Shown in pieces: positions 1-64,000 of a DNA stretch of 64,000 nucleotides; the stretch's first letter is position 1, and every line of letters begins with the position of its first letter. Both the position numbers and the translations under genes were made by a program. The stretch lies in assembly GCF_013348805.1 (NCBI RefSeq), contig NZ_CP054690.1, forward strand, positions 1,798,001 to 1,862,000, given 5' to 3'. The stretch is from Rhodococcus sp. W8901 (GTDB taxonomy: Bacteria; Actinomycetota; Actinomycetes; Mycobacteriales; Mycobacteriaceae). Under the pieces are notes generated by a model. It did no database searches. It saw only the letters and a list, made by a program, of their open reading frames with translations, and was not told the DNA's origin.

Positions 1-45
1 TTCGGCCGCGTCGATCATCGCCTGGCGGGCAGTGGTCCGAGTCAC
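1..45 (-). CDS. TetR-family regulator, N-terminal fragment (cut by window edge)
   Basis: Only the first 15 codons are inside the window. They read from a GTG at 45 as VTRTTARQAMIDAAE, which resembles the start of TetR/AcrR helix-turn-helix repressors. The start is supported by a -10-like hexamer (TAATGT) ending 7 nt before the GTG, which would give a leaderless transcript. A perfect palindrome overlaps that promoter, fitting autoregulation. The ligand domain is not visible, so neither the target nor the ligand can be inferred. Confidence 0.6.
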   Translation of the reverse strand, partial: MTRTTARQAMIDAAE

Positions 46-52
46 AGTGACG

Positions 53-58
53 ACATTA
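53..58 (-). promoter_or_regulatory. -10 element of leaderless tetR promoter
   Basis: On the minus strand TAATGT is followed by 7 nt and then the GTG start at 45. No convincing -35 is visible. Confidence 0.45.
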
Positions 59-73
59 AGGCCGTGGCCTTAA
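56..73. promoter_or_regulatory. perfect palindrome, candidate TetR operator
   Basis: TTAAGGCCGTGGCCTTAA has 8-bp arms around a GT centre. It overlaps three bases of the -10 hexamer of the adjacent TetR gene, the classic position for an autorepressor site. It also lies between that gene and the 3' end of the enoyl-CoA hydratase gene. Confidence 0.55.
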
Positions 74-124
74 ACCGTCAATACTCGTCGACGGCTAGGT
101 GGCATTCTTCTGTCACGGCGGAAC

Positions 125-934
125 CTACCTGGCGTCGCGGAAGACCGGATCCCGCTTCTCGCGCCGTGCGAGGGTCGCCTCCTCGAAGTTGTCGGTCATC
201 AGCCGGATGAGCAGCTGCCCGAGCCCCTCCTGGTTCATGTGTTGCGCCATCGACGACGCATCCAGGCTCGACCACAGCGTTCGTTTGGTCAGCTCGATGC
301 CGGGGCGGGAGAACGACGCGATCCGCTGCGCCAGGTCGAACGCGTCGTCCAGTAGATCCTCCTGCGCGACGATGCGCGACACCAGTCCGATCCGTGCGGC
401 CTCGTCGGCGTCGATGTCCCGGCCGGTGAGCATGATCTCGAACGCGCGCGACGATCCGATCGCGCGGGGCAGCAGGTAGCTCAGGCCCAGCTCGCTCGCG
501 GTCAGACCGTTGTTGATGCCGGCCGCCCGGAAGTACGCCTCCGGCGCGGCCAGCCGGATGTCCGCCGCCATCGACAGACAGAAGCCGCCACCGATCGCGG
601 CGCCGTTGACCGCCGCGATCACCGGCTGGTGCATGCGGCGCAGCGTGAGCACGACGTCGTCGAGCATCTCCATCGACCGCAGCGCGATCGACGGTCGGGT
701 GAGCCCGTCGATGTGGGGCGGGCTGCCCGCGGACGTCTGGTCGGCGCCGGAGCAGAAGCCGTGGCCCGCCCCGGTCAGCACGAGGGCGCGCACCGAGTTG
801 TCGCTGCTGATCGCCTCGAGCGATTCCTTGAACGGGACCATGACGTCGAACGCCATCGCGTTCATGCGTTCCGGACGGTTGAGGGTCACCAGCGCCACGT
901 TCTCGCGCGGCCGTTCGACGAGGATGAAGCTCAA
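125..934 (-). CDS. enoyl-CoA hydratase/isomerase family protein
   Basis: The 269-residue protein has the crotonase fold signature. The N-terminal strand ALVTLNRPERMNAM is followed by an oxyanion-hole region GAGHGFCSGAD near residues 56-66 and a second oxyanion segment AAVNGAAIGGGF near 107-119. These enzymes hydrate 2-enoyl-CoA or isomerise acyl-CoA in the cytoplasm during beta-oxidation. The TTG start at 934 has an AGGAG five nt upstream. It lies downstream of the permease on the same strand with a 78-nt gap. The exact substrate cannot be read from sequence. Confidence 0.88.
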   Translation of the reverse strand: MSFILVERPRENVALVTLNRPERMNAMAFDVMVPFKESLEAISSDNSVRALVLTGAGHGFCSGADQTSAGSPPHIDGLTRPSIALRSMEMLDDVVLTLRRMHQPVIAAVNGAAIGGGFCLSMAADIRLAAPEAYFRAAGINNGLTASELGLSYLLPRAIGSSRAFEIMLTGRDIDADEAARIGLVSRIVAQEDLLDDAFDLAQRIASFSRPGIELTKRTLWSSLDASSMAQHMNQEGLGQLLIRLMTDNFEEATLARREKRDPVFRDAR

Positions 935-1012
935 CGGATCTCCTACGGTCCCGGGGGCGATTGTGCGCCGACCCTACGCCGCAGGAGCGTCCGGTGTGCC
1001 CGTTCTCGCGAC

Positions 1013-2401
1013 CTAGATCGCGGGGTCCTCGACGGCCGCGTCCTTCCGCGCCCGGCGGCGCGAATTGATCACCGACAGCAGCAGAATGAGGAGGAACAGC
1101 CCCGCCGTGGCGATCAACTGGTCGCGGGCGTCGTCGTCGAACATCATCAGCACGGCGAACGCGGCGAGCAGTGCCAGCGTGAGGTAGCTCAGGTACGGGA
1201 ACAGCCACATCTTCACGGTGAGCTTGCCCTCGCGCTCGAGCTGCGGCCGCAGCCGAAGGTGCGAGATGACGATGAACACCCAGATCACCAGCAGCGCCGC
1301 ACCGACCGCATTGAGCAGGATGCCGAGCAGGTCGTCGGGCAGCAGCCAGTTCAGCAGGACACTGACGAAGCCGAAGAACACCGACAGCACCACCGCATTG
1401 GTGGGCACGCCGGTCGTCGAGAGCTTCGCGAGCGGTGCCGGGCCGTCGTTCCGCCGGGCGAGCGAGAACGCCATCCGGGAGGTGCCGTAGACGTTCGCGT
1501 TGAACGCGGACAGCAGCGCGATCACCACGACCAGTTCCATCAGGCCGGAGACGTACGGGAGATTGGCCCGCTCGAGCACGGCGACGAAGGGGCCGTCCTG
1601 CAGGCCGGGATCGTTCCACGGCAGGACAAGGACCATGATGCCGATCGCGCCGATGTAGAAGACGCTGATCCGCCACATGACGGTGCGGACGGCCGTGGCG
1701 ATCGAGCGCTCGGGGTCCTCGGACTCGGCCGCGGCGATCGTGACGATCTCGATGCCGCCGAACGCGAATGCCACGACCAGCAGGCCCGCCGCGATACCCG
1801 CGAATCCGTTGGGCATGAATCCGCCCTCACCGAGCAGGTTCGTGAATCCGACCGGATCGGTGTCCGGGAGCAGGCCGAAGACGAGCAGCACACCGACGAC
1901 GAGGAAACCGATGATGGCGGCGACCTTGAGGGCCGCGAACCAGAACTCGAATTCGCCGAAGTTGCTGACCTTGGCGAGATTGACGACCGCGAAGAACGTC
2001 ACGAAGACGAGGGCGATCACCCACTGCGGCACACCGGGCATCCAGTCGTTGACGATCGCCGAGGCGCCCGTGATCTCGGCGCCGAGCACCATGATCAGCA
2101 TGAACCAGTACAGCCAGCCCATGACGAAGCCGGCCCATTCGCCGATGCCGATGCGCGCGTAGTGCGAGAAGGATCCGCTCGCCGGCAGCGCGGCGCCCAT
2201 CTCGCCGAGCATGCGCATGACGCACACCACGACGAAACCGGCGATCACGTAGGAGATCAGGACCGCGGGGCCGGCCTTCGCGATCCCGACGCCGGTCCCG
2301 AGGAAGAGACCGGCGCCGATGGCCGACCCCAGGCCCATCATCGTCAGATGACGGACCTTGAGGCCGTGCCCTAATCGGACTGGGGTTTCGGTGGAGCTCA
2401 C
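1013..2401 (-). CDS. amino-acid permease (APC superfamily, AAT family)
   Basis: The 462-residue integral membrane protein has about 12 hydrophobic segments. The first helix carries GLGSAIGAGLFLGTG, the unwound helix-1 substrate motif of APC transporters. The length and the AESEDPERSIATAVR loop fit the AAT group (GABA, aromatic or basic amino acid permeases), which work as proton symporters. The start is GTG 2401, ten nt after the dapD stop on the same strand, so it is probably co-transcribed with dapD. That pairing hints at a link to lysine or diaminopimelate metabolism, but this is inference only. Confidence 0.88.
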   Translation of the reverse strand: MSSTETPVRLGHGLKVRHLTMMGLGSAIGAGLFLGTGVGIAKAGPAVLISYVIAGFVVVCVMRMLGEMGAALPASGSFSHYARIGIGEWAGFVMGWLYWFMLIMVLGAEITGASAIVNDWMPGVPQWVIALVFVTFFAVVNLAKVSNFGEFEFWFAALKVAAIIGFLVVGVLLVFGLLPDTDPVGFTNLLGEGGFMPNGFAGIAAGLLVVAFAFGGIEIVTIAAAESEDPERSIATAVRTVMWRISVFYIGAIGIMVLVLPWNDPGLQDGPFVAVLERANLPYVSGLMELVVVIALLSAFNANVYGTSRMAFSLARRNDGPAPLAKLSTTGVPTNAVVLSVFFGFVSVLLNWLLPDDLLGILLNAVGAALLVIWVFIVISHLRLRPQLEREGKLTVKMWLFPYLSYLTLALLAAFAVLMMFDDDARDQLIATAGLFLLILLLSVINSRRRARKDAAVEDPAI

Positions 2402-2411
2402 AAGCTGCGGA

Positions 2412-3374
2412 TCAGTCGTTGGCGTGCAGTGCTGCGTTCAGTTCCACGCCCGTGCCCTTCCACGGCACCACCTCGACGGCGCCGGAGACGGAGTTGCGAC
2501 GGAACAGGATGTTCGACTGGCCGCTCAGGTCGGCGGCCTTGACGACGGTGCCGTCCGGGCCGGTGACCTTGGTGCCGGCGGTGATGTAGAGGCCCGCCTC
2601 GACGACGCAGTCGTCGCCGAGCGAGATGCCCAGGCCGGCGTTGGCGCCGAGCAGGCAGCGCTCGCCGACGGAGATGACCTGCTTGCCGCCACCGGACAGC
2701 GTGCCCATGATCGAGGCGCCACCGCCGACATCGGAGCCGTCACCGACGACGACGCCCGCGGAGATGCGGCCCTCGACCATCGAGCTGCCGAGCGTGCCGG
2801 CGTTGAAGTTCACGAAGCCCTCGTGCATGACGGTGGTGCCGCTCGCCAGGTGGGCACCCAGGCGGGCGCGGTCGGCGTCGGCGATGCGCACACCGGCCGG
2901 GACGACGTAGTCGACCATGCGCGGGAACTTGTCGACACCGAACACGGTCACCGCGCCGCGGATCCGCAGCCGCGAGCGGACCAGCTCGAAGCCGTCCACG
3001 GCGCACGGGCCGAAGTTGGTCCACACCACGTTCGCGAGCAGACCGAACTGACCGTCGAGGTTGACGCCGTGCGGCTGCACCAGGCGGTGCGACAGGAGGT
3101 GCAGACGCAGGTAGACGTCGTGCGCGTCGACCGGCGGCGCGGACAGGTCCGTGATCGTGGTGCGCACCACGACCTGCTTGACCTCGCGGGCTTCGTCGTG
3201 GCCGGCGAGCAGAGCGAGGTCCGACGGAATGTCGGTGCCCTCGAGCGCGACGGTTCCGGCGACGGTGCCGTCCTCGTACTCGCCCAGCTCGGGGGCCGGG
3301 TACCAGGTGTCGAGAACCGTGCCCGACTCGGTCACGTTGGCGACGCCTACTGCAGATGCTCCCTGTGCACTCAC
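2412..3374 (-). CDS. dapD: 2,3,4,5-tetrahydropyridine-2,6-dicarboxylate N-succinyltransferase
   Basis: The 320-residue protein catalyses succinyl transfer to tetrahydrodipicolinate in the lysine/meso-diaminopimelate pathway. The C-terminal half shows hexapeptide (left-handed beta-helix) repeats with alternating glycines, for example [19 protein letters not shown]. The length matches mycobacterial DapD (about 317 residues). I chose the GTG at 3374 rather than upstream codons because a TAACCT hexamer lies 8 nt before it. The gene is divergent from dapE, the next-but-one step of the same pathway, and a long inverted repeat spans its start codon. Confidence 0.93.
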
Positions 3375-3385
3375 GGGTGCACAGG
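3362..3385. promoter_or_regulatory. inverted repeat spanning the dapD start codon
   Basis: CCTGTGCAC-N6-GTGCACAGG has perfect 9-bp arms. The spacer contains the dapD GTG start and the right arm overlaps the dapD -10. It could be an operator or an mRNA hairpin that occludes the start of a near-leaderless transcript. Confidence 0.55.
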
Positions 3386-3388
3386 TTA
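3383..3388 (-). promoter_or_regulatory. -10 element of dapD promoter
   Basis: TAACCT on the minus strand ends 8 nt before the dapD GTG, so the 5' untranslated region is about 0-2 nt. Confidence 0.5.
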
Positions 3389-3480
3389 CGCGAGGTGTGC
3401 GAGGCCGTCCGGGGCGGTGAGCCGATTGTGATCCCGACCGCGCGTTCCGACCGGTCGGGTGCCCTGGTGGACAGGGCACC

Positions 3481-3486
3481 TAACCT
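3481..3486 (+). promoter_or_regulatory. -10 element of leaderless dapE promoter
   Basis: TAACCT is followed by 7 nt and then GTG 3494. It uses the same hexamer as the divergent dapD promoter. Confidence 0.55.
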
Positions 3487-3493
3487 GGAAGCC

Positions 3494-4591
3494 GTGAGCA
3501 TCCTCGATCTGCACGCCGACCCCATCGACCTCACCGCCGCGCTCGTGGACATCCACAGCGTGTCGCAGGACGAGGGCGTCATCGCCGACGCCGTCGAGGC
3601 CGCGCTGCGCGAACAGACATCCGGGTTCGAGGTGATCCGCAGCGGCAACGCGGTGCTCGCCCGCACCGCCCGCGGGCTGCCGAGCCGGGTCATGCTCGCC
3701 GGTCACCTGGACACCGTGCCGATCGCCGACAACGTTCCGAGCCGGCGCACGACCGACGAGCGGGGCGACCTGCTGCACGGCTGCGGCACCGTCGACATGA
3801 AGTCCGGCGACGCGGTCTTCCTGCACCTGGCCGCGACGATCTCCGACTTCGCGCACGATCTGACGCTGGTGTTCTACGACTGCGAGGAGATCGCCGCGCA
3901 GTACAACGGGCTCGGACGCATCGAGCGTGACCTGCCCGAGTGGCTGGCCGCGGACGTCGCGATCCTCGGCGAGCCCACGGCCGGGTTCATCGAGGCGGGG
4001 TGTCAGGGCACGCTGCGGGTGCGCCTGACGACGTCGGGTGTGCGCGCGCATTCGGCGCGATCGTGGCTCGGCGACAACGCGATCCACAAGTTCGCCCCGG
4101 TGCTGGACCGGTTGTCGGCGTACGAGGCGCGGTCCGTGGACATCGACGGCTGTGTCTACCGGGAGGGGCTGTCCGCGGTGCGGATCGCGGGCGGGGTCGC
4201 GGGCAACGTCGTGCCCGACGCCGCCGAGATGGACGTCAACTTCCGCTTCGCGCCCGACCGCAGCGTGGAGCAGGCCGTCGAGCACGTGCGCGAGGTGTTC
4301 GAGCCGTCGGCGCTCGGCGGTCTCGAGCTCGGCTTCGAGGTCACCGACAGCTCGCCCGGCGCGTTGCCGGGTCTGTCGAACCCCGCGGCCGCGGCGCTGA
4401 TCGAGGCCGCCGGCGGGCAGTATCGCGCCAAGTACGGCTGGACCGACGTATCCCGGTTCTCGGCGCTCGGTATCCCCGCGGTCAACTACGGTCCCGGCGA
4501 TCCCAACCTGGCGCACAAGCGGGACGAGCACGTCCCGGTGGAGCAGATCACCGACGTCACGCGGGTGCTGCGCGGGTACCTCAGCGCGTAG
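3494..4591 (+). CDS. dapE: succinyl-diaminopimelate desuccinylase
   Basis: The 365-residue M20 metallopeptidase removes succinate from N-succinyl-LL-diaminopimelate in lysine and cell-wall precursor synthesis. Metal ligands are visible in the LAGHLDTVP motif (His, with the following Asp), [13 protein letters not shown] (bridging Asp), DCEE (catalytic and ligand Glu pair), LGEPT and the C-terminal AHKRDE histidine. The start GTG 3494 is fixed by the leaderless promoter and by homology beginning at [13 protein letters not shown]. Upstream in-frame codons have no support. Confidence 0.93.
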
Positions 4592-4613
4592 GTGTGCGCC
4601 GCGGGTGAACGGC

Positions 4614-4619
4614 TAGCCT
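4614..4619 (+). promoter_or_regulatory. -10 element, leaderless LOG-operon promoter
   Basis: TAGCCT ends 7 nt before the ATG at 4627. Confidence 0.5.
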
Positions 4620-4626
4620 TGCCCGC

Positions 4627-5433
4627 ATGGCACCAGACAGGAAGACCGGGGCCGCCCGGCGCAGTAGTTCCTCGGTGAAACACCGCGGTCCGATCATGTT
4701 GCGGCGCGACCGCAAGGTGGAGGCGACCACCACCGACCAGCGGCTCCTCGACCAGCGCGGGCCTACGGACTGGGTGCACACCGATCCGTGGCGGGTACTG
4801 CGGATCCAGAGCGAGTTCATCGAGGGCTTCGGCGCGCTCGCCGAGGTGCCGCGCGCCGTGACCGTGTTCGGGTCGGCCCGGACGGGGGAGGGCACCTCCG
4901 AGTACGCCGCCGCGCGCGAACTCGGCACGGCGCTCGCGGCGGCCGGATTCGCGATCATCACCGGCGGCGGACCCGGTGTCATGGAGGGCGCCAACCGCGG
5001 CGCCAGCGAGACCGGCGGATACTCGATCGGCCTCGGCATCGAGTTGCCGTTCGAGCAGGGACTCAACGAGTGGGTCGATCTCGGCATCAACTTCCGCTAC
5101 TTCTTCGCGCGTAAGACGATGTTCGTGAAGTACTCGCAGGCGTTCATCTGCCTTCCCGGCGGATTCGGCACTCTCGACGAGCTGTTCGAGGCGCTGACGC
5201 TGGTGCAGACCCGCAAGATCACCCGGTTCCCGATCGTGCTGATCGGCACGGAGTTCTGGGGCGGGCTGATCGACTGGGTCCGCGGCACTCTCGAGCGGAC
5301 CGGGAAGATCTCGCCCGGGGACGCCGATCTCATCCATGTCACCGACAGTGTCGAGGAGGCGGTCCGGATCGTCGTCGAGTCGCAGCACGGCGTGGACGAG
5401 GCGGCACTGCTGGGAGACGAGGACGAGTGGTGA
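4627..5433 (+). CDS. LOG-family protein (TIGR00730 type), first of two
   Basis: The 268-residue protein carries the lysine-decarboxylase-like LOG motifs: GGGPGVMEGANRGA (residues about 117-130) and PGGFGTLDELFE (about 177-188). Family members hydrolyse cytokinin nucleotides such as N6-modified AMP to the free base and ribose 5-phosphate. It has an N-terminal extension of about 70 residues ahead of the Rossmann core, as in the longer TIGR00730 subgroup. It overlaps the next LOG gene by 4 nt, so the two are one operon. In vivo substrate is unknown. Confidence 0.85.
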   Translation: MAPDRKTGAARRSSSSVKHRGPIMLRRDRKVEATTTDQRLLDQRGPTDWVHTDPWRVLRIQSEFIEGFGALAEVPRAVTVFGSARTGEGTSEYAAARELGTALAAAGFAIITGGGPGVMEGANRGASETGGYSIGLGIELPFEQGLNEWVDLGINFRYFFARKTMFVKYSQAFICLPGGFGTLDELFEALTLVQTRKITRFPIVLIGTEFWGGLIDWVRGTLERTGKISPGDADLIHVTDSVEEAVRIVVESQHGVDEAALLGDEDEW

Positions 5434-5981
5434 GCACGAGCGACAAGAAGTTCAGCGTCTGCGTGTACTGCGCGTCGGGGCCCGTGGATCAGCAGTTCCT
5501 CCAGCTGGCATCCGAGGTGGGCACGGCGATCGGCCGCCGGGGATGGCAGTTGGTATCCGGCGGCGGCAACGTCTCGATGATGGGCGCCGTCGCGACCGCG
5601 GCCCGCGAAGCGGGCGCGTGGACCGTCGGCGTCATCCCGAAGGCGCTGGTGCACAAGGAGGTTGCGGACGTCGACGCCGACGAGCTGATCGTCACCGACA
5701 CGATGCGTGAACGCAAGCGCATCATGGAGGACCGCGCCGGCGCATTCATCACGCTGCCCGGTGGGATCGGCACCCTCGAGGAACTGTTCGAGACCTGGAC
5801 CGCCGGATACCTCGGTATGCACGAGAAGCCGGTGGTGATGCTCGATCCCGTCGACCACTTCCGCGGACTGCTGCACTGGCTCGAGGGGCTGCGCGGTCAG
5901 GGGTTCGTCGCGCAGCGTGCACTTGACGGGCTGATCGTCACGGGCGACGTCGAATCCGCGCTGGACGCCTGCGTGCGCTGA
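5430..5981 (+). CDS. LOG-family protein, second of two (Rv1205-like)
   Basis: The 183-residue protein is a compact LOG enzyme with SGGGNVSMMGAVA and PGGIGTLEELFETW. The conserved Arg and Glu of the active site are present in the motif MRERKRIMEDRAGAF. It resembles M. tuberculosis Rv1205, which makes free cytokinins from phosphoribosyl forms. GTG 5430 overlaps the upstream stop as GTGA, so I prefer it to the adjacent GTG at 5427. Two tandem LOG paralogues that differ in length may hydrolyse different nucleotides, which is inference. Confidence 0.87.
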   Translation: MSTSDKKFSVCVYCASGPVDQQFLQLASEVGTAIGRRGWQLVSGGGNVSMMGAVATAAREAGAWTVGVIPKALVHKEVADVDADELIVTDTMRERKRIMEDRAGAFITLPGGIGTLEELFETWTAGYLGMHEKPVVMLDPVDHFRGLLHWLEGLRGQGFVAQRALDGLIVTGDVESALDACVR

Positions 5982-6023
5982 AAACGGTTCCTGTCGAGGG
6001 GTTCCGGGGGCGGGTCGTAAAGG

Positions 6024-6037
6024 TTACTGTGGAGTAA
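6024..6037. promoter_or_regulatory. TTACT-N4-AGTAA palindrome, candidate operator of fadD6
   Basis: TTACTGTGGAGTAA overlaps the likely fadD6 -10 (TACTGT, 6025-6030). The same arms recur upstream of the malic enzyme gene at 29424-29437. Confidence 0.5.
6025..6030 (+). promoter_or_regulatory. -10 element of fadD6 promoter
   Basis: TACTGT lies 54 nt before the ATG at 6085. It gives a leader of about 48 nt with an AAGG ribosome-binding site. Confidence 0.4.
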
Positions 6038-6084
6038 GAAACGTCCCCTTTCGACCCTCCCTGCCCCTTCCGACAAGGATGCCG

Positions 6085-7860
6085 ATGAGTTCAGACGCCA
6101 CCGCTTCGACGATCAGTCTCGTGCAGCTCGCGCTGCAACTGCCGCGGATGGCGACCGAACTCCCCAGCCTGGCGCGCGGGGCGCTGGGGATGACCCGCAA
6201 GCCGGAGTCGCGCGAGTCGATCGGCCGGGTGTTCCAGGAACTGGCCCGCCGCCAGCCGGATCAGCCGTTCATTCGCTTCGAAGGCGAGTCGATCGGCTAC
6301 GGGGATGCCAATTCTCGGGTCAACCGCTACGCCGACGTCCTCGTACGGCACGGCGTCCGGCGCGGCGACGTCGTCGGGATTCTCATGAAGAACCGGCCCG
6401 AGACGTTGCTGCTGACCCTGGCGGTGGTCAAACTCGGCGCGGTCGCGGGCATGCTCAACCACAATCAGCGCGCCGATGTGCTGGCGCACAGCCTGTCCGT
6501 GCTGGACAGCCGGGTGCTGGTGGTGGGGGAGGAGTGCGGCGAGGCGATCGCCTCACTGGGGAGCGAGGTGCACGCGAAGGCTGTGTTGGCCGCAGTCGAT
6601 CTGGACCGACTCGCGCAGGATGCGGACTCGTCGAACCCCGCTGTGTGCGAGCACATCCGGGGCACGGAGCGTGCCTTCTACATCTTCACCTCGGGCACGA
6701 CCGGATTGCCGAAGGCCAGCCTGATGAGCCACTTCCGGTGGCTCAAGAGCATGTCCGGGCTGGGCGCGATGGGAGTTCGACTGCGCCGCAACGACACTCT
6801 GTACTGTGCGTTGCCGCTGTACCACAACAACGCGTTGACGGTGTCGCTGTCGTCGGTGCTCTCCGCCGGAGCCGCGATCGCGATCGGACGCACCTTCTCC
6901 GCCTCCCGGTTCTGGGACGACGCGAAGGCCAACCGGGCCACCGCGTTCGTCTACATCGGTGAGGTCTGCCGGTACCTCCTCAACCAGCCGCCCAGGGCGA
7001 ACGACCGCGACAACGGAATCCGCCTGATGGTCGGCAACGGGCTCCGGCCGGAGATCTGGACCGAGTTCACCGAGCGCTTCGGCATCGAGCGAGTCGCCGA
7101 GTTCTACGGCGCCAGCGAGTGCAACATCGCGTTCGTCAACGCCCTCGGCGTCGACCGCACCGCAGGGGTGTGCCCGCTGCCGTACGCGGTGGTGGAGTTC
7201 GACCCCGAGACCGGGCGTGCGCGCCGCGACCCGAAGGGGAGGCTGCGGCGCGTCGGCACCGGCGAGGTGGGGCTGCTGCTGTCGAAGGTGACCGATCGGG
7301 CGCCGTTCGACGGCTACACCGACCCGGAGGCCAGCGAGAAGAAGCTGGTGCGGGACGGATTCAAGGACGGCGACTGCTGGTTCGACACCGGCGATCTCGT
7401 GCGCAGCCAGGGCTTCATGCACGTCGCGTTCGTGGACCGTCTGGGTGACACGTTCCGGTGGAAGGGCGAGAACGTCGCGACCACCGAGGTGGAGGGGGCG
7501 CTGTCCGCGCACCCCGCGATCGAGCAGTCGGTGGTGTACGGCGTCGCGGTGCCCGGCACGGACGGCAAGGCGGGGATGGCGGCGGTGACGGTGCGCTCGG
7601 GTCACGCGCTCGACGGCGTTCGGCTCGCCGAGGAGCTGTACACCCGGCTGCCGGCGTACGCGATCCCCCTGTTCGTGCGTGTCGTCGACTCGCTCGAGAC
7701 GACGTCGACTTTCAAGAGCCGCAAGGTGGAACTGCGCGAGGAGGGGTACTCGTCGACCGTCGACGAGCTGTACGTGCTCGCCGGCCGGGGTGAGGGTTAC
7801 CGGCCCGCATACGACGGATACGTGCGTGATGTCGCCGAGGGCAATGCTCCCCGGGCGTAA
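6085..7860 (+). CDS. fadD6: long-chain fatty-acid-CoA synthetase FadD6
   Basis: The 591-residue enzyme belongs to the ANL superfamily, bubblegum/FATP-like branch. The AMP-binding P-loop is FIFTSGTTGLPK (about residue 208), followed by YGASE and the FDTGDL hinge near 433; the C-terminal TSTFKSRKVEL carries the catalytic lysine. It activates long-chain fatty acids to acyl-CoA, possibly coupled with uptake at the membrane. ATG 6085 has AAGG six nt upstream; the in-frame ATG at 6079 directly abuts that site and is less likely. A palindromic operator overlaps its promoter. Confidence 0.92.
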   Translation: MSSDATASTISLVQLALQLPRMATELPSLARGALGMTRKPESRESIGRVFQELARRQPDQPFIRFEGESIGYGDANSRVNRYADVLVRHGVRRGDVVGILMKNRPETLLLTLAVVKLGAVAGMLNHNQRADVLAHSLSVLDSRVLVVGEECGEAIASLGSEVHAKAVLAAVDLDRLAQDADSSNPAVCEHIRGTERAFYIFTSGTTGLPKASLMSHFRWLKSMSGLGAMGVRLRRNDTLYCALPLYHNNALTVSLSSVLSAGAAIAIGRTFSASRFWDDAKANRATAFVYIGEVCRYLLNQPPRANDRDNGIRLMVGNGLRPEIWTEFTERFGIERVAEFYGASECNIAFVNALGVDRTAGVCPLPYAVVEFDPETGRARRDPKGRLRRVGTGEVGLLLSKVTDRAPFDGYTDPEASEKKLVRDGFKDGDCWFDTGDLVRSQGFMHVAFVDRLGDTFRWKGENVATTEVEGALSAHPAIEQSVVYGVAVPGTDGKAGMAAVTVRSGHALDGVRLAEELYTRLPAYAIPLFVRVVDSLETTSTFKSRKVELREEGYSSTVDELYVLAGRGEGYRPAYDGYVRDVAEGNAPRA

Positions 7861-7877
7861 CGTCCTCCCGCTCATGC

Positions 7878-7883
7878 GACTAT
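7878..7883 (+). promoter_or_regulatory. -10-like element, leaderless folP2 promoter
   Basis: GACTAT (nAnnnT pattern) ends 6 nt before ATG 7890, so transcription would begin at the start codon. Confidence 0.4.
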
Positions 7884-7889
7884 GGGGGC

Positions 7890-8807
7890 ATGGCACCGCG
7901 CCCCGCCTCCGGCGACGACTCGGCCGTCTCGGCCCCCGGACACGTCCTGCCCACCCTGTGTGGCAGGCCGGTCGTGACCGATCGCGCCCTCGTGATGGCG
8001 ATCGTCAACCGCACCCCGGACTCCTTCTACGACCGCGGTGCGACGTTCTCGGACGAGGCGGCGATGGCGGCGGTCGATCGCGCGGTCGCGGAGGGTGCCG
8101 ATCTCGTCGACATCGGGGGCGTGAAGGCGGGCCCCGGCGCGCTCGTCGACGCCGCGGAGGAGACGCGCCGCGTGGTGCCGTTCGTGGAGGCGATCCGGGC
8201 GCGCTACCCGGACGTGATCATCAGCGTGGACACGTGGCGCAGCGAGGTCGCCCGACTCGCGTGCGGTGAGGGTGCCGACCTGATCAACGACACGTGGGCG
8301 GGGGCCGACCCCGAACTGGTGGAGGTCGCGGCCGAACTCGGTGCCGGGATCGTCTGCTCGCACACCGGGGGAGCGGTACCGCGCACGCGCCCGCACCGCG
8401 TCCGCTACACCGACGTGGTCGCCGACGTCGTCGGCGAGGTGGTCGCCGCGGCCGAACACGCGTCGCGGCTGGGGGTGCGGGCGGACTCGATCCTGATCGA
8501 TCCCACCCACGATTTCGGGAAGAACACCTTTCACGGGCTCGAATTGTTGCGTCGCGTGGAAGATCTCGTTAAGACCGGATGGCCCGTGCTGATGGCGCTC
8601 AGCAACAAGGACTTCATCGGGGAGACTCTGGGTGTGGAACTGGCCGAGAGGTTGGAGGGAACCCTGGCGGCGACTGCTCTGGCGGCCGCCGGTGGGGCCC
8701 GCGTATTCCGCGTCCACGAGGTTGCCTCGACCCGGCGTGTGGTCGACATGGTCGCCGCGATCATGGGAACCAGGCAACCCGTCCGCACCGTACGGGGGTT
8801 GGCATGA
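7890..8807 (+). CDS. folP2: dihydropteroate synthase homologue FolP2
   Basis: The 305-residue TIM-barrel protein resembles dihydropteroate synthase, with VMAIVNRTPDSFYDRG at residues 35-50 and HEVASTRRVVDM near the C terminus. However, the loop that in true DHPS reads GGESTRPGA (binding pABA and sulfonamide) is GGVKAGPGA here. This fits the family knowledge that mycobacterial FolP2 lacks DHPS activity. It overlaps gpgS by 4 nt (ATGA), so it may serve methylglucose lipopolysaccharide synthesis rather than folate. Its own reaction is not established. Confidence 0.88.
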   Translation: MAPRPASGDDSAVSAPGHVLPTLCGRPVVTDRALVMAIVNRTPDSFYDRGATFSDEAAMAAVDRAVAEGADLVDIGGVKAGPGALVDAAEETRRVVPFVEAIRARYPDVIISVDTWRSEVARLACGEGADLINDTWAGADPELVEVAAELGAGIVCSHTGGAVPRTRPHRVRYTDVVADVVGEVVAAAEHASRLGVRADSILIDPTHDFGKNTFHGLELLRRVEDLVKTGWPVLMALSNKDFIGETLGVELAERLEGTLAATALAAAGGARVFRVHEVASTRRVVDMVAAIMGTRQPVRTVRGLA

Positions 8808-9727
8808 GCATCACCGAAGCGTCGCGCACCTGGACGGACGCCAACAGTTGGGACCACCCGGTCTGGAGCATCGCGGAACTCGAGCGGGCCAAGGCCGGGC
8901 GCACCGTGTCGGTGGTGCTGCCGGCCCTCAACGAGGAGAAGACGGTCGCCGGTGTCGTCGACACCATCCACCCGCTGCTGGGCGGACTCGTCGACGAGCT
9001 GATCGTCCTGGACTCGGGCTCGTGCGACGCGACGGCCGAGCGCGCCGCGGCCGCCGGGGCGACGGTGATCAGCCGGGAGGACGCCGTCCCGGGACTCGCT
9101 CCGGTGCCGGGCAAGGGCGAGGTGCTGTGGCGTTCCATCGCCGCGAGCACCGGTGACCTCATCGCCTTCGTCGACTCCGACCTGGTCGAGCCCGATCCGG
9201 CGTTCGTCCCCAAGCTGCTGGGTCCGCTGCTCACGGTCGACGGGATCCATCTGGTCAAGGGCTACTACCGACGTCCGTTGCGGGTCAGCGGCACCGAGGA
9301 CGCCAACGGCGGAGGGCGGGTGACCGAACTGGTGGCCCGGCCGATGCTCGCGGCGCTGCGTCCCGAACTGACGTGCGTCCTGCAGCCGCTCGGTGGCGAG
9401 TACGCCGGCACGCGTGAGCTGCTGTCGTCGGTGCCGTTCGCGCCCGGCTACGGCGTCGAGATCGGGCTGCTGCTCGACACCTACGACCGTCTCGGGCTCG
9501 GCGCGATCGGCCAGGTCAATCTGGGTGTGCGCAAGCACCGGAACCGGCCGCTGTCCGAACTCGGCGTGATGAGCCGCCAGATCATCGGCACGATGCTGCG
9601 CCGGTGCGGTGTCGAGGACACCGGCGGCGGTCTGACCCAGTTCCTGGTGGACGGAGACTCGTTCGTGCCCGCCCGGACCGACGTCGCGCTCACCGATCGG
9701 CCGCCGATGAACACGATCCGTCCCTGA
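8804..9727 (+). CDS. gpgS: glucosyl-3-phosphoglycerate synthase
   Basis: The 307-residue GT-A glycosyltransferase (family GT81) shows VVLPALNEEKT (nucleotide-binding start), LDSGSCDAT and the metal-binding DSD at about residue 121. It transfers glucose from a nucleotide sugar to 3-phosphoglycerate, the first step of methylglucose lipopolysaccharide synthesis. M. tuberculosis GpgS is slightly longer (about 324 residues). The ATG 8804 overlaps the folP2 stop, fixing both the start and the operon. Confidence 0.93.
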   Translation: MSITEASRTWTDANSWDHPVWSIAELERAKAGRTVSVVLPALNEEKTVAGVVDTIHPLLGGLVDELIVLDSGSCDATAERAAAAGATVISREDAVPGLAPVPGKGEVLWRSIAASTGDLIAFVDSDLVEPDPAFVPKLLGPLLTVDGIHLVKGYYRRPLRVSGTEDANGGGRVTELVARPMLAALRPELTCVLQPLGGEYAGTRELLSSVPFAPGYGVEIGLLLDTYDRLGLGAIGQVNLGVRKHRNRPLSELGVMSRQIIGTMLRRCGVEDTGGGLTQFLVDGDSFVPARTDVALTDRPPMNTIRP

Positions 9728-9765
9728 CTGCCGCGCGCGGCGACGTTCCTGTCGGTGGTTCGTGA

Positions 9766-9771
9766 CAGTAT
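9766..9771 (+). promoter_or_regulatory. -10-like element, leaderless promoter of DivIVA-like gene
   Basis: CAGTAT ends 6 nt before ATG 9778. The spacer CGGGGC resembles the GGGGGC before folP2 and mrp. Confidence 0.4.
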
Positions 9772-9777
9772 CGGGGC

Positions 9778-10122
9778 ATGCTGACGGTCCTTCTGTACCT
9801 GTTGATCATGGTGCTGGTCGGTGGCCTGCTGTACTTCGCCGCGAGCATGGTGTTCGGCCGTTCCGAGGAGTTGCCGCCGCTGCCGGCCGGCACCACCGCG
9901 ACGGTGCTCCCCGCCGAGGGCGTCACCGGCTCCGACGTGCGCGCGCTCCGATTCCAGCAGACGCTGCGCGGGTACAAGGCGAGTGAGGTGGACTGGGCGC
10001 TCGACCGTCTCGGTCGGGAGATCGATTCCCTGAGAGCGCAATTGGAGACTCGGGTAGGCCCTGCGCCGGCCGATCGCGGCGAGGCCGCGGACGGGTCCGA
10101 CAGTGCGGAGCCGGAGCGGTGA
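9778..10122 (+). CDS. small membrane-anchored DivIVA-domain protein (Rv1209-like)
   Basis: The 114-residue protein has one N-terminal transmembrane helix (residues 2-22). After a short linker comes a DivIVA-type segment, LRFQQTLRGYKASEVDWALDR, at about 60-80, then a short coiled-coil stretch and an acidic tail. The F-x4-RGY-x2-x-EVD pattern is typical of the DivIVA N-terminal motif. This suggests a role in polar or septal wall growth at the membrane. It overlaps the tag start by 4 nt (GTGA). Confidence 0.85.
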   Translation: MLTVLLYLLIMVLVGGLLYFAASMVFGRSEELPPLPAGTTATVLPAEGVTGSDVRALRFQQTLRGYKASEVDWALDRLGREIDSLRAQLETRVGPAPADRGEAADGSDSAEPER

Positions 10123-10718
10123 GCGCCGTCGGGATCGACGTCGGCGCACCGCCGGAAGAGCGGGTGCGTTGCCCCTGGGCCACCGACACCGACGGCTCCC
10201 GAATCTACAGCGACTACCACGATTTCGAGTGGGGGCAGCCGCTGCACGGCCGCGACGAATTGTTCGAGCGGCTGTGCCTCGAGGCGTTCCAGTCGGGGCT
10301 GTCCTGGATCACCATCCTGCGCAAGCGGCCGGCGTTCCGGGACGCGTTCGCGGACTTCGACCCCGAGATCGTCGCGGCCTACACGGAGTCCGACGTCGAC
10401 CGCTTGCTGGGCGACGCACGGATCGTCCGGAACCGGGCGAAGATCGAGGCCGTGATCGGCAATGCCCGTGCGGTCCTGGATTTGGCCGACACCGATCTCG
10501 ACACGCTGTTGTGGTCGTTCGAACCGCCGCGGCGCGCGCGGCGGTTCGAGCGAGTCGACGATGTTCCGGCGGTCACGCCCGAGTCCACCTCGATGGCCAA
10601 GGAACTGAAACGTCGGGGCTTTCGTTTCGTGGGCCCTACCACGGCATATGCGCTCATGCAGGCCACCGGGATGGTCGACGACCACATCGCGGCGTGCTGG
10701 GTGGAACCCGGCCTGTGA
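10119..10718 (+). CDS. tag: DNA-3-methyladenine glycosylase I
   Basis: The 199-residue enzyme excises 3-methyladenine in base-excision repair. The zinc-snap ligands of E. coli Tag are all present: Cys in VRCPW (about residue 18), His in YHDFEW and the C-terminal HIAAC pair. The catalytic Glu is in CLEAFQSGLSW. GTG 10119 overlaps the preceding stop, making a two-gene operon with the DivIVA-like gene. Confidence 0.93.
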   Translation: MSAVGIDVGAPPEERVRCPWATDTDGSRIYSDYHDFEWGQPLHGRDELFERLCLEAFQSGLSWITILRKRPAFRDAFADFDPEIVAAYTESDVDRLLGDARIVRNRAKIEAVIGNARAVLDLADTDLDTLLWSFEPPRRARRFERVDDVPAVTPESTSMAKELKRRGFRFVGPTTAYALMQATGMVDDHIAACWVEPGL

Positions 10719-10792
10719 CGCTGTCTGATTCGGGTGGTTTTGTGCCTCAGCTTCCCGGCAACCCACTCGATAGGGAAGAATGGACTCCAGAG

Positions 10793-10813
10793 CCTCGCTA
10801 ATTGCTGGCGAGG
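10793..10813. other. short hairpin between tag and the DUF3117 gene
   Basis: CCTCGC (10793-10798) pairs with GCGAGG (10808-10813) around a 9-nt loop. There is no U-tract. It is either a weak terminator for tag or a leader element of the DUF3117 transcript. Confidence 0.3.
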
Positions 10814-10871
10814 TATCCACGGTAACCCGAGGCGCTAGAAAAGTCCGGCGCAGATTTGGAGGGAGCAGAGG

Positions 10872-11039
10872 ATGGCGGCCATGAAGCCCCGGACCGGGGA
10901 CGGTCCCCTCGAGGCAACCAAAGAGGGACGAGGAATCGTCATGAGGGTTCCACTCGAGGGCGGTGGACGTCTGGTCGTCGAACTCACCCCGGAGGAAGCA
11001 GCAGCGCTCGGGGACGAACTCAAGGGTGTCACCAGCTAG
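10872..11039 (+). CDS. DUF3117 protein (Rv1211-like), 55 residues
   Basis: The short protein MAAMKPRTGDGPLEATKEGR... ends in ELKGVTS and is nearly invariant across mycolata (family knowledge). It has no transmembrane helix. The start ATG 10872 is preceded by a purine-rich GGAGGGAGCAGAGG; a second ATG three codons in is possible. It is monocistronic, with a terminator hairpin just downstream. Function is unknown. Confidence 0.88.
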   Translation: MAAMKPRTGDGPLEATKEGRGIVMRVPLEGGGRLVVELTPEEAAALGDELKGVTS

Positions 11040-11061
11040 CGGATCAACCCTCTTCGGCGTT

Positions 11062-11091
11062 CCGGCCGGGTCGGCAAGACGACCCGGCCGG
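11062..11091. terminator. hairpin terminator after the DUF3117 gene
   Basis: CCGGCCGGGTC pairs perfectly with GACCCGGCCGG across an 8-nt loop, 22 nt after the stop. The lack of a strong U-tract is common in actinobacteria. Confidence 0.65.
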
Positions 11092-11119
11092 AGACGTTGA
11101 TGCGTGATCGGACGAACGG

Positions 11120-12004
11120 GTGATCTCCGGAAAGGGCACGGCGGTACAGGTGCTGGCGGATGTGTGCGCGCTACTCGCGTGCCCGCAGTGCGGCGACGAG
11201 TTGGATCTGGCCGATCGTGCCCTGGTGTGCGCGCGTGGCCACAGCTTCGACATCGCGCGGCAGGGATACGTCACGTTGCTGACCGGTGCCGCGACCAAGT
11301 TCACCGGGGACAGCCCCGAGATGATCGCTGCGCGCTGCGATTTCCTCGACGCAGGGCACTTCGACCCGCTCATGACCGCGGTCGCCGAGGCCGTCGTGCA
11401 GACGACGGACGATGGTGTCGATCCCCGCATCCTCGAGATCGGTGCCGGCACCGGGCATTATCTCGCCCGCGTCCTGGACGCGTCGGCGTCCGCGCAGGGC
11501 ATCGGGCTCGACGTCTCCAAGCCCGCGGCGCGGCGACTGGCCCGGGCGCATCCGCGTGCCGCCGCCGTCGTCGCCGATGTGTGGCGGCAACTGCCCGTGC
11601 AGGACGCCGCCCTCACTCATGTCCTCTCGATCTTCGCGCCGCGCAACGCCGCCGAGATCGACCGGGTTCTGACGGACGGGGGCACCCTCGTCGTGCTCAC
11701 ACCCACGGACCGGCACCTCGTCGAGCTCGTGGAGCTGCTCGGCATGGTCAGGGTCGACGACCGCAAGGTCGAGCGGCTGGGAGAGACCGTCGCCGGACGG
11801 TTCGAACGGGTTCACCGCACGCCCGTCGAGACCCGGATGATGCTCTCGCACCGGGATCTCGAGAACCTCGTGGGAATGGGGCCGTCCGCCCGTCATCTCA
11901 CGGCCGAGCGCCGAACCGATGCGATCGCGGCGCTGCCCCAACCGTTCCCGGTGACGGCATCGGTGGTCGTCTCGACCTATCGGCGGTCGAGGACCTCGGT
12001 GTAG
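11120..12004 (+). CDS. RlmA-family 23S rRNA (guanine-N1) methyltransferase
   Basis: The 294-residue protein begins with a zinc-ribbon, ACPQCG and CARGHSFD (about residues 20-43), followed by GYVTLLTG and a SAM-binding ILEIGAGTGHYL near 105. This layout is that of RlmA(I)/RlmA(II)(TlrB), which methylate G745 or G748 of 23S rRNA; RlmA(II) gives tylosin resistance. Which position is methylated cannot be told. GTG 11120 is used; an in-frame GTG 11 codons downstream is an alternative. Its last 28 bp overlap the 3' end of glgA, convergently. Confidence 0.82.
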   Translation: MISGKGTAVQVLADVCALLACPQCGDELDLADRALVCARGHSFDIARQGYVTLLTGAATKFTGDSPEMIAARCDFLDAGHFDPLMTAVAEAVVQTTDDGVDPRILEIGAGTGHYLARVLDASASAQGIGLDVSKPAARRLARAHPRAAAVVADVWRQLPVQDAALTHVLSIFAPRNAAEIDRVLTDGGTLVVLTPTDRHLVELVELLGMVRVDDRKVERLGETVAGRFERVHRTPVETRMMLSHRDLENLVGMGPSARHLTAERRTDAIAALPQPFPVTASVVVSTYRRSRTSV

Positions 12005-13149
12005 ACGTCCAGGGTCTGCTGCGCGATACGGGCCCACGAGAACTCCGCCGTCGCCCGCAGCCGGCCCGCCCGCCCCATCTCCGCGGCTCGGTCCGGATCG
12101 GTCGCCACCTCGTTGACGGCTGCCGCAAGCGCGTGCTCGAACGCCCCCGGCTCGTACGAGTTGTAGTGGACCAGCCGACCGGTGACGCCGTCCTCCACCA
12201 CTTCGGGAATCCCGCCGACGTCGGAGGCGACCACCGCGGTTTCGCACGCCATGGCCTCGAGGTTCACGATCCCCAACGGTTCGTACACCGACGGGCACAC
12301 GAATACCGTCGCGGCGGAGAGCATTTCCCGCACCTGCGTGGTGGGGAGCATGTCCCGGATCCAGAAGACCCCGCCGCGTCGCGCGGTGAGGCGCGCGACG
12401 GCCGCCTCGGTTTCCGCGGCCAACTCGGCGGTGTCGGGTGCACCCGCGCACAACACCAGCTGGATCGCCGGGTCGAAGTCGTGTGCCGCGGCGACCAGAT
12501 GGCCGAGCCCCTTCTGCCGGGTGATCCGTCCGACGAAGACCACGATGGGCCGCGCGGGATCGATGCCGTGTGTCGCCAGCACCGAGACGGCGTTCGGCTC
12601 GGCCGGACCGGGATACCACGCGCCGGCGTCGATGCCGTTGTGCACCACGTGCACCCGGGCCGGATCGATCGCCGGATACGTGTCGAGGACGTCGGCACGC
12701 ATGCCCGCGCTGACCGCGATCACCGCGTCGGCGTGCTCCATCGCGTTGCGCTCGGACCACGATGACACCCGGTAGCCGCCACCGAGCTGCTCGGCTTTCC
12801 ACGGCCGCCGCGGCTCCAGGGAGTGCGCGGTGACGATGTGCGGGACGTCGTAGAGTTCGCCCGCCAGATGCCCGGCGAGACCGGTGTACCAAGTGTGCGA
12901 GTGCGCGACGTCGGCGCCGCCCACGGCGTACGCCATCCGCAGTTCGGCCGACAGGGTGCTCAGGGCCGGATTGGCGCCGGCGAGGGCGGGATCGGGGCCG
13001 TGGACGAACGCACCGTCGCGGGGCGCACCCATGCAGTGCACGTCGACATCGCACAGCCGCTGCAGGTGGGTGACCAGTTCGGTGACGTGGACACCGGCGC
13101 CACCGTAGATCTCCGGGGGGTACTCCTTCGTCATCATCGCGACCCGCAC
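11977..13149 (-). CDS. glgA: GT4 glycosyltransferase, glycogen synthase GlgA/GlgM type
   Basis: The 390-residue enzyme is the Rv1212c type: it starts [14 protein letters not shown] (acceptor loop), has [11 protein letters not shown] at about 215, and ends with the E-x7-E motif [11 protein letters not shown] near 305. Mycobacterial members use ADP-glucose and glucose 1-phosphate to make maltose 1-phosphate, or elongate alpha-glucan. GTG 13149 is fixed by a leaderless -10. It is divergent from glgC, which makes its ADP-glucose donor. Confidence 0.92.
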
Positions 13150-13155
13150 CGGCTA

Positions 13156-13161
13156 AACGTA
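13156..13161 (-). promoter_or_regulatory. -10 element, leaderless glgA promoter
   Basis: TACGTT on the minus strand ends 6 nt before GTG 13149. Confidence 0.55.
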
Positions 13162-13164
13162 ACC

Positions 13165-13182
13165 GCCGGAACCCGTTCCGGC
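13165..13182. promoter_or_regulatory. perfect palindrome between glgA and glgC
   Basis: GCCGGAACCCGTTCCGGC has 8-bp arms around CC. It sits just upstream of the glgA -10 and 54 bp before the glgC -10, so it could act as a shared operator. Confidence 0.45.
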
Positions 13183-13235
13183 CAGCACGACCCCGCCTGT
13201 TCGGGGCAATGCTGGCGGCGGTCGGGGCTGGCCGA

Positions 13236-13241
13236 TAGGTT
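13236..13241 (+). promoter_or_regulatory. -10 element, leaderless glgC promoter
   Basis: TAGGTT ends 7 nt before GTG 13249. Confidence 0.55.
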
Positions 13242-13248
13242 GACGGGT

Positions 13249-14463
13249 GTGAGGAGTCAGCCCCATGTGCTCGGGATCGTGCTCGCCGGTGGCGAGGGTA
13301 AGCGCTTGTACCCGCTCACCGCTGACCGCGCCAAGCCCGCAGTCCCCTTCGGTGGCGCCTACCGCCTCATCGACTTCGTGCTCAGCAATCTGGTGAATGC
13401 GGGGTACCTACGGATCTGCGTGCTCACCCAGTACAAGTCGCATTCCCTCGACCGGCACATCTCGCAGACGTGGCGGCTGTCCGGATTCGCCGGCGAGTAC
13501 ATCACCCCGGTACCTGCGCAGCAGCGGTTGGGCCCCCGCTGGTACACGGGCAGCGCCGACGCGATCTTCCAATCCCTCAACCTGGTCTACGACGAGGATC
13601 CCGAGTACATCGTCGTCTTCGGTGCCGACCATGTGTACCGGATGGATCCCGAGCAGATGGTGCAGCATCACATCGACTCGGGCGCGGGGGTCACCGTCGC
13701 CGGGATCCGGGTACCGCGCAGCGAAGCGTTCGCGTTCGGATGCATCGACAGCGACGAGACCGGCCGGATCACCCAGTTCCTCGAGAAGCCCGCACACCCG
13801 CCGGGAACGCCCGACGACCCCAATGTGACGTTCGCCTCGATGGGCAACTACGTCTTCACCACGAAGGTTCTCGTCGACGCGATCCGCGCCGACTCCGAGA
13901 ACTCCGATTCCGACCACGACATGGGCGGCGACATCATTCCGGCGCTCGTCGACGCCGGGCTCGCGTCGGTCTACGACTTCAAGAACAACGTGGTCCCCGG
14001 CGCGACGGACCGTGACCGCGGGTACTGGCGGGACGTGGGCACCATCGACGCGTTCTACGACGCGCACATGGACCTCGTCTCCGTCCATCCGGTGTTCAAC
14101 CTCTACAACCGGCGCTGGCCGATCCGGGGCGGTGCCGAGAACCTGGCGCCGGCGAAATTCGTCAAGGGCGGACTGGCACAGGAGTCCGTCGTCGGTGCCG
14201 GGTCGATCCTGTCCGCGGCCACCGTCCGGAACTCGGTGCTCAGCTCCAACGTCATGGTCGAGGACGGCGCCACCGTCGAGGGCAGCGTCCTGATGCCCGG
14301 CGTCCGGGTCGGCAAGGGTGCCGTGGTACGCCGCGCCATCCTCGACAAGAACGTCGTGGTCGGCGAGGGCGAGATCATCGGTGTCGACCTCGAACGGGAC
14401 CGCCAACGGTTCGCCGTCAGCAACGGCGGCGTCGTCACGATCGGAAAGGGCGTGTGGATCTAG
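13249..14463 (+). CDS. glgC: glucose-1-phosphate adenylyltransferase
   Basis: The 404-residue enzyme equals the M. tuberculosis GlgC length. It makes ADP-glucose from glucose 1-phosphate and ATP for glycogen and capsular alpha-glucan. The pyrophosphorylase loop [20 protein letters not shown] is at residues 14-33, [11 protein letters not shown] follows near 123, and the C-terminal third is a left-handed beta-helix with repeated hexapeptides. Upstream in-frame codons reach back into glgA, but the leaderless promoter fixes GTG 13249. Confidence 0.95.
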
Positions 14464-14482
14464 CCGCCGCCGGACCGCGCGT

Positions 14483-14499
14483 CCAGGCCGGTGGCCTGG
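14483..14499. terminator. short hairpin between convergent glgC and O-methyltransferase genes
   Basis: CCAGGCC and GGCCTGG pair perfectly around GGT, 20 nt after glgC and just before the stop of the facing gene. It may act in both directions. Confidence 0.45.
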
Positions 14500-14502
14500 G
14501 CG

Positions 14503-15135
14503 TCAGTGCCGGGCGGCGCAGAGCAGACCGTCGCCCACCGGGAACAGCACGCGGGTGAGCCGGTCGTCGTCGGCGATGGTCCGCGCGGCCTCCCGGACCG
14601 CGACCGTGGTGGCATCGCGCTGGCCCGGATCGGCCACACGGCCGCCCAGCAGCGCGTTGTGGAGCACGATCACGCCACCCGGGCGCAGCAACCGCACGCC
14701 CTCACGGACGAAGTGCGGGTGGTCGGCAGGGCAGTTGTCGACGAACACCAGGTCGTAGGCCGAATCGGCGAGGCGCGGCAGAACATCGAGGGCGCGGCCG
14801 TTGATCAGGCGGGTCCGGGACGGCGCGATGCCGGCCACTCGGAACGCCTGCTTGGCGGCACGCTGATGTTCGGGTTCGCTGTCGATCGTGGTGAGGACGC
14901 CGTCCTCGCGCATGCCACGGAGCAGCCACAACCCGCTGACGCCGGCGCCGGTTCCGACCTCGACAACGGTCTTCGCATCGAGCATCCTGGTGAAGAGCGC
15001 GAGTGCGGCACCGACCGGCGCAGGTACCGGCTCGGCACCGAGTTCCGCGGCTCGGTCCCGTGCGGTGGTCAGCATCTCGTCCTCGAGGATCGTGTCCTCG
15101 GTGTGGGTGAGAATCCGTTCGGCGTTCGTGTGCAC
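14503..15135 (-). CDS. O-methyltransferase (Rv1220c-like)
   Basis: The 210-residue protein is a class I SAM-dependent, catechol-O-methyltransferase-like enzyme. The SAM motif [16 protein letters not shown] is at about 60-75 and the [12 protein letters not shown] segment follows beta-4. In most relatives this reads as an acidic D-x-D metal site; here the second acid is replaced by Cys, so metal dependence is uncertain. GTG 15135 is chosen because TAGCCT lies 7 nt upstream. It is divergent from sigE, as in mycobacteria. Substrate is unknown. Confidence 0.87.
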
Positions 15136-15142
15136 GCAATAG

Positions 15143-15148
15143 AGGCTA
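15143..15148 (-). promoter_or_regulatory. -10 element, leaderless O-methyltransferase promoter
   Basis: TAGCCT on the minus strand ends 7 nt before GTG 15135. Confidence 0.55.
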
Positions 15149-15171
15149 GCCGCGCCGCGTTCCCGATTCCT

Positions 15172-15255
15172 CGAGGCTCGCTCGTCTGGACCCGTCGAGG
15201 CTCGCCTCGGCGCCATTGTGAGGCCCACCTCGGTGACATCGCGAGGCTCGCCTCG
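15172..15255. repeat. array of four GAGGC/GCCTC palindromes at about 23-bp spacing
   Basis: Copies start at 15172, 15196, 15219 and 15242. Copies two and four are identical (CGAGGCTCGCCTCG), copy one lacks one C in the right arm, and copy three has three changes but keeps both outer arms. Each is palindromic except for its two central bases. The array fills the gap between the O-methyltransferase promoter and the sigE promoter region. Confidence 0.7.
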
Positions 15256-15377
15256 GCAGAATTCTCAGCCCCCGCTCAGCTTGTTCATAGTGCGCACATA
15301 TCGGGGTACGACAGGCTGAGTGCAACGCCGGACGACTAGACCGCACGGCGTGAAGATCACGCTCCTCGCGGGCGGTG

Positions 15378-15403
15378 GGAACAATTCCGAGTTCTCGGTA
15401 GTT
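15378..15403 (+). promoter_or_regulatory. ECF-type promoter of sigE (GGAAC-N18-GTT)
   Basis: GGAAC at 15378-15382 and GTT at 15401-15403 match the mycobacterial SigE/SigH consensus with an 18-nt spacer. Transcription would start near 15410, giving a leader of about 55 nt. This fits autoregulation or SigH control. Confidence 0.6.
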
Positions 15404-15445
15404 GAACCTCCGCAATCCCGTGTCTCGTGATCAGCGGTCCTGAGT

Positions 15446-15464
15446 AGGAGGATCCACCCATCCT
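15446..15464 (+). promoter_or_regulatory. sigE ribosome-binding site with overlapping hairpin
   Basis: AGGAGG (15446-15451) is 14 nt from the ATG. AGGAT (15449-15453) and ATCCT (15460-15464) can pair around CCACCC. Folding would either mask part of the site or bring it nearer to the start. Confidence 0.35.
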
Positions 15465-15465
15465 G

Positions 15466-16137
15466 ATGATCAATGCCGAACGCACACCCACCGACACCGC
15501 CGAAGGAATCGCGGCGGGCACAGATTCTGGTGTGTCCGCAGTCGGCATCGATGTCGAATGCCCCGAACCGACCGGCACGGCCGCGTTCGACGCTACGGGT
15601 GACCGGGCCGCGATGCCGTCGTGGGACGAGTTGGTCCGCGAGCACGGCGACCGCGTCTACCGGCTGGCCTACCGCCTCTCGGGCAACGCGCAGGACGCCG
15701 AGGACCTGACGCAGGACACGTTCATCCGTGTCTTCCGGTCGCTGCAGAACTACCAGCCCGGCACGTTCGAGGGTTGGCTGCACCGGATCACCACGAACCT
15801 CTTCCTGGACATGGTGCGTCGTCGCAACCGCATCCGGATGGAGGCGCTGCCCGAGGACTACGACCGGGTCCCGTCGGATTCGCCGAACCCCGAGCAGATC
15901 TACCACGACGCGCGTCTGGCACCCGACCTGCAGTCGGCGCTGGATTCGCTGGCTCCCGAGTTCCGTGCCGCGGTGGTCCTGTGTGACATCGAGGGACTGT
16001 CGTACGAGGAGATCGGTGCGACACTGGGAGTCAAGCTGGGTACTGTTCGCAGCAGGATTCATCGCGGACGACAGGCATTGCGTGACCACCTGGCCGCGAA
16101 TGGGAAGGTTGACTCCGATCAGATCGGTGTCGGGTAG
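15466..16137 (+). CDS. sigE: ECF sigma factor SigE
   Basis: The 223-residue sigma factor directs the envelope-stress regulon. Region 2 runs from about residue 63 ([35 protein letters not shown]), and region 4 contains the helix-turn-helix [26 protein letters not shown] near 185. From FDATGD onward it closely follows M. tuberculosis SigE from memory. The ATG 15466 is 14 nt from AGGAGG, which is unusually far; an AGGAT/ATCCT hairpin between them could shorten that distance. It is followed by rseA and htrA. Confidence 0.95.
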
Positions 16138-16154
16138 TGGTGCAGGAGGGTTTG

Positions 16155-16514
16155 ATGACGCAGGCGCGCAGACCTCGTCAGTTCGGCTCCACTGAACACC
16201 TGGCGAGCGAGGCGATCGCCTCGTACGTGGACGGCGAACTCCGCATGAATGCGTATCTGCGTGCCTCCCAGCACCTGGCCTTGTGTCCCGACTGCGCCGC
16301 GGAGGTCGATGCCCAGCAGCAGGCGCGGATCGCGCTGCGGCATGCCGGCGAGGTCGCCATGCCCAGTTCCCTGCTCGGTCTGCTGAGCCAGATTCCGCGC
16401 TGTCACGTGCCCGACCCCGAGGACACGCCCGCACGGGATTCCGCTCCGGGCATCATCTCGTTCGACCGGGACAGCGACATTTCCCGTCGCTGGCCGTTCC
16501 GTCGGCGCCGCTGA
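16155..16514 (+). CDS. rseA: anti-sigma-E factor RseA
   Basis: The 119-residue protein contains the zinc anti-sigma motif H-x3-C-x2-C (HLALCPDC, about residues 38-45), which binds SigE and is redox sensitive in mycobacteria. There is no transmembrane helix, as in M. tuberculosis RseA, and the tail is arginine-rich. ATG 16155 has AGGAGGG four nt upstream, so it is preferred over GTG 16137, which would overlap the sigE stop. Co-transcription with sigE is likely. Confidence 0.92.
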   Translation: MTQARRPRQFGSTEHLASEAIASYVDGELRMNAYLRASQHLALCPDCAAEVDAQQQARIALRHAGEVAMPSSLLGLLSQIPRCHVPDPEDTPARDSAPGIISFDRDSDISRRWPFRRRR

Positions 16515-16548
16515 CGGTGCCTCCCGGCACACCGCTGTCCTGATCGGT

Positions 16549-16554
16549 GATACT
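16549..16554 (+). promoter_or_regulatory. -10 element upstream of the htrA leader peptide
   Basis: GATACT ends 7 nt before GTG 16562, which opens an 11-codon reading frame ending at the htrA start. Confidence 0.4.
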
Positions 16555-16561
16555 GGCATGC

Positions 16562-16597
16562 GTGACTGACGCACACGAGGGGGACATGCGCGCGTGA
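16562..16597 (+). CDS. candidate 11-codon leader peptide coupled to htrA
   Basis: GTG 16562 opens VTDAHEGDMRA, whose TGA (16595-16597) overlaps the htrA GTG as GTGA. The start is correctly spaced from a -10 hexamer for leaderless translation. A GAGGGGG inside this frame is about 10 nt before the htrA start and could serve as its ribosome-binding site. It could be chance, but the exact stop/start overlap suggests translational coupling. Confidence 0.4.
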   Translation: MTDAHEGDMRA

Positions 16598-18114
16598 CGG
16601 CTGATTCGAGCACGCCGGGGACGGCTGACGGCGACACCCCGGACACCGGCGGGCACGCGGGTTCCGCCCGTCAAGACGGGCCGCGGCTGGCTCCCCGCCC
16701 TGTGTATCGCCCCGACGTCGACCCCACGGCACAACACGCGTTCGGGCGTCCCGCGGGCGTGAGCGGTTCCTTCGTGCCGGAGGCCGAGCACCGCGCCACC
16801 GGCGCGCCCACGCTCCGCCTCGGTGCGCCCGACGCGGTCATGGCGGAGGCGTTCGGTCGTCCCGCCGGTGAGCCACATTCGCTGCAGCGCGGCCCCGAGG
16901 GCCCACCCGACGTCCCCGAGGACGCACCGGACGGCGATCCGTGGCGCGATCCCGAGGCCCCCGTCCGGCTCGGCGCTCCAGCTGAGGCCGCCACCGGTCC
17001 CGCGCCGCTGTCGGACGCCCCCAAGCTCGGCATCCGTGACGTCCTGTTGGGCGAACGCATCGAACGGAAGGCGCTCGTGGCCCTGGCGGCCACCGCGCTC
17101 GCGATCGGCCTGGTGGGCGGCCTGATCGCCACCGCGGTCACGTCGGACCGGGGGTCCCTCACGAGCGATCGGGTGACGCTGTCGCAGTCCGGCGGCGGCG
17201 AAGACGCCCCGCAGGGGCAGATCGCCACCGTCGCCGACGCCGTCCTGCCGTCGGTGGTGTCGATCCAGGTGGCACAGGGTGATCAGTCCGGAACCGGTTC
17301 GGGCGTCGTCGTCGACGGCGCGGGCTACGTCGTCACCAACAATCACGTCATCTCGATGGCCGCGACCAATCCGGGGGACTCGACGATCCGCGTCACGTTC
17401 TCCGACGGCACGAAGGTGCCGGCGCAGATCGTCGGCCGCGACATCAAGACCGACCTCGCGGTCCTCAAGACCGAGGCGGAGAACCTGACCGTCGCCGACC
17501 TCGGCCGGTCCGACGACGTGCGGGTGGGCCAGGACGTCGTGGCGGTCGGCTCCCCGCTGGGTCTGAACAAGACCGTGACCCGGGGCATCGTGAGCGCACT
17601 CCAGCGTCCGGTGCGGCTCAGCGGCGAGGGCACCGACACCGACGCCGTGATCGACGCCGTCCAGACCGACGCCGCGATCAACCCCGGCAACTCGGGTGGC
17701 CCCCTCGTCGACATGGAGGGCCGCGTGATCGGCATCAACTCGGCGATCCGATCCGAGAGCGGCGGCTCGGTGGGTCTCGGCTTCGCCATCCCGATCGACG
17801 ACGTCACGGCGGTCGCGCAGGAACTGATCCGCAACGGCGTGATGCACCATCCGGAGATCGGCGTCAACGCCCGCACGGTCATCAACGACGCGACCAGCGG
17901 TGCCCAGGTCGCCAACGTGCAGTCCGGAAGTCCGGCGGAGGAAGCCGGCATCGTCGAGGGCGACGTGATCGTCAAGGTCGGTGATCGGACCGTGGCGAGC
18001 GCCGACGAGCTGGTCGTGGCCGTGCACGACCAGACGGTCGGTCAGCAGGTTCAGGTGCAGCTGGTCCGCTCCGGGCGGCTCGTCGACGTCCAGGTGACGC
18101 CCACATCGGACTGA
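16594..18114 (+). CDS. htrA: HtrA-like membrane serine protease
   Basis: The 506-residue protein has a proline-rich cytoplasmic N terminus (1-155), one transmembrane helix (about 160-182) and an extracytoplasmic trypsin-like domain. The catalytic triad is His251 (TNNHVI), Asp287 (KTDLAVLK) and Ser367 (GNSGGP). A PDZ domain covers about 415-505. It degrades or refolds misfolded envelope proteins. It follows sigE-rseA as in mycobacteria, placing it in the envelope-stress response. GTG 16594 overlaps the stop of a short leader frame. Confidence 0.94.
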   Translation: MTADSSTPGTADGDTPDTGGHAGSARQDGPRLAPRPVYRPDVDPTAQHAFGRPAGVSGSFVPEAEHRATGAPTLRLGAPDAVMAEAFGRPAGEPHSLQRGPEGPPDVPEDAPDGDPWRDPEAPVRLGAPAEAATGPAPLSDAPKLGIRDVLLGERIERKALVALAATALAIGLVGGLIATAVTSDRGSLTSDRVTLSQSGGGEDAPQGQIATVADAVLPSVVSIQVAQGDQSGTGSGVVVDGAGYVVTNNHVISMAATNPGDSTIRVTFSDGTKVPAQIVGRDIKTDLAVLKTEAENLTVADLGRSDDVRVGQDVVAVGSPLGLNKTVTRGIVSALQRPVRLSGEGTDTDAVIDAVQTDAAINPGNSGGPLVDMEGRVIGINSAIRSESGGSVGLGFAIPIDDVTAVAQELIRNGVMHHPEIGVNARTVINDATSGAQVANVQSGSPAEEAGIVEGDVIVKVGDRTVASADELVVAVHDQTVGQQVQVQLVRSGRLVDVQVTPTSD

Positions 18115-18140
18115 TGTGAGCGTCCAGTATGTGACGGGCA

Positions 18141-18160
18141 TGTGATATTTGCGGATCACA
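18141..18160. promoter_or_regulatory. inverted repeat upstream of tatB
   Basis: TGTGAT-N8-ATCACA lies about 25 bp before the tatB -10. The arms resemble CRP half-sites, but the spacing is wrong for CRP, so the binding factor is unclear. Confidence 0.35.
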
Positions 18161-18184
18161 CGAGCGATTCCGGCGTCGGGCACG

Positions 18185-18190
18185 TACTCT
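18185..18190 (+). promoter_or_regulatory. -10 element, leaderless tatB promoter
   Basis: TACTCT ends 6 nt before GTG 18197. Confidence 0.55.
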
Positions 18191-18196
18191 GAACCC

Positions 18197-18631
18197 GTGT
18201 TTGGCAACATCGGCTGGGGCGAGTTCATGGTGCTCCTCATCGCAGCGCTCGTGATCCTCGGACCCGAGCGGCTTCCTGGCGCCGTCAGCTGGGTCACCAA
18301 GACGATGCGTCAGGTCCGGGACTACGCGGGCGGCGCCAGCCAGCAACTCAAGGACGAGCTGGGACCGGAGTTCGACGATCTCCGCAAGCCGCTGTCCGAC
18401 CTCAACCAGCTGCGCGGCATGACGCCGCGCGCGGTCATCACCAAGCACCTGCTCGACGGTGACGACTCGATCATCAGCGGGACCTTCGGCGGCAAGCCCT
18501 TCGCGAACGGGTCCACGGGCCCGTCGTTGTCGAAGCAGGCGCCCTCGTCGCCGCCCCCTCGCGGCGAACGAGCGCCCGCCGGTCGACCCGGACGCCACGT
18601 AGCCGACCGGCCGCCACGTACACACGAGTAG
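18197..18631 (+). CDS. tatB: Sec-independent protein translocase TatB
   Basis: The 144-residue protein has an N-terminal transmembrane helix ([20 protein letters not shown], residues 7-26), with the conserved Glu near its start and the FGNIGWGE opening. An amphipathic helix ([20 protein letters not shown]) and a charged, disordered tail follow. It is part of the twin-arginine translocase that recognises folded substrates. GTG 18197 is set by the leaderless promoter. A strong terminator begins at its stop codon. Confidence 0.94.
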
Positions 18632-18661
18632 GGCCCCCACGCGGATCGCGTGGGGGCCCTA
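18629..18661. terminator. bidirectional terminator between tatB and mrp
   Basis: TAGGGCCCCCACGC pairs perfectly with GCGTGGGGGCCCTA around a 5-nt loop. The left arm includes the tatB stop codon and the element sits 17 nt from the mrp stop. Confidence 0.8.
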
Positions 18662-18677
18662 CTCGTCGGAGAAGCGC

Positions 18678-19814
18678 CTACAGGTGCCGGGTGGTGTCGA
18701 TGCCGAGGGACATCCCGGCGAGGCCGCGGGCACGCACGGACAGCTTGTCGGCGATGTCGCGCAGCGCGCTGCCGGCCGGGGAATCGGGGGCGCTGAGCAC
18801 GATCGGCATGCCGGCGTCGCCACCCTCGCGGACGGCCTGCTCGAGCGGAATCTGTCCCAGCAGGGGAACCTTCGCGCCGACGGCCTTCGTGAGACGGTCC
18901 GAGACGGCCTGCCCGCCACCCGAGCCGAACACCTCCATACGGGTGCCGTCGGGCAGTTCCATCCACGACATGTTCTCCACGACACCGGCGATGCGCTGGC
19001 GGGTCTGCAGCGCGATCGCGCCGGCCCGCTCGGCGACCTCGGCCGCGGCCTGCTGGGGCGTCGTGACGACGAGGATCTCGGCGCCGGGGATGAGCTGTGC
19101 GACGGAGATCGCGACGTCACCGGTGCCGGGCGGCAGGTCCAGCAGCAGCACGTCGAGATCGCCCCAGAAGACGTCCGCGAGGAACTGCTGCAGCGCGCGG
19201 TGCAGCATCGGTCCGCGCCACACGACCGGGGTGTTGCCCTGGGTGAACTGGGCGATCGAGATCAGCTTCACGTCGTGGGACTGCGGCGGCATGATCATCC
19301 GCTCCACCTGGGTGGGCTTGGCATCGGTGCCGAGCATGCGGGGCACGGAGTGGCCGTAGATATCGGCGTCGAGCACGCCCACCGACAGGCCCTTCGCGGC
19401 CATGGCCGCAGCGAGATTCACTGTGACGCTGGACTTTCCGACGCCACCCTTGCCGGACGCGACCGCGTAGACGCGGGTGAGCGAGCCGGGCTGGGCGAAC
19501 GGGATCACCGGCTCGGTGGTGTCGCCGCGGAGCGAGCGGCGCAGCTCGGTCCGCTGCTCGTCGCTCATCACGTCGAGGTCGACGCGGATCGTGCCCGCGC
19601 CCTCGACGTCCGCGACGGCCTTGGTCACGCGTTCGGTGATCTCGGTACGCAGCGGGCAACCCGCGGTGGTGAGGTAGATGCCGATGTCGACACTGCCGTC
19701 GTCGCCGATCTCGATGCTCTTGACCATCCCGAGTTCCGTGATGGGTTTACGGATCTCGGGGTCCTGCACCCGCGACAGTGCGGTGCGGACGGCGGTCTCG
19801 CTCAGGGCTGCCAT
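18678..19814 (-). CDS. mrp: Mrp/NBP35-family ATP-binding iron-sulfur carrier protein
   Basis: The 378-residue protein has an N-terminal MIP18/DUF59 domain (residues 1-95, with the conserved Cys in TTAGCPLR). A deviant Walker A P-loop ATPase follows (SGKGGVGKSS about 119-128; LDLPPGTGD about 226). It should load or transfer Fe-S clusters. The C-terminal CxxC of E. coli ApbC/Mrp is missing here; the position after VVENMSW has no cysteines, as I recall for Rv1229c. ATG 19814 follows TACCAT at 6 nt. Confidence 0.92.
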   Translation of the reverse strand: MAALSETAVRTALSRVQDPEIRKPITELGMVKSIEIGDDGSVDIGIYLTTAGCPLRTEITERVTKAVADVEGAGTIRVDLDVMSDEQRTELRRSLRGDTTEPVIPFAQPGSLTRVYAVASGKGGVGKSSVTVNLAAAMAAKGLSVGVLDADIYGHSVPRMLGTDAKPTQVERMIMPPQSHDVKLISIAQFTQGNTPVVWRGPMLHRALQQFLADVFWGDLDVLLLDLPPGTGDVAISVAQLIPGAEILVVTTPQQAAAEVAERAGAIALQTRQRIAGVVENMSWMELPDGTRMEVFGSGGGQAVSDRLTKAVGAKVPLLGQIPLEQAVREGGDAGMPIVLSAPDSPAGSALRDIADKLSVRARGLAGMSLGIDTTRHL

Positions 19815-19820
19815 GCCCCC

Positions 19821-19826
19821 ATGGTA
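19821..19826 (-). promoter_or_regulatory. -10 element, leaderless mrp promoter
   Basis: TACCAT on the minus strand ends 6 nt (GGGGGC) before ATG 19814. Confidence 0.55.
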
Positions 19827-19836
19827 GGCGGCGCCG

Positions 19837-20946
19837 TTATGCGACCGGGCCCGGTGGGGGTGCGGGTGCCTCCGCCGGTGCGGCGGGCGGGCAGAAGACG
19901 AGGCACGGCAGCGGCGGAAGCCCGGGGATGACGGGGAGGGGCATGGGCGCGGGCGCAGGTGCGGGGACCTGCTCGGCAGGCGGTGCCGCGGGTGCGGTGG
20001 GCGGTGTGGCCGACGTGGACTCGGGAGCCACGGCGGCCACCGATGCCGCCTCCGAATCGGGGGACCGCTCGGGCGGTGCGGGGGTGACGGGAACCGACGG
20101 GGCGGCTGTTCCGCCGGTCCGATAGGCCGCCGACCATCCGAGGACGTTCGCCATGTACGAGGCCGAGTTGTTGTAGCGCAGCACGGCGCGCGACGCCTGG
20201 GCCGGGTCGTTCAGATCGAGGCCGCCGGCACACAGGTACCGCGCCGCCGCGAGGGAGGCGTCGAAGACATTGTTGGGGTCCGCGACGCCGTCGCCGTTGC
20301 CGTCCGACGCGTAGCGCGCCCAGGTGCTCGGAATGAACTGCATCGGCCCGACGGCGCGGTCGTGCGTCGGATCACCGTCGAGCAGACCGCGATCGGTGTC
20401 GGTGATGATCTCGTTGCCGGCCAGGTGTCCGTTGAGGGTGGGGCCGAGGATCGGTGTGACGGTGGTGCCGGCCGCGTCGGTCTGGCCGCCACCCGCGTGG
20501 CCGGATTCGATCTTCCCGATGCCGGCGAGGAGGTTCCACTGCAGTCCGCAACCCGGCTGGGTGCTCGCCATCGTCAGCTCGGCCGACCGGTAGGCGTTGA
20601 GGACGATCTCCGGGATGCCGAGCGGGCCGACCACCACGGGGACCGGGACCGAGCGCGGCGCGGCGCCGGGCAGCAGGCTCGCCGGGTCCGGGATCGTCGG
20701 CGTCGCGGCCGGCTTCGCGGTGCGCAGTTGACGCTCGGGCCGGGGTGCGGCGGGGACCAGCCCCACGGTGGGGATGAGGGCGGCCTGCGCGGCCGGAGGC
20801 TCGGTGGTGGGATCCAGGTCGTGGGTCGCCGCGGCCGACGCGGACTCGGTGGGGGGAGCCTCGAACACGCCACCTATCGATGACGCTGCTGTCACGAATC
20901 CGGCAAGGACGAGGGCCGACACTCCGACAGTTCCACGCACACGCAC
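19837..20946 (-). CDS. secreted lytic murein transglycosylase (Rv1230c-like)
   Basis: The 369-residue exported protein has a signal peptide (RVRGTVGVSALVLAGFVTAASS) and a Pro/Ala-rich linker. A lytic transglycosylase domain (about 125-300) carries LAGIGKIESGH with the catalytic Glu, VGPMQFIPSTWARY, and DPNNVFDASLAAARYLC. A long Pro/Ala tail follows. It cleaves peptidoglycan glycan strands outside the membrane. GTG 20946 is chosen because AGGAGGGG lies 7 nt upstream. A CRP-like site lies about 85 bp upstream. Confidence 0.9.
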   Translation of the reverse strand: MRVRGTVGVSALVLAGFVTAASSIGGVFEAPPTESASAAATHDLDPTTEPPAAQAALIPTVGLVPAAPRPERQLRTAKPAATPTIPDPASLLPGAAPRSVPVPVVVGPLGIPEIVLNAYRSAELTMASTQPGCGLQWNLLAGIGKIESGHAGGGQTDAAGTTVTPILGPTLNGHLAGNEIITDTDRGLLDGDPTHDRAVGPMQFIPSTWARYASDGNGDGVADPNNVFDASLAAARYLCAGGLDLNDPAQASRAVLRYNNSASYMANVLGWSAAYRTGGTAAPSVPVTPAPPERSPDSEAASVAAVAPESTSATPPTAPAAPPAEQVPAPAPAPMPLPVIPGLPPLPCLVFCPPAAPAEAPAPPPGPVA

Positions 20947-21028
20947 TCGACAACCCCTCCTTGCAGGAACCCTGCATCCACGCTCACGTACCTCGTTCCG
21001 AGCGTTCCGTCGGATACATCTCGAACGA

Positions 21029-21044
21029 TGTGACACACGTTACA
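21029..21044. promoter_or_regulatory. CRP-like site upstream of the transglycosylase gene
   Basis: TGTGACACACGTTACA matches TGTGA-N6-TCACA with one mismatch. It lies in the 160-bp promoter region of the minus-strand transglycosylase gene. Confidence 0.35.
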
Positions 21045-21106
21045 TATCGGTGACGGGTCGTGTCGGGGAACCGTGGCACCCGCGGGGATCGTCCGCTGTG
21101 TCCGGG

Positions 21107-21640
21107 CTACTTGCGCGCGGGGCGAGCCTTCGGGGATGGACCGGGTTCGCCGTCGTCGTCCTGTCGGGCGTCGCGTTCGGCGAGGATCTGCTTGAGGTCG
21201 TCGAGTTCGCGGCGCAGGTAGTCCCGGGTCGCGACCTCGCCCACCGCCAGCCGCAGCGCGGCCAGCTCGCGGGCCAGGAACTCGGTGTCCGCCTTGGTTT
21301 GTTCGGCGCGCGCCCGGTCCTCCTCGAGCGAGACGCGGTCGCGGTTCTCCTGCCGGTTCTGAGCCAGCAGGATCAGCGGCGCGGCGTACGCGGCCTGCGT
21401 CGAGAACGCGAGGTTCAGCAGGATGAACGGGTAGGGATCCCACTGCAGGCTCACCGCGAAGATGTTCAGCGCGATCCACACGATCACGATCACGGTCTGG
21501 ATCAGTAGGTAACGGCCGGTGCCGAGGAACCGTGCGATGCTCTCGCTCACCCTGCCCACGGCCTCGACGTCGAAGTGCATGCGCAGCCCGCGAGTCCCGC
21601 GGGGGGTCTCGAGGCGCTGGCGTCCGGTCGGCTCACTCAT
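21107..21640 (-). CDS. DUF1003 membrane protein (Rv1231c-like)
   Basis: The 177-residue protein has the DUF1003 core: FLGTGRYLLIQTVIVIVWIALN (first transmembrane helix) and PFILLNLAFSTQAAYAAPLILLAQNRQ (second helix with the conserved family motif). A charged coiled-coil tail follows, beginning at ENRDRVSLEEDRA. The start ATG 21640 overlaps the upstream MgtE_N-domain gene by 8 nt, so the two are translated from one mRNA. No enzymatic activity is known for the family. Confidence 0.9.
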   Translation of the reverse strand: MSEPTGRQRLETPRGTRGLRMHFDVEAVGRVSESIARFLGTGRYLLIQTVIVIVWIALNIFAVSLQWDPYPFILLNLAFSTQAAYAAPLILLAQNRQENRDRVSLEEDRARAEQTKADTEFLARELAALRLAVGEVATRDYLRRELDDLKQILAERDARQDDDGEPGPSPKARPARK

Positions 21641-22907
21641 CGCCGGCCTCCTCTTCACGCCAGTCCGTCGGCAGGAGGTGGTCGAGCACGTCGTCGACGG
21701 TCACCGCGCCGAGCAGATGGTGCTCGTCGTCGACGACGGGCGCGCACACCAGGTTGTAGGTGGCGAAGTACCGCGTGACGGTGGCGAGCGAGTCCTCGGG
21801 ATCGAGTCGGGGCAGGTCGTCGTCGAGCACGCCGCCGACAAGGCTCGCGGGCGGCTCGCGGAGCAGCCGTTGCAGGTGGACGCACCCCAGATATCGCCCG
21901 GTCGGCGTCGCGGTCGGTGGCCGCACCACGAAGACCATGCTGGCGAGCGCGGGGGTCAGGTCGGCGTTGCGGGCGCGGGCCAGCGCCTCGGCGACCGTCG
22001 TGGACGGCGTCAGGACCACCGGCTCGGGCGTCATGAGACCGCCCGCGGTGTCGGGGGAGTGCTCGAGGAGACGACGGACCGGGGCGGAGTCCTCCGGATC
22101 CATCAGCTGCAGCAACGACTCGGCGTCGGTCTCGGGGAGCTCGCCGAGGAGGTCGGCGGCGTCGTCGGGGTCCATCGCCTCGAGCACGTCCGCCGCGCGT
22201 TCGACCTCGAGGTGGAGCAGCAGGTCGGTCTGGTCGTCGGCGGGCAGCTCCTGCACGACGTCGGCGAGGCGTTCGTCGTCGAGCGCGAATGCCACCTCGT
22301 GGCGGCGCTTCTCGGGCAGCTCGCGCATCGCGTGCGCGACGTCGGCGGGGCGCATGCCCTCGAACTGCATCAGCAGCTGGGAGACGCCCTGGCCCGGCAT
22401 CGACAGGGCGGTCGGGGTCAGCCCGTGCACGTGCTGCCAGTCGACGACGTGGATCGCGGAGCGGCGGCCGAGTCGCCCGCGCGGAGCACGCACCGCGACC
22501 CGGGAGACCACCCAGTCGCGGGTGCGGGTGAGCTCGATCCCGAGGTCGACGATCACCGCATCGGTTCCGATGGTCTCGGTGACCTCCGGATCGTCGATCC
22601 GGACGCGGGAATCGAGAACCTGGGCGAGTGCCAGGATCTCGGTCGGACGCTGGGTGAAGCGGCGCAGACTGACGTTGCCGGTCTTGAGGGTGACCGACGC
22701 CGGTTCGATCGCGGTGACGCGGAGCATGGGCACGAAAATTCTCTTGCGCGTGAACATTTCGATGACCAGACCCAGCACCCGGGGCGGTTGTCGGCCTATT
22801 CGGATTGTCAGGACCACGTCCCGCACACGCCCGATCGACTCGCCGTCCGGTCCGAGAACCACCAGGCCGGCGAGCCTGGCTGCGAATACCTTGTTCACAG
22901 CTGCCAT
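21633..22907 (-). CDS. PRC-barrel/MgtE_N/CBS protein without a channel domain (Rv1232c-like)
   Basis: The 424-residue soluble protein combines three domains. A PRC-barrel-like N terminus (VLGPDGESIGRVRDVVL) is followed by MgtE_N armadillo repeats (about 175-285, MRELPEKRRHEVAFALDDER, PDDAADLLGELPE) and two CBS domains (about 290-415, MTPEPVVLTPSTTVAEAL). These are the cytosolic gating parts of MgtE magnesium channels, but the membrane pore is absent. It may sense magnesium or nucleotides and act on the co-translated DUF1003 membrane protein, which is inference. ATG 22907 follows TAGCCT at 7 nt. Confidence 0.9.
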   Translation of the reverse strand: MAAVNKVFAARLAGLVVLGPDGESIGRVRDVVLTIRIGRQPPRVLGLVIEMFTRKRIFVPMLRVTAIEPASVTLKTGNVSLRRFTQRPTEILALAQVLDSRVRIDDPEVTETIGTDAVIVDLGIELTRTRDWVVSRVAVRAPRGRLGRRSAIHVVDWQHVHGLTPTALSMPGQGVSQLLMQFEGMRPADVAHAMRELPEKRRHEVAFALDDERLADVVQELPADDQTDLLLHLEVERAADVLEAMDPDDAADLLGELPETDAESLLQLMDPEDSAPVRRLLEHSPDTAGGLMTPEPVVLTPSTTVAEALARARNADLTPALASMVFVVRPPTATPTGRYLGCVHLQRLLREPPASLVGGVLDDDLPRLDPEDSLATVTRYFATYNLVCAPVVDDEHHLLGAVTVDDVLDHLLPTDWREEEAGDE

Positions 22908-22914
22908 GATGAAA

Positions 22915-22920
22915 AGGCTA
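22915..22920 (-). promoter_or_regulatory. -10 element, leaderless promoter of MgtE_N gene
   Basis: TAGCCT on the minus strand ends 7 nt before ATG 22907. Confidence 0.55.
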
Positions 22921-22963
22921 GATCCTTGCTGTGTGATCCACTGAATTCGGAGGGCCGTCGGTC

Positions 22964-23926
22964 ATGACTTCTCGTATCAGGCCGCGTCGGTCCGTCCTGG
23001 CGGTGCCGGGTTCGAGCCGGAAGATGATCGACAAGGCGAAGGGTCTGCCTGCCGACGAGATCTTCCTCGACCTCGAGGACGCGGTGGCGCCGATCGCGAA
23101 GGCCGAGGCGCGGGCGCGGATCGTCGACGCGCTCAACGAGGACGGGTGGGGCGAGCAGATCAAGGTGGTGCGGGTCAACGACTGGACCACCGAGTGGACC
23201 CACGCGGACATCGCGACCGTGGTCGGCGGCGCGGGCGCCAATCTCGACGCCGTGCTGCTGCCGAAGGTGCCCGACGCCAGTCACGTTCAGGCCCTCGACC
23301 TGCTGCTGACGCAGATCGAGAAGGCCAACGGCCTCGAGGTGGGCCGGATCGGCATCGAACCGCAGATCGAGAATGCGATCGGCCTGACGAACATCAACGC
23401 GATCGCGACCGCCAGCCCGCGCGTCCAGACGCTCGTGTTCGGTCCGGCGGACTTCATGGCCAGCATCAACATGCGCACGCTCGTGGTCGGCGAGCAGCCC
23501 GACGGGTACGACCGCGGCGACGCCTACCACCACATCCTGATGACGATCCTGATGGCCGCGCGGGCGCACGACCTGCAGGCCATCGACGGCCCGTACCTGC
23601 AGATCCGGGACGTCGACGCGTTCCGTCGCTCCGCGCAGCGGACGGCCGCACTGGGGTTCGACGGCAAGTGGGTCCTGCACCCCACCCAGATCGACGCCGC
23701 GAACGAGGTCTTCAGCCCGCGGCAGCAAGACTTCGACCAGGCGGAGATGATCCTCGACGCCTACCAGTTCCACACCTCCGCGGAGGGTGGCGGACGCGGT
23801 GCGGTCATGCTCGGTGACGAGATGATCGACGAGGCGAGCCGCAAGATGGCCCTGGTGATCTCGGCGAAGGGGCGCGCGGCCGGCATGGCGCGCACGTCGG
23901 GGTTCACGCCGCCCGCGAACGGGTAG
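22964..23926 (+). CDS. CitE-like HpcH/HpaI CoA-ester lyase
   Basis: The 320-residue TIM-barrel protein begins RSVLAVPGSSRKMIDKA and has IFLDLEDAVAP (metal-binding Glu and Asp, about residues 34-44), IEPQIENAIG (catalytic-site Glu region), VFGPADFMASI and KWVLHPTQID. It belongs to the citrate-lyase-beta/malyl-CoA lyase superfamily. No citrate lyase alpha or gamma subunits are nearby, so a stand-alone malyl-, citramalyl- or related CoA lyase is more likely than citrate lyase. GGAGGG lies 9 nt before ATG 22964. Confidence 0.88.
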   Translation: MTSRIRPRRSVLAVPGSSRKMIDKAKGLPADEIFLDLEDAVAPIAKAEARARIVDALNEDGWGEQIKVVRVNDWTTEWTHADIATVVGGAGANLDAVLLPKVPDASHVQALDLLLTQIEKANGLEVGRIGIEPQIENAIGLTNINAIATASPRVQTLVFGPADFMASINMRTLVVGEQPDGYDRGDAYHHILMTILMAARAHDLQAIDGPYLQIRDVDAFRRSAQRTAALGFDGKWVLHPTQIDAANEVFSPRQQDFDQAEMILDAYQFHTSAEGGGRGAVMLGDEMIDEASRKMALVISAKGRAAGMARTSGFTPPANG

Positions 23927-24022
23927 GCGCTCGTCGCTCGGTGCGGGCACAATTGATATCAAGAACCGGACATCGGTAGAACCGGACATATCGCACGCCC
24001 CCGAGCAGAAGAGACGAAGACG

Positions 24023-24511
24023 ATGACGAATCCACTCTCGCAGCCGAACCGACAGGGCCGCGGGCTACCGACGCCGCCCACCGGCTGGCCCATCGGTTCG
24101 TATCCGACGTACGCCGAGGCGCAGCGCGCCGTGGACTACCTGTCGGATCAGGAGTTCTCGGTCGAGGACGTCACGATCGTCGGCGTCGACCTGATGCAGG
24201 TCGAGCGCGTGCTCGGCAGGCTGACCTGGGCCAAAGTCATTGGTGGCGGCATCGTTTCGGGTGCCTGGCTGGGCGTGTTCTTCGGCCTCCTGCTCGGCAT
24301 CTTCACCGGCGGATTCCTCGGACCGTTGCTGGTGGGCGTGTTCGGCGGCATCATCTTCGGGCTGATCTCCACCACAATCCCGTACGCGGCGGCCCGTGGC
24401 ACGCGCGACTTCTCGTCGACGATGCAGTTGGTGGCCGGACGTTACGACGTGCTGTGCGACCCGAAGACGGCGGAGTCCGCCCGCGACATGCTGGCCAAGC
24501 TTGCGCTCTAG
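24023..24511 (+). CDS. general-stress-protein-17M-like membrane protein (Rv1234-like)
   Basis: The 162-residue protein starts with the GSP17M-type domain (GSYPTYAEAQRAVDYLSDQE, DVTIVGVDL). Two glycine-rich hydrophobic helices follow (about 75-120), then a short soluble end (YDVLCDPKTAESARDML) typical of the same fold. It is probably an inner-membrane stress protein of unknown function. Its stop overlaps the stop of the convergent MFS gene by 4 nt. Confidence 0.85.
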   Translation: MTNPLSQPNRQGRGLPTPPTGWPIGSYPTYAEAQRAVDYLSDQEFSVEDVTIVGVDLMQVERVLGRLTWAKVIGGGIVSGAWLGVFFGLLLGIFTGGFLGPLLVGVFGGIIFGLISTTIPYAAARGTRDFSSTMQLVAGRYDVLCDPKTAESARDMLAKLAL

Positions 24512-25935
24512 CCGACCGGCGCCGCTTCCGCACCGGCCTGCCGGCGCCGGTGGGACTTCGCGGTAGCGAGGAACACCAGCAGGGTCGCGGCCACAGCGCA
24601 TCCGGCACCGATCGCGAACGCGATCAGGTAGGCGTCCACCGTGGCTACACCGGCGGCAGTGTGGGTCGTGAGCAGGGTCGCCAACAGGGCGCTCGCGACG
24701 CTGCTGCCGACGGTCCGGGCGATCGAGTTGACGCTGTTGGCGACGCCCGTCAGGCCCGGTTCCACCTCCGCGACCAGCAACGCGGGCAGGGACGCGTACG
24801 ACAGGCTCGTGAACGCGCACATCAGCATCGACGCGCACACCACCTGCCACGCGTGCTCGTGCGCCACGATCATCGAACCGAACCCGAGCACCCCGAGCAC
24901 GGATGCCGCCGCCATCACGCTGCGCGGGCCGAACCGGGTGATGAGCATGCCGCTGCAGATCGACGCGATCACGCCCACGGTCGCGCCGGGGAGGATGAAC
25001 ATCACGCTGGCGCGCATCGGATCGGCGTCGAAGCCGTAGCCGGCGACCCCGAGGGAACTCTGCACGAAGTACATCACCGCCGTGACGTTGACGAACATTC
25101 CGGCGCCGACGAGCAGACCGGCCAGGTGGGTGAACAGCACGGGCCGGCGAGTGAGCATCTCGGTCGGCACGAGCGGCTGGCCGATCCGGCGTTCGAGGGC
25201 GAACCAGACGCCCAGCACGACGAGGCCGCCGAAGGCGCAGCCGATCGTCGCGGGCGAGGTCCAGCCCCACCGGACGCCCTCGGCCAGCGGCATCAGCAGC
25301 AGCACCAGCCCCGCGCCGAGCAGTGCGGCGCCGGCCCAGTCCACCCGACCGGGGGTGGGGTTCGGGCGGGACGGCACCGTCGCGACGACGCCGACGAGCG
25401 CGATGATCGTCATGCCTGTCGCGAGCCAGAACACTCGTCGGTAGTCGGTGCCCTCCGAGACGAGCAGTCCGGTCAGGACCATGCCGATGGCGCCGCCGAA
25501 ACCGAGCGTGCCGGACAGCAGGCCCATCGCGGACGTCAGCCGCTTCGGCGTGAACTCGTCGCGCAGAATCGCGATACTCACCGGGAAGGCTGCGAACGAC
25601 AGACCCTGCAGCACGCGTGCGACCAGCAGCCACGGCAGCGACTCGGTGACGGCCCCGATGATCGACCCGACCAGCACGATCACCAGGACGCCCAGCAGGA
25701 CCGTCCGCTTGCGGCGCAGATCCGCCATCCGGCCCGCTATCGGTGTGGTGACCGCCGCCGCGAGGAAGCTCGCGGTGAGCGTCCAGCCGATCGCGGTCGT
25801 GTCGACGTCGAGCTGGTGGCCGATCACACCGGACAGGGGGATGACGATGGTCTGCTGGACCGACGCGACGAGGATGACGAAGCAGAGCGTGGCGGTCAGG
25901 GCGGTGCCGGGCGGGCGGGTTTCATTGCGGGGCAA
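24508..25935 (-). CDS. MFS drug/metabolite exporter, DHA2-like
   Basis: The protein of about 475 residues has 12-14 predicted helices with the MFS motif A-like GRMADLRRKRTVLLG between TM2 and TM3 and the motif C region GGAIGMVLTGLLVSEG (antiporter signature). It should be a proton-driven exporter. I use the TTG at 25935, which has AGGAG five nt upstream; an in-frame start at 25983 would add 16 residues with no ribosome-binding site. The closely related second exporter at 31350-32813 shares the MLTRRPVLFTHLA-type region. Confidence 0.85.
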   Translation of the reverse strand: MPRNETRPPGTALTATLCFVILVASVQQTIVIPLSGVIGHQLDVDTTAIGWTLTASFLAAAVTTPIAGRMADLRRKRTVLLGVLVIVLVGSIIGAVTESLPWLLVARVLQGLSFAAFPVSIAILRDEFTPKRLTSAMGLLSGTLGFGGAIGMVLTGLLVSEGTDYRRVFWLATGMTIIALVGVVATVPSRPNPTPGRVDWAGAALLGAGLVLLLMPLAEGVRWGWTSPATIGCAFGGLVVLGVWFALERRIGQPLVPTEMLTRRPVLFTHLAGLLVGAGMFVNVTAVMYFVQSSLGVAGYGFDADPMRASVMFILPGATVGVIASICSGMLITRFGPRSVMAAASVLGVLGFGSMIVAHEHAWQVVCASMLMCAFTSLSYASLPALLVAEVEPGLTGVANSVNSIARTVGSSVASALLATLLTTHTAAGVATVDAYLIAFAIGAGCAVAATLLVFLATAKSHRRRQAGAEAAPVG

Positions 25936-26015
25936 GGGGACTCCTGGACGAATCTGAACGAGATCGAGCAAAGGGCGGAGCAAGGTGTGCGCGAGGCAAG
26001 GGGGAGTGCAAATTG

Positions 26016-26030
26016 GTTAATTCATCTAAC
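26016..26030. promoter_or_regulatory. AT-rich dyad between MFS and AlkZ-like genes
   Basis: GTTA-N7-TAAC sits in a conspicuously AT-rich patch of an otherwise GC-rich gap. It could be a weak operator or simply promoter sequence for the MFS gene. Confidence 0.25.
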
Positions 26031-26088
26031 TAGTGCGTCGGGTAGGGGATGTCCAGTCGGCTTCCCTGTGGTCGGGAGAGGATCGAAG

Positions 26089-26094
26089 TAGGTT
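26089..26094 (+). promoter_or_regulatory. -10 element, leaderless promoter of AlkZ-like gene
   Basis: TAGGTT ends 7 nt before ATG 26102. Confidence 0.5.
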
Positions 26095-26101
26095 CGAGCC
26101 C

Positions 26102-27244
26102 ATGAACGTTCGACGCCCGAGCCCGACCACCGTTCGGCCCCACGCGTTGTCGCAGCGTTCGGCAGGGCGGGCAACGCTCGCGCGTCAGCACCTACTGCGG
26201 CGCAGCGCCGGCGACACGCTCACGACGGTGGAGCACCTGTACGGCGTCCAGGCGCAGTCCCCGTCGGCGCCGTACTTCGCGTTGTGGTCGCGGCTGAAGG
26301 GATTTCGGCCCGAGCATCTCGCCAGGCTGATCGAACGCGGCGAGGTGGTCCGCATCGCCTTGACGCGTGGCACCGTCCATCTGGTGACCGCCGACGATGC
26401 GTTCGCGCTCCGGGCTCTCGTCCAGCCGCTCTTCGACCGCGATCTCGACACCACTACGCAACACGCCCCGCACCTGGCCGGAATCGACCGGGTCGAACTC
26501 GCGGCGGTCGGACGGCGACTCGTCGAGCAAGAGCCCCGCACGATGGCACAGTTGCGCCCGCTGCTGGCCGAGTGTTGGCCCGGACGTGACCCGAACGCCC
26601 TCGCGCACGGGGTGCGCGGGCTGGTCCCGCTCGTGCAGCTTCCACCCCGCGGACTGTGGGGCCGGTCGGGGTCTGCGGTGTGCACCACACTGGACTCGTG
26701 GGTGGGCAGGTCCGCGGCGTCGGCCCCCTCGGTGGAGCAGATGGTGCTCCGGTACCTCGCGGCGTACGGTCCCGCGAGCGTGCGCGATGTCCAGGCCTGG
26801 TCCGGCCTCACCCGGCTGGGGGAGGTGGTCGACCGCCTGCGGCCCGGGCTCGAACGATTCTCGTCGGAGGCGGGGGCCGAGCTGTTCGACCTTCCGGACG
26901 CTCCGCGGCCCGACGCCTCGGTCCCGGCCCCGGTGCGGTTCCTCGCGCCGTACGACAACATGCTGCTCTCGTACGCCGATCGCACGCGTTTCCTCGCCGA
27001 CGAGCACAGGCGGGCGCTGTTCACGCAGAACGGGATCGTCAAGCCCGCGCTGCTCGTCGGCGGCACTGTCGCCGGATGGATCGCAGCGCGGATGGAGGGT
27101 GCGACCGCGGTGCTCGAGGTCTCGACCTTCCGGACCCTCGCCCGCACCCACGCGGCGGCCGTGGAGGCGGAGGGGCGGCGTCTGCTGCGCTTCGCCCACC
27201 CGGAGGCCGAGACGTTCGATGTGCGGATCGGGCGAGCGGAGTGA
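26102..27244 (+). CDS. HTH_42 winged-helix protein, AlkZ-like DNA glycosylase candidate
   Basis: The 380-residue protein belongs to the HTH_42 (YcaQ/AlkZ) superfamily, which has tandem winged-helix domains. Its YGVQAQSPSAPYFALWSRL segment holds the Q-x-Q motif (Gln50 and Gln52) that carries the catalytic glutamines in AlkZ-type glycosylases acting on bulky alkyl lesions and crosslinks. RYLAAYGPASVRDVQAWSG and LAPYDNMLLSYADR follow the family layout. Glycosylase activity is inference; many members are annotated only as winged-helix proteins. It stands alone, not in a biosynthetic cluster. Confidence 0.8.
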   Translation: MNVRRPSPTTVRPHALSQRSAGRATLARQHLLRRSAGDTLTTVEHLYGVQAQSPSAPYFALWSRLKGFRPEHLARLIERGEVVRIALTRGTVHLVTADDAFALRALVQPLFDRDLDTTTQHAPHLAGIDRVELAAVGRRLVEQEPRTMAQLRPLLAECWPGRDPNALAHGVRGLVPLVQLPPRGLWGRSGSAVCTTLDSWVGRSAASAPSVEQMVLRYLAAYGPASVRDVQAWSGLTRLGEVVDRLRPGLERFSSEAGAELFDLPDAPRPDASVPAPVRFLAPYDNMLLSYADRTRFLADEHRRALFTQNGIVKPALLVGGTVAGWIAARMEGATAVLEVSTFRTLARTHAAAVEAEGRRLLRFAHPEAETFDVRIGRAE

Positions 27245-27274
27245 GCCTCGCGCGCCCGGGTGTTAGATGGGTGT

Positions 27275-27862
27275 GTGACTGACAGCGTTATCTCCGCCGT
27301 ACGCGCACATCTCGACGAATACATCGGCGGGCCGGAGCCGACCGCCGCGTCCGTGACGTTCCTCGGAGTCGAACCCGTCGATGTCCTCCGCTACCCCGGC
27401 GACGGTGATGGTCCGGTCCGCTACGCGAGCCTGGGGTGCTCGCGGCACCCGATGGGCGATCCGAGCGACATGATCGCCGACCCGACACGTGGTCCGCGCG
27501 CCGAACTGGTGCTCAGCCTCGTCGGCGGCGCGGGCGTCGCGTCCGGCGTGCACCGCACGCTGGCCGTCCTCGCCGCTGCACCGTCCGTCGAGGGCGTGGT
27601 CCTCAAGCCGGACGGCCTGATCGACCTGGGGGAGCCGCTGTGGAAGGGCGTGCCGTTCACCGCGGTTCTGCTGGGGCCCAGCGAGATCCCGGACCTGGTG
27701 CTGCCCGAACCTCTGGACCCCGTCCAGTTCCTCTCGGTGGTGCCGTTGACCGGAACCGAGGCGGCGTGGGTGCGTCTGCGCGGCGCCGCCGCGCTGCGTG
27801 AGGCCTGGGCGGAGGCCGGAATCGACGTGCGCGACCCCGATCGGGGCGCCGCCGCCTTGTGA
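27275..27862 (+). CDS. suppressor-of-fused (SUFU) domain protein
   Basis: The 195-residue protein shows SUFU-family features: an N-terminal VRAHLDEYIGG helix, RYASLGCSRHPMGDP, RAELVLSL, and the C-terminal LSVVPLTGTEAAWVRLRGAAAL segment. Bacterial SUFU proteins are found alone in actinobacteria and also as immunity proteins in toxin systems; no toxin is adjacent here. GTG 27275 is taken as the start, since homology begins soon after. Function is unknown. Confidence 0.8.
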   Translation: MTDSVISAVRAHLDEYIGGPEPTAASVTFLGVEPVDVLRYPGDGDGPVRYASLGCSRHPMGDPSDMIADPTRGPRAELVLSLVGGAGVASGVHRTLAVLAAAPSVEGVVLKPDGLIDLGEPLWKGVPFTAVLLGPSEIPDLVLPEPLDPVQFLSVVPLTGTEAAWVRLRGAAALREAWAEAGIDVRDPDRGAAAL

Positions 27863-27904
27863 CCCGCCGGTAAAGCGGGCGCAGCGCACATCTTTCGGAC
27901 CTGA

Positions 27905-27910
27905 CACACT
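27905..27910 (+). promoter_or_regulatory. -10-like element, leaderless PHP gene promoter
   Basis: CACACT (nAnnnT) ends 6 nt before GTG 27917. Confidence 0.35.
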
Positions 27911-27916
27911 GGACCG

Positions 27917-28801
27917 GTGCGTATCGATCTCCACACCCACTCGACCGCCTCCGACGGCACGGACACGCCGACGGAACTGGTGCACGCCGCGGCGCGGGCC
28001 GGAGTCGACGTACTCGCGATCACCGACCACGACACCACCGCAGGCTGGAGCGACGCGGCGGCCGCCCTTCCCGCCGGAATGCAGTTGGTGCGGGGCATGG
28101 AGATGTCGTGCGAGGGGCGGGGCGAGGACGGGCGTCCGGTGGCCGTGCACCTGCTGGCCTACCTGTTCGATCCGAGCGCGCGCGAATTCGCCGTCGAGCG
28201 CGAGCGCCTGCGCGGGGAGCGGGTGGCGCGGCTGCGTGCGATGGCGACACGGATGGCCGACGACGGGCTTCCGATCGATCCCGACGCGCTGATGGCCGAC
28301 GCCGGCCCCGCTGTCGGACGGCCGCACCTGGCGCAGGCGCTGGTCCGTGCCGGCGTGGTCGCCAGCGTCGGCGAGGCGTTCACCGATCTGCTGTCCACCC
28401 GGAGCCGCTACTACGTGCACAAGGTCGACACCCCGCTCGAGCACGCGGTCCAGATGGTCGCCGGTGCCGGCGGGGTGAGTGTGATCGCGCACGCCCGGGC
28501 CCGCACGCGCGGACGGCTGCTGTCGCTCGACCACATCCGTGTACTCGCCGAGCGCGGTCTGGGTGGACTCGAGGTCGACCACCCCGATCACGACGAGCAC
28601 GACGTCGCGGTCCTGCGGTCGCTGGCGTCCGAACTGGATCTGATCACCACCGGGTCGTCGGACTACCACGGGTCGAACAAGACCATCGAGCTCGGCCGGC
28701 ACACCACCGATCCCGGCGAGTTCGAGGCGCTGGTGGCGCGGGCGAGTGGAGTGCCGGTGCTCTCCGGCAGCGACGTCACGATCGGGGGATCCGGCCGGTG
28801 A
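27917..28801 (+). CDS. PHP-domain phosphatase (RNase AM / nucleoside bisphosphatase type)
   Basis: The 294-residue protein carries the metal ligands of the PHP family: DLHTHSTASDG (residues 4-14), ITDHDTT, GMEMSCE, GRPHLAQAL, VIAHARA and SSDYHG. Relatives such as E. coli YciV (RNase AM) hydrolyse 3',5'-nucleoside bisphosphates and trim short 5' RNA ends. GTG 27917 follows a plausible leaderless -10. Its stop shares one base with the start of the next gene (TGATG), which indicates coupling to a small membrane protein. Confidence 0.88.
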   Translation: MRIDLHTHSTASDGTDTPTELVHAAARAGVDVLAITDHDTTAGWSDAAAALPAGMQLVRGMEMSCEGRGEDGRPVAVHLLAYLFDPSAREFAVERERLRGERVARLRAMATRMADDGLPIDPDALMADAGPAVGRPHLAQALVRAGVVASVGEAFTDLLSTRSRYYVHKVDTPLEHAVQMVAGAGGVSVIAHARARTRGRLLSLDHIRVLAERGLGGLEVDHPDHDEHDVAVLRSLASELDLITTGSSDYHGSNKTIELGRHTTDPGEFEALVARASGVPVLSGSDVTIGGSGR

Positions 28802-29115
28802 TGCGGGACGGATTCGACGGCGTCCGTCGTCGGGGTGACTCGTGGGCGGTGCGTGCCCTGCGGGGGCTGTCCGGTGTCGTGGCGGGCGGCGTCGTGGTCC
28901 TCACGCTCGTCGTGATCGGTACCGCGTACCTCGCGTCGGACCGCGGTTTCCCCGGGCCGGGCGGCGAGTCGATCACCGCGCACGCGCTGGCGAGTGTCGC
29001 CGTTGTCGGGCTCCAGGTGTTCGCGGATCGGCGCCGCGGGGGAGCCGCGGTGATGTCGGCGATCGCGGCGCTGGCGATCACCGGGCTGTTGCTGTGGAGC
29101 CAGTGGTGGTCCTGA
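28801..29115 (+). CDS. small membrane protein of unknown function
   Basis: The 104-residue protein has three hydrophobic segments: VVAGGVVVLTLVVIGTAYLAS (about 26-46), a segment around 60-75 and AAVMSAIAALAITGLLLWSQWW at the end. It starts at ATG 28801, overlapping the PHP stop by one base. I do not recognise a family. Confidence 0.75.
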   Translation: MRDGFDGVRRRGDSWAVRALRGLSGVVAGGVVVLTLVVIGTAYLASDRGFPGPGGESITAHALASVAVVGLQVFADRRRGGAAVMSAIAALAITGLLLWSQWWS

Positions 29116-29477
29116 CCGCCCACTTTCGTCGCCATCCGGCGCGCGACACTGTGCGTCCTCACAGGTAGAACCACTTTTCGGTGAGGTTTCGACCGATCTG
29201 ACGGATTTGATTCCTGCCTCCCGATGGTGCAGAATTACTGCACTCCACGTGGGTGCTACCGCCCTTCGTTGGAGTTCTCCAGGTGGCAGAACTTGAGCCA
29301 GGGCCCACCCCGCCCGGCGCCATCACGCTCCGGCAGTAGTGCAGCGATCGCGCGCCCCGGTAGCTGCAACCGATCAAATCCTGTGTTTCGAAGTGCTGTC
29401 TCGTTTTCATCTTGCCGAGACGGTTACTTCTCAGTAACCAGGACCCGAGTGAGTCTGGCCTCAAGAGGAGTGTCATC
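29116..29477 (+). promoter_or_regulatory. 362-bp upstream region of the malic enzyme gene
   Basis: No convincing gene lies here. It holds an inverted repeat GTGCAG-AATTA-CTGCAC (29227-29243), a small palindrome TGGAGTTCTCCA (29270-29281) and the 18-bp palindrome described separately. Its base composition is visibly less GC-rich than that of neighbouring genes, as expected of a long regulated promoter or leader. Confidence 0.5.
29422..29439. promoter_or_regulatory. 18-bp palindrome upstream of malic enzyme gene
   Basis: GGTTACTTCTCAGTAACC has perfect 7-bp arms and lies 39 bp before the start codon. Its core TTACT-N4-AGTAA, preceded by GG, also occurs at the fadD6 promoter. Confidence 0.6.
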
Positions 29478-30668
<1,191 letters not shown>

Positions 30669-30703
30669 GACGTCCAGGGCGCATCGCGTCTATCGGATCA
30701 GCG

Positions 30704-30738
30704 AAACGCTCGGCCGGGGTTCCCCGGCCGAGCGTTTT
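30704..30738. terminator. intrinsic terminator after malic enzyme gene
   Basis: AAACGCTCGGCCGGGG pairs perfectly with CCCCGGCCGAGCGTTT around TT, with a T-run on the plus strand. It also faces the convergent MarR gene, so it probably works both ways. Confidence 0.88.
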
Positions 30739-30759
30739 CGTGTTCTGGCCCGGTCCCCG

Positions 30760-31224
30760 TCAACGTCGTTGCGCGAGTAGCGCCGCAGCGAACGCGTCGA
30801 GGTCGGCATTGAGGCGTCGCACTCGCTCGGCGCCGAGTTCCTCGACCAGCCGACCGTGGAAGTCCTCCAGGATGTCCCGGCCTGCGGCGGCGGCCGTTTC
30901 GCCCGCGTCGGTGAGGGAATGACCGATGATCCTCCCCTTGCCCGGGGTGCGGAGGATCAGGCCGTCGCGTTCCAGGATCGCGGCCATGCTCGTGAGGGAC
31001 TGGGGCGTCTGCAGCGTCGTGTTCGCCAGCGCCGCGCCCGAAACACCTGGGTGGCGCTTGATCGCCGCGAGCACCGTGTACCTCGCGATCGTGAGATCGA
31101 TCGTCGCCATCTCGTCGTCGACGACGCGTAGCGCGAGTTGGGAGACATACCGGAGTCGGTGATGAAGGTTGTCGAGTCCGGTCGGATCCGGTTGCGAGAG
31201 AAGGTCGGACAGATAGTCCGCCAC
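30760..31224 (-). CDS. MarR-family repressor of the adjacent exporter
   Basis: The 154-residue winged-helix regulator has LTIARYTVLAAIKRHPGVSGAALANTTLQTPQSLTSMAAILERDGLI (helix-turn-helix, about 43-90) followed by the wing RTPGKGRIIGHSLT. It starts at GTG 31224 and is divergent from an MFS exporter. A palindromic array of three TATCAGG half-sites lies between them, which fits repression of both genes with release by a toxic ligand. Confidence 0.88.
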   Translation of the reverse strand: MADYLSDLLSQPDPTGLDNLHHRLRYVSQLALRVVDDEMATIDLTIARYTVLAAIKRHPGVSGAALANTTLQTPQSLTSMAAILERDGLILRTPGKGRIIGHSLTDAGETAAAAGRDILEDFHGRLVEELGAERVRRLNADLDAFAAALLAQRR

Positions 31225-31263
31225 GGTGGTCTCCTCGAGTTCGTCGTGCCGTTGCCGGCAGTC

Positions 31264-31295
31264 TATATCAGGTGCCTTATCAGGGACCTGATATA
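31264..31295. promoter_or_regulatory. MarR operator with three TATCAGG half-sites
   Basis: TATCAGG-GA-CCTGATA (31278-31293) is a perfect palindrome. A third direct half-site TATCAGG lies 12 bp upstream (31266-31272), giving the outer inverted repeat TATATCAGGT-N12-ACCTGATATA. A -10-like TATAAA (31292-31297) overlaps the right arm. Confidence 0.7.
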
Positions 31296-31349
31296 AATGG
31301 TTCGGCTCGCCTTCCGGTTCAGCCGACTCCAGAGAGAAGGGATGGACCG

Positions 31350-32813
31350 TTGCGGGCAGTGCGGCCGACCAACACGGACCGAGGCCGCCTCGACGCGGAT
31401 CGCGACGACGACGCCGACGGGAAGCGCTCGAGAATGACCGTGCCCGTCATCGCCTTCTCGGCGCTGCTGGGCACGATGATGCAGGCCCTCGTCGTCCCGA
31501 TGCTGCCGGAGCTCCCCGAAATGCTGAACGCATCGTCCGGTGCGACTTCGTGGATGGTGACCGCGATGCTCCTGTCGGGAGCGATCAGCAGTGTGCTGTT
31601 CGGCAGTCTCGGTGACCTCTACGGTCAGCGGCGGATGATGGTCATCGCCATGGCCTGCATGGTTGCCGGATCGGCGATCGGCGCATCGGCGACGACAGTC
31701 GGTCCGATGATCGTCGCCCGTGTCCTCCAGGGCGTCACGATGGCGATGATCCCCCTGGGCATCAGTGCGTTGCGTTCGTTCGTGCACGGCGACCGCGTGT
31801 TCAAGTCGGTCAGCCTGGTCAGCGCGATGGTGGGTGTGGGCGGTGCTCTCGGCTTCACGGTGAGCGCCGTGGCCGCCGAGTTCGTCGGGCTGCGCGGGTT
31901 GTTCGGTGCGTGTGTGGTTCTCGGCCTCATCGCTCTGGCCGGCATCGTCGCCGTCGTGCCGGAAACGACCGGGCGGCCGGGCACGCGAGTCGATGTCGTG
32001 GGCGCAGTGGGGCTGAGTATCGGCGTGATCGGCCTCCTGATCGCCCTCAGCAACGGAAACCTGTGGGGATGGGGTTCCGCGGCGACGATCGGCACACTCG
32101 CCGGTTCCGTGATCGTGCTCGCGTTGTGGGGGTGGTACGAGTTGCGGATCAGTGCGCCGTTGCTCGACCTGCGTACGACCGCGACCCGCCCGATCCTGTT
32201 CACGAACCTGGCCACGATCGCGGTCGGAATCGGTATGTACGTGATCCTGCTCGCGCAGCCTCAGTTGATGCAGCTACCGACCCAGACGGGATTCGGACTG
32301 GGGAAGTCCCTCGTCTTCACGGGTCTCTGTGTCGCCCCGAGCGGCCTGGTGTCGCTGACGATGCCGGGCATCGCGGCGCGGGTGTCGGAGCGGTTCGGCC
32401 CGAAGATCACGATGGTCATAGGCGCGAGCGGGTTCGCCGCCGGGTACGTGTTTCTCGTACCGTTCCACGGTCAGCTCTGGCAGTTGGTCGCGGCGAGCAT
32501 GCTCATCATGGGTAGCGTCGCGTTCTGCTTCTCCGCGGCGCCCGCTCTGATTCTCCTGCACGTCGACCGGGCCCAGTCCGGCCAGGCGAACGGAATCAAC
32601 ACTCTCGGACGCTCCCTGGGAACGTCGATCTCGAGTGCCGTGACGACGGCCATCCTGTCGACGACGCTCATCACCACCGGCTTCGGTGCAGGAGAACTCC
32701 CGAGCGAACGCGGTTTCACGACGGCGTTCGTCATCGCAGTCATCGCCGGCGTATCGGCGGTCGCGTTCGCCGCAGCGATCCCCCGCGAGGGTCCGGCTGC
32801 GGACCGACTGTGA
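31350..32813 (+). CDS. MFS multidrug exporter, DHA2-like
   Basis: The 487-residue membrane protein has about 14 helices. Motif A is GSLGDLYGQRRMMVIAM, and VARVLQGVTMAMIPLGISAL matches motif B with its conserved Arg. It should export drugs or metabolites by proton antiport. TTG 31350 follows the purine stretch GAGAGAAGGG at about 8 nt; ATG 31434 is an alternative that would shorten a charged N terminus. The divergent MarR gene and shared operator point to substrate-induced expression. Its last 74 bp overlap the facing ABC permease gene. Confidence 0.87.
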   Translation: MRAVRPTNTDRGRLDADRDDDADGKRSRMTVPVIAFSALLGTMMQALVVPMLPELPEMLNASSGATSWMVTAMLLSGAISSVLFGSLGDLYGQRRMMVIAMACMVAGSAIGASATTVGPMIVARVLQGVTMAMIPLGISALRSFVHGDRVFKSVSLVSAMVGVGGALGFTVSAVAAEFVGLRGLFGACVVLGLIALAGIVAVVPETTGRPGTRVDVVGAVGLSIGVIGLLIALSNGNLWGWGSAATIGTLAGSVIVLALWGWYELRISAPLLDLRTTATRPILFTNLATIAVGIGMYVILLAQPQLMQLPTQTGFGLGKSLVFTGLCVAPSGLVSLTMPGIAARVSERFGPKITMVIGASGFAAGYVFLVPFHGQLWQLVAASMLIMGSVAFCFSAAPALILLHVDRAQSGQANGINTLGRSLGTSISSAVTTAILSTTLITTGFGAGELPSERGFTTAFVIAVIAGVSAVAFAAAIPREGPAADRL

Positions 32814-33528
32814 CGGGAGCTTCGGAGTCGGTGGGGACGGTCGGTGCGGTGCTCGGTGCGATGTAGGGGCGGCGCAGGCGCCCGGTGCCGGGCACCGACG
32901 CCCACACCGCCGCGGCCAGCACGCCGTCGACGATCAGAGCCAGCACCGCCACCAGGATCGCGCCGACCAGGACGCGGTCGTAGCTGCGCAACGCCAGTCC
33001 GTCGAAGATGTAGCGGCCGAGGCCACCCAGATTGACGTACGCGGCGACGGTCGCGGTGGCGATCACCTGCAGGGTCGCGCTGCGCAGCCCGCCGAGGATC
33101 AACGGCAGCGCGTTGGGGATCTCGACCCGCACCAGCACCTGCAGCGGCGTCATCCCCATCGCCTCCGCGGCGTCCACCACGGTCCGGTCCACGTTCGCGA
33201 CGCCCGCGTACGTGCCGGCCAGCAGCGGCGGGATACCGAGCAGGACCAGCGCGAGGATCGGCGGCACCAACCCCAGCCCCAGTAGCAGTACCAGCAGTGT
33301 GAGCACGCCCAGGGTGGGCAGGGACCGCAGCGCGTTCACCACGCCCACGACGACGATCTCGCCGCGGCGGAAGTGACCGATCGCCAGACCTGCCGGCACC
33401 GCGATCACCGCCGCGAACACGACCGCCAGCAGGCTGTACCAGAGATGCTGCAGGATCCGGGCGCCGATCCCGGTCGGACCCTGCCAGTTGGCGGGGTCGA
33501 CGATGAAGTCCCATGCGCTCGTGAACAT
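32740..33528 (-). CDS. osmoprotectant ABC transporter permease (OpuC/ProW type), second
   Basis: The 262-residue permease has 5-6 helices and the inner-membrane coupling motif VVDAAEAMGMTPLQVLVRVEIPNALPLILGGLR (EAA loop, about residues 117-149). A Pro-rich basic tail of about 45 residues follows. Its final 24 codons run antisense to the end of the MFS exporter. It begins one nt after the first permease stops, the last gene of a four-gene import operon. Confidence 0.88.
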   Translation of the reverse strand: MFTSAWDFIVDPANWQGPTGIGARILQHLWYSLLAVVFAAVIAVPAGLAIGHFRRGEIVVVGVVNALRSLPTLGVLTLLVLLLGLGLVPPILALVLLGIPPLLAGTYAGVANVDRTVVDAAEAMGMTPLQVLVRVEIPNALPLILGGLRSATLQVIATATVAAYVNLGGLGRYIFDGLALRSYDRVLVGAILVAVLALIVDGVLAAAVWASVPGTGRLRRPYIAPSTAPTVPTDSEAPVTVGPQPDPRGGSLRRTRPPIRRR

Positions 33529-33529
33529 G

Positions 33530-34216
33530 TCAGGCCGGCCCCTCGGACAACTCGAGGGTGTCGCGCCGGGAACGATCGGGGCGCGGGCCGTGCTCCCACG
33601 GCGTGAGCAGCCGACCCAGGACGTACAGCGCGGCGTCGAAGATCAGCGCCAGCGCGACGATCGCGATGATGCCGGCCACGATCTGGTCCGGGTAGTCCCG
33701 CTGGTAGCCCTTCGTGAACAGCTCACCCAGGCCGCCCACTCCGATCAGCGAGCCCACCGACACGAGCGAGATGTTGGTGACGGCCACGACCCGGACGTTC
33801 GCGATCAGGACGGGCAGGGCCAGGGGGAGTTCGACGGTGAGCGCGCGGCGCAGCGGCGTGAACCCGATCGCGGTCGCGGCGTCCACGACATCGTCCGGCA
33901 CCGCGTCCAACGCCTCCGGAACCACACGGATCAGCAGCGCGGTGGAGTACACGCTCAGCGCGATCACGACGTTGTTCGGGTCGAGGACGCTCAGCCCGAA
34001 CACACTCGGAATGGTCACGAACAGCGCCAGCGACGGGATCGTGAACGCGATACTCGCGGCGACGAGGGTGGTGCGGCGCAGCCAGCGGACACCCCGGATC
34101 GCGGTGCCGACCGGCACCGCGATCACCAGACCGATCAGGAGCGGAAGCAGCGCCAGATAGAGGTGTGTGCGGGTCAGTTCCAGCACGTGCGAGAAGTTGT
34201 CGATCAGCCAGCGCAC
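33530..34216 (-). CDS. osmoprotectant ABC transporter permease, first
   Basis: The 228-residue permease contains the EAA loop VVDAATAIGFTPLRRALTVELPLALPVLIANVR and NISLVSVGSLIGVGGLGELF, the signature of OpuC/ProW permeases for glycine betaine, choline or carnitine. GTG 34216 lies 4 nt after the ATPase stop. The two permeases should form a heterodimer. Confidence 0.9.
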   Translation of the reverse strand: MRWLIDNFSHVLELTRTHLYLALLPLLIGLVIAVPVGTAIRGVRWLRRTTLVAASIAFTIPSLALFVTIPSVFGLSVLDPNNVVIALSVYSTALLIRVVPEALDAVPDDVVDAATAIGFTPLRRALTVELPLALPVLIANVRVVAVTNISLVSVGSLIGVGGLGELFTKGYQRDYPDQIVAGIIAIVALALIFDAALYVLGRLLTPWEHGPRPDRSRRDTLELSEGPA

Positions 34217-34220
34217 ACGA

Positions 34221-35342
34221 TCACCGGCCGTTCCGCAGTCGGTCCTCTTCGCGCCGCTGCTCGGCCAGCCGGGCGATCACGTCGGCCGCGTCGATGCCCC
34301 CGGCGACCACACCGCGCTCGTCCACCGCGACACCGATCCCGGAGGGCGAGGAGATGGCGGCGTCGAGGGCCCGGCGCAGGTCCGTGCCGACCGTGAACAG
34401 CGAACCGCCGGCCGCGGTCGCGTCCGCGACGGTGCGTCCGGTGCGGACGGCGTCGACCCCGGCCGCGTCGATCCAACCCTGGGGGCGGTCGTCGGCGGTG
34501 ACGATCAACGCCCATTCGTCGGGGCCGAGCGTGGTTGTCGCGGCTTCGGATTCGCGCACGCGGCGGATCTCGCGCAGCTCCACCGTGTCGGCGCTGCGGA
34601 AGGACAATCCGCGGTACCCCCGATCGTGCCCCACGAAGTCGGCAACGAAATCGGTTGCGGGCGCCGAGAGTACGCTGCGCGGCGTGTCGAACTGCTGCAG
34701 GCGGCCGTGCGGGCCGAACACCGCGAGCCGGTCGCCGAGCCGGACGGCCTCGTCGATGTCGTGGGTGACGAACACGATGGTCTTGCGCAGCTCGGACTGC
34801 AGCCGCAGCATCTCCGACTGCAGATCGGCCCGTACCACCGGATCCACCGCGCTGAACGGCTCGTCCATCAACAGGATCGGGGGATCGGCCGCCAATGCCC
34901 GGGCCACGCCCACCCGCTGCTGCTGACCGCCGGACAGCTGGCCCGGATACCGTCCGGCCAGCGCCGGGTCCAAGCCCACGCGTTCGAGCACCTCGAGCGC
35001 GACCCGCCGCGCTGCGCGGCGCGAGTCGCCGCGCAGCACCGGAACGGTCGCGACGTTGTCGACGACGGTGCGGTGCGGCAGCAGGCCGGCGCTCTGGATG
35101 ACGTACCCGATGCCGAGTCGCAGTCGGACGGCGTCCGTCGCGGCCACGTCCTGACCGTCGACGGTGACGGTTCCCGCGGTGGGCAGCACCATCCGGTTGA
35201 TCATCCGCATCGACGTCGTCTTGCCGCACCCGGACGGGCCGACGAACACCGTGAACGAGCCTTCGTCGATCTTCAGGTCGAGGTCGTCGACGGCCACCGT
35301 GCCGTCGGGAAAACGTTTGGTGACACCGGAGAACGAGATCAC
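34221..35342 (-). CDS. osmoprotectant ABC transporter ATP-binding protein with CBS domains
   Basis: The 373-residue ATPase has Walker A GPSGCGKTTS (about 34-43), signature LSGGQQQR, Walker B ILLMDEPFSAVD and the H-loop THD. The C-terminal 120 residues form a CBS pair, as in OpuA/OpuC-type ATPases where CBS domains sense ionic strength or nucleotides. GTG 35342 overlaps the stop of the binding-protein gene (GTGA), which fixes the start. Confidence 0.92.
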   Translation of the reverse strand: MISFSGVTKRFPDGTVAVDDLDLKIDEGSFTVFVGPSGCGKTTSMRMINRMVLPTAGTVTVDGQDVAATDAVRLRLGIGYVIQSAGLLPHRTVVDNVATVPVLRGDSRRAARRVALEVLERVGLDPALAGRYPGQLSGGQQQRVGVARALAADPPILLMDEPFSAVDPVVRADLQSEMLRLQSELRKTIVFVTHDIDEAVRLGDRLAVFGPHGRLQQFDTPRSVLSAPATDFVADFVGHDRGYRGLSFRSADTVELREIRRVRESEAATTTLGPDEWALIVTADDRPQGWIDAAGVDAVRTGRTVADATAAGGSLFTVGTDLRRALDAAISSPSGIGVAVDERGVVAGGIDAADVIARLAEQRREEDRLRNGR

Positions 35343-36283
35343 GAGACGGGAGCGTCCAATCCCTGCCGTGCGACCCACTGCTTCGCCGCGGCCTCCGGTT
35401 CGGTCTTGCTGTCGCCCGATACGGCGTCGTTGAGGCCCACCAACTCCTCGGTGGTGAGCTTCGCCGACACAGCGTCCAGGACGCGCGCCAACTGCTCGGT
35501 CTTCGCGGATGCACGCAGCAGCGGCACCACGTTCTGCGCCGGGAAGTTGCTCTTCGGATCGGCCAGCACCACCAGATCGTTCGCCTCGATCGCGGGTGAG
35601 GTCGTGAAGATGTTCGCGGCGGTCACCTGTCCCGACGTCAGCGCCTTCACCGTCGCGGGGCCACCGCCGTCGGCGATCGGAACGAAGTTGGACGGCGAGA
35701 TCTCGAGTCCGTAGTTCTCGCGCAGGCCCGGAAGACCCACCGCGCGCTCCTGGAACTCGGCCGGCGCCGCGAACTTCACCTCCGCCGAATGCGCGGCGAG
35801 GTCGGCGATCGACGTCAGGTTCCATTTCTCGGCCGTCTCGCGCGTCACCACGACGGCGTCCTTGTCCTCGGCCGGTGCGGGTGTGGTGATCGCGAGATCC
35901 GGCGCGAGCGCAGCGGGCAGGGCGGCGTCGATTTCCTCGGCGGTCGTGGCCGTCGAGGACGGGTCGATGTAGTCGAGGAGATTCCCGGTGTAGTCGGGAA
36001 TGAGCGTGAGCGAACCGTCGCGCAGGGCCGGGACGTAGATCTCCCGGGAACCGATGTTCATCTTGGTCTGCACGTCGAAACCGTTGGCCCGCAGCGCCTC
36101 GGCGTAGACGAAGCCGACCGTCTCCGACTCGGGGAAGTTGGCGGAGCCGACGACGATCGAGTTGGGGTCACCACCGCTCGATCCATTGCTTTCGAGCGGG
36201 TCGCTGCTGCCGCACGCCGTGAGGAGTGCCAGTGACGCCGCGACTGCGACGCCCGCGAGCCTGTGGATCCGAGAACTCTTCAT
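35339..36283 (-). CDS. osmoprotectant-binding lipoprotein (OpuCC/ProX type)
   Basis: The 314-residue lipoprotein has the signal LAGVAVAASLALLTAC with a lipobox LTAC. The mature part IVVGSANFPESETVGFVYAEALRANGFDV and GLPDY-like LIPDYTGNLLDYID are typical of OpuAC-family binding proteins. It captures glycine betaine or similar solutes outside the membrane for the downstream ATPase and permeases. ATG 36283 is preceded by GGAAGGAC. A second binding protein is transcribed divergently. Confidence 0.92.
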   Translation of the reverse strand: MKSSRIHRLAGVAVAASLALLTACGSSDPLESNGSSGGDPNSIVVGSANFPESETVGFVYAEALRANGFDVQTKMNIGSREIYVPALRDGSLTLIPDYTGNLLDYIDPSSTATTAEEIDAALPAALAPDLAITTPAPAEDKDAVVVTRETAEKWNLTSIADLAAHSAEVKFAAPAEFQERAVGLPGLRENYGLEISPSNFVPIADGGGPATVKALTSGQVTAANIFTTSPAIEANDLVVLADPKSNFPAQNVVPLLRASAKTEQLARVLDAVSAKLTTEELVGLNDAVSGDSKTEPEAAAKQWVARQGLDAPVS

Positions 36284-36460
36284 GTCGTCCTTCCATCGGA
36301 TCCGGCGTGGCGGCCGCCCAGGGGAGCGGAGCCGTGCGGTGACAAGCCGGATCTCTCGACCGCTCGTGATGGTGCGCGAAGTCAGTGTAACGATAGGTAC
36401 GACAAGTGCGCGGTACCGACAGGTGCCGGTTCGCACCGCAGCAGAGCGGAGAGGGACACG
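36284..36460. promoter_or_regulatory. divergent promoter region of two binding-protein genes
   Basis: The 177-bp gap holds a cluster of -10-like AT-rich sequence around 36386-36403 (GTAACGATAGGTACGAC), the only such patch here. I cannot assign exact promoters for each direction. Confidence 0.35.
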
Positions 36461-37375
36461 GTGTCACCGAACGGAAATGGGCGCGTGGGCAGGTTCGCGG
36501 CGCGGTTGACGATCGCTGCGCTGCTCGCGGTCGTGACGGCCTGCGGTGTGGACACCGGCAGCAGCGTCGGGGGACCCGAGACACCCGAACCGGTCGTCGT
36601 CGGCGCCTCGGACACGGTCGAGAGCGAACTCGTCGCCCGGTTGTACGCGGGCGCGCTCGAAGCTGCCGGGCGCAGCACCGAAGTCGTGCTGGGGCTGGGA
36701 GACCGCGCCGACCGCGTCGCCGCCCTCGATGCGAACCGGGTGGCACTGGTGCCGGAGCACACCGGGCGCCTCCTGCACTGGTTCGATCCGGACGCCGATG
36801 TCACCGACGCCGAGGACGTATTCGAGGCGCTCAACAAGTCTCTGCCCGAAGGCCTTACGGTGTCCGACTACTCGCCGGCCGACGACCGGTCCGCGCTGGC
36901 GCTGTCCGCGGCACAGGCCGACGACCTCGGTGCCCGGTCGATCGACGACATCGCTTCCGCGTGCGCAGGCATGACGCTGTACGCATCCGACACGTTCCGC
37001 GAGGATGCGCAGGCGCTCTCGGGTCTCCGATCGGCCTACGGGTGCACGTTCGGGACCGTCGTCCCGGTCCGTTCGACCTCCGACGCGGCCCGTGAACTGA
37101 TCGTCGGCGCGTCACCCGTCGGCGGCACCACGGCCGCCGCACCCGACGTCGCGCGGGACGAGCTCGTCGTTCTCGCCGACACGAAGGACGCGTTCACCGC
37201 GCAGAACGTGGTGCCGCTCTTCCGCAGCGGGGTGCTGCGGGCCGACGACGTCAAGGGGCTCAGCGTGGTCCTGCAACTCACCACCGCGGACCTCACGGAC
37301 ATGGCCGGGCGGGTCCGCGGCGGCGAGATCACCTCGGCCGACGCCGCGGGGGAGTGGCTCGCCGAGCACATCTGA
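36461..37375 (+). CDS. second OpuAC-type binding lipoprotein, orphan
   Basis: The 304-residue protein has an N-terminal signal (RFAARLTIAALLAVVTAC, lipobox VTAC) and then PVVVGASDTVESELVARLYAGALEAAGRSTEVVLG and LVPEHTGRLLHWFDPDADV. It is a diverged paralogue of the binding protein on the other strand: it aligns through AQNVVPLFRS, which matches AQNVVPLLRA there. It has no permease of its own and presumably shares the adjacent transporter with a different ligand preference. GTG 36461 has GGAGAGGG upstream. Confidence 0.85.
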   Translation: MSPNGNGRVGRFAARLTIAALLAVVTACGVDTGSSVGGPETPEPVVVGASDTVESELVARLYAGALEAAGRSTEVVLGLGDRADRVAALDANRVALVPEHTGRLLHWFDPDADVTDAEDVFEALNKSLPEGLTVSDYSPADDRSALALSAAQADDLGARSIDDIASACAGMTLYASDTFREDAQALSGLRSAYGCTFGTVVPVRSTSDAARELIVGASPVGGTTAAAPDVARDELVVLADTKDAFTAQNVVPLFRSGVLRADDVKGLSVVLQLTTADLTDMAGRVRGGEITSADAAGEWLAEHI

Positions 37376-37398
37376 CGGCCCCGCGGGGTCGGCCGTCG

Positions 37399-39744
37399 TC
37401 AGCCTCCCACCCGTGCCCGCGCTGCCGCGGCGGCGTCGTGCCGGCCGAGAGCTTCGTGGGCGTCGCCCTCCATCAGCGCGACCCGGACCGCGAGCCGCGG
37501 CGCCTCGGTCACCCGCGGCGCGGCGTCGGCGAGCACCGCGAGGGCCTCCTCGTGGCGGTCGGTCGACAGCAACGCCTGCGCGACGACGATCAGTGCGCTG
37601 CCGGAGCCGACGACGTCCTCGGCTGCGGCGTAGGCATCGGAGGCCGCGAGCCCCGTCCGTACCGCCTCGTCGAACCGGCCCAGCTGGGACAGTGCCCGAG
37701 CCGTCGAGTCCTCGATGTCCGCACGGGTCCAGGGGTCGGCGTGTTCGGCCGCGGCCCGTAGGTCCTCGAGCCCGTCCTCGTCGGCGAACTGGCACCGAGC
37801 CCGCCCACGTGCGTGCAGGAGGTCGGCGAGTGCGTCCGGCTGATCGGTGAGTTTCCGGGCGTCCTCGACCGCGTCGTCGAGGGCTTCGACGGCGTCCTCG
37901 TCGTCGAACTGCATCATCAGAAGCCCGAGTTCCTTGCCGACCCGTGCCGCCACCGCATAGTCCTCGCCCGCCCGGGCCAGCTCCCGGCCTTCGACCCACA
38001 CCGCGACCGCTGCCCCCGGCTCGCCGGCGTCGCGCCTCGCGTAGCCGAGCCACAGGAGGGTCAGGGCACGGGATGCGGGCTCGGTGTCCCGGGCTTCCTC
38101 GATCTCCGCCACCGTCGTGAGTTCGTCGACGGCCTCGTCGGGGTGTCCGGACCGTACGAGCGTCACGCCGAGCCGGTAGCGGTGGCCGACGGACTCGGTG
38201 CCGGCCAGATCCGCCTCGCGCGTGGCCAGGCGCAGTCGGCCGGCCGCCTCGTCCAGCCGGCCCAGGTCGTCGCAGATCTGGGCGCTCAGGGCAGCCAGCG
38301 GGGCGGTCACGGACCGGGCAGCGTGGGTAACGGACAGGTCGAGCGCGGCGTCGACCGCGGTCAGCGCCTCCTCGAACCGGCCGCCCCCAGCCAGTAGTTG
38401 GGCCAGCAACCGCAACAGCACCGCGCGGCGTCCGGGCGCGGTTGTCGGGGTCAGTTCGGACTCGAGCCAGGCGAGCGCCGCCTCCCCGCCCTCGGCACCC
38501 AGGATCGTGTCGACCTGCTCGTCCAGCGGGCCCGAGCCTGTCACCTCGTCGACGAAGGCCGTCGTCGCGGCCGGGTCCGCCGAGGCGGGAGGAGCTGGCA
38601 CAACGTGCGTCGTGCCGATCGGCAGGTCCCAGTGCTGCCCAGCCAGAGTCCTTGCGGCGGCGACCTTCTCGCTGCGCCGCTCGGTGCCGTTGCGCTCGTC
38701 GAATCGGGTCGCGAGTTCCTCGGCGGCACGCCAGGATGACTGTGCCAGTTCGGCGACGGTCCAGGCGCCGGTGTGCGCGCCGAAGAACCGGCGGAGGGGC
38801 TCCGCGCCGGCCCCGCGGACGTGCTCGTGTCCGAGCCCGGCACGGTCGGCCGCCGTGCACGTCACCGCGAAGGCGGTGAGGGCGTCGAGGTGCGCGATCG
38901 CGTTGAGGTTGTCGTGCGCCAGCCAGCCGATGTGCCGTTCGAGCATCTCCAGGGCGCGCTGAGCGTTTCCGGTGACCGAGAGGAAGATCAGGTGCTGCCC
39001 GACCATGTCGATGTTGTCGACGTTGCGGCGTGCGAGTCGGTAGCCCCGCATGTGCATCTGCTCGGCATCGTCGAGACGGCCGACCTGGAGCAGCGGCACC
39101 AGCGTGTGGGCCATCGCCCGCTCCGGTTCGTCGGCGCACCCCATGTCCTGGTCCAGCATCTCCTGGACGACGGCCAGTCCGGCCTCGAGGTCCCCGGTGG
39201 CGAGTCGGAACTGGGCCTCCTCGGAACGAACGCACGCCTCGCAGTGGCTGTAGTCGTCGCGCGGGGTCCGTCCCAGCTCCTCGAGGTAGCGGGCGGCCTC
39301 CTCGATCCGGCCTGCCTCGAATGCCTGCCAGAACCGGGTCTGCACCACCCCGGACAGGCCGACGCCGGCCTGCCGGTACGCGATCTCCATCTGCTCGATC
39401 GACTCGGCGATCGTCGCCCGCGGGAACATCGGGTTCGAGGCGAGCGCGTCGGCGATCCACTTGTGGAACCACAGCAGGTCGTGGTCGTCGACCTCGGTGG
39501 GGAAGGTGGCCGGGTCGGCGGCGTTTCGCCCGACACACCACGCGAATGCGGTGAGCAAGGCGTCGGTGTCGCCCGTCATGGAGGCGGACTGGATCAGGCG
39601 CATCCGCACGGCGTAGGCGGCGGCCTCGTCGCCGGTCTCCTCGGCGAGCGTGATCGCCCGCTCGATGAGTTCGCGTTCCGCCGGTCCGTAGGCCGTCGAG
39701 TCGATCTCGCTGATCAGTGCGTCGAGGGTGGTCTCAGTCGGCAT
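37399..39744 (-). CDS. large tetratricopeptide-like repeat protein, partner of HSP90-like gene
   Basis: The 781-residue soluble protein is almost entirely helical with repeated TPR-like pairs, for example LGRLDEAAGRLRLATREADLAGT, SGHPDEAVDELTTVAEIEEA and LGRFDEAVRTGLAASDAYAAAED, densest in the C-terminal half. There is no signal peptide, helix-turn-helix or enzymatic motif. ATG 39744 overlaps the stop of the HSP90-like gene by 11 nt, so the proteins are translated together. TPR proteins are common HSP90 co-chaperones in eukaryotes, so this may be a dedicated partner, which is inference. Confidence 0.78.
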   Translation of the reverse strand: MPTETTLDALISEIDSTAYGPAERELIERAITLAEETGDEAAAYAVRMRLIQSASMTGDTDALLTAFAWCVGRNAADPATFPTEVDDHDLLWFHKWIADALASNPMFPRATIAESIEQMEIAYRQAGVGLSGVVQTRFWQAFEAGRIEEAARYLEELGRTPRDDYSHCEACVRSEEAQFRLATGDLEAGLAVVQEMLDQDMGCADEPERAMAHTLVPLLQVGRLDDAEQMHMRGYRLARRNVDNIDMVGQHLIFLSVTGNAQRALEMLERHIGWLAHDNLNAIAHLDALTAFAVTCTAADRAGLGHEHVRGAGAEPLRRFFGAHTGAWTVAELAQSSWRAAEELATRFDERNGTERRSEKVAAARTLAGQHWDLPIGTTHVVPAPPASADPAATTAFVDEVTGSGPLDEQVDTILGAEGGEAALAWLESELTPTTAPGRRAVLLRLLAQLLAGGGRFEEALTAVDAALDLSVTHAARSVTAPLAALSAQICDDLGRLDEAAGRLRLATREADLAGTESVGHRYRLGVTLVRSGHPDEAVDELTTVAEIEEARDTEPASRALTLLWLGYARRDAGEPGAAVAVWVEGRELARAGEDYAVAARVGKELGLLMMQFDDEDAVEALDDAVEDARKLTDQPDALADLLHARGRARCQFADEDGLEDLRAAAEHADPWTRADIEDSTARALSQLGRFDEAVRTGLAASDAYAAAEDVVGSGSALIVVAQALLSTDRHEEALAVLADAAPRVTEAPRLAVRVALMEGDAHEALGRHDAAAAARARVGG

Positions 39745-41593
39745 GGTCGTCCTTGTCGATGGTGGAGGGGGAGTGCGGTCCGGCATCGGTGACGACGCCC
39801 GCGTCGAGACCGACGGACAGGTGCACGATGTCGGTCATGGCGTCGGTCAGGGCCGAGCGATCGGTCGCCCGCAGCGGCCGGTGCCCGGCAAGCAGTGCCT
39901 GGACGTAGAGGATCCGCACCGCCCGCGACAGCACCGCATCGTCGTCGACTGCGGCGAGGGTACGCACCAACCGATTTCGCCAGTTCAGGGCCAGCCGACC
40001 GGAGGCGTCGGCACCGGAGGCCGCCGCTGCGTCCTCCACCCGGCCGAGGACATCGGCCCAGAACCCACCGGCCGACTCGCCGGCTTGCTCGCGCCGCAGG
40101 TTCCGGAGCACCGCCTCGTCCGCGACGTACAGGGCGGGGACGGTTTCCGGCTGGAACGCCCGTACCGCGGTCGCGCAGTCGAGGTCCGCCAGCGCGGCGT
40201 CGGCACGCTCCTGCAGGCGGCGGGACGCGGCCCGCTCGGACAGCGGCGGCACATCGAGGTGGTCGATTTCGTCTGCCACGGTGACGATCTCGACTGCGGC
40301 ACCGGGCACGAACTCCGGCAGCCGGGCCGCGATCTCCGCGTCGTAGACGTAGCCGCCGTTGACGATCGGAGCGCCGGGGCGGGCGATCCCGGCCAGCTGC
40401 CGGAACTCGTCGACGGTCCGGGTGTACCGCACCGTGCCGCGGCGGGCGGCCTCGCCGAAGGTCGTCTGCCCCTCGGTGGTCTCGATCGGCAGGTGGGGGA
40501 CGATGAATCGGGCCAGTTCGTCGTCGTGGAGGACGAGCGCCCGCAACGCCAGATGGTGCACGGACAGGAACGCCGCCAGCCGGTGCGGCGATTCCGCCGC
40601 CAGACCGATGACCCAGCGGCGAACCGCGGCACCCAGCTCGGCACGAGTCTCCTCGAGCGCGGTGTCCTCGATCAGGGACTCGCGGGAGGCCGTCGGGTGC
40701 AGCCCGGTGGTGTCCACGACGGACCGCACGAAGAACGCCCAGTCCGGCAGGAGGTCGTCCATGCGCTCGGACAGCAGCATGCCGCCCAGGTAGACGCGGC
40801 TCGACTGCCGTTGGCCGGGGGAGAGCTGGAACGGCAGCACGAACGCGGTGCCCCGGGTGCCGGTGGACGGGACATGCAGCGGAATCGTGGCGAAGGGCTC
40901 GGCACCGACGATCTCCCGGCCCAGCTCGCGCAGCTCGGGCGACGGGACTGTCGTGCGCTCGAGGAACGACGCCGGTCGAGTCACCGTCTCACCGGCCACG
41001 GTCACCCGCACCGGCAGGTGCCGGCCGAACCGGTCTGCCAGCTCGTGCGCCCCCGCGCGCGATACGAGTCCGGCCGAGTCCGGGCGGGGGAACAGTTCGA
41101 CCCGGGTTCCGACCGGCAGATCGTCGGCGAGCTCGGTCACCGTGAACGTGCCGTCGGTGCGGCCGACCCATTCGACGGCGGGCGCACCGGTGGCCGACCG
41201 GGACCGGACCCGGATCTCGTCGCTCACCATGAAGCAGCTGAGCAGGCCGATCCCGAACTGGCCGAGGCGGTCGGTGCGGGGCAGATCGAGGATGTCGCGC
41301 TTGGAACTGCGGCCCACCGTCGCGAGCAGCTCGCCCACCTCGGCCGCGGTCAGCCCGACGCCGTCGTCCTCGACCGCGAACACGGCCCCCGCCTCGTCTG
41401 CGGGCAGCACCCGGATGGTGCCGATGTGGCCGGGTTCGTGGTCGCGACGGGCCGCGATCGCATCGCACCCGTTCTGCAGGAGCTCACGGATGAAGACCTG
41501 CGGCCCGGTGTAGATGCTCGCGCTGAGAAGCTCGATGATCCCACCGAGGTGTACCTGGAATGGACGGCTGCCGCCGTCGGCTCTCGTTGTCAT
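39734..41593 (-). CDS. HSP90-family (HtpG-like) ATPase, divergent
   Basis: The 619-residue protein has a complete GHKL ATPase domain: ELLQNGCDAI (Glu37, Asn41), VEDDGVGLT (Asp76/77), RSSKRD and GQFGIGLLSCFMVSD (111-125). A middle domain follows, with SRESLIEDTAL near Arg303, the arginine that contacts ATP in HSP90. The C-terminal 300 residues differ strongly from E. coli HtpG, and the protein ends in an acidic IDKDDHAD. It overlaps the TPR-like gene downstream, so it is probably not the housekeeping HtpG. Clients are unknown. Confidence 0.85.
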   Translation of the reverse strand: MTTRADGGSRPFQVHLGGIIELLSASIYTGPQVFIRELLQNGCDAIAARRDHEPGHIGTIRVLPADEAGAVFAVEDDGVGLTAAEVGELLATVGRSSKRDILDLPRTDRLGQFGIGLLSCFMVSDEIRVRSRSATGAPAVEWVGRTDGTFTVTELADDLPVGTRVELFPRPDSAGLVSRAGAHELADRFGRHLPVRVTVAGETVTRPASFLERTTVPSPELRELGREIVGAEPFATIPLHVPSTGTRGTAFVLPFQLSPGQRQSSRVYLGGMLLSERMDDLLPDWAFFVRSVVDTTGLHPTASRESLIEDTALEETRAELGAAVRRWVIGLAAESPHRLAAFLSVHHLALRALVLHDDELARFIVPHLPIETTEGQTTFGEAARRGTVRYTRTVDEFRQLAGIARPGAPIVNGGYVYDAEIAARLPEFVPGAAVEIVTVADEIDHLDVPPLSERAASRRLQERADAALADLDCATAVRAFQPETVPALYVADEAVLRNLRREQAGESAGGFWADVLGRVEDAAAASGADASGRLALNWRNRLVRTLAAVDDDAVLSRAVRILYVQALLAGHRPLRATDRSALTDAMTDIVHLSVGLDAGVVTDAGPHSPSTIDKDDHAD

Positions 41594-41689
41594 CGAGGGA
41601 AGAGCTTAGCGAGGGGTAACGACATTTCGGTCAGCCGCGATCGGCCCAGGTGGTCCGGGGCGGCCGGCCGGAGAGTCGGGACCGGCCCG

Positions 41690-42520
41690 TCAGTTCGCCT
41701 TCGGCAGGACGCGCGAGGTGATCGTCGCGACCACCCGCTGGTAGCTCGGGCCGACGATGCGCACCCAGGCGTCGAGGAACTTGGCGTCGGCACCGATCAG
41801 CACGCGCGCCTTGCCTTTTCGCACTCCGTTCACGATGGTCTTCGCGGCGTCCTCGGGCGTGGTGCGGGCCAGGTGCTTGTCGAAGAACTGGGCGAAGGTC
41901 ACCTGGTCGTCGCCGTCGGGCACCGCCGCGTTTCGGGCGATCGCGGTCTTGATGCCGCCGGGATGCACGCACGTCACCTTCACGGGGTGCTTGGCGATCA
42001 GCATCTCCTGGCGCAGCGATTCGGTGAACCCGCGCACCGCGAACTTGGCTGCGTTGTACGCGCTCTGGCCCGGAATCGACAGCAGTCCGAACAGGCTCGA
42101 GACATTGACGATGTGTCCGTCGCCGGACGCGATCACGTGCGGCAGGAACGCCTTGGTGCCGTTCACGACACCCCAGAAGTCGACGTCCATGATGCGCTCG
42201 ATGTCCTTGAACTCCGAGCGCTCGACCTCGCCGTGGAAGGCGATGCCGGCGTTGTTGTAGATCTGGTTGACCTTGCCGAAGTGCGCCACGACGGCGTCCG
42301 CGTACTCGAGGACGGCCTCGCGCTGGGTGACGTCGAGATGATCGGACTTCACGTGCGCGCCGAGCGCCTCGACCTGTCGTACCGTCTCCGCCAGGCCTGC
42401 CGGATCCATATCCGAGAGAGCGAGTTTCGCGCCCTGTCCGGCGAGGTTCAGTGCTACGGCCCGGCCGATGCCGGACCCCGCACCGGTGATGACACAGACC
42501 TCGCCCGCGAATTCACTCAC
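41690..42520 (-). CDS. short-chain dehydrogenase/reductase (SadH-like)
   Basis: The 276-residue classical SDR has the cofactor motif TGAGSGIGRAVA (about 12-23), NNAGIAFHG, the catalytic Ser in VNVSSLFG and Y-x3-K in SAYNAAKFAVRG. It oxidises or reduces an alcohol/ketone with NAD(P). GTG 42520 overlaps the monooxygenase stop as GTGA. The pairing of a flavin monooxygenase with this SDR resembles the mymA-sadH arrangement of M. tuberculosis. Confidence 0.88.
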   Translation of the reverse strand: MSEFAGEVCVITGAGSGIGRAVALNLAGQGAKLALSDMDPAGLAETVRQVEALGAHVKSDHLDVTQREAVLEYADAVVAHFGKVNQIYNNAGIAFHGEVERSEFKDIERIMDVDFWGVVNGTKAFLPHVIASGDGHIVNVSSLFGLLSIPGQSAYNAAKFAVRGFTESLRQEMLIAKHPVKVTCVHPGGIKTAIARNAAVPDGDDQVTFAQFFDKHLARTTPEDAAKTIVNGVRKGKARVLIGADAKFLDAWVRIVGPSYQRVVATITSRVLPKAN

Positions 42521-44115
42521 TGTGCTGCCACCTTGTCGTCGTCGAGATCGGTCAGTTCGGTATCGATGTCTGCTGCGGTCGACACCGCCGCGGGTGCGGG
42601 CACCGGCAGGTCGCCGGTGGTCACGCTGCGGTACGCGCCGAGGTCGAATTGCTTTGTCATGTTGCGGAACTCGAACGTGAAGCCCGGCCACAGCGTGGTG
42701 TTGTTGCCGTGCTTGTCGAGGTACCAGCTGGCGCAGCCGCCGTTGTTCCACACGCTCTTGGACAGCCTGTCCTGCAGTTCCCGGTTGTAGCGGTCCTGCA
42801 CGTCCTTGCGGACCTCGATGGTGCCGATGTCGTAGCGCTCGATCGCGTCGATCGCATCGACGACGTAGTTGAGCTGCGACTCGATCATGAACACCATCGA
42901 CGAGTGGCCCAGTCCGGTGTTGGGGCCGACGAGGAAGAACATGTTGGGGTAGTTCGCGATTGCGGAGCCCTTGTATCCCTGCTGTCCGCCCTCGTCGAAC
43001 GTCTCGGCCAGCGAGCGTCCGTCCTTGCCGAAGATGCCGGCGAAGGTGGGGGAGTCGGTGACGTGGAAGCCGGTGGCAACCACGATCGCGTCCACCTCCC
43101 GGACCGTGCCGTTCCTGTCGACGACGGAATCGGCGCGCACCTCGGCGATGCCGTCGGTGACCACGTCGACGTTCGACTGCGCGAGCGCCGGGTAGTAGTT
43201 GTTCGAGATCAGCATGCGCTTGCAGCCGATCTGGAAGTCGGGGGTGACCTTGCGGCGCAGCGCCCTGTCCTCGATCTGACGGCGCAGGTGGCGCTCGGCC
43301 GCGAGCTGCAACGGCTTCATGAAGATCGGGGCCTTGGCCAGACCCACGACCTGAGTCTCCCGCATCCAGTAGATGCCGGTGCGGCAGAGCTTCTGGAAAC
43401 CGGGCAGGTACTTGAACGCGAGATGCTCGGCCTTGGTGTACTCGCGGTCCGCGCGCGGCAGGATCCACGGCGCGGTGCGCTGGTACACGTCGAGGTGGGA
43501 GACCTTCTGCGCGAGTTGCGGCACGATCTGGATCGCCGACGCGCCGGTGCCGATCACCGCGACCCGCTTGCCGGTGAGGTCGGCGTCGTGGTTCCACTGC
43601 GCGGAGTGGAAGATCTCGCCCTCGAACTCGTCGATGCCCTTGATGTCGGGCAGCGACGGCTCGCACAGCGCGCCGACGGCGGAGACGACGATCTTGGCCT
43701 CGAAGTCGCCCTTCGACGTGCGGACGTCCCAGCGGGCCGTGTCCTCGTTCCAGTGCGCCGAGAGCACGTCGCACCCGAACACGTGCCTGTCGAGCACGTT
43801 GTACTTGCGGGCGACCGACGAGATGTAGCGCTGGATCTCGGGCTGTGGCGAGAACGAGCGGGTCCACTCCGGATTGAGTGCGAACGAGTACGAGTACAGG
43901 TGCGACGGGACGTCGCACGCCGCACCGGGATAGGTGTTGTCGCGCCACGTGCCGCCCACGTCGGCGCCGCGCTCGAGGACGAGGAAGTTGCGCTTGCCTG
44001 CCTGCGTCAGTTTGATAGCCGCGCCGAGGCCGGCGAAGCCGCTGCCGATGATCAGTGTGTCGACCTGGCGCGGAGATGCCGCCCGGGCGGAAGTATCTGT
44101 GACGGGAAGACTCAT
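42517..44115 (-). CDS. FAD-dependent monooxygenase, Baeyer-Villiger type
   Basis: The 532-residue flavoprotein has a FAD motif IIGSGFAGLGAA (about 23-34), GGTWRDNTYPGAACD, the BVMO fingerprint FEGEIFHSAQWN (F-x-G-x3-H-x3-W), and an NAD(P)H motif VIGTGASAIQ. Such enzymes insert oxygen next to ketones; mycobacterial relatives include EthA and MymA. ATG 44115 follows TACGCT at 7 nt, with TTGACT 17 nt further upstream. It is divergent from a TetR gene and co-transcribed with an SDR. Confidence 0.9.
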   Translation of the reverse strand: MSLPVTDTSARAASPRQVDTLIIGSGFAGLGAAIKLTQAGKRNFLVLERGADVGGTWRDNTYPGAACDVPSHLYSYSFALNPEWTRSFSPQPEIQRYISSVARKYNVLDRHVFGCDVLSAHWNEDTARWDVRTSKGDFEAKIVVSAVGALCEPSLPDIKGIDEFEGEIFHSAQWNHDADLTGKRVAVIGTGASAIQIVPQLAQKVSHLDVYQRTAPWILPRADREYTKAEHLAFKYLPGFQKLCRTGIYWMRETQVVGLAKAPIFMKPLQLAAERHLRRQIEDRALRRKVTPDFQIGCKRMLISNNYYPALAQSNVDVVTDGIAEVRADSVVDRNGTVREVDAIVVATGFHVTDSPTFAGIFGKDGRSLAETFDEGGQQGYKGSAIANYPNMFFLVGPNTGLGHSSMVFMIESQLNYVVDAIDAIERYDIGTIEVRKDVQDRYNRELQDRLSKSVWNNGGCASWYLDKHGNNTTLWPGFTFEFRNMTKQFDLGAYRSVTTGDLPVPAPAAVSTAADIDTELTDLDDDKVAAQ

Positions 44116-44122
44116 GTAGATG

Positions 44123-44151
44123 AGCGTAGGGAGTTGTTGATTGCTAGTCAA
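44123..44151 (-). promoter_or_regulatory. sigma-70 promoter of monooxygenase operon
   Basis: On the minus strand -35 TTGACT (44151-44146), a 17-nt spacer and -10 TACGCT (44128-44123) form the best canonical promoter seen in the window. The -10 ends 7 nt before ATG 44115, so the mRNA would be leaderless. Confidence 0.65.
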
Positions 44152-44156
44152 TAGTC

Positions 44157-44175
44157 TACTGAACACGATTCAGTA
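44157..44175. promoter_or_regulatory. TetR operator TACTGAA-N5-TTCAGTA
   Basis: The perfect 7-bp arms lie 5 bp upstream of the monooxygenase -35 and overlap the tetR -10 (44174-44179). One repressor dimer could control both promoters. Confidence 0.65.
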
Positions 44176-44179
44176 AGGT
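44174..44179 (+). promoter_or_regulatory. -10 element, leaderless tetR promoter
   Basis: TAAGGT ends 7 nt before ATG 44187. Confidence 0.5.
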
Positions 44180-44186
44180 GGACGTC

Positions 44187-44795
44187 ATGGAAGGCGCAAA
44201 ACGCACGCGGCTCAGCCCCCAGGAACGGCGCGCGCAGCTCATCGATCTGGGCGTGCGCATGCTCGCGGAACGGACGCTCGAACAGATCTCGGTCGAGGAC
44301 ATCGCCGACCGGGCTGGGGTGTCCCGCGGCCTGCTGTTCCACTACTTCGCGTCCAAGCACGACTTCCACGTCGAGATCGTCCGCCACACCAGCGCCGAGA
44401 TGCTCGACCGCACCGCGCCGAACCTCGATCTGGAACCGATCGAGATCCTGCGCGACGTCATGGCGTCGTACGTCGACTACGTCTCCGAGAACCGCGACAC
44501 CTACGTCTCGCTGCTGCGCGGAACCGCGAGCGGTGATCCGGCGATGCGGGAGGTGTTCGAACAGACCCGGGCCGAGATGGCACGCCGGGTCGTCGAGCAG
44601 TTGCCGACGCTCGGCATCGAACCGGACGCGCGCATCGCGCTGTCCGTGCGAGGCTGGATCGCCTTCGTCGAGGAAGCGACCATCACATGGCTGCGGGCGC
44701 CCGAGATCTCCCGTGAGGAACTGATCGAACTCCTGGTCACGGCGCTGCCGGCCGTTGCGCTCAGCTCCGACATGGCGGCGGCGCTGCTCCAGTAG
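44187..44795 (+). CDS. TetR-family regulator of the monooxygenase operon
   Basis: The 202-residue regulator has the TetR helix-turn-helix ISVEDIADRAGVSRGLLFHYFASKHDFH (about 35-62) and a helical ligand domain. ATG 44187 is set by the leaderless -10; GTG 44178 would lie within that hexamer. It is divergent from the monooxygenase/SDR operon with a shared palindromic operator. Confidence 0.9.
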   Translation: MEGAKRTRLSPQERRAQLIDLGVRMLAERTLEQISVEDIADRAGVSRGLLFHYFASKHDFHVEIVRHTSAEMLDRTAPNLDLEPIEILRDVMASYVDYVSENRDTYVSLLRGTASGDPAMREVFEQTRAEMARRVVEQLPTLGIEPDARIALSVRGWIAFVEEATITWLRAPEISREELIELLVTALPAVALSSDMAAALLQ

Positions 44796-44834
44796 CGGCG
44801 GTGCCCCGGGATCGCGGCGTGCCGTCGCCGGCCG

Positions 44835-46241
44835 CTACCGGTAACAGTAGGAATCCGACGAGGCATCGCCACCCTGGAGCCGGACCTGGTGCGCCCGTAG
44901 GCCCCGGAAGTCTCCGTCGTGCGGGAAGAAGCGCTCGTCCACGGTCATCCCACCGCGCGGATCGGTGTGCAGCAACGCCATCCAGGCGCCGACCCCGTCC
45001 GGGTAGAACTGGTCGTCCCAGGCGCCGTACAGGGAGTTGGTGACGTACACCCGCCGGCCGTCCCGACTGATCTCGACCATCTGTGCACCGCCGGACAGCG
45101 GCCGGTCCGGTGCGGCCGGATGCGCGGTGCGGCCGACGATGCCCCCCAGCCGGACGGACGCGGTCTCCTTCGGGGAGGCGGGGTCCCGCACGTCGAACTG
45201 CTTGAGCTCACCGGTGCCCCAGCACGAGACGTAGAGGAACGCGTCGTCGACGGACAGGTCGATGTCGGTGACGAGCGGGGGCACCGCACCGAACGGTTTC
45301 AGCGCCGGTGGGAGCGCGTCCGGCTCGGCGGTCTCGGCCGGGATGGTGATCACCTTGTCCACCGCCCAACCGCCGTCGTCGCGGTGCCAGCGCCACACCG
45401 AGGCCGACAGGTCCTCGGTCGAGACCACCACGCCGACGAATCCCCAGGTGGCCTCCGGATCGTGCGACGGGCGCAGTTCGAGCGGCATCTGGTGTTGTGC
45501 GCCGAGGTCCACCCGCTGCTGGTGCCGACCGGTGGCCAGGTCCCAGAAATGGATTGCGTGGCCGTACTCGTTGGCCAGCAGCAGGTCCGGTCGCAGCCCG
45601 TCCTCGATCATCGACGGCGTGCCCCATTCGCTGCTGATCAGCGTGTTCTGGTTGAGATGCCACCAGGCGTCGTACGCGAAGTACTGCGGTCCCCGATCGG
45701 TCTCCCAGCGTCGGAGCACGTCGAACGTGTCGTGATCGAGCAGGGCGATCCCGCCCGGGCCGTCCGATCCGTCGGCCCCTCCGAGGCAGGTCATGAAGAT
45801 GCCGTCCGGCCCGCAGTGCAACGTGTGCGGCCGGGAGTATCCGGCCTTGGCGGCGAGTTCGGCGGCGTCCACCACCCTGGTCACCGTCGGCCGGCGCGGG
45901 TCGGGTCCGGTGTCGAGCACGTTCAGGGTGGACGAGCGCAGCCCCGGCACGATGAGGTACCGGCGGGCCAGCCCCGCCATGTCGTGCCCCTCGTGCTTCA
46001 ACGCGCTGCTACACGCGTTCCAGCCGAAATGGTGCAGCTCGTTGCCCAGACCGGGAACTTCCGTCCAGCCCACCACCCGGCCGTAGGTGTCCGAGCCGGG
46101 ATCCACGTCGACGACGCTCATCGCGTCGGGCTGGTCCGCCGCGCGGTCGAACGCGGCCACGTAGGCCAGTGACTCCGGTGGTGCGGCCGCCGCGTCCGCG
46201 GCTGTCCGGTAGAACGTCGGGTCCGTCGTCGGCTGACTCAT
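44835..46241 (-). CDS. selenium-binding protein 1 family, methanethiol oxidase type
   Basis: The 468-residue beta-propeller protein shows SBP56 motifs: HHFGWNACSS, RRYLIVPGLRSS, RPHTLHCGPDGIFMTCLGG, LLANEYGHAIHFWDL, TDIDLSVDDAFLYVSCWGTGELKQFDV and HQVRLQGGDASSDSYCYR. Several His and Cys residues fit the copper/metal site of methanethiol oxidases, which convert methanethiol to formaldehyde, hydrogen sulfide and hydrogen peroxide. GGAGG is at 7 nt before ATG 46241. There is no signal peptide. It follows kgd on the same strand. Confidence 0.88.
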   Translation of the reverse strand: MSQPTTDPTFYRTAADAAAAPPESLAYVAAFDRAADQPDAMSVVDVDPGSDTYGRVVGWTEVPGLGNELHHFGWNACSSALKHEGHDMAGLARRYLIVPGLRSSTLNVLDTGPDPRRPTVTRVVDAAELAAKAGYSRPHTLHCGPDGIFMTCLGGADGSDGPGGIALLDHDTFDVLRRWETDRGPQYFAYDAWWHLNQNTLISSEWGTPSMIEDGLRPDLLLANEYGHAIHFWDLATGRHQQRVDLGAQHQMPLELRPSHDPEATWGFVGVVVSTEDLSASVWRWHRDDGGWAVDKVITIPAETAEPDALPPALKPFGAVPPLVTDIDLSVDDAFLYVSCWGTGELKQFDVRDPASPKETASVRLGGIVGRTAHPAAPDRPLSGGAQMVEISRDGRRVYVTNSLYGAWDDQFYPDGVGAWMALLHTDPRGGMTVDERFFPHDGDFRGLRAHQVRLQGGDASSDSYCYR

Positions 46242-46352
46242 CTTCAGCCTCCTTCGTAGAGACGATGAGCCCCGCTTCTCAGCCTATGAGAGCCGGGCGT
46301 GAGAAGGAACCGTGGTGACCGGGCCGCCGGGCCGGGATGCCGTGAAAGTCGA

Positions 46353-49300
46353 TCAGACGGTGGGCGTGAACGCCGCGTCGATGATCTCCTGCTGCTCGAC
46401 GGCGTGGACCTTGCTCGATCCCGACGACGGTGCCGACATCGCACGACGGGAGACGCGCTTGACGCCCGCCAGCTTCTCGGGCAGCAGCTCCGGCAGTGCC
46501 AGGCCCAGGAACGGCCATGCACCCTGGTTCGCCGGCTCCTCCTGGACCCAGTAGAACTCGGAGACGTTCGGGTAGCGGTCCAGCGTCTCCGCGATGCGGC
46601 GGCGCGGCACCGGGTACAGCTGCTCGATCCGGACGATCGCGACGTCGTCGCGGTTGTCCTTCTGCTTCTTCGCGAGCAGTTCCCAGTACAGCTTGCCCGA
46701 GGTCAGCAGCACGCGCTTGACCTTGGCGCGGTCGGCGTTGCCGGTCTCGTACGTCGGCTCCTCGAACACCGAGCGGAACTTGCCGGTCGTGAAGTCCTCG
46801 AGGTTGCTGACCGCGGCCTTGTTGCGCAGCATCGACTTCGGCGTGAACACCACCAGCGGGCGGCGGATGCCGTCGAGGTGATGGCGCCGCAGCAGGTGGA
46901 AGTAGCTGGCCGGAGTGGACGGCACGGCAACGGTCATCGAGCCCTCGGCGCACAGCTGCAGGAACCGCTCGATACGACCGGAGGTGTGGTCCGGACCCTG
47001 GCCCTCGTGGCCGTGCGGCAGCAGCAGCACGACGTCCGACAGCTGGCCCCACTTGGCCTCACCGGAGCTGATGAACTCGTCGATGATGGTCTGCGCGCCG
47101 TTGACGAAGTCACCGAACTGCGCCTCCCACAGCACCAGCGCGTCGGGGTTGCCCACCGAGTAGCCGTACTCGAAGCCCACGCCCGCGTACTCGGTCAGGG
47201 CCGAGTCGTAGACCATGAACTTGCCGCCGTTGTCGGCGTTTGCCGCGATCTCGGAGATCGGGTTGTACTCGTCGCCGTTCTTGCGGTCGATGAGCACCGA
47301 GTGGCGCTGCGTGAACGTGCCGCGGCGCGAGTCCTGGCCGGTCAGGCGCACCAGTGCGCCCTGCTCGACCAGCGAGCCGAACGCCAGGAGCTCGGCGAAC
47401 GCCCAGTCGATGTGGCCCTCGCGGGACATCTCGCGACGCTTCTCGATGACCGGCTTGACGCGCGGGTGCACCGTGAAGCCCTCGGGCACGTTGACGAACG
47501 CGTCACCGATGCGCTCGAGCACCGACTTGTCGACGGCCGTGGTCAGGCGCGCAGGCGGCGTCTGGTCCAGCTCCACCGACTCCGACGGTTCGGGCTTGAA
47601 CTTCTCGAGCTCGCGAACCTCGTTGAACACCCGCTCGAGCTGGCCCTGGTAGTCGCGCAGGGCGTCTTCGGCTTCCTTCATCGAGATGTCGCCGCGGCCG
47701 ATGAGGGACTCGGTGTAGCTCTTGCGGACGCTGCGCTTGGTGTCGATCACGTCGTACATCGCCGGCTGGGTCATCGACGGGTCGTCGCCCTCGTTGTGAC
47801 CGCGACGGCGGTAGCAGATCATGTCGATCACGACGTCCTTGCCGAACTTCTCACGGAAGTCGACGGCGAGCTGCGCCACCCAGACACAGGCCTCGGGGTC
47901 GTCGCCGTTCACGTGGAAGATCGGTGCGCCGATCATCTTCGCGATGTCGGTGCAGTACTCGGACGAACGCGAGTGCTCCGGAGCGGTGGTGAAGCCGACC
48001 TGGTTGTTGACGACGATGTGCACGGTGCCGCCGGTGCGGTAGCCGCGCAGCAGCGCCAGGTTCAGGGTCTCGGCCACGACACCCTGGCCCGCGAAGGCAG
48101 CGTCGCCGTGCAGCATCAGCGGCAGGACGGTGAAGCCCTCCTGGCCCTTGTCCAGGATGTCCTGCTTGGCGCGGACCAGACCCTCGAGGACCGGGTCGAC
48201 CGCTTCGAGGTGCGACGGGTTCGCGGTGAGCGAGACCTTGATGTCGTTCTCGCCGAACATCTGGATGTAGGTGCCCTCGGCGCCCAGGTGGTACTTCACG
48301 TCGCCGGAGCCGTGTGCGGCCGCCGGGTTCATGTTGCCCTCGAACTCGGTGAAGATCTTCGAGTAGGGCTTGCCGACGATGTTCGCCAGCACGTTGAGGC
48401 GACCACGGTGCGGCATGCCGATGACGACCTCGTCGAGGCTGTGCTCGGCGCTCTGGTCGATGACGGCGTCCATCATCGGGATGACGGACTCGGCGCCCTC
48501 GAGCGAGAAGCGCTTCTGGCCGACGTACTTGGTCTGCAGGAAGGTCTCGAACGCCTCGGCGGCGTTGAGCTTGCTCAGGATGTACTTCTGCTGCGCGACC
48601 GTGGGCTTGACGTGCTGGGCCTCGACGCGCTCCTGCAGCCATGCCTGCTGGTCCGGCTCGAGGATGTGCGTGTACTCGACGCCGATGTGGCGGCAGTACG
48701 CGTCACGCAGGATGCTCAGCACGTCGCGGAGCTTCATCCGGGCCTTGCCGTGGAAGCCGCCGACGTTGAACTCGCGGTCCAGATCCCACAGGGTCAGGCC
48801 GTGCGTCGTGACGTCGAGGTCCGGGTGGCTGCGGAACTTGTCCTTGACGAACTGCAACGGGTCCGTGTCGGCCATCAGGTGACCGCGGTTGCGGTACGCC
48901 GCGATGAGCTCGAGCACACGGGTGTTCTTGTCGACCGCGCCCTCCGGCACATCCTTGCGCCAGCGGACCGGCTCGTAAGGAATGTGCAGCGAGTGGAAGA
49001 CCTCGTCGTAGAACTCGTCGCTGATCAGCAGGTTGTGGATCGTGCGCAGGAAGTCGCCGGACTCGGCGCCCTGGATGATCCGGTGATCGTAGGTGGAGGT
49101 CAGCGTCATCAGCTTGCCGACGCCCATCTCCGCGATGCGCTCGTCGCTCGCGCCCTGGAACTCGGCGGGGTACTCCATCGCACCGGCACCGATGATGGCG
49201 CCCTGGCCCTGCATCAGGCGCGGGACGGAGTGGACGGTGCCGATGCCGCCGGGGTTGGTCAGCGAGATCGTGACACCCGAGAAGTCCTCGGCCGTGAGCT

Positions 49301-50102
49301 TGCCGTCGCGCGCGCGACGGACGATGTCCTCGTACGCGCTGTAGAACTGCACGAAGTTCATCGAGTCGGTGCCCTTGATGGCAGCGACGACGAGCGAACG
49401 GCTGCCGTTCTTGCCGGGCAGGTCGATGGCCAGACCGAGGTTGGTGCTGGCAGGCGTGATGACGTTGGGCTTGCCGTCGATCTCCGCGAAGTGGCGGTTC
49501 ATGTTCGGGAACGCCTTGACCGCCTGCACGATCGCGTAACCCAGGATGTGGGTGAACGAGACTTTGCCGCCACGGGTACGGGCGAGGTGGTTGTTGATGA
49601 CGATCCGGTTGTCGAACATCAGCTTCGCCGGGATGGCGCGAACGCTGGTGGCAGTCGGGATGTTGAGCGAAGCCGACATGTTGCGGGCCACGGTGGCGGC
49701 CGCACCGCGCAGCACCTGGTTGGTGTTCTGAGCGGGAGTTTCCGAGGCGGGGGCAGCCTGGGGAGCGGCGGCCTTGGCGGCCGCAGGCTTGGGGGCGGCT
49801 GCCTGGGGGGCAGCTGCGGGCTTGGGTGCCGGCGGGGGCGCGGCCTTCGGGGCCGGAGTGGCAGCGGGTGCCGGGGCGGCAGGTGCCGCAGCCGCAGCAC
49901 CGTTGGCTGCCTTCGTGGCGACATCACCGGCGCCGTTCAGCGCCTCACCGTTCCCGCCCGCATTCGCCGCATCGGGCGAGTAATCCGTCAGAAACTCGTG
50001 CCAACTAGCGTCCACGGATGAGGGGTCATCCTGAAAGCGTTGGTACATCTCGTCAACCAACCACTGGTTCTGTCCGAACTGGGAAGTAGAGCTGCTGCTC
50101 AC
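46353..50102 (-). CDS. kgd: multifunctional 2-oxoglutarate metabolism enzyme Kgd (SucA)
   Basis: The 1249-residue protein combines a short N-terminal segment ([18 protein letters not shown]), a long Ala/Pro linker, an E2-type acyltransferase domain ([28 protein letters not shown]) and an E1 ThDP domain ([36 protein letters not shown]). It has no lipoyl domain. Mycobacterial Kgd serves as 2-oxoglutarate decarboxylase, dehydrogenase E1 and 2-hydroxy-3-oxoadipate synthase, inhibited by GarA. I use GTG 50102, where homology to Kgd begins; TAGCCT (50165-50160) gives a leader of about 50 nt. Confidence 0.95.
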
Positions 50103-50158
50103 GGCAGGTGTTCGCCTCGTTTCTTTCTTCGGTACCCGATCAGAGCGCCTATACACAT

Positions 50159-50170
50159 GAGGCTAGCCTC
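50159..50170. promoter_or_regulatory. palindrome and -10 upstream of kgd
   Basis: GAGGCTAGCCTC is a 12-bp perfect palindrome whose minus-strand TAGCCT is a likely kgd -10. The transcript would start near 50153. Confidence 0.4.
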
Positions 50171-50214
50171 CGCGCGTCGAGCTCGGGCATCCGGTCCGTC
50201 GCGTGTCGGCTGTC

Positions 50215-53200
50215 TCACATTGTTGCGATGCGGTCACCATCGATGACGGTTCTCGACGACGAATTATTCCCCTGATGACTGGCCGCCGCATCACAGAGCC
50301 TCGCGTAGTGCCCGCCCGAATGTCGAAGTGTGCTGTGAGCACCGGTTTCGACGATCCGGCCACCGTCGACCACCACGATCAGATCCGCCCGGGCGGCGGT
50401 CGCCAGGCGATGCGCGACCACCACCGACGTGCGCTTTCGAGTGACCATTCGGTTCGATTCGAGGACCACGCGCTCGGTCGCCGGGTCGAGGGTCGCGGTC
50501 GCCTCGTCGAGCAGGAGCAGGTCCGGATCGACCATCTCGGCACGCGCGAGCGCGATGAGCTGACGCTGACCCGCGGACAGCCCCTGCCCGCGTTCGCCGA
50601 TCGGCTGGTTCATGCCGCCGCGCAGCGCCGCGATGGTCGGCAGTGCACCCACCGCCCGCGCCGCCGCCTCGATCTCGCCGCGGCTCGCATCCGGTCGTCC
50701 GTACGCGATGTTGCTCGCCACGGTGCCGGTGAACAGGTGTGCCTCCTGGGGGACGACCCCGAGCCGGCCCCGGTACGTGTGCAGCGGGTAGCGGCGGAGG
50801 TCTTCCGCGTCGACCCGGACCGATCCGGACGTCGGATCGTAGAAGCGAGCGAGCAGCTTCACGACGGTCGACTTGCCTGCGCCGGTGCGGCCCACCAGCG
50901 CGACCGTCGTGCCGGCGGGGATGTGCAGGTCGATGTCGCTGAGGGCATCCGAGTCGGCGCCCTGGTAGCGGAAGGTCACGTCGTCGAACGTCACGTCGCC
51001 GCGCAGATGACCCTCGATCGGGACGGTGTCGCCGGCGTCGGCCGTTTCGATCGAGCTCGGGGTGGCGAGCAGGTCGGCGATCCGCCGCAACCCGACGGCG
51101 GCCTGCTGGTAGCCGTCGAACACCTGCGACAGCTGCTGGATCGGCCCGAACAGCAGGCCCAGGTACAGCACGAACGCGACGAGGGTGCCGGCCGTCGCGG
51201 AACCGTCCGCGACACGATGCGCGCCCACGAACACGACCGCGGCGAGAGCGAGGTCCGACAGCAGCGTGATGAACGGGAAGTACACCGAGATGGCCCGCTG
51301 CGAGCGCATGCGGCTGCGGCGGTAGCTGTCCGCGCGCTCGGCGAACCGCCGCGCCGCGAACCCCTCGCGACGGTAGGCCTGCGCCGCTCGCAGGCCGGCG
51401 ATGTTCTCCTGGAAATCGGCGTTGACGATCGAGATTCGTTCGCGGGAGACCGAGTACGCGGTGCCGGACACGCGGCGGAACACGATCGTCGCGACCGCGA
51501 GCGGGACGAGCGCGGCGAGGGCGACCAGCGCGAGTGTCGCATCGGTCACCAGCAGGGCGACGGCGATACCGCCGAGCGTGAGCAACGCGACCACCGCCGT
51601 CGACAGTCCCGTCTGGATGAACGACGACAGCGCGTCGACGTCGGTCGTCATGCGGGTCATGATCCGGCCCGACAGTTCACGTTCGTAGTAGTCGAGGCCG
51701 AGTCGCTGCAGGTGTGCGTAGCTGCGCACCCGCAGCCCGAACAGCACGCGCTCCCCGGCACGGGAGGTGATCACCGTGAGCACCGCGACCACGAGCCAGC
51801 CGACCAGCGCGAGCAGGGTGCCCACGGCGGTCGCGGCCCACAGCGGACCCGAGTCGGCGGCGGCCACGCCATGGTCGAGCGCGTACCGGACGATCGACGG
51901 GAATGTGATGCCGATCAGCGAGTCCAGGGCCAGACACGCGACGACGCCCGCCAGGATCCAGCGCACCGGATGCAGCAGCCGGCCCAGTCGGAACTCGGAG
52001 TCGTCGCGGCGCAGCCCGGTGGTGTCGGTGTGCGGGTCCTCCTCGGCCGGCGGCAGCGCCTCGACGGCGCGGAGCAGTTCGGGGGTCGCGGCGACACCAC
52101 CCAGGGCGCCGGCCATCGGGCCGCCGCCGTGGCCGCCGCCACCGTGCCCGGTTCCCGGACCTGCCTGCGCGGACCCGTTCCCGGCGGTCGCCGCGTCATC
52201 CGCTGCGGCCGCGTCCACAGCCGGCCACAACTGCGCCTCGGGGGGCTCCGCGATCGGTGCCGTGACTGCGGCGAAGCCGTTTCCGTCCGGGTCTGCGGGG
52301 TCGGCCGGGTCGGGCGCCGCGAGCAGCGTGCGGAACAGCGCGCACCGCTCGTCCAGTTCGTCGACTGTTCCGATGTCGACGATGCGGCCGCCGTCGAGGA
52401 CCGCGACACGGTCCGCCAGGGTCAGCGTGGACCGTCGGTGCGCGAGGATCAGCGTCGTCCGGCGCCGACCGTCGCGGAGTGCGTCGAAGATGACGGCCTC
52501 GGTGTTCGCGTCCACCGCCGACGTCGCGTCGTCCAGGATCAGGACCCGGGGATCGACGAGCAGGGCACGGGCCAGCGCGACCCGCTGGCGTTGCCCGCCG
52601 GACAGCGTCAGGCCGCGTTCGCCGACCACGGTGTCGTAGCCGTCGGACAGCGACGAGATGAACTCGTCGGCCTGGGCCAGTTTCGCGGCGGTGCGGATCT
52701 CCTCGGAGCTGGCGTCGGGCCGGCCCAGTGCGATGTTCGCAGCGACGGTGTCGGAGAACAGGAACGGCTCGTCGAAAACGAGGCCGACCGCCTCGCGGAG
52801 CTGGTCGGCGCGCAGCGCCGACACGTCGAACTCCCGGCCGTCGCTCGTGAGGGACACCGTCCCGGCGCTCGGGGTGTAGAAGCGCGGTAGGAGCAGCGAC
52901 AGTGCGGTCTTGCCCGAACCCGCCGGACCCACTACGGCCACCGACTCGCCCGGCGCGATCGACAGGTCGAGACCCGAGAGCACGCTGCGGTCCTCCTCGA
53001 AGGCGAACTCGACGTCGCGCAGTTCCACGCCGAGGGGACCGCTCGGGAGATCGACGGGGTGCGGCGGATCGGAGACGTCGGGCTCGGTGTCGATCACCTC
53101 GTAGACCCGCTCGACGGCGGCCCGGGACAGCTGCGCCATGATCACGACCTGCGACAGCGTCCGGGTCGCGGTCGTCATCATCGTGACGTACGCCGCGAAC

Positions 53201-54072
53201 GCCAGGAACGTGCCGACGGTGATCGTGCCGTGGAGCGCGAGGTAGCCGCCGAGCGCGACCACACCGACGAGACCGAGTTGGGGGAGCGCGGCCATCGACG
53301 GCGCGAACCGCGCGTTGATCCGTGCCGCCCGCATGCGTTCGGCGTACAGCGTGCGGCCGAGGTCCTCGAGCTGGTCGACCGCCCGCGCCTCCTGCCCGAA
53401 CCCCTTGACGACCCGGACACCGGTGACGGTCTCCTCGACGTGCTGGGCGAGGTCGGCGGCCCGCTGCTGCGCCGACCATGTCGCGGCGAACAGGACCGGG
53501 CGCACCAGGTAGACCACCAGGGCCACCGCGGGGACCACGACGAGCGCGACCAGCGTCAGCAGCGGCGACAGCCACGCCATGATCCCCAGCGCGAGGACGA
53601 ACTGCAGCACCACTCCCGCCGACATCGGCACCATCGCCAGCAGTCCCTGCACCAACTGGAGGTCGGTGATCGAGCGGGAGACCACCTGGCCGGTCCGGAT
53701 CTGGTCCTGGCCGCGGCCGTCGAGGCGCTGCAGCGATCCCAGCAGCCCGAGGCGGAGGTCGTGCTGCACGTCGAGGGAGAGCCGGCCGGCGAGCATCCGG
53801 CGGCCGTACTGACAGCCGAAGCGGACGACAGCGAGGACCGCGATGAGTCCCGCCACGCCGGTGATGACCTTGGTGACGGTGGACTCGCCCGCTGACGCCG
53901 CGTCGAGCGCGACCTTCGTCAGCAGCGGGAAGACGATGTCGATGATCGCCGCCACCACCGTCACGGTGAGCGCCCCGACCGCGGTTCTGCGGTGGTTCCA
54001 GCACTCGGCTCCGAGTCGTCGTATCCAGCCGCGGTGCTCGCCGGACACCGTTGTCGCGTCGTGTGTACCCAT
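50215..54072 (-). CDS. fused ABC exporter TMD-NBD-TMD-NBD (Rv0194 / Rv1272c-Rv1273c type)
   Basis: The 1285-residue protein carries two complete half-exporters in one chain. NBD1 has GPAGSGKTA, LSGGQRQR and VLILDDATSAVD, where the catalytic Glu after Walker B is Asp. NBD2 has GRTGAGKST, QEAHLF, LSAGQRQL and LLLLDEATATLD with Glu, and the H-loop AHRL. So site 1 is degenerate and site 2 competent, as in asymmetric heterodimeric exporters. A Gly/His-rich linker (about 665-700) joins the halves. ATG 54072 is 8 nt after TACCGT. Likely lipid or drug export. Confidence 0.92.
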   Translation of the reverse strand: MGTHDATTVSGEHRGWIRRLGAECWNHRRTAVGALTVTVVAAIIDIVFPLLTKVALDAASAGESTVTKVITGVAGLIAVLAVVRFGCQYGRRMLAGRLSLDVQHDLRLGLLGSLQRLDGRGQDQIRTGQVVSRSITDLQLVQGLLAMVPMSAGVVLQFVLALGIMAWLSPLLTLVALVVVPAVALVVYLVRPVLFAATWSAQQRAADLAQHVEETVTGVRVVKGFGQEARAVDQLEDLGRTLYAERMRAARINARFAPSMAALPQLGLVGVVALGGYLALHGTITVGTFLAFAAYVTMMTTATRTLSQVVIMAQLSRAAVERVYEVIDTEPDVSDPPHPVDLPSGPLGVELRDVEFAFEEDRSVLSGLDLSIAPGESVAVVGPAGSGKTALSLLLPRFYTPSAGTVSLTSDGREFDVSALRADQLREAVGLVFDEPFLFSDTVAANIALGRPDASSEEIRTAAKLAQADEFISSLSDGYDTVVGERGLTLSGGQRQRVALARALLVDPRVLILDDATSAVDANTEAVIFDALRDGRRRTTLILAHRRSTLTLADRVAVLDGGRIVDIGTVDELDERCALFRTLLAAPDPADPADPDGNGFAAVTAPIAEPPEAQLWPAVDAAAADDAATAGNGSAQAGPGTGHGGGGHGGGPMAGALGGVAATPELLRAVEALPPAEEDPHTDTTGLRRDDSEFRLGRLLHPVRWILAGVVACLALDSLIGITFPSIVRYALDHGVAAADSGPLWAATAVGTLLALVGWLVVAVLTVITSRAGERVLFGLRVRSYAHLQRLGLDYYERELSGRIMTRMTTDVDALSSFIQTGLSTAVVALLTLGGIAVALLVTDATLALVALAALVPLAVATIVFRRVSGTAYSVSRERISIVNADFQENIAGLRAAQAYRREGFAARRFAERADSYRRSRMRSQRAISVYFPFITLLSDLALAAVVFVGAHRVADGSATAGTLVAFVLYLGLLFGPIQQLSQVFDGYQQAAVGLRRIADLLATPSSIETADAGDTVPIEGHLRGDVTFDDVTFRYQGADSDALSDIDLHIPAGTTVALVGRTGAGKSTVVKLLARFYDPTSGSVRVDAEDLRRYPLHTYRGRLGVVPQEAHLFTGTVASNIAYGRPDASRGEIEAAARAVGALPTIAALRGGMNQPIGERGQGLSAGQRQLIALARAEMVDPDLLLLDEATATLDPATERVVLESNRMVTRKRTSVVVAHRLATAARADLIVVVDGGRIVETGAHSTLRHSGGHYARLCDAAASHQGNNSSSRTVIDGDRIATM

Positions 54073-54139
54073 CGCGATCAACGGTAGTCCGGCCCGGTGA
54101 CAGGTCGTGTCGAGGCCGGTGTCCGTGTTGCCCGCGGTG

Positions 54140-54913
54140 TCAGGTGATGTCGCGCGAGCGGGTGGCCCACCAACCGAGTCCGCACGACGCGACGGCCCAC
54201 AGACACAGCACCAGCAGCGACAGCGGCCAGCCGGGCATGCCGTCGAGGGCGCTGTGGTCGATCGTGCCGACGAAGGCGGTGACGGTGACCGAGCCCGGGA
54301 GCCATTGGGCGACCGCGTCGGCACCGAGCCCGGCCAGCACCAGGCGCACGATGCCTTCGCCCATGACGTACCAGACCACGAGCCCGACGGCGCTGGCGAT
54401 CGACGAACCCGTCGCGAGAGCCAGACCGGCGCCGATCAGCGCCCACAGCGTCGACGCGACCAGGCCGATCGCCAGTACACCGACGATCGTCCCGTCGATC
54501 TCGAAGTTGTCCGACAGGGCGAGCAGCAGGGGCACGCTCACGACCTCGATGACGAGGCAGTAGAGGAGGCCGAACAGGGCCGTCACCGCGAGCTTCGCGG
54601 CCAGGACTCCGTCGCGCCCCCGGGCGGTGAGGAAGGTCGTGGTGAGCGTGTTGTGGCGATACTCGGTGCCGGCGTTGACGGCCCCGAACAGCGCCGAGAA
54701 CAGGAACACCAGGCCCAGCGCGACGAACAGTCCGATCGCGGCGGCGGCGGTGTTCGCCTCCGTCGAGGCGACCTCGTCCGCGACCGCATTGAACATCGGG
54801 ATGCTGATCGCGCTGGACATCACGCCGACCAGCAGCGGGGCCAGGCCCAGCGCCCACCAGAACCTGAGCGATGTGACTTTGCGGAACTCCGCGGTGAGCA
54901 GGCGTGTGGTCAC
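54140..54913 (-). CDS. ABC-2 type transporter permease
   Basis: The 257-residue membrane protein has six hydrophobic segments and the ABC-2 pattern: an N-terminal RLLTAEFRKVTSLRFWW elbow helix, AGTEYRHNTLTTTFLTARGR after TM2, and a C-terminal TRSRDIT. GTG 54913 overlaps the stop of the ATPase gene (GTGA). It forms an exporter with that ATPase; substrate is unknown. Confidence 0.9.
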   Translation of the reverse strand: MTTRLLTAEFRKVTSLRFWWALGLAPLLVGVMSSAISIPMFNAVADEVASTEANTAAAAIGLFVALGLVFLFSALFGAVNAGTEYRHNTLTTTFLTARGRDGVLAAKLAVTALFGLLYCLVIEVVSVPLLLALSDNFEIDGTIVGVLAIGLVASTLWALIGAGLALATGSSIASAVGLVVWYVMGEGIVRLVLAGLGADAVAQWLPGSVTVTAFVGTIDHSALDGMPGWPLSLLVLCLWAVASCGLGWWATRSRDIT

Positions 54914-56040
54914 TGTCCGCCTCCGTCGGTCGGACCGAACCACTGCTGGGGCGGCGGAGTCGGCGTGTATCCCGGTGGGGCGCCGTATCCCGGCGGCGGG
55001 GGACCGGGCGGACCCTGCGGCGGCAGGCCGGGGCCGAAGCCGTGACCGGGGGCCGCGTACTGCCCCGACGTCATCGCCAGGAAGACCTGCTCGAGATCGA
55101 CGTGCTCGGTGGACGCGCCGAACACCGTCACCTCGACGTCGGCGGCGACCCGTCCCACCGTGGCGGGGTCGGATCCGGAGATCGCGATCCGCCCGTCGGC
55201 GAGGTGCTGGATGTCGATGATTCCGGCGGCCGCGAGGGCTGTCGCGAGCCGGACCGGGTCGGAGCACGCGACGAGCAGTCGTGCGCGGTGGGCTCCTCGG
55301 AGCTGATCCATGGCGCCTTGGAACACCAGCGACCCACGGCTGACGATCACCAGGTGATCGACCATCTGCTCGACCTCACGCAACTGGTGGCTCGACACCA
55401 GCACGGTGCGACCGGACCGGGCGAAGGCGACCAGGAAGTCGCGCAGCCACGCGATGCCCTCGGGATCGAGACCGTTGGACGGCTCGTCGAGCACGAGGAT
55501 CTGCGGATCGCCGAGCAGGGCGGTCGCGAGGGTCAATCGCTGGCGCATGCCCAGGGAGAAGGTGCCGGCCTTGCGGTCGGCCGCGTCGGCCAGCCCGACC
55601 AGGTGCAGCACGTACAGGGCTCGATCGTCCGGCACACCGATCGCAGCGCAGTACATCCGGAGATGGTGGAGTGCGGTGCGTTTCGGGTGCAGCCCGCGGG
55701 AGTCGAGGACGGCGCCGACGGCTCGCGCGGGCTCGTCGATCGCACCGAACGGCCGACCGAAGATCGTCGAGCCTCCGGCGCTCGGGCGCACGAGCCCGAG
55801 CAGCATCCGCAGAGTGGTGGTCTTTCCCGCCCCGTTGGGCCCGAGGAACCCGGTGACCGAGCCGTGCGGGACCGAGAAACTCAGGTCGGACACGGCCCGA
55901 ATCGTCTTGAACTGTTTGGACAGTCCCCGCGCCTCGATGGCCGGCGCGGCCGGTCCCGCCGGCCCGTAGCTCCCCGCCGGCCCGTAACTCCCTGCCGGCC
56001 CGTAGCCCCCGGGCGGACCGAACTGCATGGCTGAACTCAC
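54910..56040 (-). CDS. ABC-2 exporter ATP-binding protein with repetitive N terminus
   Basis: The 376-residue ATPase has Walker A GPNGAGKTTT (about 66-75), signature LGMRQRL, Walker B ILVLDEPSNGLDPEG and H-loop SSH. It resembles the bacitracin/BcrA-type drug exporters. Unusually, the ATPase is flanked by low-complexity tails: GPAGSY repeats at residues 12-28 and a Gly/Pro/Tyr-rich C terminus after residue 330. GTG 56040 has GGAGGGGG four nt upstream. It overlaps its permease gene. Confidence 0.9.
   Translation of the reverse strand: MSSAMQFGPPGGYGPAGSYGPAGSYGPAGPAAPAIEARGLSKQFKTIRAVSDLSFSVPHGSVTGFLGPNGAGKTTTLRMLLGLVRPSAGGSTIFGRPFGAIDEPARAVGAVLDSRGLHPKRTALHHLRMYCAAIGVPDDRALYVLHLVGLADAADRKAGTFSLGMRQRLTLATALLGDPQILVLDEPSNGLDPEGIAWLRDFLVAFARSGRTVLVSSHQLREVEQMVDHLVIVSRGSLVFQGAMDQLRGAHRARLLVACSDPVRLATALAAAGIIDIQHLADGRIAISGSDPATVGRVAADVEVTVFGASTEHVDLEQVFLAMTSGQYAAPGHGFGPGLPPQGPPGPPPPGYGAPPGYTPTPPPQQWFGPTDGGGQ
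55958..56011 (-). repeat. three 18-bp tandem repeats encoding GPAGSY
   Basis: Units at 55958, 55976 and 55994 share GCCGGCCCGTA and differ at a few following positions. They stay in frame within the ABC ATPase gene and could vary in copy number. Confidence 0.75.
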
Positions 56041-56082
56041 GAATCCCCCTCCGCGGCGATCACAGTCGATCGAATTCTTGAG

Positions 56083-56088
56083 AGGGTA
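56083..56088 (-). promoter_or_regulatory. -10 element of ABC-2 operon
   Basis: TACCCT on the minus strand gives a leader of about 37 nt containing the GGAGGGGG ribosome-binding site. Confidence 0.4.
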
Positions 56089-56116
56089 CCGGCCGGTCTG
56101 CACTACGCAGCTGGGA

Positions 56117-56839
56117 CTACTTGCTCAGGAGAGCTTCCATCTGGGCGATCTCCGCCTGCTGGCTCGCGACGATCTGCTGGGCCAGGTCGCGCACCTGCTG
56201 GCTCTCACCGGTCTGGAGGATCTGCTCGGAGCTGGCGACCGCGCCCTGGTGGTGCTCGATCATCATCTCGAGCCACATCCGGTCGAACTCGGGTCCGTTC
56301 GCGTTCTCGAGGGCCTGCATCTGCTCGCCCGTCATCATCCCTTCATGACCGCCCTCCATGCCGGGCGTGCCGGACATCGATGCCATGGGGGCCGAGGTGC
56401 CGTGGCCCATACCGTCGTGGTCAGAGCCGTCGCGGTCCATGCCGTTGGGGCTGGCGGTGGCACCGGGCGTCCCGACATGGCTCGGTTCGGGAACGCCCCA
56501 GGCCTTCAGCCAGCCCTCCATCTGCTCGATCTCGGGGGCCTGGGCCTTCTCGATCTGGGCGGCGAGGGCGACGACGTCGGGATTCCCGCTCCGGCTCGGC
56601 ACCAGTTCGGCCATCGCCACGGCCTGCTCGTGGTGCGGGATCATCATCTCGACGTAGGCGACGTCCGCGTCGTTGTGCGGGCCGCCCTGTTCGGCGGTTC
56701 CCGACGCGCTCGCCGACGTGGTCGTCGAGGTGCCGGTGGCCGAGGTGGCGGTGCCCGAGTCGTTGTTCGAACAGCCGACGACGAGGGTGACGGCGGCCGC
56801 CGCCGCACCGATTCCGACCAGCATGCGCTTGGTTTTCAT
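56117..56839 (-). CDS. DUF305 lipoprotein, metal-binding candidate
   Basis: The 240-residue lipoprotein has signal MLVGIGAAAAAVTLVVGC with lipobox VVGC. Two ferritin-like DUF305 halves follow: YVEMMIPHHEQAVAMAEL and WLEMMIEHHQGAVASSEQI, each with an M-M-x2-H-H motif. Between them is a Met/His/Asp-rich stretch (MDRDGSDHDGMGHG, GMEGGHEGMMTGEQM) like copper-binding loops. It probably binds copper or another metal outside the membrane. It lies 93 nt downstream of the His-rich DUF6153 gene on the same strand. Confidence 0.88.
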   Translation of the reverse strand: MKTKRMLVGIGAAAAAVTLVVGCSNNDSGTATSATGTSTTTSASASGTAEQGGPHNDADVAYVEMMIPHHEQAVAMAELVPSRSGNPDVVALAAQIEKAQAPEIEQMEGWLKAWGVPEPSHVGTPGATASPNGMDRDGSDHDGMGHGTSAPMASMSGTPGMEGGHEGMMTGEQMQALENANGPEFDRMWLEMMIEHHQGAVASSEQILQTGESQQVRDLAQQIVASQQAEIAQMEALLSK

Positions 56840-56932
56840 GACGTGTCGTTCCTTACGTGTGTGCACTCGTGTGCGGGATCAAGGACCGGACTGCGGCCGG
56901 AACGACCCGAAGGTCGCGCCGCAGTGGCCCTG

Positions 56933-57334
56933 TCACACCCGCAGGATGCACAGTGACGAGAGGAAGACCGAGGTGGACGGCGCGAAGGGCGGACCGCGTC
57001 CCGCCCGGCGCGCCGGCCCGGAAGCACGGCGCGGGCGCACGCGCTGTTCCCGCGCGGTCCGCAGCAGCAACCACACGGCGAGGGTGAGCGTCGCGGCGAG
57101 GAGTACCGCCAGACACATGTGGAAGCTGTCGTGGTCCGGCGGGTGGATCGGGGCGTCGGCGGAGCCGTCCGACCCCGTGCCGCTCTGGTGGCCGAGTGCG
57201 TGATGCGCGGAGTCCGCGCCCGACGGTGTCGAGACGAGGGGGCCGGTCGTGACGTGGTGCATCGCCAGGACACCGAACGCGAGCGCACACGGTGCCGCGA
57301 GTCGAGCGAAGGACACTCGGACCTGGGCACGCAT
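56933..57334 (-). CDS. DUF6153-type membrane protein with His-rich loop
   Basis: The 133-residue protein has an N-terminal membrane segment (LAAPCALAFGVLAMHH) and a second one (MCLAVLLAATLTLAVWLLL) with an extracytoplasmic loop rich in His and Asp between them (HHALGHQ, IHPPDHDSFHMC). The C terminus is basic. The His/Met/Cys loop suggests metal binding. Start ATG 57334 follows TACAGT at 7 nt. Its partner downstream is a DUF305 lipoprotein. Confidence 0.75.
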   Translation of the reverse strand: MRAQVRVSFARLAAPCALAFGVLAMHHVTTGPLVSTPSGADSAHHALGHQSGTGSDGSADAPIHPPDHDSFHMCLAVLLAATLTLAVWLLLRTAREQRVRPRRASGPARRAGRGPPFAPSTSVFLSSLCILRV

Positions 57335-57341
57335 GGCTACA

Positions 57342-57347
57342 ACTGTA
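57342..57347 (-). promoter_or_regulatory. -10 element, leaderless DUF6153 promoter
   Basis: TACAGT on the minus strand ends 7 nt before ATG 57334. Confidence 0.5.
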
Positions 57348-57363
57348 CCGATCGGCACGGTGC

Positions 57364-58182
57364 TCACCGTTCGAGAAAGGGGATGACCTCCGCGAGAAAT
57401 TCGCTGGGGCAGTCCAGCTGTGGGCAGTGCCCGCAACTCGGGATGATCGCAACCCGGCGGTCGACGGACCGGGTGATCCGGTGGGCCGCGCGGGCGGGGG
57501 TGAGCAGGTCGTTGGCGCCCCACAGCAGGAGGGCCGGGACGGTCAACTCGTCCACCATCGTCGCGACGGGCAACTCCGCGATCTCCCGGATGACGACCCG
57601 CCCGATCGCGAGCAGGTCGGCTACCTGCGCCTTGGTGGCGTAGTGCTGGGTGTAGTCGGCGCGCACCCGGGCATCGGCCCGGCGCGGATGTCGCAGCGCT
57701 GCACCGGCATACAGGGTGCCGATCATCTGCTGCAGGTACCGGTCGGGCACCGGGCCGGTGAGCGCCCGCGTCACGCGATCCACACCGAACCGTGCGCCGC
57801 GGGTCCACGAGCGCGGAATCCCGGTCACCCCCGGCATGTCCGCGAGGACCACGTCGGTCACCAGGTCGGGGCGCGCGGAGGCGAAGGCGAGGGCGGTCAC
57901 CGCGCCGAGCGAGTTGCCGATCACACTCACCGGTCCGGTCTCGTCGTCGACGAGGGCGGCGAGGATGTCGACGTAGCCGTCGATCAGCGGCTCGGACCAC
58001 GATCCGGCGCTGAGGCCGAAACCCGGCAGGTCGACGACGAGGACCCGGAAGCGCTCGCCGAGCGTCGGCACCACTTTCTGCCAGGTGCCGCCGTGATCCG
58101 AGTAGCCGTGGAGCAGCACCACCGTGCGATCGCCCGATCCGGAGGTGAGTACGTGGGGAACCTCGGGGGATACGGGGAACAC
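57364..58182 (-). CDS. alpha/beta hydrolase
   Basis: The 272-residue protein has the oxyanion-hole HGYSDHG (about 25-31), nucleophile elbow GNSLGA (about 90-95), an acidic residue after LLLWGANDLLTP and the catalytic His in PSCGHCPQLDCP. Its substrate is unknown. GTG 58182 is used. It lies 29 nt upstream of the DUF6153 gene on the same strand, though the latter has its own promoter. Confidence 0.88.
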   Translation of the reverse strand: MFPVSPEVPHVLTSGSGDRTVVLLHGYSDHGGTWQKVVPTLGERFRVLVVDLPGFGLSAGSWSEPLIDGYVDILAALVDDETGPVSVIGNSLGAVTALAFASARPDLVTDVVLADMPGVTGIPRSWTRGARFGVDRVTRALTGPVPDRYLQQMIGTLYAGAALRHPRRADARVRADYTQHYATKAQVADLLAIGRVVIREIAELPVATMVDELTVPALLLWGANDLLTPARAAHRITRSVDRRVAIIPSCGHCPQLDCPSEFLAEVIPFLER

Positions 58183-58214
58183 GACGACATCCTTTCGTCG
58201 GAGCTGACCCGGTC

Positions 58215-58961
58215 TCAGGACCGCATGCGGCGAGCCTCGCCCGGCAGTGGTGGGACCACCTGCAGTCGTGCTGCGCCGTCGACCGCGCGGAGTCGGTCCG
58301 GCCAGAGGGCCGGTGCCGGGCCGAATGCCTCACGCGCATTGTCGACGACGCCGCGGCCGATCGCGCGATTTCCGGCACCACCGATCACCGCGCCGACCCC
58401 GGCGGGGAGCAGCTTGCCGAGGATCAGGGCACTGCGCTTGGCCGCGTACTTGGTCACGAACTTGCGGACCAGCGAGCTGTTCATCGCCCGCATCGTGCTC
58501 GGCGGAATCCGGCCGGTGACAAGTCGTGCCCAATTGGTCGCCGTCAGGCCGGTCGCACGCTCGACGATCTCCATGCCCGATTCGCCCAGGGCCACCGCCA
58601 GCACGAGCGCGCGGCGCTGCTGGTGATCCTGCGGGGAGATGCCGTGCACCGCGGCGATCGCGAGGGTCAGCAGGGCCGACGCCTCGAGGAAGAACGCGGT
58701 CTCGGCGCCCACCGCCGCGATCGAGGTCACGGTTCCCACGGCCGGAACGGCCGCTGCCGCCCCCACCGCGCTGCCGCTGCCGGTGACCGCGGTCAGGAAC
58801 ATCTTCTCCATCCGCGCGACGATCTGTGCCGGGTTCTCGTCGGGATGGGCGCGGCGGACCCGCTCGACGTACTTGGCCACGGCCGGAGCCTGCAGCCGGC
58901 TGGCATTGTCGAGGACGGAGACGATGGTCGACTCCACACGTCCCTGCTTCTCGCCCATCAT
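58215..58961 (-). CDS. conserved protein with EcsC-like hydrophobic core
   Basis: The 248-residue protein has a helical N terminus and a hydrophobic Ala/Gly-rich region (GSAVGAAAAVPAVGTVTSIAAVGAETAFFLEASALLTLAIAA split over about residues 60-102). It ends with a second glycine-rich stretch (LLPAGVGAVIGGAGNRAIGRGVV). This resembles EcsC-family proteins but I am not certain. No enzymatic motif is visible. ATG 58961 has GAGGA six nt upstream. It is followed by the hydrolase gene after 32 nt. Confidence 0.7.
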   Translation of the reverse strand: MMGEKQGRVESTIVSVLDNASRLQAPAVAKYVERVRRAHPDENPAQIVARMEKMFLTAVTGSGSAVGAAAAVPAVGTVTSIAAVGAETAFFLEASALLTLAIAAVHGISPQDHQQRRALVLAVALGESGMEIVERATGLTATNWARLVTGRIPPSTMRAMNSSLVRKFVTKYAAKRSALILGKLLPAGVGAVIGGAGNRAIGRGVVDNAREAFGPAPALWPDRLRAVDGAARLQVVPPLPGEARRMRS

Positions 58962-58976
58962 CAGTCCTCACTTCGG

Positions 58977-59031
58977 TATCCGGCGGTCGGTCGTCCGGTC
59001 ACGCGATATCCGACTGTCTCGCTATCCGACT
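58977..59031. repeat. TATCCG direct repeats in divergent intergenic region
   Basis: TATCCGACT occurs at 59007-59015 and 59023-59031, and a shorter TATCCG at 58977-58982. They precede a -10-like TATAGG. They could be regulator half-sites for either flanking gene. Confidence 0.3.
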
Positions 59032-59089
59032 ATAGGGAAACCGGGCTGTCGACCCCCGAATTCCCGGGGCCGGGACGGAGGCTCCGGGA

Positions 59090-59095
59090 TACGCT
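59090..59095 (+). promoter_or_regulatory. -10 element before the VOC-like gene
   Basis: TACGCT would start a transcript near 59102, about 24 nt before GTG 59126. Confidence 0.35.
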
Positions 59096-59125
59096 GGACG
59101 GGTCTGTGACCGCGAGTGGAAGCAG

Positions 59126-59398
59126 GTGTCGGATATGGCCGAGACGACCAGGGTGTGGCCGGGAGGCGGCATCATGCTCGGCTCGCCCCGCGCCGACTCC
59201 GTCCTCGTCGACCTGCCCAGCGGGGTAGGGGCGGTGTACCTCGTCACCGACGATCCCGACGGGCTCTACACGCGCGCCGTCGACGCCGGTGCGTCGGTGG
59301 TGCAGGGGCTCGAGGACGAGGACTACGGTTCCCGGGGATTCACGTGCCGGGATCCGGAGGGCGTGTACTGGAGCTTCGGTACCTATACCGGTGAATAG
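59126..59398 (+). CDS. VOC/glyoxalase-fold protein, N-terminally shortened
   Basis: The 90-residue protein matches the second half of VOC proteins: GGGIMLGSPR, VYLVTDDPDGLYTRAVDAGASVVQ, EDEDYGSRGFTCRDPEGVYWSFGTY. Full-length relatives run to about 125-140 residues and begin with a first strand-helix module that is missing here. GTG 59126 or ATG 59135 could start it; upstream in-frame sequence does not resemble the lost half. It may be a decayed gene or a minimal form acting as a dimer. Confidence 0.6.
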   Translation: MSDMAETTRVWPGGGIMLGSPRADSVLVDLPSGVGAVYLVTDDPDGLYTRAVDAGASVVQGLEDEDYGSRGFTCRDPEGVYWSFGTYTGE

Positions 59399-59402
59399 CG
59401 GG

Positions 59403-60461
59403 TCAGTCCCGCTGCGCGCTCGCCCAGTGTGACAGCGGCACAACCTCTTCCGGTCGTGGCGGGTGCGGCGCAGTGCCGCTGCCGAACGGCCGGCCGCCGA
59501 GTGCTTCGCGGCCGTGCGGTTCGAGCCAGTGCGACAGGTCGGGGCCCTTGGGCACGATCTGCGTCGGATTGATGTCCTTGTGGACGATGTAATAGTGCTG
59601 CTTGATGTGGGTGAAGTCGATCGTGTCCCCGAAACCCGGGGTCTGGAACAGGTCCCGCGCGTAGTTCCACAGCACCGGCATCTCCGACAACTTGCTCCGA
59701 TTGCACTTGAAGTGGCCGTGGTAGACCGCGTCGAACCGGGCGAGCGTGGTGAACAGGCGGACGTCGGCCTCGGTGATGGTGTCGCCCACCAGGAACCGCT
59801 GCGTCGACAGACGTTCGGTCAACCAGTCGAGGCGCTCGAACAGACGGTCGTACGCGCCGTCGTACGCCTCCTGTGAGCCGGCGAAACCGCAGCGGTAGAC
59901 GCCGTTGTTGACGTCGTGGAACACCAGTTCGGACACCTCGTCGATCTCGCCGCGCAGGTCCTCCGGATACAGGTCCGGGGCCCCCTCGCGGTGGAATTCC
60001 TTCCACTCGGTGGACAGGTCCAGCGTGATCTGCGGGAAGTCGTTGGTGACGACCTGTCCGGTCTCGATCTCGACGATCGCCGGCACCGTGATCCCGCGCG
60101 AGTATCCGGGGAAGCGGGCGAAGTACGCGTCCTGCAGTCGGGGGATCTTCAGCACCGGGTCCACCCCGCCGGGATCGAGATCGAACGTCCAGCTGCGTTC
60201 GTCGTGGGTCGGCCCGCAGATCCCCATGGACAGAACGCCTTCCAGCCCCAGCAGACGTCGCACGATGATCGACCGGTTGGCCCACGGACATGCGCGGGCC
60301 ACGATCAGGCGGTACCGGCCGGGCTCGACGGGATAGCCGTCACGGCCGTCGGCAGTGATCCGTGTCGTGATGTAGTTCGTGTCGCGGGTGAACTCCTTGC
60401 CCGGTTCCACGAAATCGGCTCCGACGTCTTCGGTGTCTTTCCTGTCCGTGCTCTCGCTCAT
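59403..60461 (-). CDS. glutathionyl-hydroquinone reductase-like GST-family protein
   Basis: The 352-residue protein has the Xi-class layout: the catalytic Cys in RACPWANRS (about residue 58), WTFDLDPGG, VPAIVEIETGQVVTNDFPQI, and a GST C-terminal domain with TEADVRLFTTLARFDAVYHGHFKCN. Relatives reductively cleave thiol adducts of hydroquinones. Actinobacteria use mycothiol, so the physiological thiol is probably mycothiol, which is inference. ATG 60461 is used. Confidence 0.9.
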   Translation of the reverse strand: MSESTDRKDTEDVGADFVEPGKEFTRDTNYITTRITADGRDGYPVEPGRYRLIVARACPWANRSIIVRRLLGLEGVLSMGICGPTHDERSWTFDLDPGGVDPVLKIPRLQDAYFARFPGYSRGITVPAIVEIETGQVVTNDFPQITLDLSTEWKEFHREGAPDLYPEDLRGEIDEVSELVFHDVNNGVYRCGFAGSQEAYDGAYDRLFERLDWLTERLSTQRFLVGDTITEADVRLFTTLARFDAVYHGHFKCNRSKLSEMPVLWNYARDLFQTPGFGDTIDFTHIKQHYYIVHKDINPTQIVPKGPDLSHWLEPHGREALGGRPFGSGTAPHPPRPEEVVPLSHWASAQRD

Positions 60462-60511
60462 CGCGCATCAGCTCCGTGTCTCGGCCTCGCCGCTGCCGTG
60501 TCACCCCCAAC

Positions 60512-61216
60512 TCACACGGTACTGGGAGCGACCTCGATCGACACCGAGGTTCCGAGTTCCTCGTATCCCAGCGCCGAGGCCAGTCGGCGGGAAGCGACGT
60601 TGTCGCGGTGCGCACGCCACTGCGGGATCAGCCCGGCGTCGAGCGCGTCGTTGGTGGCCAGCAGTGTTGCGGTCGCACCGAACCCACGCCGGCGGGCAGC
60701 GGGTGCCGTCAGCGCGCCCATGTCCGCGACGATGCCCTGCCACTCCGTGTAGCCGGCCGAGGAAAGCGGACGGTGGGCGTCGTCTACGACGGTGAACCAG
60801 GCGCCCTTGTCGGCGAGTCCGGCCTCCGCGACGTCGTCGGGCGGGCAGAGGTTCTGCAGTTCGAGAACGTGCGCGAGGTCGTGCGAGACCAGCGGTTCCT
60901 CGACCGCGATGTCCGTCCCGAAATCCGCGGCCCAGGCCAGTTCGGTGGGTCCGCCGCTGCGACCCGCGTGATCCTTCGCGAGTGCGGACAGAGCGCCGGA
61001 GCGGGCCAGCTCGTCGTCGGACCATTCTTCCGCGCGTTCGGCGGCCCACGCCGGGCCCACGAGCGCGCTGGCACCGGCGATCGTCACGAACCGGATCCGG
61101 TTCGCGGTCTCGTCGACCCGCACGTGGCGGGTGCCGGGGGAGTCGAGGGCGCGGTCGGGGAGACCGAGTTCCCGAGACCAGGCGAGCCGGATGATGTCGA
61201 TCTGATGCGCGTCCAC
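60512..61216 (-). CDS. GNAT-family N-acetyltransferase
   Basis: The 234-residue protein has a GNAT core in its C-terminal half: MGALTAPAARRRGFGATATLLATNDAL includes the acetyl-CoA-binding R-R-x-G-x-A/G loop, and SRRLASALGYEELGT is the usual last strand-helix. The N-terminal 100 residues are more variable. The substrate is unknown. GTG 61216 is used. It is divergent from the LuxR-type regulator. Confidence 0.82.
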   Translation of the reverse strand: MDAHQIDIIRLAWSRELGLPDRALDSPGTRHVRVDETANRIRFVTIAGASALVGPAWAAERAEEWSDDELARSGALSALAKDHAGRSGGPTELAWAADFGTDIAVEEPLVSHDLAHVLELQNLCPPDDVAEAGLADKGAWFTVVDDAHRPLSSAGYTEWQGIVADMGALTAPAARRRGFGATATLLATNDALDAGLIPQWRAHRDNVASRRLASALGYEELGTSVSIEVAPSTV

Positions 61217-61284
61217 GGGCCCAACGGTAGTGCGGGTTCGCGGCGTACCGTCGAAGCTGCAGGGAGCGCGAGGGAGCGTGACGG

Positions 61285-63648
61285 TTGATGGCGACCACCG
61301 TCCGGAGCAAGGTCGGGAATCTGCCCTCCGCGCTGACCACGTTCATCGGACGTCGGCGCGAGCTCACTGCGGTCAAGCGTTTGCTCTCGTCGGCGCGGCT
61401 GGTGACGTTGACGGGTATCGGGGGTGTCGGCAAGACTCGGCTCGCGCTGCGGGTGGCCGAGGACGTGCGGCGCGATTTCGCCGACGGTGTGTGGCTCGTC
61501 GAGCTCGCGGAACTGCACGACCCCGAGCTGGTGCCCGACACCGTCGCCGCCGTCTTCGGGCTGCACGACCAGGCGGCCCGGTCTCCGATGGACCTGCTCG
61601 TCGAGCACTTCGCGGATCGGGACGCGTTGTTGATTCTGGACAACTGCGAGCACCTGGTGGCCGCGGCCGCCGAGCTGACGTCGGTGCTCCTGCGCGAGTG
61701 CCCCCGCGTACGGGTGCTCGCCACCAGCCGGGAGCCGCTCGGTGTGGGTGGGGAGGCGATCTTGCGGGTGCCGCCCTTGGCGGTTCCGGATCCGGACGCA
61801 CCACCGACACTGCACGCGCTTCCCCGGTACGAAGCGGTGACGCTGTTCGTCGATCGAGCACGCTCGGCGCTGCCGGATTTCGTTGTCACCGAATACAATC
61901 GAGTTGCGATTGCTCGCATCTGCCATCGCCTGGACGGTTTGCCCCTGCCGATCGAGTTGGCCGCTGCCAGGGTCCGTGCCCTGTCCCCGGACCAGATTCT
62001 CGAGCGCCTGACGGACAGGTTCCGGCTCCTCACCGCGGGTAGCAGGGTCGCTCCGACGCGGCAGCAGACTCTGCGCTGTTCCGTCGACTGGAGTTACGAG
62101 TTGTGCACGCCGAAGGAACGTCGGATGTGGACTCGGTTGGCGGTGTTCTCGGGTGGTTTCGAACTCGATGCTGCAGAGGGCATCTGCGTGGATGACGCCG
62201 CGCCGGGGGAGGTTCTGGACGTCGTGGCCTCGCTGGTCGACAAGTCGATCCTCCTCGTGGAGGGTTCCGGCCCGGTGGTGCGGTACGGCATGTTCGAGAC
62301 TCTGCGCGACTACGGCCTGGAGAAGCTCGAGGAATCCGGCGAGCAGGTGCGCTGTCGGCGGCACCACCGCGACTGGTTTCGTGGCTTCGCCGAGCGCGCG
62401 GCGGCCGGCTGGATCGGGCCCCGACAACCGGAGTCGATCGCCCGACTCGACCGGGAACAGGCGAACCTGCGTGACGCGCTGGAGTTCTGCGTCACCGAAC
62501 CGGGCGAGGCAGACGCGGGGGTGGGCATGGCGGTCGCGATCTTCCCGTTCTGGTTCTGTCGCGGGATGTTCGGCGAAGCCCGACGATGGCTCGCGCGGAC
62601 GCTCGAGCGGGCCGAGGACCGTCCCGATCGGGTCCGGGTGGGGGCGATGTGTGCGGCGAGTCAACTGGCGGGCATGCAGGACGACTTCGCGGCGGGTGCG
62701 GACTTGATCGCGCACGCCGCACACCTCGCCGAGCTCATCGGAGATCCGCTGGTCGACGCGACGGTCGCACACGCCTGTGGTCGCCAAGCGATGTTCCGGC
62801 GTGAGTTCGAGCGCGCGACCGGCTTCTTCGAGCAGGCGGTCGGTCCGTTTCGGGAGGAAGCCGATCCGCATCGGCTGATCTGCGTCCTGCAGGGTCTCGG
62901 ACTGGTCGGCGGCATGAGCGGCGACATCGCGCGAGCGAAGGCCTGTCACGAGGAGGTCGTCGCGATCACGGCCGCACGTGGTGAGTGCGAGTTCCGGGCG
63001 CGGGCGATGTTCATGCTGGGCGTGGCCCTGTGGTGGCAGGGCGACCGTGCTCGCGCGTCCGGATTGTTCGTCGAGGCGCTGCAACTGACCCGCCGGGTCG
63101 ACGATCACTTCGGGGGCGCGGGCTGCCTCGAGTCGATGGCGTGGGGGGCCGCGGCTCTCCGGGAAGGCGAGCGAGCGGCGATCCTGTCCGGTGCCGCGGA
63201 AGCCCTTCGGCAGTCCATGGGTGTGTCCGTCGCGCTGATAACGACCATGCTCGCCCCCCACGAGGAATGCCGGCGGTTGTGCCGTCAGATTCTCGGCGAC
63301 CGGGCGTTCGAGGCAGCGTTCGCGAACGGGGCGGCACTCGAGTTCGCCGAAGCCGTCGACTACGCGCTCGGCCGCCGGGACGGGTTCGAACTGTCCCGCG
63401 CCGAGATGGAGGCCCCGACGGCGCCGATGCGGATCGTGATGCCGACCCCCGAGACGCCGGCGCTGACCCGCCGCGAAAGTCAGGTCGCGGATCTCGTCGC
63501 CCGCGGGCTGACGAACCGCGAGATCGCGGAGAAGCTGGTGATCTCGCCGCGCACCGCGGAGGGTCACGTCGAACGCGTGCTCGCCAAGCTCGGATTCGGC
63601 TCACGCGCCCAGATCGCGGCCTGGGTGGCCGAACACGATCGAACCTGA
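61285..63648 (+). CDS. LuxR-family regulator with STAND ATPase and repeat domain
   Basis: The 787-residue regulator has an NB-ARC-like P-loop ATPase (LTGIGGVGKTRLA about 42-54; Walker B ALLILDNCEHL about 113-123; LATSREPL), a winged-helix region, a helical TPR-like middle and a C-terminal LuxR helix-turn-helix (LTRRESQVADLVARGLTNREIAEKLVISPRTAEGHVERVLAKLG, about 721-764). Signal binding to the repeats probably triggers ATP-dependent oligomerisation. TTG 61285 and ATG 61288 are both possible, with GAGGGAG at 8 or 11 nt. Target genes are unknown. Confidence 0.9.
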   Translation: MMATTVRSKVGNLPSALTTFIGRRRELTAVKRLLSSARLVTLTGIGGVGKTRLALRVAEDVRRDFADGVWLVELAELHDPELVPDTVAAVFGLHDQAARSPMDLLVEHFADRDALLILDNCEHLVAAAAELTSVLLRECPRVRVLATSREPLGVGGEAILRVPPLAVPDPDAPPTLHALPRYEAVTLFVDRARSALPDFVVTEYNRVAIARICHRLDGLPLPIELAAARVRALSPDQILERLTDRFRLLTAGSRVAPTRQQTLRCSVDWSYELCTPKERRMWTRLAVFSGGFELDAAEGICVDDAAPGEVLDVVASLVDKSILLVEGSGPVVRYGMFETLRDYGLEKLEESGEQVRCRRHHRDWFRGFAERAAAGWIGPRQPESIARLDREQANLRDALEFCVTEPGEADAGVGMAVAIFPFWFCRGMFGEARRWLARTLERAEDRPDRVRVGAMCAASQLAGMQDDFAAGADLIAHAAHLAELIGDPLVDATVAHACGRQAMFRREFERATGFFEQAVGPFREEADPHRLICVLQGLGLVGGMSGDIARAKACHEEVVAITAARGECEFRARAMFMLGVALWWQGDRARASGLFVEALQLTRRVDDHFGGAGCLESMAWGAAALREGERAAILSGAAEALRQSMGVSVALITTMLAPHEECRRLCRQILGDRAFEAAFANGAALEFAEAVDYALGRRDGFELSRAEMEAPTAPMRIVMPTPETPALTRRESQVADLVARGLTNREIAEKLVISPRTAEGHVERVLAKLGFGSRAQIAAWVAEHDRT

Positions 63649-63704
63649 CCTGGTCATTCCGTGTGTGGCGCGGATACCCGCCGTAGCGAAGCACGTATGG
63701 ATAC

Positions 63705-63718
63705 CGGTAGATCTACCG
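63705..63718. promoter_or_regulatory. 14-bp palindrome before the last hydrolase gene
   Basis: CGGTAGATCTACCG is perfectly palindromic and lies 70 bp before GTG 63788, in the gap after the LuxR-type gene. It is a candidate operator. Confidence 0.4.
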
Positions 63719-63787
63719 TCCCCGACGGGACGATTCCAGGGCACGCTGCGACCTGTCCCATCCGGTTCCGGAAGTCGAGGTCGTCCT

Positions 63788-64000
63788 GTGCGCCAGTATC
63801 CACCCGTTCACAGTTCGATCGAGGCCCGCTCTGCGGAGGTCCGCTGGCGGGACGTCGTGGTGGACGGGCGGAACGCGCCGTACGGCGTGGCCGGATCGGG
63901 GTCACCGGTGGTGTTTCTCCACGGGTTCGGGCTCACCCACCGCACCTATGCGGGCGCAGTCGAGCGACTCGCGGCCACCGGTGTGCGCGTGTACGCGCCC
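63788..64000 (+). CDS. alpha/beta hydrolase, 5' part (cut by window edge)
   Basis: The frame is open from GTG 63788 to the window end (71 codons). It reads APYGVAGSGSPVVFLHGFGLTHRTYAGAV, in which HGFG is the oxyanion-hole motif of alpha/beta hydrolases. The nucleophile lies outside the window. It follows the LuxR-type regulator on the same strand and could be its target. Confidence 0.75.
   Translation, partial: MRQYPPVHSSIEARSAEVRWRDVVVDGRNAPYGVAGSGSPVVFLHGFGLTHRTYAGAVERLAATGVRVYAP

Follow-up and report, generated by a model that had tools for sequence, protein, structure and literature searches.

In the window, i.e., the whole stretch of 64,000 nucleotides of Rhodococcus sp. W8901 DNA analyzed here, a gene for an HSP90-family protein runs into a gene for a larger tetratricopeptide repeat (TPR) protein, which raises the question of whether the two proteins work together as an HSP90 with a TPR partner of its own. 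An earlier note on this DNA had proposed an independent bacterial HSP90-TPR machine in which an acidic HSP90 tail, as in eukaryotes, recruits the TPR protein.

Two overlapping genes and their proteins

The HSP90-family protein, as read from the open reading frame, has 619 amino acids (39734-41593, minus strand) divided into N-terminal (residues ~1-205), middle (~206-425) and C-terminal (~426-599) domains. It matches the NCBIfam model NF010683 (PRK14083) with 689.9 bits against a cut-off of 455, and the model for ordinary HtpG, NF003555, with 142 bits, below the cut-off of 371; it is therefore a member of a family that is already known yet uncharacterised. The GHKL ATP site (Glu37, Asn41, Asp76, the lid and GQFGIG at residues 111-116; 41246..41485, minus strand) was intact, as the earlier note had stated, and its key residues (E37, N41, D76 and G111-G116) were invariant in 24 diverse relatives, with Gln112 nearly so. 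The middle-domain arginine of the SRE motif, Arg304 (40682..40684, minus strand), was also invariant in these 24 relatives; its role is presumably catalytic, by its counterpart Arg380 in yeast Hsp90. The wider count of HSP90 conservation excluded L085, L094 and L095. The predicted model, compared by VIA-align (whose ranking comes from Foldseek), shows a full HSP90 fold with the N-M-C order and C-terminal dimerisation helices. When the C-terminal halves were compared with HtpG by global hhalign, no match resulted.

The HSP90 stop and the TPR start overlap by 11 nt (39734..39744, minus strand), which confirms the earlier reading. The partner has 781 amino acids (37399..39744, minus strand) and consists of tandem helix-turn-helix TPR units, as indicated by Pfam matches (TPR_2 and TPR_8), by an AlphaFold2 model with a pLDDT of 92.2 and by Foldseek matches of this model, which include TPR superhelices such as LGN; both folds of the pair are predicted at good confidence. 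No NCBIfam model reached its cut-off with the partner, only general TPR models matched in Pfam, and a comparison with PDB sequences gave no match at E 0.01.

Conservation is concentrated in a core module of about 350 residues (residues ~1-356; 38677..39744, minus strand): across 60 TPR sequences, 67 columns reached a conservation of at least 85%, and 57 of them fall inside this module (L049, L082, L086 and L087 were excluded, and L085 and L094 yielded no separate TPR frame). The module contains a C168-x2-C171 site (39232..39243, minus strand) and a third cysteine, Cys203 (39136..39138, minus strand), all three present in 60/60 sequences and in all 26 of a diverse set. The C-terminal TPR array, on the other hand, varies in length; it is absent in Paenibacillus, where the core module stands alone, and the Streptomyces partner totals ~1000 residues. 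The C-x2-C...C core module represents a protein family to which neither Pfam nor NCBIfam gives a separate name.

Linkage and joint divergence of the two genes

The earlier note had named homologues that usually occur apart as a result that would speak against its proposal. Instead, of 143 distinct loci, almost exclusively actinobacterial, 142 carried the two homologues as same-strand neighbors (L085, whose frame is shifted once, and the fragmentary L142 are counted as partner-bearing, and the partial HSP90 of G657 lies outside the locus set). Same-strand partner matches beside HSP90 were likewise found in counts of 65/66 loci and 80/80 named loci, and the match beside the Nocardia HSP90 (L164) scored 146 bits. 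Of 143 pairs, 113 had a TPR frame overlapping the stop of HSP90, 27 had a gap of 0-100 nt and 3 a larger one. As a control, the partner was located within 1.5 kb in 0/20 HtpG-type loci as compared to 13/14 NF010683 loci. Among 394 genomes of the class, HSP90 (E 1e-100) was found in 54 and the TPR protein (E 1e-20) in 52, all within the former 54; as this survey scored two candidates per genome with a single query, lone distant TPR relatives may be missed. Overall, the HSP90 and TPR genes are near-obligately adjacent and co-occurring in Actinomycetota.

An HSP90 without a partner was found in G270. In L094, the sole HSP90 without a partner, 23 of 62 otherwise near-invariant residues of the middle and C-terminal domains were changed as compared to 3 of 51 in the N domain; this is, however, a single divergent sequence, and stronger constraint is general for N domains. 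An apparent fusion of the two genes in G638 (L085, one frame of 1625 aa) was rejected, as the HSP90 end lies in another frame and the frame is shifted there.

The two proteins also diverged in a matched way. Pairwise distances of HSP90 and TPR protein correlated with r = 0.93 (whole TPR protein) and 0.94 (core), and four HSP90 clusters matched the TPR clusters one to one in 59/59 pairs (the sequences excluded from TPR conservation and also L095 were set aside here); correlated divergence would, however, be expected without contact too, given linked genes and shared descent.

One could argue that unrelated cytosolic proteins merely share an operon for co-regulation, and contact between HSP90 and the TPR protein is indeed something that we infer. 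We consider this explanation very improbable, as the linkage persists across Actinomycetota despite differing neighbors, holds in both copies wherever the pair is duplicated (six genomes with two aligned copies, both genes in each) and recurs in all three loci examined from other phyla, two of Bacillota and one of a planctomycete.

Other phyla were sampled through collections of plasmids, phages and E. coli genomes and through one planctomycete locus. The core module follows HSP90 alone in Paenibacillus (213.7 bits), twice in tandem in a record from Listeria (178.9 and 172.2 bits) and in a gut contig (222.7 bits), and a planctomycete MAG carries a partner fragment at a contig end (30 bits, E about 8e-9). 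Two Bacillota loci thus share the core module and its Cys site with Actinomycetota. These data bear on the possibility that the TPR protein is a dedicated client, i.e., a giant TPR regulator that does the real work and is folded or held by the HSP90. The one-to-one linkage and the gene overlap would suit a private client equally well, and the large size and varying length of the TPR array also speak for one. However, the partners in Paenibacillus and Listeria are compact modules of about 320-354 residues that would hardly need a private HSP90, conservation lies in a defined module and not along the whole chain, and G597, which also carries a full pair, has an extra TPR copy without an HSP90 of its own within the 13 kb fetched, though another HSP90 is present in that genome. 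We therefore regard the client explanation as unlikely.

More distant pairs of an HSP90 and a partner were found in Salmonella, Xanthomonas, P. aeruginosa and 245/5426 E. coli genomes. The gamma-proteobacterial partner matched the window TPR family weakly (hhalign E 5e-4, probability 33%) and Pfam TPR models below cut-off, so that kinship between them is only suggestive. In Nonomuraea, no NF010683-like HSP90 lay within 6 kb of the gamma-type partner, and the relative from this genus lacked CxxC. We take the P. aeruginosa pair to be PA1068/PA1069, matched by gene order back from flgB, with PA1069 as the partner. As PA1069 was down and htpG up in one P. aeruginosa heat-shock transcriptome (PMC4957987), the partner may not be a heat-shock chaperone in this organism.

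The HSP90 tail, the neighboring genes and the question of defense

The proposal that an acidic HSP90 tail is held in a TPR carboxylate clamp, i.e., the eukaryote-like arrangement of the earlier note, did not survive the comparison of tails. In the window, residues 600-619 (39737..39796, minus strand) end in IDKDDHAD and are probably disordered, as they were modelled with pLDDT <50. Four congeners share the DKDDHA(D/E) tail with the window HSP90, and a net charge of -3 or lower was found in 20/144 tails, both of which would suit the clamp. Conversely, the 144 HSP90s read through to the stop (L085 and L103 excluded) had 116 different last-8-residue tails; none ended in VD and none was EEVD-like, Arg was the commonest last residue (55/144), 50/144 tails had a net charge of zero or above, and DKDDHA, present in 5/144, was not conserved outside the genus. 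Moreover, the tail codons contain AAGGA (39754-39750, minus strand), a probable Shine-Dalgarno sequence of the TPR gene located 5 nt ahead of its ATG at 39744, so that the ribosome-binding site and start codon encoded within it could by themselves explain why the tail is conserved within the genus. The TPR carboxylate clamp consists of K, N, N, K and R; in the partner, K95 is invariant and further basic residues are conserved at the level of the sequence. An acidic recruiting tail was thus dropped for the family as a whole, and the clamp arrangement seems to us barely credible.

Some anti-phage systems pair a GHKL ATPase with a TPR sensor, and a conflict or defense system would fit the patchy spread of the pair (54/394 genomes; 245/5426 E. 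coli genomes for the distant pair), the fdhD-yiiG site of E. coli, which is occupied in FDAARGOS_144 and without the pair in K-12 MG1655, the proximity of a cyanobacterial relative to a TIR gene and a weak GHKL match of the HSP90 to PADLOC TmtA (E 2e-8). This match, however, is limited to the ATP-binding fold, the TPR protein matched 0 PADLOC families at E 0.01, and neither window protein gave a full-length match to PADLOC system components. There was no constant third gene, the largest neighbor cluster covering 44/146 loci, and no recurring effector among 9 scanned representatives of recurring neighbor clusters. The loci sit beside ordinary cellular genes (e.g., recG, rsmD-like and DAK2/FakA-like genes in Streptomyces; secE and nusG in Microbacterium). 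Viral carriage was not seen when viral contigs were scanned twice (34 pattern matches in the first scan, with no relative encoded, and no match in the second). A role in defense is therefore improbable.

A possible HSP90 machine and its counterparts

We favor, at a probability of roughly 60%, the reading that the HSP90 and a dedicated TPR co-chaperone or adaptor form one machine, and some bacteria probably have an HSP90 partner system of their own. In this machine, an ATP-driven clamp from the second HSP90 lineage of bacteria would act with a TPR protein made in step with it from the overlapping genes. The HSP90 would dimerise through its C-terminal helices and cycle on ATP binding to the N domain like other HSP90s. 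The core module may dock on the folded middle and C-terminal part of HSP90 rather than on a peptide at its C-terminus, C168, C171 and C203 may constitute a metal or thiol site by which the module is held or switched, and the variable C-terminal array may select clients, possibly different ones between lineages. A broader version, in which a bacterial HSP90-co-chaperone machine is old or was widely transferred between phyla, its Cys-site TPR co-chaperone binds folded domains, TPR co-chaperones arose more than once and the machine's HSP90 is the only one in many actinobacteria, could in our judgment go either way. If the machine is real, bacterial HSP90 gains a dedicated TPR partner, and client specificity becomes testable in simple organisms.

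The earlier proposal of an independent machine thus stands insofar as the pair is distinct from housekeeping HtpG, and falls for the EEVD-like tail (0/144). The window HSP90 is not the only one of its genome, which according to the earlier note would have spoken against the proposal had it been so; an ordinary HtpG is encoded at G000:C1:1411369-1413291 (785.9 bits, no inner stops). Ordinary HtpG (E 1e-60) was found in just 21/58 genomes with an NF010683 HSP90 and in none of the other 37, so in other genomes the NF010683 type is frequently the sole HSP90 detected; these proteins now gain a partner to be studied with. Ordinary HtpG shares the N-M-C fold, the ATP site, the SRE arginine and a C-terminal helix motif, but differs in that all of 20/20 HtpG-type loci lacked a TPR partner in the surrounding 1.5 kb. 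The HtpG of S. hygroscopicus was studied for geldanamycin, and its changes E88G and N92L were described (PMC3603443). Among NF010683 HSP90s, the place of E88 held no Gly (Asp in 31, Glu in 26, Gln in 8), and the place of N92 held Leu in 50/65, as it did in a Streptomyces HtpG (L018).

The NF010683/PRK14083 model covers HSP90 alone, without the TPR partner. Chen et al. 2006 describe a second HTPG lineage, with S. coelicolor HTPG2 of 615 aa in a separate group, and the main text does not contain the words TPR, tetratricopeptide, operon, neighbor or adjacent (PMC1525184). We infer that this lineage is NF010683 and corresponds to Group C of that paper. Within one open-access library, no account of an HSP90-TPR pair was found. 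Bacterial HSP90 is usually treated without TPR co-chaperones, and mitochondrial TRAP1 is not known to have a TPR partner. Bacteria have no Hop orthologue, according to one abstract (PMC7688965). The likeness to eukaryotic Hsp90 with its TPR co-chaperones (Hop, FKBP51/52 and PP5) lies in the combination of an HSP90 with a TPR protein; the difference is that the bacterial HSP90 has no EEVD tail and that its partner shares an operon with it and carries a Cys site.

The HSP90-TPR pair in the window and its host genome

The HSP90 gene (39734-41593, minus strand, 619 aa) and the TPR gene downstream of it (37399-39744, minus strand, 781 aa) have 11 nt in common. The HSP90 matched the NCBIfam model NF010683 ("HSP90 family protein") with 689.9 bits (cut-off 455), as compared to merely 142 bits for the ordinary HtpG model (cut-off 371), and its nearest relative was found in Rhodococcus maanshanensis (98%), which places the host in Rhodococcus/Prescottella. 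Matches of the TPR protein were confined to general TPR models, and no PDB sequence was matched at E 0.01. The earlier note had raised the possibility of an independent bacterial HSP90-TPR machine and had named a second, housekeeping htpG as a check; a separate ordinary HtpG is encoded in the same genome (5.7 Mb, one contig; C1:1411369-1413291). Among 58 genomes carrying the NF010683-type HSP90, 21 also carried an ordinary HtpG (E 1e-60).

Several neighboring features were noted by eye. Two divergent, related substrate-binding lipoproteins (36263-37375, plus strand, and 35339-36436, minus strand), by appearance paralogues with an "AQNVVPL" stretch in both, adjoin an osmoprotectant-type ABC transporter. 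Positions 42517-44166 (minus strand) and 44178-44795 (plus strand) cover a flavin-monooxygenase-like gene, an adjoining short-chain dehydrogenase-like frame and a divergent TetR-like regulator. In locus L001 (85-1113), again by eye, a GS/DGS repeat-rich, secreted-looking protein adjoins the ordinary htpG.

Distribution, neighborhood and shared history of the pair

NF010683 was matched above cut-off in 12 of 296 genomes in the phylum sample, in 54 of 394 in the class sample and in 5 of 14 genomes of the genus (own genome counted), with one additional partial match in a 79% complete genome. Sixty-five regions were fetched, i.e., all of the 61 class-sample places other than the window's own, plus four from the genus sample; with the window included, a same-strand TPR homologue lay by the HSP90 in 65 of 66 loci. 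A further set consisted of named loci, the best-ranked 80 out of 568. The partner was present in all 80, and relative to the stop codon of the HSP90 its match began between -26 and +195 nt; the +195 value comes from L103, where the HSP90 frame is broken. Three loci were common to both sets. When the two sets were merged, with L085 and L142 counted as having the partner (in L142, a planctomycete MAG, all that was seen of it was a contig-end fragment of 62 aa with an E of about 8e-9), 142 of 143 distinct sequences had it. With an equal flank, a partner within 1.5 kb was found in 13/14 NF010683 loci versus 0/20 HtpG-type control loci. The pairing on which the earlier note had remarked recurs across actinobacterial genomes.

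A reverse search with the TPR protein against the same 394 genomes (E 1e-20, two candidates scored per genome) gave 52 positive genomes, all among the 54 HSP90-positives. In one of the two others (G609) a weaker partner of 118 bits adjoins the HSP90; in the second (G270) no partner was found. Genome G597 carries, in addition to a full pair elsewhere, a TPR partner gene without HSP90 (L196), where the HSP90 was probably lost from a duplicated pair.

Six genomes, Streptomyces by shared loci, contained two aligned copies, with 59-62% and 30-33% identity between copies, and each HSP90 copy had its own TPR gene beside it. HSP90 and TPR distances were correlated (r 0.93; 0.94 for the core module, i.e., TPR residues ~1-356; 59 pairs), and four clusters agreed between the two proteins in 59/59 pairs. 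The correlated distances and matching clusters show descent as one unit, by which contact is not implied.

Outside the pair, neighbors varied by genus among the representatives of neighbor clusters scanned: in Streptomyces these were recG, a gene for an rsmD-like methyltransferase and one resembling DAK2/FakA, and in Microbacterium they were secE and nusG. No third gene was constant, the largest neighbor cluster occurring in 44 of 146 loci. Such variable surroundings favor a general cellular role over a defense island. A Pseudanabaena plasmid locus (L188, 5210-10792) encodes an 877-aa HSP90-like ATPase adjoining a TIR-domain gene, followed by a hypothetical and a TPR gene; this cluster is possibly a conflict-system cousin.

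Core module and a more distant gamma-proteobacterial pair

Across 60 TPR sequences, 67 columns were conserved at a level of at least 85%, and 57 of these columns fall within residues 1-356; C168, C171, C203 and H231 were identical in 60/60 sequences and in 26 diverse ones. The module also occurs by itself: in Paenibacillus cellulosilyticus the HSP90 is followed by the core alone (354-aa frame, 213.7 bits), and in a Listeria record by two copies in tandem, which scored 178.9 and 172.2 bits. In the predicted structure, C168 and C171 lie at the opening of one helix and C203 just ahead of the next-but-one helix; given this placement, the three cysteines could plausibly contribute to one metal or thiol site. 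The whole pair was present in a gut contig filed as phage. L180 (MT837560.1) and the Listeria phage records H42 and H43, all filed as phage and bearing the HSP90, resemble bacterial DNA.

More distant HSP90s (276.7 and 285.8 bits to NF010683, under cut-off) are followed in Xanthomonas and Salmonella by a ~770-aa protein with Pfam TPR matches under cut-off. This distant pair also occurs in P. aeruginosa, and a DNA query spanning the two genes found it in E. coli, where 245 of 5426 complete genomes carry it, at whichever chromosomal position. In E. coli FDAARGOS_144 it is located between fdhD and yiiG (L184), and in K-12 MG1655 (L197) these two genes are adjacent and the pair is absent, i.e., occupancy of this site differs between strains. 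The motif RIDP-[ST]-W-x-C-x2-C is common to the four gamma-type partners. In a relative from Nonomuraea the motif is missing, and no NF010683-like HSP90 lies within 6 kb of the gene. An hhalign comparison of gamma-type and actinobacterial partners (E 5e-4, probability 33%, CxxC in register) suggests kinship.

HSP90 tail, proposed role of the partner and known systems

The earlier note had likened the acidic tail IDKDDHAD to the acidic C-terminal peptide of eukaryotic HSP90. Among 144 HSP90s read through to the stop (146 loci minus L085 and L103), none ended in VD, 116 tails were distinct, Arg was the most frequent final residue (55/144), net charge was at least 0 in 50 and -3 or lower in 20, and DKDDHA occurred in only five (the window and four congeners). 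The analogy to the eukaryotic MEEVD peptide therefore falls. The window tail codons (ATC GAC AAG GAC GAC CAT GCC GAC) contain AAGGA (39754-39750), five bases upstream of the TPR gene ATG (39744); because these codons hold the start site of the overlapping gene, the acidic tail within the genus can be a by-product of it.

We propose, with a probability of roughly 0.6, that the TPR protein is a dedicated co-chaperone or adaptor, which would dock onto the HSP90 middle and C domains. L094 of genome G270, the sole NF010683 HSP90 for which no TPR partner was found in its genome, is altered at 23 of 62 near-invariant middle/C residues, but in the N domain at 3 of 51; this single sequence hints at a docking face. 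The main rival, in which the TPR protein would be a private client of the HSP90, seems unlikely to us. In the open-access literature searched, we found no description of the TPR partner, of the core module or of the near-obligate pairing. A second HTPG of another group has been known since 2006, when HTPG1 and HTPG2 of S. coelicolor and three groups were described (PMC1525184).
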